Source of the DNA: Pirellulales bacterium
GTDB taxonomy: Bacteria > Planctomycetota > Planctomycetia > Pirellulales > JAEUIK01
Assembly (NCBI GenBank): GCA_019745975.1
Contig: JAIESQ010000099.1
Location: 1-64,000 of the forward strand
Length of the DNA: 64,000 bases
Reading direction: 5' to 3'
A program made the translations under genes and the position numbers. Numbering within the stretch: position 1 is the stretch's first letter; the number at the start of each line of letters is the position of its first letter. Shown here piece after piece: positions 1-64,000 of the stretch. Below the pieces are notes generated by a model that saw only the letters and a program-made list of their open reading frames with translations, searched no databases and was not told the DNA's origin.

Positions 1-283
1 AGGGTGCGTGCAACGCACCGGCGACTGGCGAGTCGCAATCTCGAAAAGCGGTGTGCTGCGCACACCCTACAAATACTGAGGAACCGGGCAGGCACCTCTT
101 CGTAGGGTGCGTGCAACGCACCGGCGACTGGCGAGTCGCAATCTCGAAAAGCGGTGTGCTGCGCACACCCTACAAATACTGAGGAACCGGGCAGGCACCT
201 CTTCGTAGGGTGCGTGCAACGCACCGGCGACTGGCGAGTCGCAATCTCGAAAAGCGGTGTGCTGCGCACACCCTACAAATACT
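1..283. repeat. Tandem direct repeat, 103-bp period, about 2.75 copies, built from small hairpins
   Basis: AGGGTGCGTGCAACGCACCGGCGACTGGCGAGTCGC...GGTGTGCTGCGCACACCCTAC starts at 1, 104 and 207 with essentially identical units. GGTGCGTgcaACGCACC and GGTGTGCtgcGCACACC are internal hairpins. Confidence 0.95.
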
Positions 284-372
284 CGTGATCAAGCGAAAAC
301 GCGGGTGCACCACTGCCGCACATGCCAGCAGTGATGCCCCGCGGAGCCTCGCTCTCGTTCCGACCTCGTCGC

Positions 373-1065
373 TTAGTCGCCGCTGAGCACCTCGCTGAAC
401 ATCAGCTCGCGCGGCACGCGGATTCCCAAGGCGGCGCGTCCCAGCTCCCGCTTCGTCCGCCGCACTCCCACCGATGGCCAGGGGTTGATTCCCTTAAGCT
501 CAGGCATCACCTCCAGCAGTTGCTCGACGAGGCGCTGGGCCAGGGCTTTCACATTGGGTTGACGCGCCTTCTCGACCAGCGTGACCGCGGTCTTCATCAC
601 CTTGACCATCTCGGCCCGCTTCTGCACCGGGGGGGATAGATTCAGTCCCGGATCGGCAAACAGCTCGGCGACGGGCACGCCCAACACTTGCTGCCAGGCG
701 TACAGCTCGCTGATTTTCAGGTCGCAATCGGATTGTTCCTGGCGGCGGATTTCGTCCGGGCTGAGTCCCAAGTGACGCTGCGCCTCGCGCACCGTGATCC
801 GCTGCATCTGCCGAACTTCGCCCACGCGATGCAAGGGCTGCCGAGCAACCGGCGGCCCAGCGGTGCATTCGGCACAGCAGGGAACCGCGGGTGTCGCGAC
901 CGGCTGTACCTCGACAGGCCCATTGGCCTCGTCGTGGTCTCGGTCATCAGGCTCAGCGTCGGAGAGAGCGTCGGTTTCGAGATTTGTCACAGGGGCCGCC
1001 AACGGACTCGTGGCAACGAAGTCCTCTGTGACCGAGGCGCCGTGAGCTTCGTGGTAGTAGTACAT
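373..1065 (-). CDS. Hypothetical protein with XRE-like HTH region
   Basis: ORF 230 aa; segment ITVREAQRHLGLSPDEIRRQEQSDCDLKISELYAWQQVLGVPVAELF resembles an HTH_3/XRE fold. N-terminal start uncertain. Confidence 0.6.
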   Translation of the reverse strand: MYYYHEAHGASVTEDFVATSPLAAPVTNLETDALSDAEPDDRDHDEANGPVEVQPVATPAVPCCAECTAGPPVARQPLHRVGEVRQMQRITVREAQRHLGLSPDEIRRQEQSDCDLKISELYAWQQVLGVPVAELFADPGLNLSPPVQKRAEMVKVMKTAVTLVEKARQPNVKALAQRLVEQLLEVMPELKGINPWPSVGVRRTKRELGRAALGIRVPRELMFSEVLSGD

Positions 1066-1125
1066 GACTTTGTCCTCTGTGTATGCAAATGTGCGGGTGT
1101 CGAGGCTTGTGATGACCGACCAGAA

Positions 1126-1407
1126 TCAATCCACGGCAATGGCGATCCGCTGCCGCGGTCGGTTGAGCAGCACCGAGATCGTGGTACTGATGCGGTTCAC
1201 GCGCGTCGGGCGTGATGACGATGGCGTCGTGGCAGTCGTCACGCTCGCCTGCACGACCGCCGCAACTTCCGTTGCGACGCCGGGCGCCAAGCGCGGCGAG
1301 TCCGAAAATCGTTCCTGCCAGCCGAGCAGCTTGCGGCAACGCAAACAGCGTGCTCGCCTGGCGGGCGTCGAGATCACCATTCCGCAAGTGCATTGAAATC
1401 GGCTCAT
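1126..1407 (-). CDS. Small zinc-ribbon-like hypothetical protein
   Basis: Internal ATG gives MSRFQCTCGMVISTPARRARCLRCRKLLGWQ; CxC...CxxC pattern. Confidence 0.4.
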   Translation of the reverse strand: MSRFQCTCGMVISTPARRARCLRCRKLLGWQERFSDSPRLAPGVATEVAAVVQASVTTATTPSSSRPTRVNRISTTISVLLNRPRQRIAIAVD

Positions 1408-1590
1408 CGTTCCCTCTGGTTCGGAAAACGGTGGGGCTGGTCCACTGCAGCGGCTCGTGATGCACAAGGTTCAAGCTCGACAAGCCGTGCGGTGAACCGA
1501 GCCCCCCGTACCGTCTCGGTCCGTTCCCACCCATAACGCGACGTGGCGGGCTGAAGTCCGCAACGAAATCGGTTGGCCGGGCACGAAAAC

Positions 1591-1730
1591 AGCTAGAAGC
1601 CGTTTCAGAACCTAGTTTGGGTGCCACTGCTGGCTTGCCCAGCAGTGCAAAGTTCGATCGGGCACTGCTAGACGAGCTAGCAGTGGCACCCGACGCTGGT
1701 TCATCGCCCAGTTTGAAACTGCTTCTAGCT
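1591..1730. repeat. 140-bp nested palindromic (MITE-like) element
   Basis: Outer arms AGCTAGAAGCCGTTTCAGAA / CAGTTTGAAACTGCTTCTAGCT; inner arms GGGTGCCACTGCTGGCT (1619-1635) / AGCTAGCAGTGGCACCC (1675-1691). Confidence 0.8.
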
Positions 1731-1859
1731 CGCCGCAAGGTCGTGCCTCGCCTGCGGTTCGTGCAACCCGCCAAAATCGCCGCGCGGCGGCCGGCGCGTT
1801 ACACTGCCAGCGACGCCGCCGGCAGGCGCTGACGACCTCAGGCGGGGGGGACTTTGGAC

Positions 1860-2438
1860 ATGGCCGAGAAGCCATCGCGATCGACGACCGAGATGCTCGC
1901 GGCCATTGCCGCCGGCGATGCCCGCGCGGCCGACGAGCTATTGCCCTTGGTCTACGATGAGTTCCACCGCCTGGCCGAAAGCTATCTGCGGCGCGAATCG
2001 CCAGGGCACACGTTGCAGCCGACCGCCTTGGTGAACGAAGCCTATTTGAAACTCGTCGATCAAACGCGCGCCGACTGGCAGGGGCGCACGCACTTCTTTG
2101 CGCTCGGCGCGCAGGCCATGCGGCGCATCCTGGTCGATCACGCCCGGCGCAAGCAGCGCGAGAAGCGCGGGGGCGGAATGCACCGCATTGCGCTCAATGA
2201 AGAGCTGAGCGTGTCGCCGCGCCGCGACGAGGACCTGGTCGAGCTCGACGAAGCGCTCAATAAGCTGGCGAAGATCGACCCCCGCCAGGCGCGGATCGTC
2301 GAGCTACGCTTCTTCGGGGGGCTGACCGTCGCCGAAGTAGCCGAAGCGCTGGGCGTGTCAAAGCGGACTGTCGAAAACGAGTGGACGATGGTCCGGGCCT
2401 GGCTGCGACGCGAGCTGAGCGGAGACACCAACGCGTGA
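1860..2438 (+). CDS. RNA polymerase sigma factor, ECF family
   Basis: MAEKPSRSTTEMLAAIAAGDARAADELLPLVYDEFHRLA...LTVAEVAEALGVSKRTVENEWTMVRAWLRREL; sigma region 2 and region 4 HTH. Confidence 0.9.
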   Translation: MAEKPSRSTTEMLAAIAAGDARAADELLPLVYDEFHRLAESYLRRESPGHTLQPTALVNEAYLKLVDQTRADWQGRTHFFALGAQAMRRILVDHARRKQREKRGGGMHRIALNEELSVSPRRDEDLVELDEALNKLAKIDPRQARIVELRFFGGLTVAEVAEALGVSKRTVENEWTMVRAWLRRELSGDTNA

Positions 2439-4825
2439 ACGCCGGCCGTCACGAGCGCGTCAAGGAGCTGTTTCTCAAGCTGTGCGACGCCGACCCTGCC
2501 ACGCGCCGCGCTACGCTCGACCGCGAGTGCGCCGGCGATCCGTCGCTGCGGGCCGAAGTCGAATCGCTTTTGGCCCATCACTCCTCGCGCACGATTCTCG
2601 AAACCGCGGGTGCGCGAACGACCGTGGCCGCGGCTGCCCCCGAAAAATCAGGTCCGTTAGCTACTCTGCGGCCGCTAGCCCGACACATGCGCGCCGGGGC
2701 ATCGCGGAACAAATGGGTCGTCGCCGCGATGGTCACCGTGGCGGCGTTTCTGCTGCTGGGGGGCGCGCGGCTGCACTACGGTATTCGCGGCGCGCTCGAA
2801 AAGCTGCTGCGCGACGAGTTGCAGACCGTGCTCGACGCCGATATCGCAGCGCTCGAAGTCTGGATGTGCGATCAGGAGATGGACGCCGCCCGCTGGGCCC
2901 GCCGTTCCGAGTTGATCGGGCCGACCAAAGACCTGGTCGCCGTCTGGCGGCAGAACTCGCAGCCCGGGCCCGAGTTGCTGAAATCGCCGGCGCTGGTCGC
3001 CGCGCGCAAGGTGCTCGATCCCTACCTGCAAGAAGAAGGAACCAGCGGCTATTACATCATCAGCCGCTCGGGCATGGTCCTGGCGGCGCACGACGATGCC
3101 GCGGTCGGACGGCGGGTATCTCCCGACGGCATTGCCGCGATCGCGCGGGTGTTCTCGGGCGAGGCGCGGATCAGCCGCCCGTTTCCGCAAGGAACCTATG
3201 ACACTGAGTCCGCGCTGGCCAGCGATACTCCGCAGATCGCCGTCGCCGCGCCGATCCGCGACTCCGATAACGAACCGCTGGCGGTGCTCAGCCTAGGAAT
3301 GCGGGCCGACGAACAGTTCACGCGCATTCTGTCGGTGGCGCGGATGGGGCGCTCGGGGGAGACCTACGCTTTTGACGATCGGGGCGTGCTCCTCTCTGAC
3401 AGCCGCTTCACCGACCAGCTCAAAAAGATCGGGCTAGTTCCCAATCGGCCCGACGCCCGGGCGATCTTTCACGTGCAACTGCGCGATCCGGGTGTCGACT
3501 TGACCGCCGGGGCGAAGCTGCCGTCGTCGCTGGCCGCAAAACAGTTTACGCACCCCGTGTCCATGGCCATCGCTAAGGAAGACGGCGTCAACGTACGTGG
3601 CTACCGCGACTATCGGGGCGTGCTGTGCATCGGTGCTTGGAAGTGGCTGCCCAAATTCGATTTCGGGGTGGTGACCGAAGTCGACTACGACGAAGCTTAC
3701 GCGCCGCTGCAATATCCACTCTTGGCGGTGCGCTGGGCGGCGCTGGTGCTGGCGGCCACGCTCGTGGGTTTGATCATCTCGGCGTGGCGAATCTCCCGGC
3801 TCGCGGGGCAAATCGGCCAAGAGCGGCAACTTGGCCCGTACGTGCTCGAAGCGGAGATCGGTCGCGGCGGCATGGGCATCGTCTACCGCGCCAGGCACGC
3901 CATGCTGCGTCGTCCCACGGCGGTGAAGCTGCTGCCGCCCGCGCAGACCAGCGCGGAGAGTTTGGCGCGGTTCGAGCGCGAAGCACAACTGGCCAGCGGG
4001 CTGACGCACCCCAACACAATCGAGATTTACGACTACGGCTGCGCCGCCGACGGCACATTCTACTACGCCATGGAATATGTCGCCGGCATCACCCTCGCCG
4101 AGCTGCTGGCCGTCTCTGGCGCGGTCGGCGCGCCACGGGCCATCTACCTGCTCAAGCAAATCTGCGGTTCGCTGCGCGAAGCGCACGCCGCCGGACTAGT
4201 GCATCGCGACATCAAACCGCACAACATCATGCTCTGCCAGCGCGGCGGCGAAGCCGACTTCATCAAGGTGCTCGACTTCGGCCTGGTTAAGAATATCGAA
4301 ACGCCGCGGGCCGCCGAGATCACCGCCACGGGCAAGCTGACCGGCACGCCGCTGTATCTCGCGCCCGAGCGCGTCACGCAGCCGCAGGTCGCGGATCCGA
4401 GGAGCGACATCTATGCAGTCGGCGCGGTCGGCTACAACCTGGTCACCGGGCGGCCGATCTTCGCATCGGCCAGCGATTTCGACGTGCTCTACCAGGTAAT
4501 GAACGTGATGCCGACGCCGCCGTCGCAGATTGTGCCCGATCTGCCGCCGGAACTCGAGCGGCTACTCATGCGCTCGCTGGCCAAATCGCCCGACGACCGC
4601 CCGGCCAGCATGAGCCAGGTGCTCGACGAACTGGAGCGAATCGAAGCGCAGTTGCCGCGCTGGACCCAGGCCGACGCGCAAGCGTGGTGGCGCGCGACGG
4701 AAGGGAAGCTGCTAGAAATTGGCCGGCAGACGTTGGGCGCCGGCAACGATGCACGACCCGCCGAGCAGGCAACGCTGCCGCTGCGCAGCCCGTCGGCCAA
4801 AGCGACCGCGTCGAAAACAGGGTAG
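2435..4825 (+). CDS. Membrane Ser/Thr protein kinase with N-terminal Cache-like sensor domain and C-terminal kinase domain
   Basis: GTG start overlaps the sigma stop. N-terminal TM, then GYYIISRSGMVLAAHDD extracytoplasmic region, second TM (LLAVRWAALVLAATLVGLIISAW), then GRGGMGIVYRARH, VHRDIKPHNIM and LDFGLVK kinase motifs. Confidence 0.9.
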   Translation: MNAGRHERVKELFLKLCDADPATRRATLDRECAGDPSLRAEVESLLAHHSSRTILETAGARTTVAAAAPEKSGPLATLRPLARHMRAGASRNKWVVAAMVTVAAFLLLGGARLHYGIRGALEKLLRDELQTVLDADIAALEVWMCDQEMDAARWARRSELIGPTKDLVAVWRQNSQPGPELLKSPALVAARKVLDPYLQEEGTSGYYIISRSGMVLAAHDDAAVGRRVSPDGIAAIARVFSGEARISRPFPQGTYDTESALASDTPQIAVAAPIRDSDNEPLAVLSLGMRADEQFTRILSVARMGRSGETYAFDDRGVLLSDSRFTDQLKKIGLVPNRPDARAIFHVQLRDPGVDLTAGAKLPSSLAAKQFTHPVSMAIAKEDGVNVRGYRDYRGVLCIGAWKWLPKFDFGVVTEVDYDEAYAPLQYPLLAVRWAALVLAATLVGLIISAWRISRLAGQIGQERQLGPYVLEAEIGRGGMGIVYRARHAMLRRPTAVKLLPPAQTSAESLARFEREAQLASGLTHPNTIEIYDYGCAADGTFYYAMEYVAGITLAELLAVSGAVGAPRAIYLLKQICGSLREAHAAGLVHRDIKPHNIMLCQRGGEADFIKVLDFGLVKNIETPRAAEITATGKLTGTPLYLAPERVTQPQVADPRSDIYAVGAVGYNLVTGRPIFASASDFDVLYQVMNVMPTPPSQIVPDLPPELERLLMRSLAKSPDDRPASMSQVLDELERIEAQLPRWTQADAQAWWRATEGKLLEIGRQTLGAGNDARPAEQATLPLRSPSAKATASKTG

Positions 4826-4909
4826 GCTTTATGTCAAAGACCGCTATGCACGCTCATAGACAAGGCGGCGGCTGCCCAGAAAGCGGGAACATGGTGATAG
4901 TGTGCCCCA

Positions 4910-5347
4910 TCATCCTGCGGGTCGCGGTGTATTACCGGGGAATGGCCCAACGACCTCGATAATCTGATCGGCCATGATTGCCATTCGCTTCCCGGTTTCG
5001 AGTTTATCGTTCCTGCGCGACGCGGCGGTCAATTGAGGAGCTTCGGCGTGCCCCTCAAATCCAGGCAGGGGCCTTGCGACAACCTGAATTCCCTGCGCGG
5101 CGAGCGATGCCACAGGAATGCGTGCCACGTAGTAATCGCAGCCGATCCATCCCCGGGCTGCAAGGTTCTCGGAGCTTTCAAGAATCTCACGTGCGAGAGA
5201 GAGTCCGCTAACATCCTGATCCGTTGGCCGAAAGGCCGCCGGGTTCACGCTGTCCGCCGAAGGCAAATACCAGCCGGATTTCAGGGAGATCCGCCTCAAA
5301 ATGATCTCTTCATCCTGAATCGCTTTCTCGGGGAGCGTGTCGGCCAT
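4910..5347 (-). CDS. Uncharacterised protein, third gene of cassette
   Basis: 145 aa ORF MADTLPEKAIQDEEIILRRISLKSGWYLPSADSVNPAAFRP..., same strand as and close to the next ORF. Confidence 0.65.
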   Translation of the reverse strand: MADTLPEKAIQDEEIILRRISLKSGWYLPSADSVNPAAFRPTDQDVSGLSLAREILESSENLAARGWIGCDYYVARIPVASLAAQGIQVVARPLPGFEGHAEAPQLTAASRRNDKLETGKRMAIMADQIIEVVGPFPGNTPRPAG

Positions 5348-5367
5348 CTCAGGCTCACGACTTTTGA

Positions 5368-5790
5368 CTAGTACGCCACTTCGTCCAGTCTGGTGAGCCT
5401 ATGGTTCCGATAGTGCAAAACGTCGAGACCGGTGTCGCGAAACTCGAAACAATCACAATCGCCGAGTGGTCCAAACTCAATTGAAACTCCACCGTCGCCA
5501 GTGGGAACAATTCGAGACGGTGGAATTGCACCGCCGTTGCGAAGCATGGCCGCATGCCAACGCGCACGCGACAATGCGGCGTGGGTCGGCGGAGTTACTC
5601 CATCGTCTGCGATGGCGCTAGGGTCTCGCTCCCACCGGGCGATAGTTGCTTCCAAGAGCGCGTCCCATCGGGCAAGTCGGTCAAGTTCGTCAAACGCGCC
5701 ATAGGGTCGAGCGCTGCCCTTGGCAGCGCGCGCGTCAGCCCTGGTGGTCTGTCGAGCGCTCAAAAAGTCCGGCAATTCAACCATCGCCAT
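5368..5790 (-). CDS. Uncharacterised protein, second gene of cassette
   Basis: 140 aa ORF overlapping the upstream gene by 14 bp (translational coupling); TGDGGVSIEFGPLGDCDCFEFRDTGLDVLHY. Confidence 0.65.
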   Translation of the reverse strand: MAMVELPDFLSARQTTRADARAAKGSARPYGAFDELDRLARWDALLEATIARWERDPSAIADDGVTPPTHAALSRARWHAAMLRNGGAIPPSRIVPTGDGGVSIEFGPLGDCDCFEFRDTGLDVLHYRNHRLTRLDEVAY

Positions 5791-6625
5791 TTTGTCGTTT
5801 CCAGTATTGCTGAGCTGTTGGTGAGGTGATTGCTTCGAACGCCATACAGATTTTCTCTCGGCCCAAAGTTAAGCCTCGCTCAATCACGGCGTCGCAATCC
5901 GCTGGCTCGTCGGGTTCCGGTTTGAGAGGCCCTCGAGCAGTTAGGTTAATTATCAAGAGTTCCAATCGCTCATCGCGTTGCAAGAAGGCGTGCCCAAACT
6001 CGATATGCAGGCGTCCCAGTTCTGGCGCAATGTCATAGTGCCAGCTTGCCTCAAAATCGCTCAATTCGAGTCCGTCAATCGCCATCGGTCCGAACGGTCG
6101 CGCTTGGTTACGAAAGACCGCAGGCCATTCACCCGGCGCTTGCCAAAGGGTATCGCGAGCAATGTGATTGACATAGGTAATCTCCCATTGATTCGGCGCG
6201 ATAGCTACACCGGCCTCGATCAACAGGAACGTGCGAAACTTGTCGTAGTGTGCGAAGAATTCTGTCTTGATTTGCGCGAATCGCGGGTAATCGTCGCCGG
6301 ACTCGTCACGCCAATTGAAATGAAAGCGGCCGTCTTGAACTTGAATCAAACGGTTGCCCTCTGTGTTTAAGAATTGAAGCCGTAAAGGGGGGCGTTTTGA
6401 CAGCGTTACCGACAGTGCAGGACGAACTGTTCGAGCCTTGCCGAACTCCTCAAACTGTTGCTCAATTGGCGACGCTTCGTTGAGTTGCTTCCACTCTGGA
6501 CCAAGTGTCTTCCAGAAAGCCCCGAGCATACCCGCATGGATCGGGCCAGCGCTGGCGAATTGCACGCCTAACACTCGCTCGACAATGGGGGCCTTCGCGA
6601 AGTACGTTACGTCGCCACTTGGCAT
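5777..6625 (-). CDS. TIGR04255-like family protein
   Basis: MPSGDVTYFAKAPIVERVLGVQFAS...WEITYVNHI...; PIVE..LGVQF opening and YVNHI motif as remembered for the TIGR04255 family. Confidence 0.7.
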   Translation of the reverse strand: MPSGDVTYFAKAPIVERVLGVQFASAGPIHAGMLGAFWKTLGPEWKQLNEASPIEQQFEEFGKARTVRPALSVTLSKRPPLRLQFLNTEGNRLIQVQDGRFHFNWRDESGDDYPRFAQIKTEFFAHYDKFRTFLLIEAGVAIAPNQWEITYVNHIARDTLWQAPGEWPAVFRNQARPFGPMAIDGLELSDFEASWHYDIAPELGRLHIEFGHAFLQRDERLELLIINLTARGPLKPEPDEPADCDAVIERGLTLGREKICMAFEAITSPTAQQYWKRQNGDG

Positions 6626-6725
6626 CGTGTCAGAATCCTACAAAGAGACCAGCTTGATGGCGTACCATATCCGGCGCCGCTTACTACCACAAGTTTCTCC
6701 ACTAGGTCAATTGTAGCTGCCACGA

Positions 6726-7119
6726 GCGGCCGATTATTCAGCTCGACATCCTGCCGACAGCCATCGCGGCTGCCGGCGGCACGGTCGACTCGGCCTGGCA
6801 GCTCGATGGTGTGAATCTGCTGCCGTACCTCACTGGCAGAATCAAAGGGGCTCCGCACGAGACGCTCTACTGGCGCTTCGGCGAGCAATGGGCGATTCGC
6901 CACGGCGATTGGAAACTTGTCGTCGGTCGCGATGGTGGGCGCGAGCCGGCACTCTTTAATCTCGCCGCCGACATCGCCGAATCCAAGAACCTGGCGGACA
7001 AGGAGCCTGCGAAGCTCAAGGAATTGCTGACGCTGTATCAAGCCTGGAATGCGCAGCAAGCGCCCCCTTCGGTGCCCGACGCCCCGCCCAATCGGCGGCG
7101 CAATCGCCGCGCCGCGTAG
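6726..7119 (+). pseudogene. Sulfatase, 3' fragment only
   Basis: Frame reads ERPIIQLDILPTAIAAAGGTVDSAWQLDGVNLLPYLTGRIKGAPHETLYWRFGEQWAIRHGDWKLVVGRDGG...LFNLAADIAESKNLADKEP; typical sulfatase C-terminus without any catalytic N-terminal part. Confidence 0.75.
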
Positions 7120-7170
7120 GCGCTGCGTCGCGATCGCTTCTGCCCGCCGCCAATGGCGGCCGCCATGAGA

Positions 7171-8523
7171 TTACACCAGTTCCGGCATCGGCTGGCGGAC
7201 GTCGGTCAGATACTGCGGCCGGCCGGCGGCGTCGGCGATCGTGGTGTGCGCCACGTCGATTCCCAGGTTGTGATAGAGCGTGGCGAAAACTTCCTGGAAA
7301 TGGACGGGGCGATCCTTGGCGTATTCGCCCAGGCGGTTCGTGGCGCCGATCACCTGGCCGGTGCGCATGCCACCGCCGGCCAGCAGCGCGCATGAAACCT
7401 GCGGCCAGTGATCGCGGCCGGCATTCGAGTTGATGCGCGGCGTGCGGCCGAACTCACCCCAGACCACGACTGAGACATCGTCGAGCATGTCGCGCTGCTC
7501 GAGGTCTTCGATGAGCGCCGAGAGCCCTTGGTCCAAGAGCGGCATCTCGGTGCGCCCCTGATCGAAATTGCCGCCGTGCCAGTCCCAGCGGCTGAAGGCC
7601 AAAGTGACGCAGCGCACGCCGGCCGAAACGAGCCGTCGCGCCACGAGAAAGTTGTCCAACAACCGCGGCCCGCCGTCGTCCTTGTTTTCGTTAAATCCGC
7701 GGCCGTAACGGTCGCGCAGCCGCTGATCTTCGCGGCCCAGGTCGAGCGCTTCGACCAGTTTGCTCGAAGTGAGCACGTCGAACGCGCGCTCGTTGAACGA
7801 GTCGACGCCCGTCATGACCCCCTTGCCGTCGCAAGTGCTGCGGATCCGGTCGAGCTGCGAAAGCACGGTCTTGCGATCCGACAAGCGATCGAGGCTCACG
7901 CCGTTGAGCACCATGTTGGCCATCCCCTCGCCGTCGGGCTTGAAGGGGGCGTAGGCCTTGCCCAAGAAACCCGGCTCGCCGGGATTCGCCCAGGGCGTGT
8001 GCCCCATCCGCGGCGCGAGGCTCACAAACGGCGGCACTGCGCGATCGACCGGCCCATGCAGCTTGGCCACGGCCGAGCCGAGCGATGTGTGGCCGCTGCG
8101 CGCGTCGAGACCGCCGTCTCCCCAGCCGCTCAGGCACTGATACGAGTCGTGTCCGCCGGTCGCCCCCACGATGCTGCGGATGACCGTGAACTTGTCCATC
8201 ATGCCCGCCAGCCGCGGGAAGAGCTCGCAGATCTCCAGGCCGGGCACGTTGGTCGAGATGGGCTTGAATTCGCCGCGGATTTCGGCCGGGGCGTCCATCT
8301 TCAGATCGAACATGTCCTGATGCGGCGGCCCCCCCGGCAAGAAGATCATGATGATCGCCTTGTGGGAGTTGCCCGCGGTCCCGCTGGCCGCGCCCGAGGC
8401 CGCTTCCGCCCGCAGAATTTGCGGGAGCGACAAGCCCCCGAGAGCCAGTCCGCCAATCTTCAGGAAGTTGCGGCGCGTCACCCCGTCGCAGAAGCGATAG
8501 CGGTCGCCGAAGATCGTGAGCAT
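7171..8523 (-). CDS. DUF1501 domain-containing protein with Tat-like signal
   Basis: [37 protein letters not shown]...[18 protein letters not shown]...[19 protein letters not shown]. Confidence 0.93.
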
Positions 8524-8770
8524 GGTGTTCGACTCCCTGGCGCTTGGGCACGGCGCGTCCGACGCTCGCGAAACAGCCCCGCCACCCCGTGGCCGTTGGC
8601 CGGCCGTAGTATAACCCTCGTCGCAGCAACGGGAAACAGATCGCATCGACGAAAGTTGATCGGTTGTCGCCCGTTTCACCATCCGCTGCTAAAATCGCCG
8701 GGATGGGCAGGCTGCAAGCCCCGATCCGAACCTCACTTGCTCACCGGTACTCGATTTCGACGGTGATTCG

Positions 8771-11110
8771 ATGCAGCGGAAGTTGGCGGTGCCACGCGAT
8801 GCTCGATTGGCGACAGCGTTTGCCGCGCCGCTCGTGGCAGCGCTGACCGCTTTCTTGACGCTTGCGCTCGGCCAGCATGTCCTCGGGGCGGAAGCCGCCG
8901 ACGCCGCGCTCGACTTGAAGGATCACGTCCGTGCGCCGGCGGCCGTCTCGTTCGTCAACGACGTGCTCCCGGTGTTGTCGAAGGCCGGCTGCAATCAGGG
9001 AACCTGCCATGGCGGGGCCACCGGCAAGGGAGGTTTCCGCCTGTCGCTGCGCGGGTACGCTCCGGAACTCGACTGGCCCGTGATCGTTCGCGACGACTTC
9101 GGCCGGCGGATCAATGTCGCCGAACCCCAGCAAAGCCTGTTGCTGCGCAAGCCCACGTTGGCCACGCCGCATCAAGGGGGGCGGTTGATCGAGCTGGGGT
9201 CGCCGGCGTTTGAGATTCTGGTTCGCTGGATCGCGGCCGGCGCGCCCGGGCCACGCGACGACGAGCCCAGGGCCGAAGCCTTATCGATCACGGCCCTCGA
9301 TTCATCTGCCGAAGCCGACGCGGGACTGATCCGGCCCGGCACAGCGCGACAACTACAAGCCGTGGCGCGTTTCTCCGACGGCTCGTCGCGCGATGTCACC
9401 GCTTGGACGCGCTGGGACACCAGCGATGCGATGGTCGCGCGGGTCGATGCCGTGGGCCGGGTGACGGCTGTCGCCGGCGGTCGTGCCGCCGCCAGCGGCG
9501 CGTATCAATCGCTCGTCTCCGCCCAACCGATCGCCGTGGCGTTCGCGGCCACGGGCGAGTCCAGCACATCGTTCGACTACGACACGTTGGCGCGTGCGAA
9601 CTACATCGATGACTTGATCATCGCCGACTGGCGGCTTTTGGGATTGCAACCATCGCCCCCGGTTGACGATGCCACGTTCTATCGCCGCCTGGCCCTCGAT
9701 GTGACGGGCACACTGCCGACGCCCGACGAAGTGCGCGCGTATGCCGCCGACACGCGGCCCGACAAGCGGGCTCGCGCCGTCGATGCGCTCGTGGCGCGCG
9801 ACGAGTTCGTCGACATGTGGGCGCAAAAGTGGGAGGACATTTTTCGCGCCAGCCGCGAGTGGATCGGCGAAAAGAGTGTCTGGGTGTTCGACCACTACTT
9901 GCGCGACGCCGTCGCTCGCAATCGTCCTTGGAACGAAGTTGCCCGCGAGCTGATCGCCGGCACGGGAAACAGCTCGTCCAGCGGCCCGCCGAATTTCTTT
10001 CGCTTGCAGAAGGTCTTCAACGAGCTCGAGCTGTGGCCGCTGACCGCCGCGGAGACGACCGCGCAGACGTTTCTCGGCATCCGTTTGCAATGCGCGCGGT
10101 GCCACAACCATCCGTTCGATCGTTGGACGCAGGCCGACTACTACGCGATGGTCAGCTACTTCGCGCGCACGTCGCCCAAGACCGACGCCGATGGCAACAC
10201 CGTGATCTATGAGCGGGCGAGCGGTGAGATCGCCCATCCCCGGCTCGGCCGTCCGATGGCGCCGCAGCCGCTAGGCGGACCGCGGTCGCCTGCTGTTGAG
10301 GGAACCAATCGCCGCGAGGCGCTCGCCGCCTGGGTCGCATCGCCCGACAATCCGTATTTCGCCCGGGCGACGGCCAACCGCGTATGGCGGCACTTCATGG
10401 GGCGCGGGCTGGTCGAGCCGGTCGACGATCTGCGGCCGTCGAACCCGCCGTCGAACCCCGCGCTACTGGCGGCGTTGGCCGACGACCTGGCCGCGCACAG
10501 CTTCGACGTGCGGCATTTGATGCGGGTGATCCTGCTCTCGGAGACGTATCGCCTCAGTTCGCTGGCGACCGCCGAGAATGTCGTCGACCGGCAGTTCTAT
10601 TCGCACTGGCTGCCGCGTCGCCTGACCGCCGAGCAACTGCTCGATGCCCTGGCCGCGGTCACCGGCGTGCCGGAGAAGTTCGCGGGCTTGCCGGCCGGCT
10701 ACCGGGCGCAGCGCTTGCCCGACACCAAGTTCGCCTCCGCATTCCTCGACATGTTCGGTCGCCCGCTGCGGCGCAGCGCCTGCGAATGCGAACGTATTCA
10801 AGAGCCGAACCTGGCGCAATCGCTCGAGCTGATGAATAGCGAAGCGATCGACGCCCGGGTGCGTAGCGACCAGGGGCTGGTCGCCGGGTTGATTGGCCGC
10901 GGCGCGTCGGACGACGAACTGGCCGGTGAGATTTATTGGCGCGCGTTGGGGCGCGCACCGACCGACGCGGAACGACAGCTCTGCCAAACTGAGCTAACCA
11001 CGGCGTTTGCTGGTGCGGGCGCCAGCGATCCGGCGGCGGTCCGTCGACAGTGCTTCGAGGACCTCCTCTGGGCCGTGCTCAACAGCAAGGAGTTTGTGTT
11101 TAATCACTAA
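8771..11110 (+). CDS. DUF1549 and DUF1553 domain-containing protein (planctomycete secreted, Big_2-like insert)
   Basis: VLSKAGCNQGTCHGGATGKGGF, FYRRLALDVTGTLPTPDE, GIRLQCARCHNHPFDRWTQ, ATANRVWRHFMGRGLVEPVDDLRPSNPPSNP. Confidence 0.95.
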   Translation: MQRKLAVPRDARLATAFAAPLVAALTAFLTLALGQHVLGAEAADAALDLKDHVRAPAAVSFVNDVLPVLSKAGCNQGTCHGGATGKGGFRLSLRGYAPELDWPVIVRDDFGRRINVAEPQQSLLLRKPTLATPHQGGRLIELGSPAFEILVRWIAAGAPGPRDDEPRAEALSITALDSSAEADAGLIRPGTARQLQAVARFSDGSSRDVTAWTRWDTSDAMVARVDAVGRVTAVAGGRAAASGAYQSLVSAQPIAVAFAATGESSTSFDYDTLARANYIDDLIIADWRLLGLQPSPPVDDATFYRRLALDVTGTLPTPDEVRAYAADTRPDKRARAVDALVARDEFVDMWAQKWEDIFRASREWIGEKSVWVFDHYLRDAVARNRPWNEVARELIAGTGNSSSSGPPNFFRLQKVFNELELWPLTAAETTAQTFLGIRLQCARCHNHPFDRWTQADYYAMVSYFARTSPKTDADGNTVIYERASGEIAHPRLGRPMAPQPLGGPRSPAVEGTNRREALAAWVASPDNPYFARATANRVWRHFMGRGLVEPVDDLRPSNPPSNPALLAALADDLAAHSFDVRHLMRVILLSETYRLSSLATAENVVDRQFYSHWLPRRLTAEQLLDALAAVTGVPEKFAGLPAGYRAQRLPDTKFASAFLDMFGRPLRRSACECERIQEPNLAQSLELMNSEAIDARVRSDQGLVAGLIGRGASDDELAGEIYWRALGRAPTDAERQLCQTELTTAFAGAGASDPAAVRRQCFEDLLWAVLNSKEFVFNH

Positions 11111-11115
11111 GCATT

Positions 11116-11205
11116 GTAGGGTGTGTAAATCACACCGGCGGTATCCGGAATGCTGTAGGGTGCGTGAAACGCACCATTGAATTTGGTGTGCTGCGCACAC
11201 CCTAC
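11116..11205. repeat. Dispersed copy of the GTAGGGTGCGT..ACGCACC / GGTGTGC..GCACACCCTAC palindromic repeat family
   Basis: GTAGGGTGCGTGAAACGCACC (11155-11175) and GGTGTGCTGCGCACACCCTAC (11185-11205), plus degenerate half GTAGGGTGTGTAAATCACACC (11116-11136). Confidence 0.85.
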
Positions 11206-11260
11206 ATGCCCCGGACCGGCCTCGCAGAGGCCGACTATAGAATTACGAGCAAACCGTCCC

Positions 11261-12589
11261 ATGTTCTCCTTCGGCCCCTTCACGTCGCGCAATTGTGCTG
11301 GACCGACGCGCCGCGAGCTGCTGCAAGTCGGCTCGGCGAGCGCCCTGGGGCTGTCGCTCCCTGGTTGGCTCCGTGCGGCGGAAGCCGGCCTGGCTGATCG
11401 CGAGAATGATGTCTCCTGCATTCTGCTCTTCCTTTGGGGAGGCATGCCGCAGCTCGACACGTTCGACTTGAAGCCCCGCGCGCCCGACAGCATTCGCAGC
11501 CAGTTCAAAGAGATCGACACGCAAGTGCCGGGCGTCCGCTTTTGCGAGCACTTGCCGAAGCTGGCCGCCTGCAACAAGCAGTTCACCGTGGTTCGCAGCG
11601 CCACGCATCGTGAAACCGAGCATCCCCGCGCCGCCCACTTCATGATGACCGGCAACCAGGTCATCCGCGGCGGCGAATGGCCGAACCTGGGAGCCAGCGT
11701 GGCGAAGTTCGGCGCGCCGGGCAGTTCGCCGCTGGGCTCCGTGGTGATCGGGCCGCGCTTGATCGACTCGCCGATCACGCCGACCGGGCAGGATGGCGGC
11801 TTTTTGGGCAACGTTTACGCGCCGTTTCGCGTGACCGACCCCTTGACGCCGGTCGACAAGATCGCGGCCATGTTGCCGGTGATGCCGCTCGACGAAGCGC
11901 GGCTGGCCAGGCGGCGCCGCTTGTGGCGCGGGGTCACCGATCAGCAGACGCACGTCGCCGGCGAGCAGCCCGCCGTGCTCGATCGCGCTTACGAAACGGC
12001 GCTAGCGCTATCGACCAGCAAAGCGACGCAGGAAGCCTTCGATCTGGCGCGCGAAACCGACGCCATGCGCGATCGCTATGGGCGTTATCCCTTCGGCCAA
12101 GGCGCGCTGATGGCGCGGCGCCTGATCGAAGCCGGCGTGCGCTTCGTGCAGGTCAACTGGCGGCAGCACCCGATCAACGACAACGGCTTCGACAACCACG
12201 GCGACAATTTCAATCGCCTCAAGAACGTACAGTTGCCGCAGGTCGATCAAACCGTGAGCACGCTCCTGGCCGACCTGGCCGAGCGCGGCCGGCTCGAGCG
12301 CACCGTGGTGCTGATGACCGGCGAGTTCGGCCGCACGCCGACGATCAATGGCGGATCGGGCCGAGATCATTGGCCCTTCTGTTTTTCGTATCTGATCACC
12401 GGCGGCGGCATCCCCGGCGGACGCGCCATCGGCGCCAGCGATCAGTTCGCCGCTTACCCGGCCGACAATCCCGTCAGCCCGCAACAAACCGCGGCCAGCG
12501 TGCTGGGCCTGCTGGGGCTCGATCTCGAGAAGCTCGTGGCAGCCCGTGTGCTCGAAGAAGCCGAAGGTGTGCCCGGTCTGCTCGGCTGA
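11261..12589 (+). CDS. DUF1501 domain-containing protein
   Basis: MFSFGPFTSRNCAGPTRRELLQVGSASALGLSLPGW...CILLFLWGGMPQLDTFDLKPRAP...GEFGRTPTINGGSGRDHWP. Confidence 0.93.
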   Translation: MFSFGPFTSRNCAGPTRRELLQVGSASALGLSLPGWLRAAEAGLADRENDVSCILLFLWGGMPQLDTFDLKPRAPDSIRSQFKEIDTQVPGVRFCEHLPKLAACNKQFTVVRSATHRETEHPRAAHFMMTGNQVIRGGEWPNLGASVAKFGAPGSSPLGSVVIGPRLIDSPITPTGQDGGFLGNVYAPFRVTDPLTPVDKIAAMLPVMPLDEARLARRRRLWRGVTDQQTHVAGEQPAVLDRAYETALALSTSKATQEAFDLARETDAMRDRYGRYPFGQGALMARRLIEAGVRFVQVNWRQHPINDNGFDNHGDNFNRLKNVQLPQVDQTVSTLLADLAERGRLERTVVLMTGEFGRTPTINGGSGRDHWPFCFSYLITGGGIPGGRAIGASDQFAAYPADNPVSPQQTAASVLGLLGLDLEKLVAARVLEEAEGVPGLLG

Positions 12590-12822
12590 TTGCGCCGCTT
12601 GGGGCGCGCGTGGCGGTTATGTCGGCCTGAGTCAATGCGGGGCGCGATCGTCCGAATGCCGGCCCGACGAGTTAGCCAGAGGTTGCTAAGAGTGCGCCCG
12701 CGAACTCGACTTGCACCTGCTGCCATAAGCTACGCTCTGGCAGGGAGATGCCAGCGGTCGATCTCCCTCGAATCGACAACTTCCGGACAAGACCCAGTTC
12801 CGGACAATACCTAGCCGACGCC

Positions 12823-13149
12823 ATGACCAAGCCGCAACAGCCCGCCGATTCAGCCGACAGCAAGCGATCGGGCACCTTCGAGGAGCTCGGCCGCAAGCTC
12901 GACGACATGCCCGAGGTGCAGCGCGCCGAAGCCGCGCTCCGCGCCGCCTGCGACCAGCTCGAAGCGGCACAGGCCAAGTATCGCGACGTACGCGACCGCG
13001 CCATGAGTGAGTTGACCGGCGCGCGACAAAAGAACTTCGGCGACTTGCTGGCCGGCGTGCTCGACTTTGTGCGCCGCAACCCGGGCTCGGGGATCATCGC
13101 CGCCGTGCTGGGGGGATTCTTCCTCGGGCGGTTGTTCCGCCGCAGGTAG
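12823..13149 (+). CDS. DUF883/YqjD-like membrane-anchored protein
   Basis: Helical N-terminus, then FVRRNPGSGIIAAVLGGFFLGRLFRRR glycine-rich TM anchor. Confidence 0.65.
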   Translation: MTKPQQPADSADSKRSGTFEELGRKLDDMPEVQRAEAALRAACDQLEAAQAKYRDVRDRAMSELTGARQKNFGDLLAGVLDFVRRNPGSGIIAAVLGGFFLGRLFRRR

Positions 13150-13182
13150 CGGTCAATTTCGGGCGCACCAGGCAGTCGCGTC

Positions 13183-13512
13183 ATGACCACGCGTCTTACG
13201 TCCGCCGAGCACGAACGCCTGCGCCGCGAATTGCGCAGCCAAATCGGCGCCAGCCGATTGCGCTTGGAGCGCGACGTGCGACAACTGCGCACCAGTGGCC
13301 GCGAGTTGACGAGCTGGCAGACGTACGTGCGGCGCTATCCCGTGCCGATTCTGTTGGCCGGGTTCGGCGTGGGGATCGCTCTGGCGGCCGGCATATCGCG
13401 GCGGTCGCTGCGGCGCGCATTCGGTCGGCGCGTGGTGTCGGCGGCGCTGGGGATCTTTGGCGCGCGATTGTGGCGCGAAGTGCTGACCATCTTCAATCCA
13501 CCTGGACCCTAG
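13183..13512 (+). CDS. Small single-TM protein of YqjD/E-like cluster
   Basis: Charged N-terminus plus YPVPILLAGFGVGIALAAGISRR TM; between DUF883-like and holin-like genes. Confidence 0.6.
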   Translation: MTTRLTSAEHERLRRELRSQIGASRLRLERDVRQLRTSGRELTSWQTYVRRYPVPILLAGFGVGIALAAGISRRSLRRAFGRRVVSAALGIFGARLWREVLTIFNPPGP

Positions 13513-13532
13513 CGCGAGAAATACCGACGACC

Positions 13533-13955
13533 ATGCCCCGCCCTGCCGACGGCCTGCTCGACGACGCGCGTGATGCCGGCGCTCAATTGCGCGCCGACGT
13601 TACCGCCGCGCTCGACGTACGCTGGCGGCTCGTGAGGCTGGAACTGGGAACCGCGCTTTTGGCATTGCGGCGGTTGTCGATCAGCATGGCGATTGCCGCG
13701 TGGCTTGCGGCCAGCGTGCTCCCGGTGGCGGCGGTCTTGTGCGCCGAGGCGCTGGCCCGAGTGGCCGAGCTCGAACGTATCGCGGCGCTGGCGATTGTCG
13801 GCGGCGCGATGCTGCTGTTGGCCGGCTTGATCGCCGCGGTGGTGTGGTGGCTGTTCCGCCGCCGGTGGCGCGGCGTCGAACAGACGCTCGAGTTTCTGCG
13901 CGAAGACGCCGAGTGGCTCAACCACTGGCTGCGCGAAGACGCGCCGCGCGATTAG
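13533..13955 (+). CDS. Phage holin family / YqjE-like membrane protein
   Basis: RLVRLELGTALLALRR followed by two TM helices (DUF1469-like). Confidence 0.65.
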   Translation: MPRPADGLLDDARDAGAQLRADVTAALDVRWRLVRLELGTALLALRRLSISMAIAAWLAASVLPVAAVLCAEALARVAELERIAALAIVGGAMLLLAGLIAAVVWWLFRRRWRGVEQTLEFLREDAEWLNHWLREDAPRD

Positions 13956-14057
13956 CGCTGGGTGGGTTGCGCATGGCGCGTCGCAGATCGGCCACACTTC
14001 CACATCGACGCCTTCGCTGATTTATGCGAGAATCAGGAGAACTCTAAGGAGCCTCCT

Positions 14058-14312
14058 ATGACGCTATCTCGCGAAGAAATCGTGCAACAGGCGCTCGCTC
14101 TGCCGCCGAGCGACCGAGTTTATGTCGCCGAAGCGCTCGATCGCAGCCTGAGTGCCGAGCAATTCGCGACCCCCGAGCTTACCACGGAGTGGTTGGCCGA
14201 GATTGAGCATCGCGCCGCCGCATACGATCGCGGAGAGCTGCCTGCCGACGAATGGCGGACGGTAGTGGCGCGCCTGCGAGGTCGTTACAAATCTACATCG
14301 ATTATGGAGTAG
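14058..14312 (+). CDS. Addiction module antitoxin (Unstab_antitox / TIGR02574-like)
   Basis: MTLSREEIVQQALALPPSDRVYVAEALDRSLS...TEWLAEIEHRAAAYDRGE family signature; 84 aa. Confidence 0.7.
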   Translation: MTLSREEIVQQALALPPSDRVYVAEALDRSLSAEQFATPELTTEWLAEIEHRAAAYDRGELPADEWRTVVARLRGRYKSTSIME

Positions 14313-14898
14313 CCGTCGCCCGGCGCATCGCCGCCACTGAATCGCGCGCGAAGCGCTTTTGCAACAGCCGCACGACCGGATAGCCCAACCTGGCTAGCAC
14401 GTGATGCGGCCGCGAGAATGCCAGAATGTCGTACCACACGCTGTCGTCGGCGTGGTGCCATTCGATGCGAAATCGCTCTTCCCCGCGCTCGGCATGGCCA
14501 GGCAGCGTGCCGTTCGAAAAACTGAAATACTCGATCGGCGCATCCCTTACCTCGTCGATGCAAGTGATCCGGCAGGCGTTCAGCCAATAGACTGGACCGA
14601 TCCGCGCGACGATTGCCACGACCTTGCCCGGCAGCAAGGGAACATCGGTCGGCCACGGCTCGACCCAACCCAGGTGAAACTGGCGCCACTCGCGCAGAGC
14701 ATGGTTGGCGGCCAGCCAGGTCCGCGCGCCTGACCCCAGGCAAGCGCGTGTGTGATCGACGACAAAACCCTTGGGGACGTTGCCGGCCCACCCCTCGCCG
14801 CGCGTCGCGCCGACCGCGTCGTAGGTGTGCGGCAGTCGCGCTTGCGCGTCGAGAAAGCGCCGCAGCAAGTCGGCCGAAGGTTTGGCGAAACGGATCAT
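14302..14898 (-). CDS. DUF1990 family protein
   Basis: LPHTYDAVGATRGEGWAGNVPKGFVVDHTRACLGSG...TLPGHAERGEERFRIEWHHADDSVWYDILAFSRP. Confidence 0.85.
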   Translation of the reverse strand: MIRFAKPSADLLRRFLDAQARLPHTYDAVGATRGEGWAGNVPKGFVVDHTRACLGSGARTWLAANHALREWRQFHLGWVEPWPTDVPLLPGKVVAIVARIGPVYWLNACRITCIDEVRDAPIEYFSFSNGTLPGHAERGEERFRIEWHHADDSVWYDILAFSRPHHVLARLGYPVVRLLQKRFARDSVAAMRRATATP

Positions 14899-14949
14899 CG
14901 AAGCGCTAAGTCCTGCTGATGCCCGCCGGCCTGATGCGGCAAACTGGAA

Positions 14950-15023
14950 GGGGACGGGAGTCGTTTCCGGGCATTGATGCTGACGGCGCCAACGACGCTG
15001 GCTGGAAACGACTCCCGTCCCCC
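14950..15023. repeat. Palindromic intergenic element, 19-bp perfect arms
   Basis: GGGGACGGGAGTCGTTTCC (14950-14968) and GGAAACGACTCCCGTCCCC (15004-15022). Confidence 0.9.
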
Positions 15024-15133
15024 TGGCGCGTTTCTCGCCTCGCGACCGCCCCGGCTATGATAGTAACCGTATTCGCGCCGCGTTATTCACCCACGGCGTC
15101 ACAACGCGCCGCGGACTAGGCAACTTCAAACGT

Positions 15134-16231
15134 ATGCCACGATTCACGGCCATCACCGTCTGCTGTCTGATGGCGCTTTCGTATCTCCCGGCGCGCGCCA
15201 ATGAAGCGCTCCGCTGGATCGTTGTCTCGCCCGACAAGTCCGGCTTCGTCGAGCAAGGTTCCGGACGCATGTTCACGCCGTGGGGCTTCAACTACGATCA
15301 CGACGAACAAGGCCGACTCATCGAAGACTACTGGCTCGGCGAGTGGCCGAAGGTCGAAGCGGACTTCGCCGAAATGAAAGCGCTGGGTGCCAACGTCGTC
15401 CGCGTCCATCTGCAGTTCGGCAAGTTCATGGACGAGGCAGCTCGACCCAGCGCCCGTCAGCTCGATCAACTCGGCAAGCTGTTCGCACTGGCCGAACGCG
15501 TCGGCATTTATCTCGATCTCACGGGCTTGGGTTGCTATCACCGGCAGGATGTGCCGGCCTGGTACGACGCACTGTCCGAAGCCGACCGCTGGGCCGCGCA
15601 GGCCGCCTTTTGGGAAGCGATCGCCGCGCGCTCGGCCGACAGCCCCGCCGTCTTCTGCTATGACCTGATGAACGAGCCGGTCGTGCCCGGCGGGCGGCGC
15701 GACGATGGCAACTGGCTCGGTCCTCCGTTCGCTGGTAAGCATTTTGTGCAGTTCGTCACGCTCGATCAGGCGGACCGTGAGCGGCCAGACATTGCCAAGG
15801 CCTGGGTCGCGAAGCTTGTGGCCGCCATTCGCCAGCACGATCGCCGGCACCTCGTCACCGTCGGCCTGGTCGATTGGAGCCTCGACCGGCCGGGGCTGAC
15901 TTCTGGCTTTGTGCCGCAGCGAATTGCCGAGGAGCTCGACTTTCTGGCGGTGCACATTTATCCCGAACGCGGAAAAATCGACGCCGCGATTGAAACACTG
16001 CGCGGATTCGCGATCGGCAAGCCCGTGGTGATCGAAGAGACGTTTCCGCTCAAGTGCGCGCCGGGCGACTTCGCGGGTTTTATCGAGCGCTCGCGCCAGC
16101 ACGCGGCCGGCTGGATCGGCTTCTACTGGGGGCGCACGACCGACGAATGCCGCAAGAGCGGCACCATCGCCGACGCCCTGATGCTCGCCTGGCTCGAGTT
16201 TTTCCAGCGGCACGCGAAAGCCGAACCGTAG
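15134..16231 (+). CDS. Secreted glycoside hydrolase, cellulase/GH5-like
   Basis: Signal peptide; MFTPWGFNYDHDEQG, LGANVVRVHLQFGKF, SPAVFCYDLMNEPVVPGG (acid/base Glu), KPVVIEETFPL. Confidence 0.85.
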   Translation: MPRFTAITVCCLMALSYLPARANEALRWIVVSPDKSGFVEQGSGRMFTPWGFNYDHDEQGRLIEDYWLGEWPKVEADFAEMKALGANVVRVHLQFGKFMDEAARPSARQLDQLGKLFALAERVGIYLDLTGLGCYHRQDVPAWYDALSEADRWAAQAAFWEAIAARSADSPAVFCYDLMNEPVVPGGRRDDGNWLGPPFAGKHFVQFVTLDQADRERPDIAKAWVAKLVAAIRQHDRRHLVTVGLVDWSLDRPGLTSGFVPQRIAEELDFLAVHIYPERGKIDAAIETLRGFAIGKPVVIEETFPLKCAPGDFAGFIERSRQHAAGWIGFYWGRTTDECRKSGTIADALMLAWLEFFQRHAKAEP

Positions 16232-16243
16232 TCGCGCCGAGCC

Positions 16244-16636
16244 TCAATCGCGCACTGCGAGTGTCGTGCCCGCGGGCAACGTCAACAAAGGCACCGTTCC
16301 GCGCAGATACGCGCCGATCCAGGTGACCACCAGCAGCACGGCCCAGGGCGCCCAAAATTGGCCCTGCGACATGTTGTAGGCGATGATCCCGCCCCACAAC
16401 CCGCTCATCATTAACGTCCCCAAAGGCGCGGTCCAAGGAATCAAGATCAGGATGGCCGTCGCCAGCTCACCGATCCCTAGCAGCGAGACTTTGTCCTTGA
16501 GGGCCCCCATCGTTTCGAGCTGCTCGGGCGGAATCGTGCCAACGAGCTTGAAGCCGCCGGCAAACACAAACAACGCCGCGATCAAAACGTGCAGCGCCAG
16601 ACCCGTACGCTTGAGCCAGATATTCTGGGGATTCAT
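16244..16636 (-). CDS. DoxX family membrane protein
   Basis: LKRTGLALHVLIAALFVFAGGFKLVG...; 4 TM helices. Confidence 0.8.
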   Translation of the reverse strand: MNPQNIWLKRTGLALHVLIAALFVFAGGFKLVGTIPPEQLETMGALKDKVSLLGIGELATAILILIPWTAPLGTLMMSGLWGGIIAYNMSQGQFWAPWAVLLVVTWIGAYLRGTVPLLTLPAGTTLAVRD

Positions 16637-16775
16637 CGTCGTCGCTCCTTACTAACAATTTGACGAATCATACACCAATTGCCTGGCGCCGCGATTTATG
16701 CGGACCCCTCACCCCCAGTCCCTCTCCGACTCGACTGAGCTCGCCGAAGTCCGCAAGGGGAGAGGGGAGCAACGG

Positions 16776-17474
16776 TCACGGCAGATCGAACACCATCACT
16801 TCAGCCGGACCATCGGCCGCGATCGCGACGCGTCGCTCCTCGCCGATCGCCACGCCGTCGCTGGTGTCGGCCGGCGTGCCATTGACCGTCACGCTGCCGC
16901 GCAGCACTTGTAGCCAACCGTACCGCCCGGGCGCGAGCGCGTGCTCGACCGCATCGCCGGCGGCCAAAGTCGCCAGGTAAATCCGGGCGTCCTGCTGGAT
17001 CGCGAGCGAATCGTCAGCGGCGTCGGGCGAGGCGACCAGCCGCAGCCGGCCTTGCCGCTCCTCGCTCGTGAAAGCCTTCTGCTCGTAGCTCGGCCGGATG
17101 CCGTTCTCGCGCGGCAGCAGCCAGATCTGGTACAGGTGGACTGGCTCGCTTGCCGATGGGTTGAATTCGCTGTGGCGAATGCCGGTACCGGCCGACATCC
17201 GCTGGAACTCGCCGGGGCGCAGCACTTCGCCGTTGCCCAGGCTGTCCTGATGCTCGAGCGCGCCGGAGAGCACATAGGTGACGATCTCCATGTCGCGATG
17301 CCCGTGCATGCCGAAGCCCTGCCCCGGCGCGACGCGATCTTCGTTGATCACGCGCAGGGCGCGAAAGCCCATCTGCGCGGGGTCGTAGTAGTCGGCAAAC
17401 GAGAAGGTGTGATAAGTGTCGAGCCAGCCGTGGTTGGCGTGTCCTCGCTCGGCGGCCTTGCGAATGCGAATCAT
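16776..17474 (-). CDS. Pirin family protein
   Basis: MIRIRKAAERGHANHGWLDTYHTFSFADYYDPAQMGFRALRVINEDRVAPGQGFGMHGHRDMEIVTYVLSGALEHQDSLGN. Confidence 0.95.
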   Translation of the reverse strand: MIRIRKAAERGHANHGWLDTYHTFSFADYYDPAQMGFRALRVINEDRVAPGQGFGMHGHRDMEIVTYVLSGALEHQDSLGNGEVLRPGEFQRMSAGTGIRHSEFNPSASEPVHLYQIWLLPRENGIRPSYEQKAFTSEERQGRLRLVASPDAADDSLAIQQDARIYLATLAAGDAVEHALAPGRYGWLQVLRGSVTVNGTPADTSDGVAIGEERRVAIAADGPAEVMVFDLP

Positions 17475-17521
17475 GGTAAAGGCTCCTCAAATCGACCCGA
17501 AGCTCACGCCCCGGGATATTT

Positions 17522-17538
17522 ATTGACATATCAACTAA
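17522..17538. promoter_or_regulatory. Candidate MarR operator upstream of pirin gene
   Basis: Reverse strand TTAGTTGATATGTCAATA; matches the site upstream of the marR gene. Confidence 0.5.
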
Positions 17539-17574
17539 TTGCTGAAAAAAACGAACGTCAGGCTCCCTTAGCGA

Positions 17575-18051
17575 CTATTCATCGGGCCACGGTGCGCGGG
17601 CTTTGGCCAGCAGTCGGTTGAGCTCCTTGAGGTCTTTCTGCCCCAGGTGGCCCAGCAGCTTCTCGTGCAGTTCGACGACGGGCCGATCAAGCGCGGCCAG
17701 GATGTCCATTCCTTTTGGTGTCACGGCCACGTAGATCACGCGGCGGTCCTGCTCGCAGCGGATTCGCTCGACGAGCCCCGCCTGCTGGAGCCGGTCGACG
17801 AGCCCGGTGATGCCCGGCACCACGGTTACCGTGCGGCTGGCGATCTCGAGGATCGGCAGCGGCTGTCCCTCGCCGCGCAGAATGCGGAGGATGTTGTACT
17901 GCGCGGGCGTGACCCCGTGCTGGCGAAACAACCGCACGAAGCGATGCTGCAGGCGGTCACTGGTGCGCAACAGGTTGAGGGCCGCTTCCTGCGCGGCCGA
18001 CTCGAACGGCCGCTTTTTCTTCAGATCGCGTTGTAAGCGCGTGGCGGCCAT
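17575..18051 (-). CDS. MarR family transcriptional regulator
   Basis: FVRLFRQHGVTPAQYNILRILRGEGQPLPILEIASRTVTVVPGITGLVDRLQQAGLVERIRCEQDRRVIYVAVTPKG. Confidence 0.92.
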   Translation of the reverse strand: MAATRLQRDLKKKRPFESAAQEAALNLLRTSDRLQHRFVRLFRQHGVTPAQYNILRILRGEGQPLPILEIASRTVTVVPGITGLVDRLQQAGLVERIRCEQDRRVIYVAVTPKGMDILAALDRPVVELHEKLLGHLGQKDLKELNRLLAKARAPWPDE

Positions 18052-18130
18052 GGTGGGCAGGCTCCCGAAAGCGACCGATTGCGGGTGACTCCGCCGCCCG
18101 AGGGGGGCGTGCGACTTCGTTCCCCGAAAT

Positions 18131-18149
18131 TAGTTTACATGTCAACTAT
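18131..18149. promoter_or_regulatory. Candidate MarR operator, near-palindrome upstream of marR
   Basis: TTAGTTTACATGTCAACTA; near-perfect dyad AGTTKACATGTCAACT. Confidence 0.5.
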
Positions 18150-18233
18150 CTTCACGTCAAGTACGAAGCTGGGGCCGAATTGGTTCGCGCCGACATCGCG
18201 GAATGGGCGAGCCGCGCGCCCTGCCAGAATCGC

Positions 18234-19703
<1,470 letters not shown>

Positions 19704-19991
19704 TTCGGTCTCGTGGGAGAGTCCCAGGACCACATGTGCCGCAGCGCTCGGTGCGCCATCAGAAAGCGAATAGGGACCTGGCGGGAATCCGGGGCGGCCG
19801 TGGGCCGGCATCCAGGATCGATACATTAGTATAGCACGCTTGGCAGCCAGGTCGATGGGGGGCGCGCTGCGGTGTGCACCGCCGAACATGCCTCGCTCGC
19901 CGCGAAGCCGTGAATCCTCGATACTTGCGGCGTTTATACTGATCACTCCGCGCAAGTTATTCCGGGCACCAAGACTCGCCTCGCAAGCACG

Positions 19992-20630
19992 ATGTCGACC
20001 GCGTTGCTCAATCCACGTCACGCTGCGTCTGCGCGAGCTAGCTGGATTGTCGCAGGCGGAATGGGGCTGCTTGCCGCTGTCGTATTGCTGTCGCGCTGGC
20101 TGGCCGCCGACGTCGGAGACACGCTCACCCGCAACACGGTGCGACTGTCGCTGGCGTGGTACGCCGTGGCGCTACTGTCCGTGATGCGCTTATCGCCGGC
20201 AGACTGGAGCGCCACGACCGCGAAGGGGCACTGGGCACGCTGGTGTTGGACGTGGGCGCTGGCGTGCTTCTGGGTGCATCTGGCGATGGCCTTCCACTAC
20301 TACCATCACTGGTCGCACGCCGACGCCTTCGAGCGCACGCGTCGGGTCAGCGGGCTGGGGGAAGGTCTCTATATTTCATACTTGTTTACGCTGTTGTGGA
20401 CGATCGACGTGCTCTGGTGGTGGATCGCGCCCCAGGGCTATCGCGCGCGGTCGGCATGGATCGATCGCCTGCTGCACGCCTTCATGCTGTTCATCGTCTT
20501 CAACAGCATGGTGGTCTTCGAAACTGGTCCGATCCGCTGGGCGGGGCTGGCAATGTTCGTGCTGCTGACATTGGCGTGCACAGCCGCGCGGCGACCGTCG
20601 CGGGCGCCATCCCCGAAGTCGGCCACCTGA
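19992..20630 (+). CDS. Uncharacterised multi-TM protein
   Basis: About 6 hydrophobic segments (WIVAGGMGLLAAVVLLSRW, WALACFWVHLAMAFHYYHHW, LLHAFMLFIVFNSMVVF). Confidence 0.6.
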   Translation: MSTALLNPRHAASARASWIVAGGMGLLAAVVLLSRWLAADVGDTLTRNTVRLSLAWYAVALLSVMRLSPADWSATTAKGHWARWCWTWALACFWVHLAMAFHYYHHWSHADAFERTRRVSGLGEGLYISYLFTLLWTIDVLWWWIAPQGYRARSAWIDRLLHAFMLFIVFNSMVVFETGPIRWAGLAMFVLLTLACTAARRPSRAPSPKSAT

Positions 20631-21079
20631 GAATGCCCGCGCCCAGTTGGTCGTCGCCGCGGCGACGATACCACTCCCCGAGGGTGGATGATTCGCAATC
20701 TTCTCGCGGGAAAAATTTTCAGGCAAACCTACTGGAATTCCCGGCGCAGGGGTGGATAAGATATTGAGCACTTCGACCGTGGAGTCGCTGCCAGGCGCTC
20801 CCGCCAGTTGCACTACGCCAGACTGGAGCGTGTCGACAGCAAGAAGGATGGCGCCTTCCAGGGGAATCAGTTCCGGTCAGAGCAATCTGGGGAACCGGCG
20901 ACTGAACTTTACGACCTCTCGATCCCCTTCGCCGTCTTGTTGATTTCGTCCACTCGAAGCACTCACTCGTAGCTACGTTCGCGCGCCGCGCCTGCCCGCC
21001 TGCCCCGTTCGCCTGGGGTGCGCGCGGTGCCAACGGCGCGCGCAGGGTTGCAAGCTGCGCTGGAACTGGAGACCTCGTT

Positions 21080-24000
21080 TTGCACTTGCAGCCCAGGCGA
21101 CGCATCGACAATCAAAGCTCGCAATTACCATCCTCGCAGAACCCGCGGCGCCGCGGCGCGCGCCGCCTGCACTGCGAAGCGCTCGAACGCCGCGACCTGT
21201 TAACCATCCCACCGACCTTGCAGCCGACGGATAGCACGCCGGTGCTGGCGCCGCTGGTCGACACGGCGTCGCTGCAGGCCGCCGCCGCCACGATGTCCTT
21301 CGCCGATCACGGTCAGCTCATCGCCAATCCCGGCGCTGGCTGGCAGGCGTTCTACAGCGGCGGCAACACCTCGGGTTTTCCCACGAGCACGGTTTACGCG
21401 CGCTTCGACTGGGCCGATATCGAACCGGTCGTCGGCCAGTACAACTTCTCGCAGATCGATCAGGTGCTGGCCGGCATGTCGGCCACGCAGCGGCTGGCCC
21501 TGCGGATTATGACCTTCAACGAAGATGCCGGCCCCGTGGCCTACGCCAACGCGGGTTTGTCCGGCAACTGGGCCAGCTACGCCGGCCAGCAGCGCTTCCA
21601 GCCGAACCTGAACAACGCCGCCGTGCAAACCGCGGTGACGAATTTCATCAATGCGCTGGGGCAGCGCTACGGCAATACCGGCCGGCTCGACTCGGTCGAC
21701 GTCGGCTTCTATGGCCCCTGGGGCGAATGGTCGGAGACCAACGTCTTCAACGTGCCGCTGCCAACGCGCGCCACCTGCGCCTGGCTCGTGAACACACTGA
21801 AAGCCGCCTTCCCTGGCACGCCGATCATCGCCAACGCCTACATGACGGTGGTGCCGGGGGCGTTTGAGGACGCCATGGCCGCCGGGCTCGGCTGGCGCGG
21901 CGATAGCTGGGGAGATCATCCGCGCGCCGGCGCCAGTTGGACGAACCAGGGAGATTTGTACGACCCGATCATCGCCCAATTCCCCAACCAGTGGAAAACC
22001 TCGCCGATCTACATGGAGCCGGCCGGCATCATCTCGCAGTGGGCCAGCTACGGCTACGACTGGAACACCGTCGCGCAGTGGACAATCAACAACCACATCT
22101 CGGCAATCCACGGCAAGACCGACAACCTGAGCTCCGCGCTCAAGAGCCAGATTTCAGCGCTATTGCTCAAAATCGGCTACCGGCCGCTGATCGCCGGACT
22201 GAGCCTGAGCGGCAACGCGCTCTCGGTTACCATTCGCAATAACGGCAACGCGCCAGCGTATGTCGACCGATACCTGCGCATCGTGGCCGATGGCACGACG
22301 ATCAACACCACGGTGAATCTCAAGGGACTGCTCCCCGGCGACTCGCAATTCACGATCACCAACGACAAGTTCCTGACCGCCGGCACGCTCGCGTTGGGCT
22401 TCGTCAACTCCGCAGGCGTGGCCGACATCCAGCTCGCGCAATCGGGCACGACTGCCAACATGCTGTCGGTGACGATCCCGCGTTCTGCGGTTACCGCGTC
22501 AATCACCGGCCCCACATCGACCGTGCGTGGGCAGTCGACGGCGTTCACGCTCGCGGTGGCAGGCTGGACCGGCGATCCCAACGCGTTGTTCACTTTCAAC
22601 GTCAACTGGGGGGATGGTTCCGCGCTCCAGACCGTGTCGGCGCGCTCGGGGACACAAATCTCGCACACCTTTGGCTCGGTCGGCACGAAGACAATCAGCG
22701 TCACGGCCACGCCGCCTGGCGGTGTCGCCAGTGCCGCGGCCACGCGCCAGGTGACCGTCGCCTCGGCCCAATTGCTCCCCAACGCGCAGAACGCAGCGCT
22801 GCGCGACCTGGTGTGGGTTGGTACAACGGGCGACGACCAGGTCACGTTCGCACAAGTCAATTCGACGACCATTCGCGTCACCACGCTCAAAGAAAATGGC
22901 GCGACCGTCAATTACATCGAGACGTTCAGCGGAGTCACGGGCCGGCTCTTGGCCAGTGGAGACCGCGGCAACGACACGCTCGACGCCGTCAGCTTGACCA
23001 CGACGCGGGCGACGCTCGATGGCGGCGCCGGCAACAACACGCTCAAGGGAGGGCAAGCTGGGGACATCCTCATCGGCGGCTACGATGGCGGCGCCGGTCA
23101 GCAAGGCAACAACGTGATCATTGCCGGCAACGGCGCCAACACGATCTACGGCAACGGCATCAGTGGCGCCGCAGGCGCTACCGCCGGCAATCACTTGATC
23201 GTGGGCGGCTCGGGGGCCGACACCATTTACGGTGCCTTCGGAACCGTCGCCAGCAATGGCGGTGAAGGGGGCCGCAACCTGATCATCGGCGGCGGTGGCG
23301 CCGACACGATCTATGCCTCGCAGACTGCCGACGGCCCCGAAGGGGGACACGGCAGCATTCTCGTATCGGGCACCACCACGCTGAATCTCGCGGCGCTCCA
23401 AGCCGTGTTGGCCGAATGGACGTCGAACCACAGCTACGCCGAGCGCGTCGCCAACATTCAAGGACTAACTAGCGCGAGCTTCGCCAGCCGCCTCAACGGC
23501 ACCAATTATCTGAAGGTCAATCAAACGGTCGCCAACGATACCGGCGCCGACAAACTCTGGGGAGACAGCAACGGACAGCTCAACTGGTTCCTGTTCGGCG
23601 GCGCGCAAGATTCCGTGGTCCGCATCAAGGCGGGCGAAACGCTGACGAACCTCTCGACAAGCGCCGCGGCCGCGCTGCCGACGCTCGCTCCCGGCAGCGG
23701 CGTTACCCAGAACTGGACGCTAACGATGGCCGAGGAGTTCTCAGGCACCGCGCTTGATGCCTCGCGGTGGAGCCCCAACTATTTCTGGTCGCCCACGGTG
23801 ATCAACGGCGAGCTACAGGATTACCTGCCGCAGCAAGTGTCGGTCTCAGGCGGTATCTGCACGCTGCGCGCCGAGCGGGCCGGCGCGCGCTACAATAGCG
23901 GCGTGATCTCCAGCTTTGGCAAGTTCTCGCAGGCGTACGGCTTCTTCGAAGCGCGACTCAAGTGGCCCGGCGGACCAGGCACCTGGCCGGCGTTCTGGCT

Positions 24001-24379
24001 CTACGCTGAAGATCGTTCGTGGCCCCCAGAGATCGACATCATGGAGGCCAACGGCTACCGGCCGCGGATGACGTGGCCGAACTATCACTGGCTCGATGGC
24101 GCCACGCAACGCTCCGATCCGACGTACATCGACACCGGCGTCGACTTGACCGCCGGGTTTCACACCTACGGGCTGCTCTGGCAGCCCGGGTTGCTCGTTT
24201 GGTACGTCGACGGGCAAGAGGTCAAGCGGGTGAGCGGAAGTCACGTCACGAGCCAACCGATGCACTTGAACTTGAATCTGGCAATCGCGCCACCGGGCAA
24301 TCCGGGCATGCCAACGCCCGATGCCACCACGGCATTCCCTTCCCAAATGCAGATCGACTACGTCCGCGTCTGGAGATAG
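21080..24379 (+). CDS. Large secreted protein: LEPR-XLL-like leader, DUF4832-like domain, PKD-like domain, Ca-binding-type repeats, C-terminal GH16
   Basis: RRRGARRLHCEALERRDLL leader; GQLIANPGAGWQAFYSG...DWADIEPVVGQYNF; FTFNVNWGDGSALQTVS...HTFGSVGTKTISVTATPPGG (PKD); GGAGNNTLKGGQAGDILIGG; GTWPAFWLYAEDRSWPPEIDIMEANG (GH16 active site). Start codon uncertain (track start is TTG). Confidence 0.85.
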   Translation: MHLQPRRRIDNQSSQLPSSQNPRRRGARRLHCEALERRDLLTIPPTLQPTDSTPVLAPLVDTASLQAAAATMSFADHGQLIANPGAGWQAFYSGGNTSGFPTSTVYARFDWADIEPVVGQYNFSQIDQVLAGMSATQRLALRIMTFNEDAGPVAYANAGLSGNWASYAGQQRFQPNLNNAAVQTAVTNFINALGQRYGNTGRLDSVDVGFYGPWGEWSETNVFNVPLPTRATCAWLVNTLKAAFPGTPIIANAYMTVVPGAFEDAMAAGLGWRGDSWGDHPRAGASWTNQGDLYDPIIAQFPNQWKTSPIYMEPAGIISQWASYGYDWNTVAQWTINNHISAIHGKTDNLSSALKSQISALLLKIGYRPLIAGLSLSGNALSVTIRNNGNAPAYVDRYLRIVADGTTINTTVNLKGLLPGDSQFTITNDKFLTAGTLALGFVNSAGVADIQLAQSGTTANMLSVTIPRSAVTASITGPTSTVRGQSTAFTLAVAGWTGDPNALFTFNVNWGDGSALQTVSARSGTQISHTFGSVGTKTISVTATPPGGVASAAATRQVTVASAQLLPNAQNAALRDLVWVGTTGDDQVTFAQVNSTTIRVTTLKENGATVNYIETFSGVTGRLLASGDRGNDTLDAVSLTTTRATLDGGAGNNTLKGGQAGDILIGGYDGGAGQQGNNVIIAGNGANTIYGNGISGAAGATAGNHLIVGGSGADTIYGAFGTVASNGGEGGRNLIIGGGGADTIYASQTADGPEGGHGSILVSGTTTLNLAALQAVLAEWTSNHSYAERVANIQGLTSASFASRLNGTNYLKVNQTVANDTGADKLWGDSNGQLNWFLFGGAQDSVVRIKAGETLTNLSTSAAAALPTLAPGSGVTQNWTLTMAEEFSGTALDASRWSPNYFWSPTVINGELQDYLPQQVSVSGGICTLRAERAGARYNSGVISSFGKFSQAYGFFEARLKWPGGPGTWPAFWLYAEDRSWPPEIDIMEANGYRPRMTWPNYHWLDGATQRSDPTYIDTGVDLTAGFHTYGLLWQPGLLVWYVDGQEVKRVSGSHVTSQPMHLNLNLAIAPPGNPGMPTPDATTAFPSQMQIDYVRVWR

Positions 24380-24430
24380 TGCGACGCCGCCGCCACGCCA
24401 CCCGAGAGAGCTCTTGGCAAGATGTGCGGG

Positions 24431-25246
24431 TTAGGCGCTGGGCGGCTGCCGGTGAACCGCCAGGGCGCTGGCCCCTTCGAGCCGGTCGACCTCGACTTCG
24501 AGCTCGGCGACCAGCCGCTCGAGATTGGCCTCCAATTCGGCGACGCGGCCGAAGGCCTGGTCGCCCGACTGCTGGCGCCGGCGGGCGAAACGCACCCTCA
24601 TTTCAGGGAGTCGATTGCGGTCTCCGGGCTGCGAGCTCCGCTCGCAGGTTTGTGCCTCGGCTTCAACAACCTCGTCGACCGCCGGTGCGTAGAGACGCAG
24701 CGACACCGGGGCGGCGGGCGCTTCGGGAACCTCAACTGCCGCCAGCGCCGCCGCGAGGCGATCCAGCTCCATTTCCGTGTCGGCGACCGATCGGTCGGAC
24801 GTGCCAGCCGGCTGATCCCAGGTTTCCAGATGAACGATGCGAAACACAGGTCGCTTGCTGATAGCAGATCGCACGGAGCGGGCCTCGCACGGCAGCGGCC
24901 CTCGACATCCGCATCTCGGCGCGGGGCCAACAGCTCTCGAAGCGCAGGTCGATGGCCGCCGGCCGATCATCGGGAGGCCGTGCGAGCCGCCACGTCGACT
25001 CGTAATGCCATTACGCCCCGCGCACCTATGTAAGTGCTTCGGCTGCGGGCTGGCCGCCGACTTGAATCGAAAACCGCGATCCAACACGGTGCCGCGAGTT
25101 CGCCCCGACGGCGCCAAGGCATTTGGGAAGAATGCGTCGGTCGCATCGGCAATCGCTGGTAGTTGCCCGGCGAAACCACGGCGGTAGCATCTTCCGACTC
25201 GCCGTGGCGCACCACGTGCGGCGCGCCCGGCACAGTGGCCTGGCAT
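24431..25246 (-). CDS. Hypothetical protein with coiled-coil C-terminus
   Basis: C-terminal part MELDRLAAALAAVEVPEAP...ELEANLERLVAELEVEVDRLEGA looks coding; 5' extent unclear. Confidence 0.35.
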   Translation of the reverse strand: MPGHCAGRAARGAPRRVGRCYRRGFAGQLPAIADATDAFFPNALAPSGRTRGTVLDRGFRFKSAASPQPKHLHRCAGRNGITSRRGGSHGLPMIGRRPSTCASRAVGPAPRCGCRGPLPCEARSVRSAISKRPVFRIVHLETWDQPAGTSDRSVADTEMELDRLAAALAAVEVPEAPAAPVSLRLYAPAVDEVVEAEAQTCERSSQPGDRNRLPEMRVRFARRRQQSGDQAFGRVAELEANLERLVAELEVEVDRLEGASALAVHRQPPSA

Positions 25247-25409
25247 TCCCCGGCGGCAGGGTGGCACACGGACCCCGGCTCCCGTTAGAATCGGTCTTGC
25301 CGCACCCCGCCCGCAGCGGCAAAAGCTCCCTACGCCACGTATAGTCTTGTAGAAGCCGACCTCCCGCCCCGCACAGGCTGGGTGGCGTTTTTCTCTTGCG
25401 GGGTACCGC

Positions 25410-28244
25410 GTGACCGCTCCTACATCCCTTGGCTGTCCTGAGCGCTCGGTTTTGTTAGCGTTCGTCGAGGGACGGCTTTCCAACGCTGAAGCCGATCGGG
25501 TGCGGCAGCACTTGTCGGGCTGCGAGCACTGCCGACACCATCTGCCCGATGTGCCCACGATCGGGCCCGAAGACGGTATCCGGATCGGCCACCTGGTCAA
25601 CGAGTCGATTCCCCCGACGGCCGTCACGAGCCAACAGGACACCCAGCGAACTCCCGTTCCGGGCGCCGCTGGTTCATCGCCTGCCAGCCCGGCGGCAACC
25701 GACAGCGTAAAACCCGACAGCGGCGTGTCGCTCAATAAACCGGCACCACCGCCCGCCGACAGCTCAACGCTGGCACGCGGTGGATTCTCCCCCCCCGCGC
25801 GACCGGCAGCCCCCACGCCGGGGAGCGCTCCGCCGGTCGAAGTCAGCCGCGCGCGGATCACCTTGGGCCCGTCGCGGCACGTTACCGCGGTCGGGTCGAG
25901 CGGCGCCCCGCCTAAAGGCCGCAAGGCCGATGCCCGTTATCCGTTCCTCGATCCACCTCGCGTCGCTGGCGATTTGGGCTGGCTGTCCGGCTATCGCGTG
26001 GTGCGTCTGATTGGGTCCGGCGGAATGGGACAGGTGTTCGAGGCGATCGACGAAACGCTCGCGCGGCGCGTGGCCATCAAAGTCGTCCATCCGCAACTGG
26101 CTGGCACCACGAATCACGAGCGCTTCTTGCAAGAGGCCCGCGCCGCGGCCGCCCTCCCTGGCGAACATATTGCCACGATCTACCAGGCCGGCTTCCAAGG
26201 GGATGTCCCCTTTCTGGCGATGGAGTATCTGACCGGCGAAACCCTCGAAGCGCGCTTGGAACGCGATCGCTGGCTGCCGCTCTCGACCGCGCTGCGGATC
26301 GCGCGCGAGGCGGCGCAAGGGCTCGCCGCGGCGCACGCCCACGGCGTCATCCATCGCGACGTCAAACCGGCCAACCTCTGGCTCGAATCGGCGCGCCCTG
26401 GCGACGATCTCAAAGGCGTCAAGCTACTCGACTTCGGCATCGCCCGCGCGATCGAGCGCGACGTGCAGGTCACCCGCGACGGCGAGATCGTCGGCACCCC
26501 GCACTTCATGGCTCCCGAGCAGGCCCGCGGCGAAGCGGTCGATCCGCGCACCGATCTCTTCGGCTTGGGATGCGTGATGTACTACATGCTCTCGGGCCAG
26601 GTTCCCTTCGGTACGGCCCAGGGCGCGGCACTGATGACGCTGGTCTCCCCCGATCCGGTCGATTTAACCGCGCTCGACGGCAAAGTCCCGCGCTCGGTCA
26701 TTCGACTCGTCGGGCACCTGTTGGAGAAGGATCCGGATCGACGCCCCGCGGATGCAGCCGCGGTAATCGATGCGATCAACCGCATCGAAGAGAACGAGAT
26801 GCAAAGTAGCAGCCGGGTTGCGCTGCCGATGAGCCAAATCATCGCCGGGCCGATCGCGCCGCGCCGCCGCCTGGCCTGGGGAGCCATGATGGGGGCCGCC
26901 TGCATCCTGGCATCGCTGGCCGTGGGAGGGATCGCGCTCTATTACGAGTTCTACGGACGCGGCCCAGCGGCCGGCGCCACTGCTGACGGGCAAAACAACT
27001 CAGTGGTTGGCGATGGACACTCCACAAGCGGCCCTCCCGGCAAGAGCCCACAGGCCCCCGCGCCGCCTCCCCAGGGCGAACCGATCCTCGTCGGTATTTT
27101 GCACTCGTTGACTGGCACGATGGCCAATAGCGAGCTGCCTGTCTCCGACGCCGCCCATCTGGCGGTCGAAGAGCTCAACGCCGCCGGTGGGTTGCTGGGC
27201 CGACCGGTCGAGGCCCGGATCGTCGACGGCGCGTCGGACGAAGAGACCTTTGCCACGCGGGCCGAGGAGCTGATCGCCCGCGACAAAGTCTCGGTGATTT
27301 TCGGCTGCTGGACTTCGTCGAGCCGCAAGCGCGTCAAGGAAGTCGTCGAGCGGCACGACAATCTGCTCGTCTACCCGCTGGCGGGCGAAGGGCTCGAGCA
27401 ATCGCCGAACATCCTCTACCTGGGCGGTCCCAACCACAAGCTCATGGATGCCGCCAAGTGGTGCTTCGCCTTTCTCGAGAAGCGCAAGTTCCTGCTCGTC
27501 GGCTCCGACTATGTCTTTCCTCGCGCTGCCAACGCAATCATCAAGGATCAACTCAGCGGGCTGGGCGCGCAGGTCGTCGGCGAAGTTTACGTCCCGCTCG
27601 GCGAAACCGATATGTCGGACGTCGTCAAGGCGATCGACGCCGGCAAGCCCGACGTGATCCTCAACACGATCAACGGCGACAGCAATGTCGCCTTCTTTCG
27701 CCGCCTGCGCAGCACGGGGCTCGACTATGAGAAAGTGCCGATCGTATCGTTCAGCATTGCCGAGACGGATTTGCGGGCGATGCGGCCTCAAGACGTCGTT
27801 GGCACCTACGCCTGCTGGTGCTGGTTCGAGCGGGTGCCGGGGGCGAGCAGCGCGGATTTCGTGGCCCGCTTTCGGCATCGCTTTGGCGCCTCGCGGCTGG
27901 TAGGCGATCCGGAGATGGCGGCCCATACGGCGGTGCATCTGTGGGCTCAAGCGGTTACAGCGGCTGGTACCGCCGATCCCGCCGCGGTGCGCAAGGCCCT
28001 GCTCGGCCAGAGCAGGCCCTCGCCGGAAGGAACGATCCACGTCGACCCCGAGCTGTTGGCCTGCTGGCGGACACCGCGGATCGGCCGCATTCTGCCCGAC
28101 CTAAGCTTTGAAGTGGTCTGGCAAGCGCCTGCTCCGCTGCGCCCCGTGCTCTACCCGCCGTCGCGCACGCCTGAGGAATGGAACGCCTTCCTCGAAAAGC
28201 TGTACCGCGACTGGGGGAACCACTGGACGGCGCCGCACGACTAA
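25410..28244 (+). CDS. Ser/Thr protein kinase fused to urea/amide-type ABC substrate-binding receptor domain, with N-terminal zinc-finger-like segment
   Basis: N-term CPERSVLLAFVEGRLSNAEADRVRQHLSGCEHC; kinase GSGGMGQVFEAIDE, VIHRDVKPANLWL, KLLDFGIAR; TM WGAMMGAACILASLAVGGIALYY; then PILVGILHSLTGTMANSELPVSDAAHLAVEELNAAGGLLGRPVEARIVDGASD (Peripla_BP_5/UrtA-like). Confidence 0.93.
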   Translation: MTAPTSLGCPERSVLLAFVEGRLSNAEADRVRQHLSGCEHCRHHLPDVPTIGPEDGIRIGHLVNESIPPTAVTSQQDTQRTPVPGAAGSSPASPAATDSVKPDSGVSLNKPAPPPADSSTLARGGFSPPARPAAPTPGSAPPVEVSRARITLGPSRHVTAVGSSGAPPKGRKADARYPFLDPPRVAGDLGWLSGYRVVRLIGSGGMGQVFEAIDETLARRVAIKVVHPQLAGTTNHERFLQEARAAAALPGEHIATIYQAGFQGDVPFLAMEYLTGETLEARLERDRWLPLSTALRIAREAAQGLAAAHAHGVIHRDVKPANLWLESARPGDDLKGVKLLDFGIARAIERDVQVTRDGEIVGTPHFMAPEQARGEAVDPRTDLFGLGCVMYYMLSGQVPFGTAQGAALMTLVSPDPVDLTALDGKVPRSVIRLVGHLLEKDPDRRPADAAAVIDAINRIEENEMQSSSRVALPMSQIIAGPIAPRRRLAWGAMMGAACILASLAVGGIALYYEFYGRGPAAGATADGQNNSVVGDGHSTSGPPGKSPQAPAPPPQGEPILVGILHSLTGTMANSELPVSDAAHLAVEELNAAGGLLGRPVEARIVDGASDEETFATRAEELIARDKVSVIFGCWTSSSRKRVKEVVERHDNLLVYPLAGEGLEQSPNILYLGGPNHKLMDAAKWCFAFLEKRKFLLVGSDYVFPRAANAIIKDQLSGLGAQVVGEVYVPLGETDMSDVVKAIDAGKPDVILNTINGDSNVAFFRRLRSTGLDYEKVPIVSFSIAETDLRAMRPQDVVGTYACWCWFERVPGASSADFVARFRHRFGASRLVGDPEMAAHTAVHLWAQAVTAAGTADPAAVRKALLGQSRPSPEGTIHVDPELLACWRTPRIGRILPDLSFEVVWQAPAPLRPVLYPPSRTPEEWNAFLEKLYRDWGNHWTAPHD

Positions 28245-28346
28245 CGCGATGCGGAAGCGCCTCAACCCTCGGTTCCACGCGGCGTGCCGTGGTGCCAGCC
28301 CAGTGGCTCGTCGATCGGTTCACTGCCATCCTGTTACGATAAGCTT

Positions 28347-29225
28347 GTGATTCACTACAACCGCAAAGCCTGGTGGCGGATCTCGCTGGCCTTCTACGGC
28401 ACCGTGCTGCCGCAGGTACTCGGTCGCGTCGGCTTGCTAACTGGCTTCTGCCTGCTGCTGAGCCTGGTCGACGACTTCATGAAGCGCGAGTGGGGCGGCG
28501 AGGTGCGCGTCCCCGAGCTCGATCAGCTCGGTCACCAGGTGCTCGGCGTGGCAATGAGCATGTTGATCGTGTTCCGCACGAACTCCTCGAACCAGCGCTA
28601 TTGGGAAGCGCGCACCTTGTGGGGCGCGCTGGTCAACGCCTCGCGCAACCTGGCGCGGCTGGCCAGCGTGTACGCCGGCCCGGCCGACGACTTGGGGCGG
28701 TTGATTGCCGCCTACCCGATCGCGCTGAAGCAGTCGCTGCGCGGCAACGAGGATTTGTCGGAGATCCGCCCGCTGCTTCCCGGGCGGCTGTTCGAGCAGG
28801 TCGTCGCATCGAAGAATCCGCCGCTGACCATCTCTTGCGACATGAGCCGCTGGGTGCAGCGCCGCCGCAACGACAACCGGCTCGATCCTGTAACGGCCTC
28901 GGTGCTCGAACAACAAATCGGCTTCTTGATCGACGCCCGCGGCGGTTGCGAGCGCATTCAGCGAACGCCGCTGCCGTTCGTGTACGCCGCGCTCATCAAG
29001 CAGTTGCTGTTGTTGTACCTGGCGTCGCTGCCATTGGTGCTCGTCGCTCGGATGGGGTTCGCCGCTCCGCTGGTTGTGGCGGTCGTCTCGCTGGGTATGC
29101 TGGGAATTGAGGAAGCCGGCGTCGAGATCGAGGACCCGTTCGGTCTCGATCCCAATAGTCTGCCGTTGGAAGACATCTGCCGCACCATCGCTCGCGACGC
29201 CAGCGCCGTGACCGCGGTGCCGTAG
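28347..29225 (+). CDS. Bestrophin family (UPF0187) anion channel
   Basis: GTG start; VIHYNRKAWWRISLAFYGTVLPQVLGRVGLL...FRTNSSNQRYWEARTLWGALVNASRN. Confidence 0.9.
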   Translation: MIHYNRKAWWRISLAFYGTVLPQVLGRVGLLTGFCLLLSLVDDFMKREWGGEVRVPELDQLGHQVLGVAMSMLIVFRTNSSNQRYWEARTLWGALVNASRNLARLASVYAGPADDLGRLIAAYPIALKQSLRGNEDLSEIRPLLPGRLFEQVVASKNPPLTISCDMSRWVQRRRNDNRLDPVTASVLEQQIGFLIDARGGCERIQRTPLPFVYAALIKQLLLLYLASLPLVLVARMGFAAPLVVAVVSLGMLGIEEAGVEIEDPFGLDPNSLPLEDICRTIARDASAVTAVP

Positions 29226-29305
29226 ATCATGGGGGTCTGGAACTGGGGAACAAATCGCTGGCTCGCGCGACGTGGCTTGCGCGACCGCGTGAGGGAGTGT
29301 CATCG

Positions 29306-30214
29306 ATGTTTGTCGACCGAACGCGCCGCGTGCGGGCGCTGCTGACGATGCTGCTGTGCACGGCCGCACCGTGCGCACTTTGGGCGCAGAACACCACGAA
29401 GCCCTCGGCCGCGGAGGCCGCCGTGCGCCAGGCCAGCAGCGAATACCTCGATGCGCTGGCCCGCGGCGATGCCAAGGCCCTGGCCGAGCACTGGACCGCC
29501 GAGGGGACGTATGTCGATCCCGACGGCGAGATCTTCGCCGCGCGCGACCTGGTTGCCGACATCGCGGCCACGCCCCCGGCGCCGCGACCCACAGCCAAGC
29601 TCAGCGACGTGACGGTGCGCTTTCTCTCGCCCGACGTTGCCGTGCAAGAAGGTCAATCCGAGTTCGCCTTGCGCGACGGCACACCGGCGCGCGGGCGATT
29701 TCACGCCGTCTGGGTGCGGCAAAACGGCCGCTGGCGGCTCGACCGGCTTGAGGACCATCGTGCCGCGATGCCCTCCCACGCCAGCCGGCTGGCGGTGCTC
29801 GAACCATTTGTGGGCGAGTGGTCAGGCGAGGTCAACGGCCGATCCGTGCGCATGACGACACGCTGGAACGCCGCCAAGACGTTCTTGCGGCAAGACGTCG
29901 CGATCGCCGCCGCCGGACGCGAAGTCTCCGGCAGCGTGCAAGTCATCGGTTGGGACCCGCGCGAAGAGCAGATTCGCTCCTGGGCGTTCTACGACGACGG
30001 CGGCCACGGCCAGGGCCTCTGGTCGCAGGAGGCGCACGTCTGGATGGTGCTGGTCGAAAACGTGCGCGCCGATGGCACGGCCGCCAACGCCACGCACGTT
30101 TACCGCTTCGTCGACAAGAACACGCTCGTTTGCCAATCGATTCACGGTAGCGCCGGCGGCGAAGCCCTCCCCGACGTCGAAGTCACCCTCAAACGCCAGG
30201 CGGCCAGTAAGTAG
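29306..30214 (+). CDS. SgcJ/EcaC-like (SnoaL/DUF4440) secreted protein
   Basis: VRQASSEYLDALARGDAKALAEHWTAEGTYVDPDGEIFAARDLVADI...FHAVWVRQNGRWRLDRLED. Confidence 0.8.
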   Translation: MFVDRTRRVRALLTMLLCTAAPCALWAQNTTKPSAAEAAVRQASSEYLDALARGDAKALAEHWTAEGTYVDPDGEIFAARDLVADIAATPPAPRPTAKLSDVTVRFLSPDVAVQEGQSEFALRDGTPARGRFHAVWVRQNGRWRLDRLEDHRAAMPSHASRLAVLEPFVGEWSGEVNGRSVRMTTRWNAAKTFLRQDVAIAAAGREVSGSVQVIGWDPREEQIRSWAFYDDGGHGQGLWSQEAHVWMVLVENVRADGTAANATHVYRFVDKNTLVCQSIHGSAGGEALPDVEVTLKRQAASK

Positions 30215-30244
30215 TTCAGTTCGTCCTTGCCAGCGAGTCCTTCC

Positions 30245-31012
30245 ATGTTGACGTCCACTCGCAACTTCCGTTTGATCTGCGCCGCCCTCGCGGCCTGCGC
30301 TCTGCTCGTGGCGAGCGTTCGCGCCCAGCAGCGCCCCCGCGCGCCGCAGCCCAACACCAAACAACCCGTTCCGGCAGCCGAGCCGCGACCGCCGGCGGAG
30401 CCAGAGCCATCAGCGGACATTCCCACGTCCGAAACTGAGGAGCGCGCCAAGATCGTCAACAGCGAGCGCTGGAAGCGGCTTGAGCACGAGTTCAACGAGT
30501 GGCTCTCCGTGCAGGTGATCTACACGCCCCAGCAAGTTCGCTACATGCAGGAGGAGCTCTACAACGAGACATCAAAGATGTCGGCCGCCGAGCTGAAACA
30601 GTTTCTCGACGGCATGGAAGCCAAACTCAACGTGGTGCTCAGCCCCGATGCCGCGGAGACGCGGGCCTGGCTCGGGCAATACCTCTCGATGGTCGCTACC
30701 GGGTATCGTGAGCAGTTGCTCAAAACCGTCCCCGACTTCGTCAACATGACCGCCGCCCAGTTAGAACAGCAGCACTTGCAACTACGCGCCCGCCGCTTGC
30801 AGGGGCAGCAGCAAGCGGCCGCCTTCTCGCGCGGCCGGGGCGAGCTGATGCAAGCCACGCAGCGGCAACAAGATCGCGATCGCGCCGATGCGGCCGCCGC
30901 GCGCGAAAGCAGTCGCGCGCCGCGCTTCAACACGGTGCAGCGCACGCTCGCGCCACGGCAGTACCAGCGACCCCAAGGCATCGGCTTCGGATTCGGCTGG
31001 GGATTCTGGTGA
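30245..31012 (+). CDS. Secreted hypothetical protein
   Basis: Signal peptide MLTSTRNFRLICAALAACALLVASVRAQQ; Gln-rich C-terminus. Confidence 0.65.
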   Translation: MLTSTRNFRLICAALAACALLVASVRAQQRPRAPQPNTKQPVPAAEPRPPAEPEPSADIPTSETEERAKIVNSERWKRLEHEFNEWLSVQVIYTPQQVRYMQEELYNETSKMSAAELKQFLDGMEAKLNVVLSPDAAETRAWLGQYLSMVATGYREQLLKTVPDFVNMTAAQLEQQHLQLRARRLQGQQQAAAFSRGRGELMQATQRQQDRDRADAAAARESSRAPRFNTVQRTLAPRQYQRPQGIGFGFGWGFW

Positions 31013-31066
31013 TCGTGTGAACGGCAATTGCCGACCACGAGACCAAGAGATTGGATCCTGGTAATG

Positions 31067-31726
31067 CTAGTTGACTGATTTCGCCGTGGCTTGAATGCGC
31101 TCTGATAGCGCGCCCAGCGGTACCAAGCGAGCTCGCTTGTCGGGCGACTTCACAATGGGCTGGCTCGCGGAAAGCATCTCCGAAAATCTGCCGGGGGGCG
31201 GCGCGCTTGCCGCTACGGATGTACCCGGCGCCGCGCTTTCTCTGACAGCGTCCGCGATGAGTTCCCATGCATCCAATCCCGAGCATTCGGCTGGCCAAAG
31301 AACTACACAACTCTCGTGAATGGACAATTCGCCGATGACTTTTCGCAGCGCCGCCGGCGCGTCGCGGCAGATTTGATAGATGTTGGAGCGCTTCGCCCTG
31401 AAGAGCCACCACAGTTGGTCCCCTGCCAGTTGCTGGTCTTGGTACCTGTCAGGGATCCAGACCACGCGTAGCGTATCCGCCCTCATTTCAATTGATGGTG
31501 TAGACTCCCGATGATTCAGCAAGTCAGAGACCCAGCGACAATGGAGCACGACCACTAAGCTCGCGGCGTCAAGTCGCCCGATCGCCTGGCAAGTTTGCTG
31601 CAGATCCACAATCGATGCAATCTTCCCGACATAAACCTGAGTCGGGCGAGTTTTTCCAATGACTTGCAGGTCGAACCCGGTCAGATTTGAATCGAAGCGA
31701 TCGAACGGTACGCCTGGTCGTTCCAT
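31067..31726 (-). CDS. Uncharacterised protein, putative third gene of dab operon
   Basis: MERPGVPFDRFDSNLTGFDLQVIGKTRPTQVYVGKIAS...; starts 28 bp after dabA stop, same strand. Confidence 0.6.
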   Translation of the reverse strand: MERPGVPFDRFDSNLTGFDLQVIGKTRPTQVYVGKIASIVDLQQTCQAIGRLDAASLVVVLHCRWVSDLLNHRESTPSIEMRADTLRVVWIPDRYQDQQLAGDQLWWLFRAKRSNIYQICRDAPAALRKVIGELSIHESCVVLWPAECSGLDAWELIADAVRESAAPGTSVAASAPPPGRFSEMLSASQPIVKSPDKRARLVPLGALSERIQATAKSVN

Positions 31727-31754
31727 GGTACTACCTCGGTAAGCAGTTTCGACT

Positions 31755-34259
31755 CTAGAGTGCGCAGTTGAGTAAGTGATCACCTTGCCGCTGGCCGGCT
31801 AGCTGCCGATCGACGGCAGCCTCCCATTCGCCCAGCTCATTGAATCGGTAGGCGCGATCGCTATCCAGCGCCACCAGGTGCAACCAGCCATTGGTCGCCA
31901 AGTCTCTCACCGCAGGGTGGCGGTTGAGAATCGTGCCGATGGCCGAGCAGGGCGCCTCGACGACAACCAGCAGCCGCAGCGGTTCGTGCTGAAGTTGTCG
32001 GCCGTCGTGCACCGATTGCCACGGCAACCCTGTCATCAGATCGCCACCATTTCCCTGCACGACCGCGAACTTGCCCACCACGTTGTGCAGAACTTTGTTG
32101 CCGCTGCCAAACGCGCGGTTATCCACGGTCGACGCGTAGTACTGCAGATTGATCCAGTTGGCGACCACCACAGGCGCGGTCAGGATCAGTTCCAAGGTGC
32201 TGAGATCGTGATCGGTCGCGTGTTCGTAGCTGTGTAGGAACGCCCGACCACGCAGGTTGCATCCCTGCGTCCGCGCGCGGGGAGCCGCGATGAAGGCCGC
32301 ATTGCCAGCCAGCCCCCACTCGGGCCGGACCTCCGACCAGTCGCGACTGCGCGACCAGACGGCGTGCGGAGTCGCCGCGCCCAGTCGCAGGGCACGGTCC
32401 GCGCGATTTCGCCGGCCTGCTTCTTGAGTCCATTCGCGCAAGTTCGCGAAATCGGACCGCAAGGCGGCCGGCAGCAAGCCTTCGTCAAAGTACGTGATCT
32501 CGTCGGTGGTCGTGTTGTGCAGCGCCGCCAGGAACCAGGTATCCTCCGGAATCGTTATTCCGCGGCTGGCGAGGCCCTGTCGCACGCTGGCGTCATTCAG
32601 CAGGGCCGCCGCCAGACGCGCGTTCGGCTCGCCGGAATGGCCGCCACACGCGCCGCAATCGAGACTGGCCTGATACGGATTGTTGACCGTTTGACTGCCA
32701 TGCCCGCAGAGCACGACCAGCCGGGCAAAATCTTCTGTCAGCCCGAGCTTCCGCAGCATATTCTCAGCGAACACCAAGCGTTGCTCGGGCGCGAGCCCAG
32801 TGTTTTCGGCCACTCGTAGTTGTGGCCCAAGCAGGGGACGAACCGCGTTAGGCACGCCATCCAGCCGTCCCGTCGGATCGCCGCCTTGTAAACCAAGCGT
32901 CCGACTCACCAGTTTCACCACCGCCAGCCAGCCCAACGTCTCCACAAACGTGAAGCCCGAAGTCGTCCACTGAGTGAAGCCAGTCCACAGTCGCCTGAAC
33001 GTTCGCATCGCCAGTCGCCGATCGACCATCTCGGCTTCGCTGGAGTCATGCGGACAAGGCAGGCCTTCAGCAATGCGTACACTTGGCGTGAGCAGCACCG
33101 GGCACTGTGCTCGACCCTTCGCGCCGCCCAGCGGCCGATACTCGATCGGCATGCCGAAGAAACCGGCGAACCCGAAGGTCTCGATCTCGTCCGAAACGGC
33201 TTCCAGGCATCGGCGCAGCGGCTCCGATCGCACGTCGATACAGAAGACCAATTGCGCGGTTCGGCGGCGCGGCATTGGCAGCGGGCGGCGACGCGCCGTT
33301 AGCTGAACCAGCAACTGGCGGCGATAGGCGATCTCGACGGCGCCTTGCAAGATGTAGCGAATGGCAGCTTCTCTCGGCGCAAGACCCGTTGTCTCGTCTT
33401 GGTCGTTCGCCTGACGGCGCCCAGCGCCGGTCGCGTCGGCAGGCTGAGAACGCAGACCCAAGGAGACCAGCGCGGCATCGTACGAGACACAAATCGCCAA
33501 CAGCCCGGTCAAGTCGTCGCGGTATGTTTCGGCAAGCTGGGGATCGCGCTGCAGGTACTTGATATACGACGCCCAGCCCTTAACCGCATATAACTGTCGC
33601 GTGAAGTAGTCCTGCCGCGCTTCAGGCGCCACGCCGAGCGCCTCGATCGACTCGGCGATTGCTGGGAGCGGCTCAACCGGCAGGTGCGCCACTCGTTCGC
33701 GAAATCCCACCGCGCCAAGGCGGTCCATGCGCAGATCGAGAACGGCCGCTTCGCGCCAAGCCGTGTACAGCGGCTGGTTCTTCCAAGGACTCGGCCAGAG
33801 TGCCTGCCCTTGATCGTAGTGCCGCTCGCAGTGCTTGGTAATTTCTTCCACCAGCACAGCACGCCACGGGTCGGCCGCCTCCCTCGGCGAGACCGGGGCG
33901 CTTGCCGGATGGGGTTCAGCCGTGGCTTCCAAGCGGGCGATAAGCTCCTCGACATCGAAGTCGGCAAAGAGCGCGGGGTGGGCGGCACCGACCTCGTGGA
34001 GCGATTGAGCAAGGTCTTCGCTGGTGAACCGGCCGTGGCTCCAGAGCTCGCCAAAGTACTCCACCGGCATGAGCATCTCGGCATCGGTCCAAGCGCGTAG
34101 CCGTTGGCGCGCCGTCAGAAAGTCGTCTCCGCTCAATCCCAAGAATGGATTGACGGCGACAAAATCTTCGAGCGGCCACAGCGGCGCAAGGGCTGCTTGC
34201 GCTTGTCGCACCACGCTCGGTAGCTGCTCGCCAATGTCCACACCTGTCTGTTGCGACAC
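31755..34259 (-). CDS. dabA: DabA, DUF2309/UPF0753 inorganic carbon transporter subunit
   Basis: RQAQAALAPLWPLEDFVAVNPFLGLSGDDF; FCIDVRSEPLRRCLEAV; VVLCGHGSQTVNNPYQASLDCGACGGHSGEPNARLAAALLND; LMTGLPWQSVHDG...HEPLRLLVVVEAP. GTG start inferred. Confidence 0.95.
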   Translation of the reverse strand: MSQQTGVDIGEQLPSVVRQAQAALAPLWPLEDFVAVNPFLGLSGDDFLTARQRLRAWTDAEMLMPVEYFGELWSHGRFTSEDLAQSLHEVGAAHPALFADFDVEELIARLEATAEPHPASAPVSPREAADPWRAVLVEEITKHCERHYDQGQALWPSPWKNQPLYTAWREAAVLDLRMDRLGAVGFRERVAHLPVEPLPAIAESIEALGVAPEARQDYFTRQLYAVKGWASYIKYLQRDPQLAETYRDDLTGLLAICVSYDAALVSLGLRSQPADATGAGRRQANDQDETTGLAPREAAIRYILQGAVEIAYRRQLLVQLTARRRPLPMPRRRTAQLVFCIDVRSEPLRRCLEAVSDEIETFGFAGFFGMPIEYRPLGGAKGRAQCPVLLTPSVRIAEGLPCPHDSSEAEMVDRRLAMRTFRRLWTGFTQWTTSGFTFVETLGWLAVVKLVSRTLGLQGGDPTGRLDGVPNAVRPLLGPQLRVAENTGLAPEQRLVFAENMLRKLGLTEDFARLVVLCGHGSQTVNNPYQASLDCGACGGHSGEPNARLAAALLNDASVRQGLASRGITIPEDTWFLAALHNTTTDEITYFDEGLLPAALRSDFANLREWTQEAGRRNRADRALRLGAATPHAVWSRSRDWSEVRPEWGLAGNAAFIAAPRARTQGCNLRGRAFLHSYEHATDHDLSTLELILTAPVVVANWINLQYYASTVDNRAFGSGNKVLHNVVGKFAVVQGNGGDLMTGLPWQSVHDGRQLQHEPLRLLVVVEAPCSAIGTILNRHPAVRDLATNGWLHLVALDSDRAYRFNELGEWEAAVDRQLAGQRQGDHLLNCAL

Positions 34260-34432
34260 GCTCCACTCCTTGTTAGATTTGGCCGAGGCTTCACCACAAG
34301 TTGACCCTTTGGGGACGTAACCGCGCGATCCGCTGCCGGCAAGTCCGCGAAACCCGCTTGGGCCCCGCCTCACATCGACCTGCCGGACAGCGGACCTCAC
34401 GGGCTGCCGCACAGCGGACTACCTGGTTGCCA

Positions 34433-36055
34433 TCAGACATGCGGCGCCGCCAGTGGCGCGCCTTCGCTCGGGCGCCGCCAAACTCGCGTTACCATGCGCC
34501 GCGCGAAGATGTCCACGTAAAAGCCGTTGACCGCGTGCACCCATAGCGCCCGCAACGCGGGATTGCGCTGGGCCTGTTCCACGCCGGCCTGCAATCCGAA
34601 CATCGCCGCGAAGCCCGTCAACACCAGGAGCCATGCTGCCACATCCAGCGCCGATGGCCGGGGCAATTCCCGCGCGATCGAGTCGGCCAAAGCCGCATCG
34701 ATCAGGCGATAACCCAAGGCGTACGCCGAACAAACGGCCACCGCGCTGGCAATGCCGCGTAGCCAGATCCGAGGATTCGGGGTCATCAGGGCGTGCCATA
34801 GCAATTGCACGACGGCCAGGGTGAGTATCGCGCCCAGCAAGTAGCCACCCGGCTTTTTTGGCAAGTCGGCCCCCAGCCATGCGGTCCACAACCAACAAAG
34901 TGGCAGCGCCAACATCACAGCAGCACCCAACGCGCCCCACGAGGAGAGCACGCCGGCCTGGGCGTATTCGCGACCGTCCTGGGCTTGCTTCGATTGCACC
35001 GCCGAACCTGAGTTCAAGAAGGCGTGAGCCTTGTAAAGCGAATGTCCCACGATGTGCAGTAGCGCGGCGGCGAAGGCGCCGGTCCCGCATTGCAGCAGCA
35101 TGAAACCCATCTGCGCCACCGTCGAATAAGCGAGCGCTCGCTTGATGCTGACTTGCGTGAGCATCACCAGCGCGCCAAACAAGGCCGTCGTCGCGCCAAT
35201 CACCACGAGCAAGTCCAGAGCCACGTGGGAAAGGCAAAGCAACGGGCTCAGCCGCAACACGAGGAATCCGCCGGCGTTGATCACGCCCGCATGCATCAGG
35301 GCGCTGACGGGTGTCGGCGTCTCCATCGTGTCGGGCAGCCAACTGTGGAAAGGGAACTGCGCCGATTTGGTCATTGCGCCGAGCACCAAGCAGATGCAGG
35401 CTAGTTCCACGGTCCACGAAGGACCGGTCGCGCTGCTGTGTTCAGCGGCCGCCCAGGTAAACAACTCTTGGTAAGCCAGCGACCCACAAGACCAGTAGAT
35501 CAATGCCAGCGCCACGACCAGCATCAAGTCTCCCAGCCGGCTGATCAGAAACTTTTTGCGTGCCGCCAGCAGCGCGGCCGGACGGTCGGCGTAATGCGTC
35601 AAAAGCTGGTGCAGTCCGAGGCTGGTCAGAACCCAGGCCATGATGAATATGCCAAGGTTGCCGGCGACAACCAGGCTCAGCACGGCTCCGAGCGTGAAGC
35701 CAATCCAGCGCAGGAAGCGGCCCTGCGCGGGATCGCCATCGAGATACCGCACCGAATACCGGGCCACCACGACTCCCAAGCAGCTGATCAACAGCCCCAT
35801 GATGGCTGCCAGCGCGTCGAACCAGAGATCGAGCCGCAGCAAGTCGCTGCCCATCCCGACTTGTCGCGTCACGGCTCCCCTCGCCGCCACGCCCAGGGCA
35901 GCCAGCAGCAGCATCGCAGCGGCGATCAAGGTGGCCACAACCGTCAAGCGGCCCATCTGGCGCGGATGGCAATTGGCCCAGCGATCGGGGACGGCTCCGA
36001 GCAAGAGCAACAACAGCGGTGGGGCTCCCACCAGGGCGGCGAGCGTAGCATTCAT
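34433..36055 (-). CDS. dabB: DabB, NuoL/MrpA-like proton-conducting subunit
   Basis: RLDLWFDALAAIMGLLISCLGVVVARYSVRYL; FPFHSWLPDTMETPTPVSALMHAGVINAGGFLVLR; adjacent to dabA. Confidence 0.92.
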   Translation of the reverse strand: MNATLAALVGAPPLLLLLLGAVPDRWANCHPRQMGRLTVVATLIAAAMLLLAALGVAARGAVTRQVGMGSDLLRLDLWFDALAAIMGLLISCLGVVVARYSVRYLDGDPAQGRFLRWIGFTLGAVLSLVVAGNLGIFIMAWVLTSLGLHQLLTHYADRPAALLAARKKFLISRLGDLMLVVALALIYWSCGSLAYQELFTWAAAEHSSATGPSWTVELACICLVLGAMTKSAQFPFHSWLPDTMETPTPVSALMHAGVINAGGFLVLRLSPLLCLSHVALDLLVVIGATTALFGALVMLTQVSIKRALAYSTVAQMGFMLLQCGTGAFAAALLHIVGHSLYKAHAFLNSGSAVQSKQAQDGREYAQAGVLSSWGALGAAVMLALPLCWLWTAWLGADLPKKPGGYLLGAILTLAVVQLLWHALMTPNPRIWLRGIASAVAVCSAYALGYRLIDAALADSIARELPRPSALDVAAWLLVLTGFAAMFGLQAGVEQAQRNPALRALWVHAVNGFYVDIFARRMVTRVWRRPSEGAPLAAPHV

Positions 36056-36103
36056 CGGTGTCCGTCCTCAGGGCGGTGATCAAGCAATACCGGCAACCTA
36101 ACA

Positions 36104-36121
36104 GACGAATTTTAATTCGTC
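36104..36121. promoter_or_regulatory. Inverted repeat in the dabB-wHTH intergenic region (candidate operator)
   Basis: GACGAAT-TTTA-ATTCGTC, 49 bp upstream of dabB start, in an AT-rich stretch between divergent genes. Confidence 0.5.
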
Positions 36122-36327
36122 AATATAGATTGATGTAAAATATATCGCGAAATGTATTGCGTATCATAAGAAAAATAAGAACCTTTTTTCGCCAATCGCC
36201 ACTCGCGATTGCCACATCTGCTTTTCCGGGCTAGGCTTAACGGCACGCCGTTCCCTTGGTGGCCGTCGATTCAACAGCCACCGCGTCCCCCAAAAGTTGC
36301 TGGAATACAGGGCCCGAGAAGCCACCA

Positions 36328-36690
36328 ATGAACACCGCGCGAAGGCTCCCTGCCCGGTCCGCGAAACGCTCAACTGGCGCGTCCCGGGCCCAGTCAGCCC
36401 AACCCGCGCCGGACACGCCGCGCTGGACCTTTCTGACCAATCACGCGCATGTGCTGATCCTGTTGGCCCAGGATCAGACCATCGTGTTGCGCGAAGTCGC
36501 TGCCCGCGTGGGTATTACCGAGCGGGCCGTGCAGAAAATCATCGCCGACCTGGCCGAAGACGGTTACCTCGAGCGCGAGAAAGTCGGGCGACAGAATCGC
36601 TATCGCATTCGGCCAAGGCGGCCGCTGCGACACCCCATCGAGTCACACCGCTCCGTCGACGATTTGCTGGCGTTGATTGCGCGAAAATAG
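36328..36690 (+). CDS. Winged-helix transcriptional regulator
   Basis: [60 protein letters not shown]. Confidence 0.85.
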
Positions 36691-36727
36691 CTCCCCAACT
36701 CCAGGGGTGCCGCTCGTCCAGCCTGCG

Positions 36728-37219
36728 TCAGCTTTGCAGGTGCGACTCGAGAAACCACAAGCTCTTGTCCAGCCCGCGCGACACTTCGGTGAACAAGTCG
36801 GCGGTGTCCGCGTCGCCAAATGACGTGGCCGTGTCGATCGCCGCCCGCGACGACTTGGCCAGCTCGGCGTACCGAGCCGACAAGGCTTCGAGGTGCTGCC
36901 GCCCCTCGACGGCCTCGAGCGGATACTCGGGCAGTCGCGATGCCGATGCCGCCATTCGCACCGTGCCATGCGCACTGCCGCCCAGGGCCGTGGCCCGTTC
37001 GGCGATCAGGTCGATGTACGCTTCGACCTCGCCGGCCAACGTGTCGAACAGCAAGTGAAGCTGATAGAACTGCGCCCCCTTGACATTCCAATGGGCCTGC
37101 TTCGTTTGGCTGTATAGATCGGTCGTGTCGGCCAAATGCTGGTTCAACAGCGCGACGGCCTTCTCCCGCGCGTCGGGCGCGAGATCGTTCTTCGTGCTGA
37201 ACGTCTTCGATTTCGCCAT
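36728..37219 (-). CDS. dps: Dps family DNA-binding ferritin-like protein
   Basis: LLNQHLADTTDLYSQTKQAHWNVKGAQFYQLHLLFDTLAGEVEAYIDLIAERATALGG... Confidence 0.93.
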   Translation of the reverse strand: MAKSKTFSTKNDLAPDAREKAVALLNQHLADTTDLYSQTKQAHWNVKGAQFYQLHLLFDTLAGEVEAYIDLIAERATALGGSAHGTVRMAASASRLPEYPLEAVEGRQHLEALSARYAELAKSSRAAIDTATSFGDADTADLFTEVSRGLDKSLWFLESHLQS

Positions 37220-37349
37220 GGCAGGTTCCTCCTCGGTCGCGATTGCGCTGGTTGGCAATGCGGCAATTCTAGGAGCAATCTGGCGACTCGGGGAGGGAGG
37301 GGGGCCGGTTATCGAGCCAGCTTGCGCCAAGTGCGCGGCGACACGTTAG

Positions 37350-37525
37350 CCCGCATTTCTCACCAACTTCGTGGCGAGCGGAGTTAAGTGCTTGGATGGC
37401 AAGAAGCAGGGTGTGGATCGACCGGAAGCGTATTGGCTCATACGTTGAGGATCGAGACGCACCCGGCGACGCCGCCATCCAAGCACTTGGGCTCCGCGTA
37501 GCAGATGGCTGGTGAGAAATGCGGG
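37350..37525. repeat. 176-bp long imperfect hairpin/palindromic element
   Basis: Concentric arms: CCCGCATTTCTCACCA (37350-37365)/TGGTGAGAAATGCGGG (37510-37525); AAGTGCTTGGATGGC (37386-37400)/GCCATCCAAGCACTT (37474-37488); CGTAT/ATACG (37429-37433/37440-37444); common centre about 37437. Confidence 0.9.
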
Positions 37526-38332
37526 TTAGTTGGCCGCGGTGTTGCTTGCCGCGCGAGGCGGCGGCGCCAGGGGAGTCGCGTCCACCAACGAAAACTCGTC
37601 ACCGGTGGTCACAAGGCGAAAGCCATCGGCAGAAGCGCGAACGTGCGAGAGCGGTCGAAGTACGCTCAATTCGCCCATCGCTTGCCAGCTTTCGGTGTTC
37701 CAGATCCAACCCTCTTGATCGTCAAACCAGGCGAGCAGTGTGCGGTCGTTACCCAAAAACGCCAGGTACCCGTACTCGTCCCGCTGAGCCAGGCTGGCCA
37801 CGATCCGCATTGAGTCCAGCTCAATCACGAACAGTCGGCGAAAGCCGCGCACCGCAGCCAGGCGACCGTCGCGCGACAGGCACATGTTTCGTAAGACGGC
37901 CTCTCCAGGCCTCACTTCACGGACTACTTTGCGATCCTTGAGGCTCCAGACTCTCAGCGCACCATCCTGGCAGGACGCAACCAGCTCGTCGGCATTTCGA
38001 TAGAGCGCGGTTTGCACGATCGCAGGATGGGGCAGCCGACCGATCTCGCGGCGTGCGCCAGTATCGATCAGCACCACGCCATCGCGCCCGGCGACGGCCA
38101 CACTGCTACCACTGGGGTCAAAGGACACCCAACGAACTTGCACGTCGCCATCGAGCGATAGCTGCAACCGCGCAAAACGCTCTTGGAACCGGCGATCTGT
38201 GGGCGCCGTCGACTCCGCGTCAGCCGCTGCCGCCGATTCGCGCGACTCGTCGTACAGCGCCAGCGCCGCGATCAACGCGTCGTCGGCGCCGCCAGCAGTC
38301 TCTTCCGCGTCAAACCGACGATCCGCTGTCAT
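37526..38332 (-). CDS. WD40-like protein paired with sigma factor, no kinase domain
   Basis: MTADRRFDAEETAGGADDALIAALALYDES...VRWVSFDPSGSSVAVAGRDGVVLIDT...GALRVWSLKDRKVVRE; overlaps the sigma gene. Confidence 0.75.
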   Translation of the reverse strand: MTADRRFDAEETAGGADDALIAALALYDESRESAAAADAESTAPTDRRFQERFARLQLSLDGDVQVRWVSFDPSGSSVAVAGRDGVVLIDTGARREIGRLPHPAIVQTALYRNADELVASCQDGALRVWSLKDRKVVREVRPGEAVLRNMCLSRDGRLAAVRGFRRLFVIELDSMRIVASLAQRDEYGYLAFLGNDRTLLAWFDDQEGWIWNTESWQAMGELSVLRPLSHVRASADGFRLVTTGDEFSLVDATPLAPPPRAASNTAAN

Positions 38333-38942
38333 GCGCCGGCCACTCCTCGGCGAGCCGTTCGAGCCCACGCAGCCAGAGCTTGCGGATTGCCCCTTCGCTC
38401 CGCCCTAGCTCGGCGGCAATCTCGGCGAACGACCGCCGTTCGAACGCCCGCGCGCGAACAACACGCCGGTAATCGTCGGGCAGGCTCGCCAAGAGCGCTT
38501 GCAAGGCCACGGCTCGTTCGTCGGCCACCAGCTTGCGCCAGGGAGTCGCGTGCTGCTCCAAGCGCGCATCGCCATTGCCGCCCAGGCCTGGCCCGCCATC
38601 GAGCCGCTGCTCGCGGCGCACGTCGCGCTTGTCGGCCGCCAAGAACCGCCGATGCGCCTGCGTCACCTGATTGTGCAAGATGCGCCGCAACCAACCGTGC
38701 AATTCCTCGTCGCTCGTGCCGCGGAACTGCCCCAGGCTCTGCTGCGCCGCCGTGAGCGTGTCCTGGACGATGTCCGACGGGCTGAGCTTCGCGCGCAGCT
38801 CGGTCGATAGCTCGCGGGCGGCCGCCAACCGGAGATAGTCGCGGCAGGTGGTCCACAATTGTTCGAGTGCCGCCGCGTCGCCGTCGCGCGCAGCGAACAC
38901 CATGTCGATTGCCGCCCCAGCGGCCGGAGTGGGTGTCTCCAC
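38310..38942 (-). CDS. RNA polymerase sigma factor, ECF/sigma-70 family
   Basis: DYLRLAAARELSTELRAKLSPSDIVQDTLTAAQQSLGQFRGTSDEELHGWLRRILHNQVTQAHRRF...RAFERRSFAEIAAELGRSEGAIRKLWLRGLERL. Confidence 0.93.
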   Translation of the reverse strand: METPTPAAGAAIDMVFAARDGDAAALEQLWTTCRDYLRLAAARELSTELRAKLSPSDIVQDTLTAAQQSLGQFRGTSDEELHGWLRRILHNQVTQAHRRFLAADKRDVRREQRLDGGPGLGGNGDARLEQHATPWRKLVADERAVALQALLASLPDDYRRVVRARAFERRSFAEIAAELGRSEGAIRKLWLRGLERLAEEWPAHDSGSSV

Positions 38943-39323
38943 ACTCGACCTATCTACTTAGAGGGAATCCTCAGCGGGATGAGACGCGCCGCCAGCAACG
39001 AGGATAGCCGCAGGGCCCGGCGGTCGCAACAAACGCCAGCGCGAGTCGCGCTCGCCCTGACGGACGTGATGACCGTGGCCGAGCAATCCAGCAGCGTCGC
39101 GCGGGCGAATCCAAGAATTCTGAAAAAACTTCCCCGGGCGCGTCCGGTTTTCTCTCGAAAAGCGCCTTTAGAGATAGGGGCAGGCTGCTGGCGCGAATTG
39201 TCCCCGACAGCTCGCGCCCCAGCAGGCTCGCGGCAACCGAGCACGAGTGGAGCGTCAACCCGATTCACTCGGGTGATGCGCAACACCGCCCAACGCGCGA
39301 GCGGTTGGGCGGCAAACAAACAC

Positions 39324-39377
39324 CTAGTGCTCTGCGAATCGCTTGCCCGCGAACTTTAGCCTATGACAGAGCACTAG
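39324..39377. repeat. Hairpin repeat, copy A
   Basis: CTAGTGCTCTG (39324-39334) ... CAGAGCACTAG (39367-39377), 11-bp perfect arms; related copy at 43868-43921. Confidence 0.85.
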
Positions 39378-39954
39378 CGCGCGACGGCATCGCCGGGTTA
39401 TGGGGCTGCCGGTCTTCGACGAGGGCCGGAATCCGGCGATGCCCACCGCGTGCTCAGCCTCTCGCGATCACGCAGCAATCGCGGTACGAACCAAGCCTCC
39501 TGGCAATTTCGCAGAATTTTCAACAATTCGCGTCCGGTTTCGCCGCCAAATGCGTCTTAGAGAGATGGAGACCCTGCGGTCGCAGCATATCCCTGCTGCC
39601 ACCCCCGCGGCCGCGTCGACCCGCATGCCCTAGAACGTGCCGGGTCGACGCGGCCTTCTCTTTCTTGACCCTTGCCGACGCGCTTCGGCCGAACCTTGCC
39701 GAGGCGGCCATCGCCGCAGGGGTGCCCCGAACTGCGCGGAGTCATGCGAACTTCCGCGTTCCGGATCGAAGCTGGGCAGCAAAATCTGCGTCCTCGGCGA
39801 GATCTGTGGATCATCCCGTCCTTGACTGAATTCTTGGCGCCCTGGCGCGAGGCATTCCAGGTCGGGCCGGCGTGGCCAATTTTGGCCCTTGACAAATGGT
39901 CATAAATGTATACAGTAATAGGTGCGAGACTTGAGAGGGAATACGCGCGGGTGC

Positions 39955-39979
39955 CATGCCCACGCTCGTCGTGGGCATG
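39955..39979. repeat. Perfect 10-bp hairpin CATGCCCACG-CTCGT-CGTGGGCATG
   Basis: Exact inverted repeat with 5-nt loop in a gene-poor region, about 60 bp after a TTGACA..TATACA-like stretch. Confidence 0.8.
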
Positions 39980-40195
39980 CCTGCGATCGATCCCCTGAAC
40001 ACCGAAAACTAGCCACAACAGGAGAAAACCACTGCGCGCCGGCCTGCGCGCTGACAACACCGACCAGCCACGCATCTTGCCCAGGGGCTTCGCGGTTCAA
40101 TGAACCGTTTGTTTGAGTCGGAGCCGAGAGCTGCGTCCGCCGTGCGCGCGTCGATCGCGCTGCCTGAAGCCTGATCCCTGAGGCCTGGAGCCTGC

Positions 40196-40352
40196 TTAGG
40201 ACGCAAAACCTCGCTTAGGACGATCGAGGACGCAACGGTTTTGAGTTTTGCGTCCTAAAATAACTCGTTGCTGCGAAAAAACTTAACTACTTTTGACAGC
40301 CGCTTAGGACGGTTAGGACGCAAATTCCCGGACAATCTTATTCTGGGGGACC
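40196..40352. repeat. GCGTCCTAA-motif intergenic element, copy 1
   Basis: TTAGGACG at 40196, 40215, 40303 and 40313 plus inverted TGCGTCCTAA at about 40249; ends TTAGGACGCAAATTCCCGGACAATCTTATTCTGGGGG, homologous to 54577-54612 in reverse. Confidence 0.75.
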
Positions 40353-40434
40353 CCTGCGGCCGAGAGCGGTGAACAGGAGAAAGGAGAACAGGAGACCGAA
40401 CAGGACCTGCGGGCGCTCGCCGATCGATCCGCAA

Positions 40435-41805
40435 CTAGACGCCGGTTACGGCCGAGATCAGACCCGACTGCTCGGCGGCGGTCAGCGCCGCGTGGTCGCG
40501 CTCGATCTGATCGGCGTACCCGCAGGCGAACGCGCCCAGCACTTCGTCGAAGCGCTCGCCGCGGCCGAGATACCCGGAGATCATCGCGGCATCGCCGGTG
40601 CGGGCGTGAGCGCGGGCCAGGGCCCAGCCGCAGGCTTCGGCATAGTGACCAAGCTGCGAGGCGCTGAAGTCCTCGACCGGTGGCGTGAACTTCATGTCGC
40701 GCAGTTGCCGAACGTAATAATCGTGCCCGTCGGCGCTGCGCAGCCAACCCAAGAAGATGTCGCTGGCCGACTGGAGGAGACGCTGGCCGACCACCACGCG
40801 CTGCCCCTCGTTCTCGTACTGGCTTCGCTCCGCAAAGGGCTCGAGCACCGAGCGGCGCGCTTCCTTGATCTGCAGCAGCAGAGGGTTGCGATCGTCGCAA
40901 TAGAACAGCGCGACATAGCAGCGCGTGGCCACGCTGCCAATGCCAACCACGCGCAGCGCGAAATCCTCAAGCCGATAGCGATCGAAGACAAACCGTCGAT
41001 CATCGGGCAGTGACGCTCGATACGCTTCGATACCCGCTTCTACCGGCGCGCGCCAGGAGTCTTCGTCGAGTCGCTGCACGAGCGGCGGATCGTCGACGAA
41101 GCGCTGTCGGCCCGCGTGCTCCTCGGTGATCTTGGGATACAGGTTCTCGCCGGTGCGCTCACGAGCGCGAGCTGCGAACTTTTCGCGCCGACCGCGCGAA
41201 GCCGTGTCGGGCGCCAGCTCGGCCAGCTCGTTGACGTCGATACGGTAGTACCAGACTTCCAACGGGCTCATCTCGGCGAATTCCCACAATTGCTGGCGAT
41301 ACGTGCGCGCGCACCGCGTCGCCGTGTCGCGCGCTCGCTGGTCGGAAATGCCGCTGGTGCGCGCGGCCACCACGAAGCTGGTCGTCAATCGTTTGATGTC
41401 CCACTCCCAAGGGCCCGGCAAAGTCTCGTCGAAGTCGTTCAGATCGAAAACCAGATTGCGCTCGGGAGTGGCGAACAAACCGAAGTTCGTGAGATGACAG
41501 TCGCCGCATGCTTGCACGCGCAGGCCACTTGTCGGCGTCGATGCCAGATCGTGCGCCATCAAGCCCGGCGACCCGCGCAAAAACGTGAACGGGTTGCGCA
41601 ACAGCCGTCCGTAGCGGAGCGGGACCAGATCCGCGATCCGTCCCTGGTTGCGGCGCGACAACAATTCGAGCGGATCGCGCTCCTGGGTGGCCGCGACCCA
41701 ATCGGCATGCGCGGCGCGCGGCACCGTCTTGCGCAAGGCCTTGCCTGCTTCCAGCCGCGCGGCAATCGACAGCGACGGATTCAAATCAAATCTCGCAAGG
41801 GGCAA
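40435..41805 (-). CDS. DUF2252 family protein
   Basis: FLRGSPGLMAHDLASTPTSGLRVQACGDCHLTNFGLFATPERNLVFDLNDFDETLPGPWEWDIKRLTTSFVVAAR. Confidence 0.95.
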   Translation of the reverse strand: MPLARFDLNPSLSIAARLEAGKALRKTVPRAAHADWVAATQERDPLELLSRRNQGRIADLVPLRYGRLLRNPFTFLRGSPGLMAHDLASTPTSGLRVQACGDCHLTNFGLFATPERNLVFDLNDFDETLPGPWEWDIKRLTTSFVVAARTSGISDQRARDTATRCARTYRQQLWEFAEMSPLEVWYYRIDVNELAELAPDTASRGRREKFAARARERTGENLYPKITEEHAGRQRFVDDPPLVQRLDEDSWRAPVEAGIEAYRASLPDDRRFVFDRYRLEDFALRVVGIGSVATRCYVALFYCDDRNPLLLQIKEARRSVLEPFAERSQYENEGQRVVVGQRLLQSASDIFLGWLRSADGHDYYVRQLRDMKFTPPVEDFSASQLGHYAEACGWALARAHARTGDAAMISGYLGRGERFDEVLGAFACGYADQIERDHAALTAAEQSGLISAVTGV

Positions 41806-41844
41806 TACCTGATGAGCCGCCAGCCGGGTGCTGCCGCGGCATGG

Positions 41845-42597
41845 CTAGTTTCGGGCATCCCGTCGCGCCTGGTTGCGCTTCCCTCGTGCCTGCGTGTGGC
41901 CAAGCATGCGCGTGGTCCGGCCGCTCCGGACAACGCGCGCTTGTTTCGCCGCCGTAACGGCCTGGAGTTGTTCGGCGGAGTTCACGCGCGCGGCGCGTGG
42001 CGCCGACATCTTCACCGCTGCTGGCTTCCTAACGCTGCGGGCTTTCGCTGGCGGCGCGGCAGTCGATTCGCCCCCACTGGGCGGCAACGCGGGTGCTACA
42101 GCAGCCGGCTCAGCGGCAGTAGGCTTCATGGTGCTCAACGGCGCGTTGCCCGCGCCTTCGTTGAAGAGGTCCTTGACCACAGCCAGGCCTTTGCGGACGG
42201 CTGCGCGGCGGTGGCGATGATCGACCGCGCGTTTTGCCTTTGTCTTGGGTTTGGACTTCGCAGGCGACTTGGCCGCCGGTTTCGCTGCCGACTTAGCACT
42301 GTTGGACGACGTGAGCTTCTGCAAGCGATCTTCGAAGCTCTCCAATGCTTCGCGAAAAATCTGGGCCTTGAGCTTGGTGTTGTCCGCCGGCTTGCCCAAC
42401 CCGGCCACGCGGCTCTTGTGGCGCGCTTGCGAGCGCTTGGTGTCGCGCCATTTATCGTGCAGCTTTCGCGCGCGGGCGGCGAGACGTTTGAGCTCCGCCG
42501 GACTGAGCTCATCGAGTTGGGGCTTACGACTGGCGCGCACAAGTTCGATTTCGGCACTGGTACAAAGCGACTTCACCTTGGCAGCAGGTATGGTCAT
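41845..42597 (-). CDS. Ala/Lys-rich basic hypothetical protein (histone H1-like tail)
   Basis: AKSAAKPAAKSPAKSKPKTKAKRAVDHRHRR...GHTQARGKRNQARRDARN. Confidence 0.65.
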   Translation of the reverse strand: MTIPAAKVKSLCTSAEIELVRASRKPQLDELSPAELKRLAARARKLHDKWRDTKRSQARHKSRVAGLGKPADNTKLKAQIFREALESFEDRLQKLTSSNSAKSAAKPAAKSPAKSKPKTKAKRAVDHRHRRAAVRKGLAVVKDLFNEGAGNAPLSTMKPTAAEPAAVAPALPPSGGESTAAPPAKARSVRKPAAVKMSAPRAARVNSAEQLQAVTAAKQARVVRSGRTTRMLGHTQARGKRNQARRDARN

Positions 42598-42783
42598 AGC
42601 GAGTTTTTTCCGTGGAGGAGTGGCGCGGAACAGTTCGCGACGATTCTAGCATGCGCCAGGGACCAGGGCACGGCTTGTTGTCGGTTTGAGGTTCGTTGCC
42701 TCGAACTACGTACCGTCAATGCGGCGCTGTCAGTCTTCCGGGGTTCGCCGCGCGGCAATCGTCGAACGCTTCGGTTCGGAGCG

Positions 42784-43818
42784 GTGGTCGCCTGGTGCGG
42801 CTTGGGCCTCTGGACCGCGCTGGCGGTGTATTTCAAAGCACCCCTGTCATCCTGGCTTTCGGCGGCGCTGGCCCTAACAATTCTCCTTTGGTACGTGACT
42901 GCTTGCCGCGAAAGTGTGCGACTCTGGAAACTGCCACGAGCGACCTGGCCCGCGAAGCGACTCACGGTCTTGGCCCTCGCGACCACGGCGGCCGTTGCCG
43001 TCGGCTATTTTGGCTTCGTCAGGCCAGACGCCAATCAAGAGTGGTCGCCCGAACAAGCGCGCATGCCGATCGTGACGATCGAGGGTGACCTTGTGAGCGT
43101 GAGCAACGTGCGAAACGTGCGAAACTTCACCTGGCGCACCGCAACGGACTTTACGCCTGGCTTTTACGACCGCGTCTACGACGTGAGCAAGCTCGACTCG
43201 ATGTATTACGTCGTCGTGCCGATGCCGGCATTCGACGGCGTGGCCCACGGCTTCGTAAGCTTCGGGTTTGCGGACGGTCAGCACGTCGCCGTCAGCGTCG
43301 AAGGGCGCCGCCGGCGAGGACAGGCCTACAAATTGATCCCCTCGCTATTTCGCCAGTATCAACTCATCTACATCGTCAGCGACGAGCGCGACGTGGTGGG
43401 CTTGCGTGGCGCCATCTGGAAGAAGCCCGTCTACTTTTATCCGGCGCGTACGACCAACGAGCGCAAGCGCGCGATCTTTCTCGACATGATGCGCCGCGCC
43501 CATGAACTCGAGGAGCATCCTGAATTCTACAACCTGCTGACCAATAACTGCATGAACAACATCAAGGCGCATTTGCGGCGGCTAGGGGGGCGCCCGCTGC
43601 CGCACGATCTGAGTGTGCTGCTCACTGGCATGTCGGATCGCGTGGCGTACGACTTTGGTTACCTCGACACCGATTTGCCGTTCGCCGCGGCGCGCCAGGC
43701 GTTTCGCATCGACCGGTGGATGCAACACACGCCGCTCGACGCCGACTTCTCGCAGCGGTTGCGGGCGCAAGTCGCCAAGCAGGTCGACGAGGCCAAGGCA
43801 ACTGGGCCCGCGAAATGA
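42784..43818 (+). CDS. DUF4105 (Lnb-like) membrane-anchored protein
   Basis: Two TM helices, then IEGDLVSVSNVRNVRNFTWRTATDFTPGFYDRVYDVSKLDSMYYVVVPM...YNLLTNNCMNNI. Only this 3' part of ORF 41116-43818 looks coding; start uncertain. Confidence 0.75.
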   Translation: MVAWCGLGLWTALAVYFKAPLSSWLSAALALTILLWYVTACRESVRLWKLPRATWPAKRLTVLALATTAAVAVGYFGFVRPDANQEWSPEQARMPIVTIEGDLVSVSNVRNVRNFTWRTATDFTPGFYDRVYDVSKLDSMYYVVVPMPAFDGVAHGFVSFGFADGQHVAVSVEGRRRRGQAYKLIPSLFRQYQLIYIVSDERDVVGLRGAIWKKPVYFYPARTTNERKRAIFLDMMRRAHELEEHPEFYNLLTNNCMNNIKAHLRRLGGRPLPHDLSVLLTGMSDRVAYDFGYLDTDLPFAAARQAFRIDRWMQHTPLDADFSQRLRAQVAKQVDEAKATGPAK

Positions 43819-43867
43819 CGGCCGGCCGTTGCAGCGAACTTCAATTGACCGACAAAGTAGTCGCGGC

Positions 43868-43921
43868 TAATGCTCTGGCAACGCTTGAAATTCGGGTTCG
43901 AAATGATTTGGCAGAGCACTA
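43868..43921. repeat. Hairpin repeat, copy B
   Basis: TAATGCTCTG ... CAGAGCACTA, aligning with copy A over 54 bp, just after the DUF4105 gene. Confidence 0.85.
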
Positions 43922-43994
43922 AATACTCTTGCCGCCGAGCCACTTACGTACTCGGCGGTCGTGCGTCGCCAACCCTCCCAGGGTTGACGCAGCA

Positions 43995-45242
43995 CTAGGT
44001 TTTTCGCCGTCGTCGCGACTCGCACCACCGGATGCGTTGTGCGAGGAAGATGCCGGCCATGGCGGCCAGCGTGAGCGTGGCAGGCTCGGGCACTTCGGCG
44101 ATGGCGACAATCTGGCCGTGCAAAGCGATGTTGAAAACCTGGCCCCCTTGCTGGCCGAGAGATTCATAACCGAAAGGAATGACCAGTTTCTTTTGGCCAT
44201 CAGTATTCGTGAATGTTCCCGGCGTAGCGGTCTGGTGATTGGCATAGGTCCCGGTGAGCGGCGAAGTTCCGGAACCCAACAGATCAGACTCGTAATCGAG
44301 CGCACCCGCCTTCACGAGGGCCGAGAGAGATGGGTCGAAATGCCCTTGGCCGTCAAGCGGTCGCGCCGCGGCGGAAAAATCGAATTGCATGCCGCGCAAT
44401 ACGCCGGCGATCAAAAGGTCTGTTCCCACATAGATCTGACCCGCGAGCTCGGCGGGGCCGTTTCCGGGTACAAATGGGCCGGGCTGGTCGACCAGGCTCA
44501 CGCTGCCGCCGCCGGGAAAGGTTATTGCTCCCGGCGTGTTGAGGTCGACCATCAACGACCCCTGCAATGCGGTCGTCAAGCTGCCCGGCATTTGTTCGGT
44601 CGCCGACAGCGTGCCGGCGGTCACGCTCAACGTGACGGCACTCTGGACAGGGTCGATTACAAATTTCGTCGGCTATGGCGGCGGGGGAATCGCCTGCGTG
44701 GTCAACGGGATCGGCGGGATATACTTTTCGGTTCGATATGTGAACGACTCGCCCGCGACACTGTCGCGCTCGAAGATAAGGAAATCCACATCGGTGTTGC
44801 CGCTGAGCGAATCGACATCGCTCAAGCCCGTCGCCACTTGATGCCAGCCTTGGGCGATAAGTTGGGCCTCGGATGTGAGTTCGGGAATCCAACCGCCGCT
44901 GCTGTTGCCTCCGCCTCCAAACCGCGTAGTGACCGCCATGTAGACGGGGCCGCTTTGGGTCACGTTGAAGGTAATCTTCCCGTACGGCACGGACGGCCAC
45001 CCGGGGCCCGGATTCGTTTGCCAGAACGAAAACCCGTTGCTACTCAGCAGATCTGGGATTGTTGACCAAACGTATCGATCGGTCGGGCCAAAGGCCGGCG
45101 TACCAACCGCCAAGGGGAGAAACGTGCCGCCTCCTTCGACCTGAATGGTTCCGGTCACAATCCCGGCTCGAGTGCCGGCGGCAACGACGCAGAGCAAGGT
45201 TGGCAGCAGAACGAAGAGCACTGAGCAACGCGCTCGCATCAA
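43995..45242 (-). pseudogene. PEP-CTERM sorting-domain protein interrupted by an in-frame TAG at 44673-44675
   Basis: ORFs 44673-45242 and 43995-44630 share the same frame and read through as ...TTQAIPPPP*PTKFVIDPVQSAVTLSVTAG...; signal peptide in first part, VPEPATLTLAAMAGIFLAQRIRW in second part. Confidence 0.75.
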
Positions 45243-45484
45243 AACTCCCTAGGAAGTCGTCAAGCCGACACTTCCCATTTGGGACGAGCCGGGAACGGAA
45301 CGAAATGTAAAACCGCTCCGATTATAACAACGCGCCCCCCTTCCCCGCGTCTAGCTCGCAGGGAAAATCTCGACGTTTCTCCACCCTGCCCGGCGTGGGC
45401 AGCTTTTCGGCCGGTGAAACGGGCCGACGGGCTAGTCTCTCTAGCGACCACCGACGGGTACGCGCGGACCGTCGCCGGCCTGGC

Positions 45485-47899
45485 TCAGGCCGTGGCCAGC
45501 TTGCGCTCGACTTCGACAACGCGGGCCGTGGTCTTGAGGACGACGTCGGGCGTCAACGAAATGCTGTCGATGCCCTCGCGCACGAGGAATTCTGCGAACT
45601 CGGGATAGTCGCTGGGTGCCTGGCCGCAGATGCCGATCTTGCGGCCACACTGCTTCACCGTGCGGATCGCCTGACTGATCGTCCGTTTCACCGCCAGATC
45701 GCGCTCGTCGAACAAATGAGCGATGATCTGGGAGTCGCGATCGACTCCAAGCATCAACTGCGTCAGATCGTTCGAGCCGATCGAGAAACCATCGAAGATC
45801 TCGGCGAACTCGGCGGCACACACGACGTTGCTGGGTATCTCGCACATGACGTAGATTTCCAGTCCGCGCTCTCCCCGCCGGAGGCCATGTTCGGCCATTT
45901 CGGCCTGAACGCGACGCCCTTCGGCGACGGTCCGGCAGAAGGGAATCATGAGCTTCAGGTTCGTCAGGCCAAAATCGTCGCGCACCTTGCTCATGGCCCG
46001 GCACTCGAGCGCGAACGCATCGCGGTAGCGTGGATCGTAATACCGCGAGGCGCCGCGGAACCCGATCATCGGATTCTCTTCGGTCGGTTCGTAGTCGCTG
46101 CCGCCGATCAGATTGGCGTACTCGTTTGTTTTGAAATCGCTCATCCGCACGATCACGTCCTTGGGAAAGAACGCCGCGGCGATCGTGCCCACCCCTTCGG
46201 CCAGCCGATCGACGAAGAACTGCGCTTTGTCGGCATAGCCGGCGGTAGCGGCCGCGATCTCGGCGCCCACCGGCAGATTTCGCCAGCGATCGAACTCCAA
46301 TAGAGCGTTCGGATGCACGCGGATGTAGTTGCTGATGATGAACTCCATCCGCGCCAGGCCAACGCCGTCGTTGGGAATGAACGACAGGGCGAACGCCTCG
46401 TCGGGGTTGCCCACATTCATCATGACTTTGGTTTTTGCGCGGCCGACGGTGGCCAGATCGAGCCGTTCGACGGTGAAGTCGAGCAACCCTTTGTAGACGT
46501 GCCCCACCTCGCCCTCGGCGCACGAGACGGTAACTTCCTGACCGTTACGCAATCGCTCGGTACCAACTTCGGTCCCCACCACGGCCGGCAATCCCAACTC
46601 TCGACTCACGATGGCGGCATGGCAGGTTCGTCCACCACGATTCGTGACAATGGCCGCGGCCTTCTTCATCACCGGTTCCCAATCGGGATCGGTCTTGTCG
46701 GTTACAAGCACTTCGCCCGACTGAAACTCGTGCAGGTGATGGGCATCGCGAATGACGCGGACCGGGCCGGCGGCAATCTTCTCGCCAACGCTCGGCCCCG
46801 AGACGAGCAACTCGCCGCGGGCCTTCAGGTGGTACGTCTCCAAAACGCGGCCGACTGCGCGCGAATGGACCGTTTCGGGCCGAGCTTGCAGCATGTAAAG
46901 CTCGCCGGTCACGCCATCCTTGGCCCATTCCATGTCCATGGGGCACGCGGCGCCGTGCTTGCGACTGTAATGGTCTTCGACAAGGCACGCCCAGCCGGAC
47001 AAGGTCAGCACTTCATCGTCGGAGATGCAGAATCGTGCCCGATCGTCCGCCGGCACGGGCACGTTTTTCACCGCTTTCGAGCCGCCAAGGTCGTAGACGA
47101 GCTTAAGCTCTTTGGTCCCCAGGCGGCGGCGGATGATCGGTCGATGGCCAGCGTGCAGCGTCGGCTTGAAGACGTAGAACTCGTCGGGGTTGACCGTCCC
47201 TTGCACGATGTTCTCGCCCAGGCCGAACGCCGCGTTGATCAGCACGACGTCGCGAAAGCCGGTCTCCGTGTCGAGCGAGAACATCACGCCCGAGGCCCCA
47301 AGGTCGGAGCGCACCATGCGTTGAATGCCGGCCGAAAGCGCCACTTGCATGTGATCGAAACCCTTGTCGGCGCGATACGAGATGGCGCGATCGGTAAACA
47401 GCGACGCGAAACTGCGCCGCACCGCCTCGACGACGGCCATCGGGCCCCGCACGTTGAGAAAGGTCTCGTGCTGCCCGGCGAAGCTGGCCTCGGGCAAGTC
47501 CTCGGCCGTGGCGCTCGTCCGAACTGCCACGTCGATCGGCTCTGGGCTAGTGCCGCACATCTTGGCGTACGCCGACTGGATCGCGCTGGACAGATCGTTG
47601 GGCAAGGGAGTTGCGATGATCGCATCGCGAATGCGCCGGCCGCGCGAGCGCAGGTTCTCGACGACTTGCGTGTCCAAACCGGCCAGAATCTCGCGGATGC
47701 GGGCGTCGAGGCCAGTCTGCGACAGGAAATAGCGAAAGGCGTCCGCCGTGGTAGCAAAGCCGTCGGGGACTCGAATGCCGACCCCGGTCAGTTCGCGCAG
47801 CATTTCGCCGAGCGAGGCATTCTTGCCGCCAACCTCCGCGACATCGCCGATGCCGACCTCGCGGAATTGCTTGATGAAGTGGATCGATTGAGCCGGCAT
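45485..47899 (-). CDS. ppsA: Phosphoenolpyruvate synthase
   Basis: GDVAEVGGKNASLGEML; RTSATAEDLPEASFAGQHETFLNV; GGRTCHAAIVSRELGLPAVVG; FAEIFDGFSIGSNDLTQLMLGVDRDS. Confidence 0.96.
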   Translation of the reverse strand: MPAQSIHFIKQFREVGIGDVAEVGGKNASLGEMLRELTGVGIRVPDGFATTADAFRYFLSQTGLDARIREILAGLDTQVVENLRSRGRRIRDAIIATPLPNDLSSAIQSAYAKMCGTSPEPIDVAVRTSATAEDLPEASFAGQHETFLNVRGPMAVVEAVRRSFASLFTDRAISYRADKGFDHMQVALSAGIQRMVRSDLGASGVMFSLDTETGFRDVVLINAAFGLGENIVQGTVNPDEFYVFKPTLHAGHRPIIRRRLGTKELKLVYDLGGSKAVKNVPVPADDRARFCISDDEVLTLSGWACLVEDHYSRKHGAACPMDMEWAKDGVTGELYMLQARPETVHSRAVGRVLETYHLKARGELLVSGPSVGEKIAAGPVRVIRDAHHLHEFQSGEVLVTDKTDPDWEPVMKKAAAIVTNRGGRTCHAAIVSRELGLPAVVGTEVGTERLRNGQEVTVSCAEGEVGHVYKGLLDFTVERLDLATVGRAKTKVMMNVGNPDEAFALSFIPNDGVGLARMEFIISNYIRVHPNALLEFDRWRNLPVGAEIAAATAGYADKAQFFVDRLAEGVGTIAAAFFPKDVIVRMSDFKTNEYANLIGGSDYEPTEENPMIGFRGASRYYDPRYRDAFALECRAMSKVRDDFGLTNLKLMIPFCRTVAEGRRVQAEMAEHGLRRGERGLEIYVMCEIPSNVVCAAEFAEIFDGFSIGSNDLTQLMLGVDRDSQIIAHLFDERDLAVKRTISQAIRTVKQCGRKIGICGQAPSDYPEFAEFLVREGIDSISLTPDVVLKTTARVVEVERKLATA

Positions 47900-48067
47900 A
47901 TTGCTGACCTCAACCAGCTTGTAGTTCCTGGATCGTGGCGTCTCGGATTCTCGCACGCTGCGAAAAGTATGGCGACCTGAATCGGCCCGAGTGCCAGGCA
48001 ACCAGACAAGGCGCTTCGCTGCTGCGCAAAGCGGTCGCCGTCGCAGGGAGTTGATCCCGCAACTGCT

Positions 48068-48616
48068 TTACAGGAGCCGCACGCTGCTGGCCTGTGGGCC
48101 TTTGTCGCCCAGTTCTTCGGCGAACTCGACCTCGTTTCCGATGTGCAGCTCATCGAAACGGTGACCCAGCACGCTGTTCGAATCGAAGTAGACCTCGCGA
48201 CCATCAGGCGTCGTGATAAAGCCATACCGGCTGGTGGCAAAGAGTTTGCTGATCCGCCCGTGCGGCTGAGACTCGTGGTGCTTGACATCCAACCGGCGGC
48301 GGCGCGCGTAGTCTTCCAAGCGGCGCGCCGCGGAGTCGAACGCGTCCCGAATGGCCACGTCCAGATTTTTATAGTAGGGATCGTGCTTGCCGGGCTCGTG
48401 CGTGACGGCAATCTCCTCGCCCGGCACCGTGATATCAATGCGGACCTGGAAGTCGTTGCCGGTGACGTGGTGGCGGTGCGGCACGTCGACGACGACGCGG
48501 CAACTCATAATCCGGTCGCAGAACTTATCGAGCTCGGCGGCTTCGGCCCGAATGCGTCGCTCGGCCTCGTCGGTGGCTTCCACATTACGAAAACTGATTT
48601 GCAGCGGCAGCTTCAT
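48068..48616 (-). CDS. HPF/RaiA-type ribosome hibernation domain fused to cold-shock domain
   Basis: MKLPLQISFRNVEATDEAERRIRAEAAELDKFCDRIMSCRVVVDVPHRHH...DAFDSAARRLEDYARRRRLDVKHHE + GRISKLFATSRYGFITTPDGREVYFDSNSVLG. Confidence 0.9.
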   Translation of the reverse strand: MKLPLQISFRNVEATDEAERRIRAEAAELDKFCDRIMSCRVVVDVPHRHHVTGNDFQVRIDITVPGEEIAVTHEPGKHDPYYKNLDVAIRDAFDSAARRLEDYARRRRLDVKHHESQPHGRISKLFATSRYGFITTPDGREVYFDSNSVLGHRFDELHIGNEVEFAEELGDKGPQASSVRLL

Positions 48617-48695
48617 GGCAATGCGATCTGGATGGCGGCCTCGTTCGCGCAGTCCTGAAGTTCGCTCACGATGCCTGCGGCGTCGAACATGTTGA

Positions 48696-49118
48696 TCAAG
48701 TCCAGAGGGCGCGGATGCCCTCGGGCAGCGCTTGCTTGATTTTGTCCACTTCGCCCGACGTGATGTGCTTCGCCAGGACGTGCAGGACCGCCCGCGTAAC
48801 GCGCTCGATGTCGAACTCGGTGTCGACGAATTCATTGCCGACGTGCTCGAGGAATTCCTGCTTGCTGCGCTCGCGCAGCGGCTTGTCGTGGGGATGATAG
48901 CCCTCGTAATACACGCCTCGAATGAGCATTGGTAATTGCGCCGCCAGGTGCGCCGCATCGTTGACCGTGAGTCGATCGCGCAGCGCGTGGAGCACGGCCC
49001 GCAACGCGCGATAGGCGCGGTTCTGATCGGTCCAGGCAAGGCGATCGAGGATATCGATCAACCACAAATGCGTAATCTCGATTGTGTGCTCGAACGCACG
49101 CAAGGTCGTCTGGCTCAT
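48696..49118 (-). CDS. DUF2267 domain-containing protein
   Basis: LDRLAWTDQNRAYRALRAVLHALRDRLTVNDAAHLAAQLPMLIRGVYYEGYHP. Confidence 0.92.
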   Translation of the reverse strand: MSQTTLRAFEHTIEITHLWLIDILDRLAWTDQNRAYRALRAVLHALRDRLTVNDAAHLAAQLPMLIRGVYYEGYHPHDKPLRERSKQEFLEHVGNEFVDTEFDIERVTRAVLHVLAKHITSGEVDKIKQALPEGIRALWT

Positions 49119-49498
49119 GATCGTCGACTCCCGCAAGCTGTGGTCGGTCTGCGACAAATCCGCGTACAGGCCGCTCGACCGATGTTTTGTTGCACTCTTC
49201 GTGCCAGTCCGCGTCGATTCAATCCGACCAAGGCAGCCCTGCAATCCGGCGGACATGTGCGAGACACTATCTTGTTTCGCAAGGGAGGTTGGTCCCAGCC
49301 CTAGCGTGAGCGGTGAGCGTCTTCGCACTGGTGATGGGCGAAATCGCGCGCCTCGCGCCACTCCGTTTGATAGAGGCTCTTCTTGGGCAGGCTGCCAAAC
49401 CCGACGCGGTCGAGTTGATGCGTGACGATAGCTCCGTGGCACGCCATCTGCTCGAAGCCAACCACGGACCTTGGTTCGAAGATTGCCGGAGACCCGCC

Positions 49499-49903
49499 AT
49501 GGCAGACTTGACACGCGCCGCGATGCACCACGACCACAAAGCGTGGCGAAGCGACAATGACATGTGGCGTTGCGATATCAACGCCTGGCAAGAAGAACTG
49601 AAAAAAGCCAAAGCCGACCTCAAACGCATTGAATCGGCCCTTAACGAGCACGAGAAAGCGTTGCAAAACCATGCGGCCGCAATTCGGCTGCGAGAACAGG
49701 ACATCGGCGGACACGAGCACGCGCTGGCGCGGCACGAACAGGGTGCAACCGCAGGCGAGCTAGCTTCGCTGGCGAAGGCCCACGCAACCGAAGCGGCCAA
49801 GCATGCCCAGCAACGAGAATCTCACGAGCGGATCAAGCGCCACCATCACAACGTAGTCGCCCACCTGAACCACGTGTGCCAGGCGTTGTCCGCGGCGCCG
49901 TAA
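49499..49903 (+). CDS. Coiled-coil hypothetical protein
   Basis: MADLTRAAMHHDHKAWRSDNDMWRCDINAWQEELKKAKADLKRIESALNEHEKALQNHAAAIRLREQDI. Confidence 0.65.
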   Translation: MADLTRAAMHHDHKAWRSDNDMWRCDINAWQEELKKAKADLKRIESALNEHEKALQNHAAAIRLREQDIGGHEHALARHEQGATAGELASLAKAHATEAAKHAQQRESHERIKRHHHNVVAHLNHVCQALSAAP

Positions 49904-50215
49904 TCCGGATCGTATTTCTGCTTCACGGCAGCAGGCGGGGATCGTTCGCTCCCTCAGAAGGCTCCGCTCTGGCAACGTTCTTTCGCCAGGATGCTCGCCT
50001 GTCCCGGCACGTCGGCACTCCCCGGGAAGGGAGCAAGTGCCGCGGTACTCTCCGACTTTGCAGTTCTTCTGGGGTGGGCGCGGCCCTGGTGGAGACCGGC
50101 AGGCCGCGCAGGTATGCTAGTGGCTGCCATCGACCCCTTCCCAAAAGACGTCGGTTGGTTTCCTCGTGGGGAGGCCGGGCCTTCACGCCAAACGGACATG
50201 ATCAGGAGAGTCGGC

Positions 50216-51499
50216 ATGTCGAGCAAGAGAACCAAACTACACCGCCGTAGCTTCATGAAGACGGCGCTGTCGGCCAGCGCCGCGATCGCGATGCCGCAAA
50301 TCGTTCCTGGCTCCGCTTTGGGGCTCGATGGCGCGATCCCGCCGAGCGAGCGGATTGTGCTCGGCGGCATCGGCATCGGCAACCGCGGCGCCTACGATCT
50401 CGGCTGCTTCCTGGAACAGAAGGACGTGCAATTCGTGGCGGTCTGCGACGTCAAAGAAGCGCGCCGCACGGCCGTGAAGAAGATGGCCGACAAGCTCTAC
50501 GGCAACCAGGACTGCGCGATGTATCGCGACTTCCGCGATCTGTTGGATCGCAGCGATATCGACGCTGTGCTGATCGCCACCGGACCGAACTGGCACGCCA
50601 CGGCGGCCATGTACGCCGCCAAGGCGGGCAAGGACATGTATTGCGAGAAGCCCTGCACCAAGAACATCGCGCAGAGCTTGATTCTCAAGGAGACGATGCG
50701 CCGCACCGGACGCGTGTTCCAGGCCGGCACGCAGCGGCGCAACCTGCCGCACTTCGCCTTTGCCTGCGAGCTGGCGCGCACCGGCAAGCTTGGCAAGTTG
50801 AAGCGCGTCTACGCGCACCCCAACGGGATGTCGGCATTAGTCAGCGGTTGGCTCCCCGCCGAGCAGGAGCCGTTCAATGACGTGGTCGATTGGGACATGT
50901 ACCTGGGGCCCGCGGCGTGGCGCCCCTTCAACGCCAAGCTGCTCGATGGGTTCAACTTTGAAAAAGGTGGCGGCCTGGTCGGTGGCGGCGTGCTCGAGTG
51001 GGGGTCGCATTGCGTCGATCTCTGCCAGTGGGCCGTGGGCGACGACAAGGTGCCGATTCATTACAACCCGCCGAAGGATGGCCAGATCGTTGCGACCTAC
51101 GCCGACGGGGTCGAGTTGGTGTTCCGCGAAGAGGGATGGATTCCGCTCGGCTCGTGTCCGGTGCGCTTCGAAGGGGAAACCGGTTGGGTCGAAGCTGGGG
51201 ATAGCGGCAAGCTCGTGCTCAGTTCGCCAGAGTTGCTCGCCGGCCGCGCGGTCGACGAGATCGGCGGCTACCCGGCCACGTTCCACGTGCGCGACTTCCT
51301 CGATTGCGTGAAGACGCGCAACTTGCCCAAGGGGAATGCCGATGCCGCTTGCGCGGCGCACATCGCCTGCCATGCGGCAAACATCGCCGTTGCGCTGGAG
51401 CGCAAGGTGACCTTCGACCCGGTGAAGAACGAGTTCGTTGGCGATGAGCAAGCCAACCGCCTGCGCAGCGAGGCGCTGCGCGAACCGTGGCGGCTGTAA
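50216..51499 (+). CDS. Gfo/Idh/MocA family oxidoreductase with Tat-like signal
   Basis: RRSFMKTALSASAAIAMPQIVPGSALG...GGIGIGNRGAYDLGCFLEQKDVQFVAVCDVKEARR...GKDMYCEKPCTKNIAQS. Confidence 0.95.
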   Translation: MSSKRTKLHRRSFMKTALSASAAIAMPQIVPGSALGLDGAIPPSERIVLGGIGIGNRGAYDLGCFLEQKDVQFVAVCDVKEARRTAVKKMADKLYGNQDCAMYRDFRDLLDRSDIDAVLIATGPNWHATAAMYAAKAGKDMYCEKPCTKNIAQSLILKETMRRTGRVFQAGTQRRNLPHFAFACELARTGKLGKLKRVYAHPNGMSALVSGWLPAEQEPFNDVVDWDMYLGPAAWRPFNAKLLDGFNFEKGGGLVGGGVLEWGSHCVDLCQWAVGDDKVPIHYNPPKDGQIVATYADGVELVFREEGWIPLGSCPVRFEGETGWVEAGDSGKLVLSSPELLAGRAVDEIGGYPATFHVRDFLDCVKTRNLPKGNADAACAAHIACHAANIAVALERKVTFDPVKNEFVGDEQANRLRSEALREPWRL

Positions 51500-51597
51500 T
51501 CGCGTGCTTGTGGTGGACGACGGCGACGAGTCGGCAATCGAGTACTTCATTCCAAAATCGAGGTTCGCCCGAGCGAACCATCAGCGAGATCAATGCG

Positions 51598-53727
51598 ATG
51601 AAAACAACACGACCTGGCATGTTTGTCGCGGCTTTGTTGGCGACCGCGGTGGCACTTTCCGGCGCGCAGGCCCTGGCCGCCGAGAATCCCAAGAGCGAAG
51701 CCGAGTTGATCGAGGCGCTGCGTACCGCGGCGCCGGCAGAAAAGGCGCTGGCCTGTAAGCACCTGGCCACCCTGGGAAGTAAGGCCGCCGTGCCCGAGTT
51801 GGCCAAGCTGTTGGTCGACGGGCAGTTGGCGTCGTGGGCGCGTATTGCCCTGGAGTCGATTCTCGATCCCGCGGCCGACGAGGCGCTGCGCAGCGCGGCC
51901 GGCAAGCTCGAAGGCAAGCTCTTGGTCGGCGCGATTAACTCGATTGGCGTGCGTCGCGACGCGGCGGCCGTCGAACTGTTGAGTGGCCGGCTGAAGGATC
52001 AAGACGCCGACGTGGCCTCGGCGGCGGCCGTGGCCTTGGGCTTGATCGGCAACGACACGGCCATCAAGACATTGCGGCAATCGCTGGCCGCGGCGCCAGC
52101 GCCGGTCGCTGACGCCGTCGCCGAGGGCTGCATCCTTGGCGCCGAGCGCCTGATGCACGACGGTCGTCTGAGCGAGGCGGTCGCGGTCTACGACGACGTG
52201 CGGCGGGCCAAGGTCTCCAAGCCGCGCAAGCTCGACGCCACGCGCGGCGCTATTCTGGCGCGCGAGTCGGCGGGAGTGCCTCTCTTGTTAGAGCAACTGC
52301 GTTCGCCCGATCGGGCCTACTATCAGATCGGCTTGAGCACCGCCCGCGAGTTGGGCGGGAGCGAAGTCGCCAGCGCCCTGGCCGCCGAGTTGGGCAACAC
52401 CTCGCCCGACCGCGCAGTGAAGTTGCTGTATGTGCTGGCCGAGCGCCGCGAGATTTCGGCACTTCCCGCGATCATGAACGCCGCCCAATCGGGCGACAAG
52501 CACCTGCGCGTCGTGGCGCTTGTGGTCGTCGGGCTACTGGGAGATGCCGCGAGCCTGGCTCCCCTCTTGCAAGCTGCCGTGGACGCCGACGCCGATGTAG
52601 CTGCCGCGGCCAAATCCGCGATCGCCGCGCTCGGCGACAAGCAAGTCGACGCCGAGATCAAGGAGCGCCTGGCGACAGCCGATGGCGCCATGCTCATTGC
52701 CTTGATCGACCTGGTTGGCCAACGGCGCATCTCGGCTACCGAACTTTTGACGAAGCAATTGGAAAGCTCCGATCAAGTAGTGCGTGAGACGGCGTTGGCG
52801 GCTCTGGGCAACACCGTCGGGCCCACGGAACTGGGGGTGCTGATCGCGCCTGCTTTGCAAGTGAAACAGTCGGCCGATGAAGCGGTCGCTTTGCGCGCCC
52901 TGCGCGCCGCGAGCTTGCGCATGCCCGATCGCGACGCCTGCGCGGGCCAATTGGCATCGGCCATGCCCAAGGCATCGGCAACGACGCAGGCCGTCGTGCT
53001 GGAAATCCTGGGCGCCATGGGGGGCACCAAAGCGCTCGAAACGATCGACGCGGCCATGAAAACCGGTGACTCCCAATTGCAAGATGTCGGCAGCCGCGTC
53101 TTGGGCGAATGGCTGAGCATCGACGCCGCGCCCGTGCTGCTGGACCTGTCGAAGCGCGCGACCGACGACAAGTATCGCGTGCGGGCCTTGCGCGGCTATA
53201 TTCGCCTGGCCCGTCAATACGACATGCCGGTCGAACAGCGTGCCGCGATGTGCCAGACGGCGATCGCCGCGGCCAACCGCCTGGAAGAACAGAAGCTCGC
53301 GCTGACGGTGCTCGAACGGTTTCCCAGCCCGCACACGCTCAAGGTCGCGGCGCAAACGATTCAGCGACCTGAAGCGCGTGACGACGCCCGGCGCGTGGCG
53401 ATCGCCATCGCCGAAAAGCTGGGAGAGGCCGGCGCCAAGGCCCGCGAAGTGCTCGCGGAGTCGAGCCTTGAGGCGGTACAGTTGGAGATCGTCAAGGCGG
53501 TCTACGGCGCGGAAGGAAAGCAAAAAGACGTGACCGAGCTGCTGCAAAAGTGCGTCGACGGTCTCCCGCTCGTGCTGCTGCCGTCGCCATCGTTTAACGA
53601 GAGCTTTGGCGGCGATCCTGCCCCCGATGTCGCCAAGACACTCGTCGTCGAGTACCGCATGAACGGGCGAGCGGGCGAAGCAACGTTCGCCGAAGACGCC
53701 CTGATCGCGCTCCCCATGCCGAAGTAA
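51598..53727 (+). CDS. HEAT-repeat domain secreted protein
   Basis: Signal peptide; repeated motifs such as LKDQDADVASAAAVALGLIGNDTAIKTL, AVDADADVAAAAKSAIAALGDKQV. Confidence 0.85.
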   Translation: MKTTRPGMFVAALLATAVALSGAQALAAENPKSEAELIEALRTAAPAEKALACKHLATLGSKAAVPELAKLLVDGQLASWARIALESILDPAADEALRSAAGKLEGKLLVGAINSIGVRRDAAAVELLSGRLKDQDADVASAAAVALGLIGNDTAIKTLRQSLAAAPAPVADAVAEGCILGAERLMHDGRLSEAVAVYDDVRRAKVSKPRKLDATRGAILARESAGVPLLLEQLRSPDRAYYQIGLSTARELGGSEVASALAAELGNTSPDRAVKLLYVLAERREISALPAIMNAAQSGDKHLRVVALVVVGLLGDAASLAPLLQAAVDADADVAAAAKSAIAALGDKQVDAEIKERLATADGAMLIALIDLVGQRRISATELLTKQLESSDQVVRETALAALGNTVGPTELGVLIAPALQVKQSADEAVALRALRAASLRMPDRDACAGQLASAMPKASATTQAVVLEILGAMGGTKALETIDAAMKTGDSQLQDVGSRVLGEWLSIDAAPVLLDLSKRATDDKYRVRALRGYIRLARQYDMPVEQRAAMCQTAIAAANRLEEQKLALTVLERFPSPHTLKVAAQTIQRPEARDDARRVAIAIAEKLGEAGAKAREVLAESSLEAVQLEIVKAVYGAEGKQKDVTELLQKCVDGLPLVLLPSPSFNESFGGDPAPDVAKTLVVEYRMNGRAGEATFAEDALIALPMPK

Positions 53728-53750
53728 CCGCTCCATCGTTGGACCAATCA

Positions 53751-54464
53751 TCAGCCGCACCCCGATTTGAGCCGCGCAGCCGCTTCCGCCGCCTGGACGA
53801 ACGCCGTGACCAAGGGATGCGGCGCCGCAGGGCTCGACTTCAACTGCGGCACATATAGCGTGCCGACAAAGAACGGGTGCCCCGGCAGCTCGACGACGCG
53901 GACGTCTCCTTCGGCATCCGAGCCGACGATCCGCAAATCCTTTGAGCCCAACAGCGCCACGCACTCGGGACGGACGCCGAAGTTGCAGTAATACTGCTCG
54001 GCCGCGCGCGTCGCGCCATACGAGCGGGCCACCAGCGAATCGGCGGCAAACCGCAGCTCCATTTCGCGCCCCACCAAAGAGCAAGCCAATCGGGAGACGA
54101 ACAGATGCGACGCGTTGGGGTCGTACTCCGCATGCGCGGCATCGCGGATGCCCAACACGTTGCCGGCGTATTCGATCACCAGGTGCTGAAAACCGCCGCA
54201 CGTGCCCAAGCAGGGTAGGCCTTGCTCGCGGGCAAAGCGAATCGCGGCCAGCGTGCGAGCCATGTCGCGGTAGGGGCTTCCCGGCGCGATCCATAGGCCC
54301 TGCTGCTGGCGAAGAACACTTTCGTCGACATCGGTAGTCGAGATCCAGCGCGCTTCGATTGGCGTGCCAAGCCGCGCCGCTGAGTGAGCGATCGCCGCTT
54401 CGGTCGCCAGGTGCGGCGGGAAGTTTGGATCGAACTCGCCGAGTATCAGGATAGAAACAGCCAT
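53751..54464 (-). CDS. Glutamine amidotransferase-like, CTP synthase C-terminal-related protein
   Basis: LWIAPGSPYRDMARTLAAIRFAREQGLPCLGTCGGFQHLVIEYAGNVLGIRDAAHAEY...; nucleophile motif GTCGG. Confidence 0.88.
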   Translation of the reverse strand: MAVSILILGEFDPNFPPHLATEAAIAHSAARLGTPIEARWISTTDVDESVLRQQQGLWIAPGSPYRDMARTLAAIRFAREQGLPCLGTCGGFQHLVIEYAGNVLGIRDAAHAEYDPNASHLFVSRLACSLVGREMELRFAADSLVARSYGATRAAEQYYCNFGVRPECVALLGSKDLRIVGSDAEGDVRVVELPGHPFFVGTLYVPQLKSSPAAPHPLVTAFVQAAEAAARLKSGCG

Positions 54465-54576
54465 CGCCGGGGACTTCTCCGATACGTGGGTCCGAGAATC
54501 TGGGCCCCAACCGACATATTGGCGTCGCTGCGCCGGGCAGCGGTATGCACCAATCGGCTCTCCCCACCTGGGGGTC

Positions 54577-54801
54577 CCTCAGAATAACGTTGTCCGGGAA
54601 TTTGCGTCCGGGTGCGTCCGGGTGTCTTGAATTTGGACCGTAAATCGAATAGAGGGCACAACTTGGGGCGAGTGTAACACCGCGCGTTTTGCGTCCGGGT
54701 GATCGTCCGGTTTGCGTCCGGGTATTTTGGTATTGGACCCGAACTCAAATAGAGGGCACGGCTTGGGGCGGGTGTAACATGGCGCATTTTGCGTCCGGGT
54801 A
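54577..54801. repeat. GCGTCCGGG-motif intergenic element, copy 2, with internal 100-bp tandem duplication
   Basis: AATAGAGGGCAC..CTTGGGGCG.GTGTAACA..GCGC.TTTTGCGTCCGGGT at 54648 and 54748 (period 100); TTTGCGTCCGGGT repeats; left end CCCTCAGAATAACGTTGTCCGGGAATTTGCGTCC shared with 40317-40349 (reverse). Confidence 0.85.
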
Positions 54802-55181
54802 GGGACGGTATCGCGATCGTTAGCCGCGGACTTCGGCGAGCTCAGTCGAGCCGAGCTTGCTCCGCGCGCTAGCTCGTCCGGCGTCGCACGCGACGAGCGT
54901 GAACGCAGTTGAGGCGCGACACCAGCTAGCGCGCGGGATGAATCCCGCGGCTAACAAGTGGATCGGTGGGATGGTTGCTCCGACCGCGCGCGGGGCGAAC
55001 GCAGCTCTTCGCTCCGACTCTCACCTGTGCTAAGCCTGTCGAAGCACAAACGATTCCGCGGAATCTCAAAGTCCTGGATGAGATGCGCGTGCTGGGTGTT
55101 GTCGCCTGCGCGCAGGCTGGCGCGCCAGGTTGCTCCTGTCGCCTGCGCGACGCGGCAACTTGGCCGTGAGCATCCCCGCTC

Positions 55182-56480
55182 TCAAGAATCTCGCGATTTA
55201 GTTTCTGCATAGGGCGCCAACTCGGGGATGAGTTCCCCTCCGGCAGGGACCTGCAGGTTCGCCCCTTGGAAGTCGTCGTCGGCCGGCTCGAAGCGGCCGC
55301 CCAAATGCTTGTGCAGAAATTGCTCGGCGACCGCCCAGAAGCTGATCCAGCTTTGCGGTTGAAGATAGTCGTGTCCCTCGTCGGGGTAGACGAGATAGGT
55401 CACGTCCTTGCCATGCTTCTCGAGTGCCGACACGAAAAGATCGGATTGCTGCTTGGGGCACACGACATCTTTAGCGCCGTGCGTCACCAAGAGCGGGCTC
55501 GTCACGCGCTCGGCGGAGTGCAGCGGCGACTGGCGGCGCAACAGCTCGAGCCCGTCGGGAGTTCGGGGATCTCCCAAGCGCAGCGCTGTGTCGCGCCACA
55601 ACGGGATCACGCGGCGCGCAAACAGCTCCAGGTCCGACAGCCCATACATGGCCACCCCGCAGGCAAATTCGTCCGGATAGAAGGCCAGCGTGGCAAACGC
55701 TGAGAACCCACCGAAGGACCAGCCCCAGATGCCGACTTTCTCCGGTTGGGCGATGTGCTGGTCGACGGCCCAGTGGGCCAGATCGACGAGGTCTTGCTGC
55801 GATTTTCCCCCCCCACTCGCGCCAGCCTTGCTCCAGGAACGACTTGCCAAAACCTCCGGCGCCGCGAAACTCGACGCGCAGCGCCGCGTAGCCGCGATTC
55901 GCCAACAGTTGCAGGCAGCGGTTGGTAAGCCAACTGTCCCACGGGTAGGCCGCGTCGGGACCACCGTGGACGTACAAGAGCGTCGGCAGCGGCGCGTCGG
56001 GCAAGCCATCGTCGTTGGCGTCGGCTCCCGGCGGCAAATAGAGATGGCAGGGCAGCCGCAGGCCGTCGCGCGTGGTGGCCACATGAGCGCACCGCTTGGC
56101 CAGCGGAAATCGATCGAGCGCGCGGAATGTCGAAAAGAGCGGCTCGACGGTTCGCCCAGCCCGCTGGTACACGTGAAATCGCACTGGACCGCCGTCGAGG
56201 GGAGCGACCAGCCACGCGCGATCTTGCGCGCTGATCGCGATCGAGCCCACCGGTCCGCCGAAGTGTTTTTCGAGCAGCGCAAAGTCGTCCCGCACCGTCT
56301 CGTCGATTACGTAGCGGCGGAGGCGGTCGAATTGGGCGGTGGCGGCCAGCGCACGACCCGTCACCCGATCGACAACTGCGATGGGACGGATATCGGCATC
56401 GGCGTCGGTGGCCGGGACAGTTTCGCGCCCGGTCGCCAGCTCAACGGCCAGCAGTGCCGACTTGTCGTAGCGCCGTCCCA
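55182..56480 (-). pseudogene. S9 family (prolyl oligopeptidase-like) peptidase, 5'-truncated and frameshifted
   Basis: YVHGGPDAAYPWDSWLTNRCLQLLANRGYAALRVEFRGAGGFGKSFLEQGWREWGGK in one frame, then QQDLVDLAHWAVDQHIAQPEKVGIWGWSFGGFSAFATLAFYPDEFACGVAMYG in another; frames meet at a C8 homopolymer (55807-55814). Confidence 0.8.
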
Positions 56481-56481
56481 A

Positions 56482-58905
56482 GTGCGGGAGTTGTGGCGGC
56501 AGCACGCATCGTCGCCTGCGGACGCCTCGATTCGAGAACAGCTTTTGGCCACGCCCTCCGCGCTCGACGTGCTGATTGCCCTGCTTTATGACGATCGCCT
56601 GGCGAAGTCTGGCGCCTGGCCAGCAACGGACCAGGAACGCACCCAACTTCGCAGAGTCGCCACCGCGCTGCTTGAAACGAGTTGGCCCTTGGAGGATGTG
56701 AGGTCCGCCGCGCGCAAGAACATCCAACTGCTAAGCCGCATCGAAACGATTCCCCTTCGCTGGGATGAGCGGCCGATCGCGCCCTTGCTGGCGAGTTTGC
56801 GGCACAGCCTGGACCCCGTGGATCGAGAACTCCTGAGTTGGTTTGCCGAATCGGCGAAGGATTCACCGGCCGAGCTTGCCTTGCAATTGATGCCCAACGG
56901 TTTTCGTGACAGGGCCCGCGATTCAATGACGGCGGACTGGAAAACCCTGCCGGAGCACGACTACGTGCCGACCTATTACAAGTGTCTCGATCCCGATCGC
57001 CCCAAGACGCTGCTTCAAGCGGCGTATCTCTTGCCACGGGGGAGGAAAACTACAGAGGCACTCGAGCAACTGCTCGCGGGGCCGCTCAAGTCGGAGACGC
57101 GGCACAGCCTGTGCAGTTCTTTGCTTCATTTCAACAAGAAGGCGCGGGAGTACTTCGTCGAGCTGCTTTCGCATGAGGACGAAGCGCTGTTTCAAGAGGC
57201 CGCCAATCAGCTAGCGGTCAGTATGGGCTACGGCGACGATTTCCCGCTGGTTCCACGCCTGAAACGGATCCTTGACGGAGAGGATCAAGCCCGACGCCAG
57301 TTTTTGCTCAGGCGGATGGGCAACTTGCGCGGGCCCGGCGCGGGGCCGATTGCCGAGTTGCTGGCGACTCACCTGTTGGCCGACGACTGGCGCGAGCGCG
57401 GACTGGCGGCCGAGGCCCTGTTGCGCTTGGAGCATGGGGGGCCCTCTAGTTATGCAGCGACCCCGGTGCTGCGTAAAGTTGGCGAGAAATCGGCGGATCC
57501 GCGGATTCAGAAGTTGTGCCGGCAGTTGCTCGAGGCGCCAAATCAAACGCTCAAAGAGTTAAGTGGGCAACTCCAGGCGCCGCCGCCATCGCCTGGGCCT
57601 GTCGTGACGGCTCATCAGCGCGCCGAGCTCACCAAGACATGGCGCGAGTTGTCTGGGCAAAGCTCACCAGCGGCTCGCGAACAAGATGCTGCAGCGAAGG
57701 ACCGATTGCTACGCGCCGGCGAAGCTGCGCTGGAAGTGATGTTGGACCTGGTGTACGGAAGTTGCCCGGAGCTGAGCGACGAACAGTTCGCGGAGCTCCT
57801 CCAGCAGCTTGGCGCGGACGAGTTTGCCAAACGCGAAGCCGCCAGCGCCGAGCTGCAGGCGGCCGGAGAAAACGTCAGGACGAGATTGGAAAAAAACCTC
57901 AATCACGACGATCCTGAGGTGCGGAAGCGGATTTCCCGGCTGCTGGTGCAACTGAGCGATTCCAAATTGGCCGAGCACGATTTGGATCGGCTCCGGCGGG
58001 CGGCGACCGACATGCTGATTCGCGATTGGCCGCTGGATCAGCAGCGCCAAGTAACGAAGCGCCGGCTGCAATGCCTCGCCAAGATCAAAACTGTGCCGCA
58101 CGTTGTGATGTCACGGCCTGCCCAGGTGCTGTTCGCCAGCCTGAGGTATAGCGAGATTCCCGCGGATCGAGAGCTCTTGGCCGAAGTGATCCTGAAGGCC
58201 GAACCGGGCGCGGCTGAGATGTGCATGCTCGTCATGCGCAACGGCATCGACAACTGGTCGGACGTTGACATGTATTCCGACTGGCGGCGCGTGCCCTATT
58301 ACGACTACGAAGAGGTCAACTGGCGGTTCCTGGACCCAACCCAGCCAGACCTTTTTCAGACTGCGCTCTACCACATTCAGGACAAGGAGCAACTTGCCAG
58401 CAAACTTCGCGAGTTCTTGAAGCAACCGTTGACCGCGGAGATCCAAGAGATCGTCCATGGGTACTTATGGCATTGGCATGGCGATGCCGCTTCCGCCGAA
58501 TATTACGCCGCCAAGTTGCGCAGCGAGGACGAACAGGAGTTCGAGACAGGGCTGAATCGCCTCACGGATTCGCACCACTCCTATCGCGGCAAGCTCGTGA
58601 TCCCCATGCTCTTGCCCTTGCTTCAGGGGGATGACGATGGGCGGCGATTGCGCGTGCTCGAGGAATTGAAAGGCTACCTTGGCGCGGACAGTGTGACTTT
58701 GGCCGCCGACACGGCTGCCCCATTTTTGGCGAGTCGCTACTCCGATGAACGCGAGGCGGCGAAGAAGGTATTGCTCCGCTTACAGAACACTGGTTGGGTG
58801 GACGTTCTGCAGCGCATCGCCGAGAAAGGCGCGAGCGAGCCGGTGCGCGGCGCGGCTGCTGCTTTGCGGCGCGATTGGTCTTCATCGAAAGAGAAGAAAA
58901 ACTGA
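56482..58905 (+). CDS. Large duplicated HEAT-like protein, probably 5'-truncated
   Basis: Only the part of ORF 55690-58905 after about 56480 is not antisense to the peptidase. Two homologous halves: PIAPLLASLRHSLDPVDRELLSWF...MTADWKTLPEHDYVPTYYKCLDPDRP and PAQVLFASLRYSEIPADRELLAEV...MYSDWRRVPYYDYEEVNWRFLDPTQP. Confidence 0.65.
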   Translation: MRELWRQHASSPADASIREQLLATPSALDVLIALLYDDRLAKSGAWPATDQERTQLRRVATALLETSWPLEDVRSAARKNIQLLSRIETIPLRWDERPIAPLLASLRHSLDPVDRELLSWFAESAKDSPAELALQLMPNGFRDRARDSMTADWKTLPEHDYVPTYYKCLDPDRPKTLLQAAYLLPRGRKTTEALEQLLAGPLKSETRHSLCSSLLHFNKKAREYFVELLSHEDEALFQEAANQLAVSMGYGDDFPLVPRLKRILDGEDQARRQFLLRRMGNLRGPGAGPIAELLATHLLADDWRERGLAAEALLRLEHGGPSSYAATPVLRKVGEKSADPRIQKLCRQLLEAPNQTLKELSGQLQAPPPSPGPVVTAHQRAELTKTWRELSGQSSPAAREQDAAAKDRLLRAGEAALEVMLDLVYGSCPELSDEQFAELLQQLGADEFAKREAASAELQAAGENVRTRLEKNLNHDDPEVRKRISRLLVQLSDSKLAEHDLDRLRRAATDMLIRDWPLDQQRQVTKRRLQCLAKIKTVPHVVMSRPAQVLFASLRYSEIPADRELLAEVILKAEPGAAEMCMLVMRNGIDNWSDVDMYSDWRRVPYYDYEEVNWRFLDPTQPDLFQTALYHIQDKEQLASKLREFLKQPLTAEIQEIVHGYLWHWHGDAASAEYYAAKLRSEDEQEFETGLNRLTDSHHSYRGKLVIPMLLPLLQGDDDGRRLRVLEELKGYLGADSVTLAADTAAPFLASRYSDEREAAKKVLLRLQNTGWVDVLQRIAEKGASEPVRGAAAALRRDWSSSKEKKN

Positions 58906-59082
58906 AGTAAGGCGCTCGTCGACGAAAACGACACCTGCGAGCGTCGCAGGCTTTGGCGCCTGTTGACGAGAAAGTAGAGAGTGGAACGGATACCGTGTCC
59001 CGCGTCCGCACGTGGCCGGGTGTCGTAATCTCGACCGTCAAACTGCTTGTGGCGAATCCGGCCGCCTAGATGATCTCGCCGT

Positions 59083-60543
59083 TCATCTCGCGGGTTCGAA
59101 CCGATTCCAGTGCGAGGGACCATAGGTCCAAATCGCGCCATCCTGTCCAAATCCGACGCCGTGAGTCGTTCCGCTCCCTGCATTCGTCGGTGCATCGAGG
59201 AGCACGCTCCCATCGGCGACATTCCAAGCCTTAACTTGTGAGGTCGCAACTAACCCCCCTAGGTTCATCTCCAATCCGGCCAATTCGGCGCCGTCGCGGC
59301 GGAAGGCGATATGGCGGTACCCGCCGCCCGGGGACCTCCAGATATCTTGCAATGTCAAACTGTCCAAGAGGGTGACCTCCTTGGGTGTACTTGCAGCCGC
59401 GTGCTTTCCATCCGGGCTGAGAACGAGTTGGTTGCACGCGATTTTTCGACTCCCTACCAGCGATCCATCGGCTACTCGATAGACCGCGGTTCGCGGCCGG
59501 TCTGGCCCAACGGTGCCGGTGGTGGTGCGGCCGGTAAAGACGGTATAGACCAGGCTTCCGTCAGGTGACAGCGACAACTGTTCGGCGAACTCCGCGATTC
59601 GGCAGATCACGTCTTTTTTTGTCACATCCCAGACGGTGATCTGATTGGCCTTGGGCGCGAACGTGGCAAGTCGCTGAGAGTCGCGCGACCAAGCAACTCG
59701 TTCAATCACGGGACCACAGTTGTCATGCACGAGTTCGGTCAAGTCCTGTCCGGACTCCAGGTCACGTACGATTACAATTCCGCTCGGCCCGGATGGCCCC
59801 CTTTGTTCGATCGCGAATACGCTCGCCATGCTCCCATCGGGGCTTGGGCTATAGGCCAGCACGAGCTCGTGCCGATCGTATGCCGTGTCGCCGTCGCGGT
59901 CCTCGCCGACTTTCATTCCAGCCAACGGTTCGGTTGTAACCGTCCAACAGTGCATCAACTCGTGCGGAGGCGCGCCCCGCCACACCGCCAAGCCGCGTTC
60001 GTTGCTGCAGATCGTGCGTCGGCCATCCGCGCTCGTCACCACACTCCACGAGCGCGAGTTCGGCATTGCCGATGGTAACGCAAGAACGCTGTTGGGAGGA
60101 TCGTTGGGAGCGGGCCCGATATGCAGCTCCGAGCCGACAACGCGGAACCAATTGCCGTCACTTGTAAATCCAGTACCCACGGCCACAGAAACGGGCCGCT
60201 GTCCACCCAACTTGAATTCCCCCGGCAGCCTCCATTCGCCGGCTGCTCGATAGCGAATGTCGCGCTGTTCTCTGGGGAGTAAGTAGATCGCCAGGGCGAG
60301 TGCCGCGCCCAGTAGCGTGCACCACAACCATGGCTTTGGCAGAGTGCACAGAATGCTTGCGCTCACCGCATTCTCGATCGTCGTTGGCGAGGTGCCTGTC
60401 AGCCGAAACTCCTCACCCGCCGTCCTATTTGAACCATGCGATTCAGGACGTGCCAGGGAGTTCAAAGGGCGGGTGGAAAGAAACCGGTTCGCGGGGACCT
60501 CAAAATTGAACTTCGGTCTCTCGGCGTAACGCTCGTCACGCAA
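59083..60543 (-). CDS. Membrane-anchored WD40-like repeat protein
   Basis: TM PWLWCTLLGAALALAIYLL; VAWSRDSQRLATFAPKANQITVWDVTKKDVI, LSLSPDGSLVYTVF, LVLSPDGKHAAASTPKEVTLLDS. Confidence 0.8.
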   Translation of the reverse strand: MRDERYAERPKFNFEVPANRFLSTRPLNSLARPESHGSNRTAGEEFRLTGTSPTTIENAVSASILCTLPKPWLWCTLLGAALALAIYLLPREQRDIRYRAAGEWRLPGEFKLGGQRPVSVAVGTGFTSDGNWFRVVGSELHIGPAPNDPPNSVLALPSAMPNSRSWSVVTSADGRRTICSNERGLAVWRGAPPHELMHCWTVTTEPLAGMKVGEDRDGDTAYDRHELVLAYSPSPDGSMASVFAIEQRGPSGPSGIVIVRDLESGQDLTELVHDNCGPVIERVAWSRDSQRLATFAPKANQITVWDVTKKDVICRIAEFAEQLSLSPDGSLVYTVFTGRTTTGTVGPDRPRTAVYRVADGSLVGSRKIACNQLVLSPDGKHAAASTPKEVTLLDSLTLQDIWRSPGGGYRHIAFRRDGAELAGLEMNLGGLVATSQVKAWNVADGSVLLDAPTNAGSGTTHGVGFGQDGAIWTYGPSHWNRFEPAR

Positions 60544-60547
60544 ATAC

Positions 60548-60580
60548 GAAAGCCCTTCGACGTTTTGGCCGAAGGGCTCG
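60548..60580. terminator. Stem-loop, possible rho-independent-type terminator
   Basis: AAAGCCCTTCGACGTTTTGGCCGAAGGGCTCGTTT. Confidence 0.55.
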
Positions 60581-60826
60581 TTTCGAAAGATCGTCGGGGC
60601 AACTGGACACGGTTAGAACTTTTTATCGCCGGCGTCCGGGGCTGGGAAGCCGGGTTGCGGCGGCGAATTGGACTACAAAACCAATCAGGGTAGGTGGTTA
60701 CGCTACTGCGGGGCATCGCGAGCTACTCTTGGAACCGTTCCCGCAAGGCAGCTCCGCCTCGCACGTGGTTGCGCGTCGCTCCTCGACTCCGGCAATATTG
60801 AGAGCCGGGCACTGTGTGAAAATCAG

Positions 60827-62164
60827 TTACTGGGGAAAGCACTTTCCGAACGCCACCAGGAGTTTGAGTGGGCCATCGAGCCGAATCTTCCGCCGCAGCA
60901 GAGCCCACATCACGTTTTTCTCCTTCCGCAGAAAGCCGATCCAGGTTTTCGAGTCGGCGGTAACGTGCAGATCGGGCTGGCCGACATGTCCCTCGTTCAC
61001 GCTGAGCTTCTGTTCCTGAATCACGACAGTTGCCTGCCGCTGTTCATGGCCGGTGAAGGTGAAGTGGAAGGTGGCGTTCAATCCCGCCGACTTGCCTGGC
61101 TGGAAGACGTTTGGCATTCTTCTAAGGAAAATCTCGATGGTGTTCGGCCGCAGGGTGTTGCCGACGTGCTTGATCTTTTTGTGAGGAAATCGTTTGGCGA
61201 CATGATCCTCGGCATCAGAGTTCCTGGCGACGTAAATCGTCTCTTCCTTCTCTTGAAGGGGCCGCACGACATCCTTGAGATGTGCCTTCCGATCAGCGAG
61301 GAACGGTCCAATAACGTCTCCTCCGGCCGGACAGACCGCCAGACAGTACGCGGCCTTATAGTTCGCCCCGTAGGATAGACTCTGCCACATCGAGGCCGAC
61401 TCCGCATCGCTGACCCGACTGCGGTAGTCGCGGGCGCTGCTGCTGTCGGCCACCTGCTCGACCCAATCGGTGAAGCCGCCCATGAACTCCCGGTAGTTGT
61501 GGGTGTAGCACGCCGAGAAATTGAAATCCCCTTCCGGCGAGATGGCCCCCACAGGACATGCGGCCACGCACAGTTTGCATTCCAGACAAGGGTTGTAGTT
61601 GATCGGCTGGCTGGACTCTGAAACCTCGGCATCGAGCAGGATGGTTCCCAACAGGATGAAATTGCCGAACTTCTCATGGATCACGTTGCGGTGAATGCCC
61701 ATCATTCCCAGCCCAGCCGCCACCGCGACCGGTTTATGCGACACAACCCAGACCTTGCCGGGGAACCGGCCCATCTCCATCGGGAAGCCCATCGCGGGGT
61801 TCATGGCTCGGATTCCCCGGTCTTCCAGAGTCTGAACCACGCTTCGCGCAATGTCATTGACTTCCTCCCCGCTATGGTGGAATTCGAGGTTGGCGACCGA
61901 GCGAGCCGGTGATCGAATGGCCTCTCGATTCATGCGAACCACGAAACTGATCAGTGTCTTGGCGTGGGGGAACGCCTTGAGGATGTCTTCCCGCTGGTCG
62001 TCGAGAGCGGGTCTGCCGATCTCGACAAACCCCACGTCATCAGCACCGGCATCGAGGACCAGTTGCTTCAGCCAACCGGCATCCAGCAACTCCTTCTTGG
62101 GCGGAACAGAAGGTGCGGTCTTGAGGCGAATCCGCTGCACAGTCGGGTGATCTTCCAGTTTCAT
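60827..62164 (-). CDS. QueG-like 4Fe-4S protein with C-terminal SCP2-like sterol-binding domain
   Basis: NPCLECKLCVAACPVGAISPEGDFNFSACYTHNYREFMGG...AAYCLAVCPAGG; C-term NATFHFTFTGHEQRQATVVIQEQKLSVNEGHVGQPDLHVTADSKTWIGFL. Confidence 0.85.
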   Translation of the reverse strand: MKLEDHPTVQRIRLKTAPSVPPKKELLDAGWLKQLVLDAGADDVGFVEIGRPALDDQREDILKAFPHAKTLISFVVRMNREAIRSPARSVANLEFHHSGEEVNDIARSVVQTLEDRGIRAMNPAMGFPMEMGRFPGKVWVVSHKPVAVAAGLGMMGIHRNVIHEKFGNFILLGTILLDAEVSESSQPINYNPCLECKLCVAACPVGAISPEGDFNFSACYTHNYREFMGGFTDWVEQVADSSSARDYRSRVSDAESASMWQSLSYGANYKAAYCLAVCPAGGDVIGPFLADRKAHLKDVVRPLQEKEETIYVARNSDAEDHVAKRFPHKKIKHVGNTLRPNTIEIFLRRMPNVFQPGKSAGLNATFHFTFTGHEQRQATVVIQEQKLSVNEGHVGQPDLHVTADSKTWIGFLRKEKNVMWALLRRKIRLDGPLKLLVAFGKCFPQ

Positions 62165-62176
62165 GGCGGCCTCTAT

Positions 62177-62188
62177 TTGTATATACAA
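62177..62188. promoter_or_regulatory. Perfect palindrome TTGTATATACAA upstream of the FeS gene (candidate MarR operator)
   Basis: 12-bp perfect dyad 12 bp upstream of the FeS start codon; variant TTGTATATGCAC upstream of the marR gene. Confidence 0.6.
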
Positions 62189-62236
62189 TTACATGGATAA
62201 AAAAAGACTCTGCCAAGGAACAGCAGACAGTTCGCT

Positions 62237-63031
62237 TCATCCATTCATCGTTTGCGACATAACGGCCTGGTGCAGCCATCGGGGCGTTGCCCAAGTAAAG
62301 ATCACGATGGCCTTGTTGGCCCAACCTGGGACGACGCTCACGCGTCCTGCCCGCAACGCTCGGATACCGGCGCGCACCACGGGTGCTGGCTTCATCATCA
62401 CGCGCCGCAACAGGGTCGTGAGTTTCTGCTGTGCGGCCTGTGCGAATCCGGTGTCCGACATGCCGGGACAAAGCGCGGTGACCGTAATGCCGTCGCGCTT
62501 GAGTTCGCGGTGCAGGGCTTCAGCCAGGCGCAAGACGTAGGCTTTGGCGGCGGAATAGACGGCGAGGTTCTCGACGACTTGGTAGGCCAACAGACTGGCG
62601 ACGAGCAGAATCTTGCCGCGCTTCCGCATCCGCATGGACTGCGCAAAAACGTGGGTGACGGCGGTCAGGCTCGCGACGTCCAGTTGCACCATCGACAGCA
62701 CCGCGTCGAGCGGAGCATCCGCAAACGGACCTTGCAGTCCGTGGCCAGCGTTGTTGATCAGGATGTCGATTTCAAGTCCTCGGGCATGGAGCCGCTGATG
62801 CAATCGAATGACAGCCGCGATATCTGAGAGATCGACTTGCTCAACAACGACCTCGATGTGGAACTGCTGGCGAAGTTCCACGGCGAGTTTTTGCAACCGA
62901 TCGAGGCGGCGCGCCACCAGCACCAGCGAATGCCCCTGCGCGGCATATTGGCGGGCGAACTCTTCGCCGAAGCCACTCGATGCGCCCGTGATGAGCACCC
63001 AAGATTTGTCTGGCGTATCCATTTCGTTCAT
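62237..63031 (-). CDS. SDR family oxidoreductase
   Basis: WVLITGASSGFGEEFARQYAAQGHSLVLVARR...ILINNAGHGLQGPFA...VYSAAKAYVLRLAEAL. Confidence 0.93.
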   Translation of the reverse strand: MNEMDTPDKSWVLITGASSGFGEEFARQYAAQGHSLVLVARRLDRLQKLAVELRQQFHIEVVVEQVDLSDIAAVIRLHQRLHARGLEIDILINNAGHGLQGPFADAPLDAVLSMVQLDVASLTAVTHVFAQSMRMRKRGKILLVASLLAYQVVENLAVYSAAKAYVLRLAEALHRELKRDGITVTALCPGMSDTGFAQAAQQKLTTLLRRVMMKPAPVVRAGIRALRAGRVSVVPGWANKAIVIFTWATPRWLHQAVMSQTMNG

Positions 63032-63130
63032 CTCCCAAGAGGCGACGCCGGCGACCAATTTGTCGGCATTGGATCGCGTTGTTTGTTTGATCGGTCAATG
63101 ATGCACCGCCGAATTGCTCGATTGGTTGGT

Positions 63131-63571
63131 TTACCCAGTCAGGGTACTTTCGTTGACTCGCTTCAAGGTTTGGTTCAACTGCCGTGCAAACCCATCGCCA
63201 AGAGCCTTCTTGACCTGCTGTTGCGCTTCGCTCCAGCACGGAATCGCCTTTTCCAGCAGCTTGCGTCCCTGCGGCGTCAGGCGAAACGGCTGCGAGCGGC
63301 CGTCCTCGTCGGGCACCACTTCCAACCAGCCACGAGCCTTCATTCGTTCGACGTTGCGGCTGAGGGTCGAGACATCGAGATGCAGATGTTCGCAAACATC
63401 AACGGGACGAGCCGTTCCCATCTTGGCGGCGGCGACCAGAATGTTCATCTGGCTCACTTTCAGATCGAGCGTCCGCAGGGCGTCGTCGTAGATGTTCGTG
63501 ACAATGCGATTCAGCATGCGGAGTCGAACGGCAACGCACTCGCTGGCGACCTTGTCAATCATCGTGTGCAT
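63131..63571 (-). CDS. MarR family transcriptional regulator
   Basis: LDLKVSQMNILVAAAKMGTARPVDVCEHLHLDVSTLSRNVERMKARGWLEVVPDEDGRSQPFRLTPQGRKLLEKAI. Confidence 0.9.
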   Translation of the reverse strand: MHTMIDKVASECVAVRLRMLNRIVTNIYDDALRTLDLKVSQMNILVAAAKMGTARPVDVCEHLHLDVSTLSRNVERMKARGWLEVVPDEDGRSQPFRLTPQGRKLLEKAIPCWSEAQQQVKKALGDGFARQLNQTLKRVNESTLTG

Positions 63572-63606
63572 ATACTCGGCTCCCACGTCACGTCTCCTCA
63601 ATATTA

Positions 63607-63621
63607 TTGTATATGCACATT
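63607..63621. promoter_or_regulatory. Candidate MarR operator upstream of marR
   Basis: TTGTATATGCACATT, imperfect match to the palindrome at 62177-62188. Confidence 0.45.
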
Positions 63622-63885
63622 TATGCGGGTCAAGAGGCGAGCCCGTGATCTCTCCAGAGGGAATCCGAATCCGGGCGAGCCCCGTCGGGGGGAATCGGTC
63701 GCGGATTCGTATCGTAAGCCTGCCGCGTAATGGCTCAGTGATCTGCCGTTGATGCTGGCGACGGGATTTGAACCGCGCATCGTGCAGCGCCCAAAGAGGT
63801 TGCGTCAATGGGTCGGGAACGTCGGACCATGATGCAGCGCTATTTGAACACGATCTGCTAGGAGCATCCCCCTTCCCCACAAAGA

Positions 63886-63923
63886 GAACGCCCTTCGACG
63901 CAAGCGCCGAAGGGCTCGTTTTT
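63886..63923. terminator. Stem-loop with T-tract, possible terminator
   Basis: ACGCCCTTCGACGCAAGCGCCGAAGGGCTCGTTTTTGAG; same stem as at 60548-60580. Confidence 0.55.
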
Positions 63924-64000
63924 GAGAGCAGTCGCGGCGACAGGACGCGAGCCTCCGCGGGTGCGGATAACAGGCGCGTGCCGTGCCATCAGGAAATATC

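Follow-up and report, generated by a model that had tools for sequence, protein, structure and literature searches.

A sporadic, mobile three-gene module headed by a TIGR04255 protein in Planctomycetota, with a putative function in conflict

Introduction

Do three tightly packed genes on a contig of a Pirellulales bacterium form a functional module in their own right, and if so, what might that module do? The genes (here called A, B, and C) lie in a window of 64,000 nucleotides, the whole stretch of DNA that was analyzed (assembly GCA_019745975.1, contig JAIESQ010000099.1, positions 1 to 64,000). A preliminary description made from the sequence had assigned A to a TIGR04255-like family, left B and C uncharacterized, and proposed a horizontally moved module for defense, toxin-antitoxin activity, or conflict. 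We followed up this proposal by searching for the three genes in other genomes, predicting the folds of A and C, and comparing the module with known systems.

Results

The locus and its surroundings

All three open reading frames were borne out on the minus strand (Table 1), with a 14-bp overlap of A and B and a 20-bp gap between B and C. The operon is more than a chance arrangement, since it recurs in 41 distinct loci (see below). Its GC content is 0.556, versus about 0.65 in the surroundings. The adjoining kinase carries a double Cache sensor domain of the extracytoplasmic type.

Table 1. Features of the cassette locus, in window coordinates
Feature	Positions	Strand	Description
Gene A	5777-6625	minus	282 aa, TIGR04255 family; proposed sensor/chaperone-like head
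Gene B	5368-5790	minus	140 aa; proposed antitoxin/linker for C
Gene C	4910-5347	minus	145 aa, predicted compact ADP-ribosyltransferase-like fold; proposed effector/toxin
Upstream junction	6626-6720	none	between A start and sulfatase remnant; presumed operon promoter, by position
Sulfatase C-terminal remnant	6721-7119	plus	first ~320 codons absent; homologue alignment
Downstream junction	4826-4909	none	between C stop and kinase gene
Intact Ser/Thr kinase gene	2381-4825	plus	Cache domain

A broken sulfatase had been reported directly beyond the promoter side of the operon, and the sulfatase part of this claim held: the remnant aligns over 119 aa, at 73% identity, with residues 316-434 of an intact homologue (a 436-aa stretch from a same-family genome), the remaining parts of which had no match anywhere within the window. 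A scan for a sigma-70 consensus promoter of A-B-C gave no match, leaving the promoter side as one presumed from position. No flanking repeats were found around the cassette, hence no target-site duplication was seen, and no tRNA gene was found there as an insertion site. In a synteny comparison, the flanking arrangement of the window was absent next to the sulfatase in three relatives carrying it; with these sulfatase flanks not shared, the comparison showed no empty site from which to date the insertion.

A, B, and C are linked across genomes

We scanned 84,980 species genomes, using an alignment of five A sequences, and obtained 33 loci. Iterated profile searches placed A, B, and C in the same order and on the same strand in 31 of these, and in the other two (L080 and L102; L numbers denote individual loci) the module ends at a contig edge. 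Complete A-B-C modules with conserved order and strand were present at 41 distinct loci, some of them from a search of the phylum, with a median A-B spacing of -1 bp and a B-C spacing of 0 to 72 bp (median, 18 bp). Separate searches with B and with C matched directly downstream of several A genes found in the phylum, and B lies directly upstream of C, in the same direction, in the 41 complete loci and in most further C loci. Divergence was correlated between the genes (Mantel r of 0.80 for A-C, 0.72 for A-B, and 0.71 for B-C), and none of 2,000 permutations exceeded 0.39; vertical descent also produces correlated divergence, so the Mantel result alone is no proof of joint transfer. The linkage of A, B, and C is near-obligate. 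The idea of a module, which the preliminary description had tied to B and C being neighbors of TIGR04255 genes elsewhere, thus survived the check designed to refute it: A-B-C is a real, conserved, and previously undescribed module, the function of which is putative.

The module is sporadic and mobile

Of 294 Planctomycetota genomes, 17 had A, at 20 places in all, in a search with the single protein; profile searches detected A in 27 of the 294 and C in 21. Among the 57 closest relatives of the window genome, A and C were absent from all six same-family genomes, and eight same-order genomes matched A, one of them weakly. The 33 loci of the large scan belong mostly to Planctomycetota; Hydrogenedentota (L071), Elusimicrobia (L075), and Opitutales (L087) contribute one each.

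Several copies sit in mobile contexts. A-B-C lies beside mobF on a Mycobacterium paragordonae plasmid and, on a viral contig (L104), beside an integrase and a ParB/DNA-methyltransferase protein; at L054, a phage-type clamp loader gene is found just upstream of the cassette. Only 1 of 72,556 plasmid records and none of the phage records matched A, and the majority of copies lie on chromosomes, where no mobility gene was seen in the vicinity. Some copies are decayed, as fits dispensable cargo: at L059, A is interrupted by an in-frame stop and C is split, and at L068, A is split. The proposal of horizontal movement is therefore well supported, by sporadic presence, low GC content, occurrence in several phyla, on a plasmid, and on a viral contig, and linkage of the three genes. 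One same-order genome (G302; L215, L223, and L230-L232) has at least four C homologues, with heads that differ or are missing, a local expansion.

Gene A belongs to TIGR04255

The family assignment of A was upheld. A passes the curated cutoff of NCBIfam TIGR04255 narrowly (30.8 bits against 30; E value of 2.5e-7), and the 48 relatives aligned with it match this family without exception, with a best E value of 1.8e-31. TIGR04255 was not mentioned in the open-access literature that we searched. The AlphaFold model of A (pLDDT, 89.5) predicts an alpha+beta protein in which a strand-helix-strands-long helix order occurs twice. This order hinted at an internal duplication, which a profile comparison of the two halves did not support. 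A had no match in a PDB sequence search and no clear match in a PDB fold search, where the hits were scattered over unrelated folds. We also considered a SecB-like chaperone and rejected it: SecB was absent from the Pfam matches of the 48 A proteins (E value of ≤0.1) and from the PDB fold hits of A among the matches listed. SecB is rare in Planctomycetota genomes.

C is predicted to adopt an ADP-ribosyltransferase-like fold

Neither B nor C matched any Pfam, NCBIfam, or PADLOC family, and their relatives (42 to 43 each) gave only isolated, weak Pfam matches; we accordingly rejected a housekeeping identity for both, in line with the preliminary description. B has a variable N terminus and a conserved C-terminal part (W.., P..V.P.GdGG..fE). 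Its PDB sequence hits were designed beta-trefoils and other unconvincing entries, which we judged to be chance matches, and C had no match in the PDB sequence search.

The AlphaFold2 model of C, built from 43 sequences, has a pLDDT of 95.1 and a pTM of 0.87. In a Foldseek search of the PDB, all 17 hits with a probability of ≥0.15 were KptA/Tpt1 proteins or the Rhs toxin TreTu, two kinds of ADP-ribosyltransferase (ART) fold, all with E values above 0.2; the best E value, 0.26, is not significant. KptA/Tpt1 gave the best fold matches (probability of up to 0.80; TM score of 0.48 by query length), and weaker rows included AvrPphF ORF2 and DarT. A viral structure library returned weak hits, among them a tRNA 2'-phosphotransferase and an ADP-ribosyltransferase-domain protein. 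The consistent ART hits contrast with the scattered folds from the search with A, which give the picture of noise. C likely has an ART fold. Kinship at the sequence level was rejected for both KptA and RES: hhalign gave probabilities of 0.3 percent with an alignment of 15 KptA members and 0.1 percent with seven RES sequences; no RES match was found when 43 C proteins were compared with Pfam.

In an alignment of 54 C sequences, which were collected by A- or C-based searches so that the counts favor complete modules, S50 is conserved in 54, H100 in 53, F39 in 51, and R18 in 49; D45 is also conserved. With S50 invariant and R18 and H100 nearly so, these residues are suggestive of a catalytic site. 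In the R-S-E class of ARTs, arginine and serine lie on the first two conserved strands and are followed by glutamate. C likewise has R on its first and S on its second conserved strand, and its triad, R18/S50/H100, ends in histidine and is not an E-ending triad of the H-Y-E or R-S-E type. Because histidine takes the place of the usual ART glutamate, the activity of C is uncertain. We give ADP-ribosyl transfer by C an even chance.

B and C form a core with exchangeable heads

We inspected in detail nine loci where C was found and no strong A (L132-L140), as well as eleven more. C is directly preceded by a B homologue at all nine of the former and at 9 of the 11 latter (L231-L237, L239, and L240; not L230 or L238), a few of these B matches being weak. 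What precedes B varies. L239 and L240 have a normal A, and at L133, L135, L140, L235, and L238 the upstream gene is, by eye, a divergent TIGR04255-like gene. DUF3467-like heads of about 95 aa occur at L134 (Pfam E value of 0.23) and L138 (Pfam E value of 0.0033), where they replace TIGR04255 before B-C (4567-4869, minus strand, and 2980-3264, plus strand, respectively). Another domain is fused to B, with C following, at L132 (4155-5333, minus strand), L137 (1597-3867, plus strand), and L237 (1079-2233, plus strand); the fusion to B is C-terminal in all three, and the partner domain is conserved, e.g., 'RVPRGFVGGVDLCLRTIVDGSAIPVI'. No recognizable head precedes B at L231, L233, L234, and L236. 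Since B stands before C with varied heads or none, B-C is the constant core, and among its several heads TIGR04255 is the most frequent.

TIGR04255 genes also occur apart from B-C. At L142-L144 they stand alone in neighborhoods that resemble one another across three genomes, with genes for a radical-SAM-type protein, a peptidase-like protein, and a dihydroorotate dehydrogenase-like protein; this similarity suggests that a stand-alone subfamily is vertically inherited and has another role there. At L063 and L141, TIGR04255 has a different partner with a 'QGD...PPYREHLSQAFARFFMRVGLP' pattern. Here (L063, 6673-7398; L141, 1626-2183) TIGR04255 is followed by a short ORF and then by a common uncharacterized protein, a second candidate partner, with the pattern 'QGD...TQSCDL...RLRLxPPYREHLSQAFARFFMRVGLP'. 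At L061 and L064, TIGR04255 precedes a protein of 213 to 230 aa with a B-like C terminus, and C was not found.

Defense genes are at most slightly enriched near cassettes

We compared 120 genes near cassettes with 120 genes from control regions in many of the same genomes, using heuristic gene calling. Defense genes near cassettes are at most slightly enriched relative to these matched controls. PADLOC family counts were 283 near cassettes versus 45 in controls, a difference inflated by redundant methyltransferase models. Among the top matches listed, restriction-modification methyltransferases stood out near a few cassettes and not in controls, and PD-T4-6-type kinases did not differ between cassettes and controls. 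A, B, and C themselves had no PADLOC match at an E value of ≤1, in a release that may hold no CmdTAC/PD-T4-9 model. The suggested role in defense, toxin-antitoxin activity, or conflict has indirect support, from the predicted ART-like fold of C, the antitoxin-first order of the B-C core, and the head swaps; the PADLOC counts of the matched neighborhoods differed only weakly.

Discussion

Our preferred reading, to which we assign a probability of about 0.45, is that A-B-C is a mobile toxin-antitoxin-like conflict cassette in which C would act as an ART-fold effector, B as its antitoxin, and A as a sensor or chaperone. Free C, as a small ART-fold enzyme, would probably modify a cell component with NAD+ and so stop growth, and B, encoded just upstream, would hold it inactive. 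A may stabilize or hold B while sensing a trigger, for instance phage or stress; titration of A would then lead to loss of B and release of C. The computations establish the module, how it is conserved and scattered, and the exchange of its heads, and they suggest the ART fold of C; we infer the toxicity of C and its neutralization by B, as well as the sensing role of A and the trigger. A wider and more tentative proposal, taken as a whole, is that B-C is a new two-gene core of the toxin-antitoxin-like kind, whose ART-fold effector has an atypical R-S-H site and which plugs into several unrelated sensors (TIGR04255, DUF3467-like, or a B-fused domain), and that TIGR04255 would then be a sensor or adaptor of general use in bacterial conflict systems, working with other effectors as well.

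The same fold hits could be taken to mean that C is an ART-fold enzyme that, like KptA/Tpt1, processes or repairs RNA, acting on an RNA 2'-phosphate or on ADP-ribose at RNA ends; A and B would then bind its substrate or regulate it, and the cassette would be an accessory for repair and no toxin. KptA/Tpt1 are the best PDB folds for C, the viral hits include a tRNA 2'-phosphotransferase, and KptA-like enzymes are known to modify RNA ends (PMC11833690). We nevertheless find this improbable, because C has 145 aa against about 180 aa for the KptA proteins found here and does not align with the KptA profile, and because a repair function makes sporadic distribution and swapped heads less expected. 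Tpt1 enzymes share a conserved Arg-His-Arg-Arg set, in place of which C conserves R/S/H. One can also doubt the fold: C might be a small non-ART alpha/beta protein, and A-B-C a regulatory or metabolic operon that happens to transfer horizontally, as would be consistent with structural E values that are not significant and with the lack of sequence homology of B and C to any known family. This seems unlikely given that the better PDB hits of C are all ARTs, while those of A were scattered, and that an invariant S50 with near-invariant R18 and H100 suggests a catalytic site.

A further explanation accepts mobility and seeks the function there, in a cassette for phage or plasmid maintenance (addiction or stabilization) or for superinfection exclusion, of which chromosomal copies would be relics. 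The mobF gene on the Mycobacterium plasmid, the integrase and DNA methyltransferase on the viral contig, the phage-type clamp loader gene at L054, and the decayed copies all fit such a cassette. Against it, most copies are chromosomal without visible mobility genes, and A was matched in a single plasmid record and in no phage record, so that we regard this explanation, like the non-ART one, as unlikely.

Among known systems, the toxin-antitoxin-like reading finds its closest parallel in CmdTAC (formerly PD-T4-9) of Escherichia coli, an anti-phage system that unites an ART toxin with its antitoxin and a SecB-like chaperone and is triggered by the capsid protein (PMC11618068). Both consist of three genes, which encode a (predicted) ART-fold protein, a small partner of variable sequence, and a third protein that may be a chaperone or sensor, and both have a scattered distribution. 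The gene order differs, with the TIGR04255 gene first and the ART-like gene last in our module; A has no SecB homology, whereas CmdTAC has a SecB-like chaperone; the CmdT triad is H-Y-[E,D,Q] (PMC11618068), in contrast to R/S/H in C; and CmdA was reported to end in an LAA degron (PMC11618068), which B does not. A-B-C may therefore parallel CmdTAC in how it works, and it is not homologous to CmdTAC by any test applied here.

The tripartite TAC systems (e.g., of Mycobacterium tuberculosis) resemble the module in their two-gene core and in an exchangeable third gene that may control antitoxin stability, a role that we propose for the module; their third gene is SecB, whereas here it is TIGR04255, DUF3467-like, or another domain, and no toxin family is shared. 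With type II toxin-antitoxin systems, the likeness is that B and C are small, adjacent, co-directional genes kept as a pair. KptA/Tpt1, TreTu, DarT, and RES resemble C in the compact ART-like fold predicted for it, with R on the first and S on the second conserved strand; KptA and RES have no detectable sequence homology with C, which is shorter than KptA and has H as its third residue. The NCBIfam entry for TIGR04255 (sporadTIGR04255), to which A and its 48 relatives belong, covers A only; the linkage to B-C and to other partners was found here. A literature search for anti-phage ART systems in Planctomycetota yielded only work on lake-sediment viruses.

TIGR04255, a named family without a function, can now be placed in an operon with two partner families and be given a mechanism open to test. 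Should C prove to be an ART, the module would be a tripartite ART system in Planctomycetota that is unrelated in sequence to CmdTAC and that has an unusual R-S-H site and interchangeable sensors.
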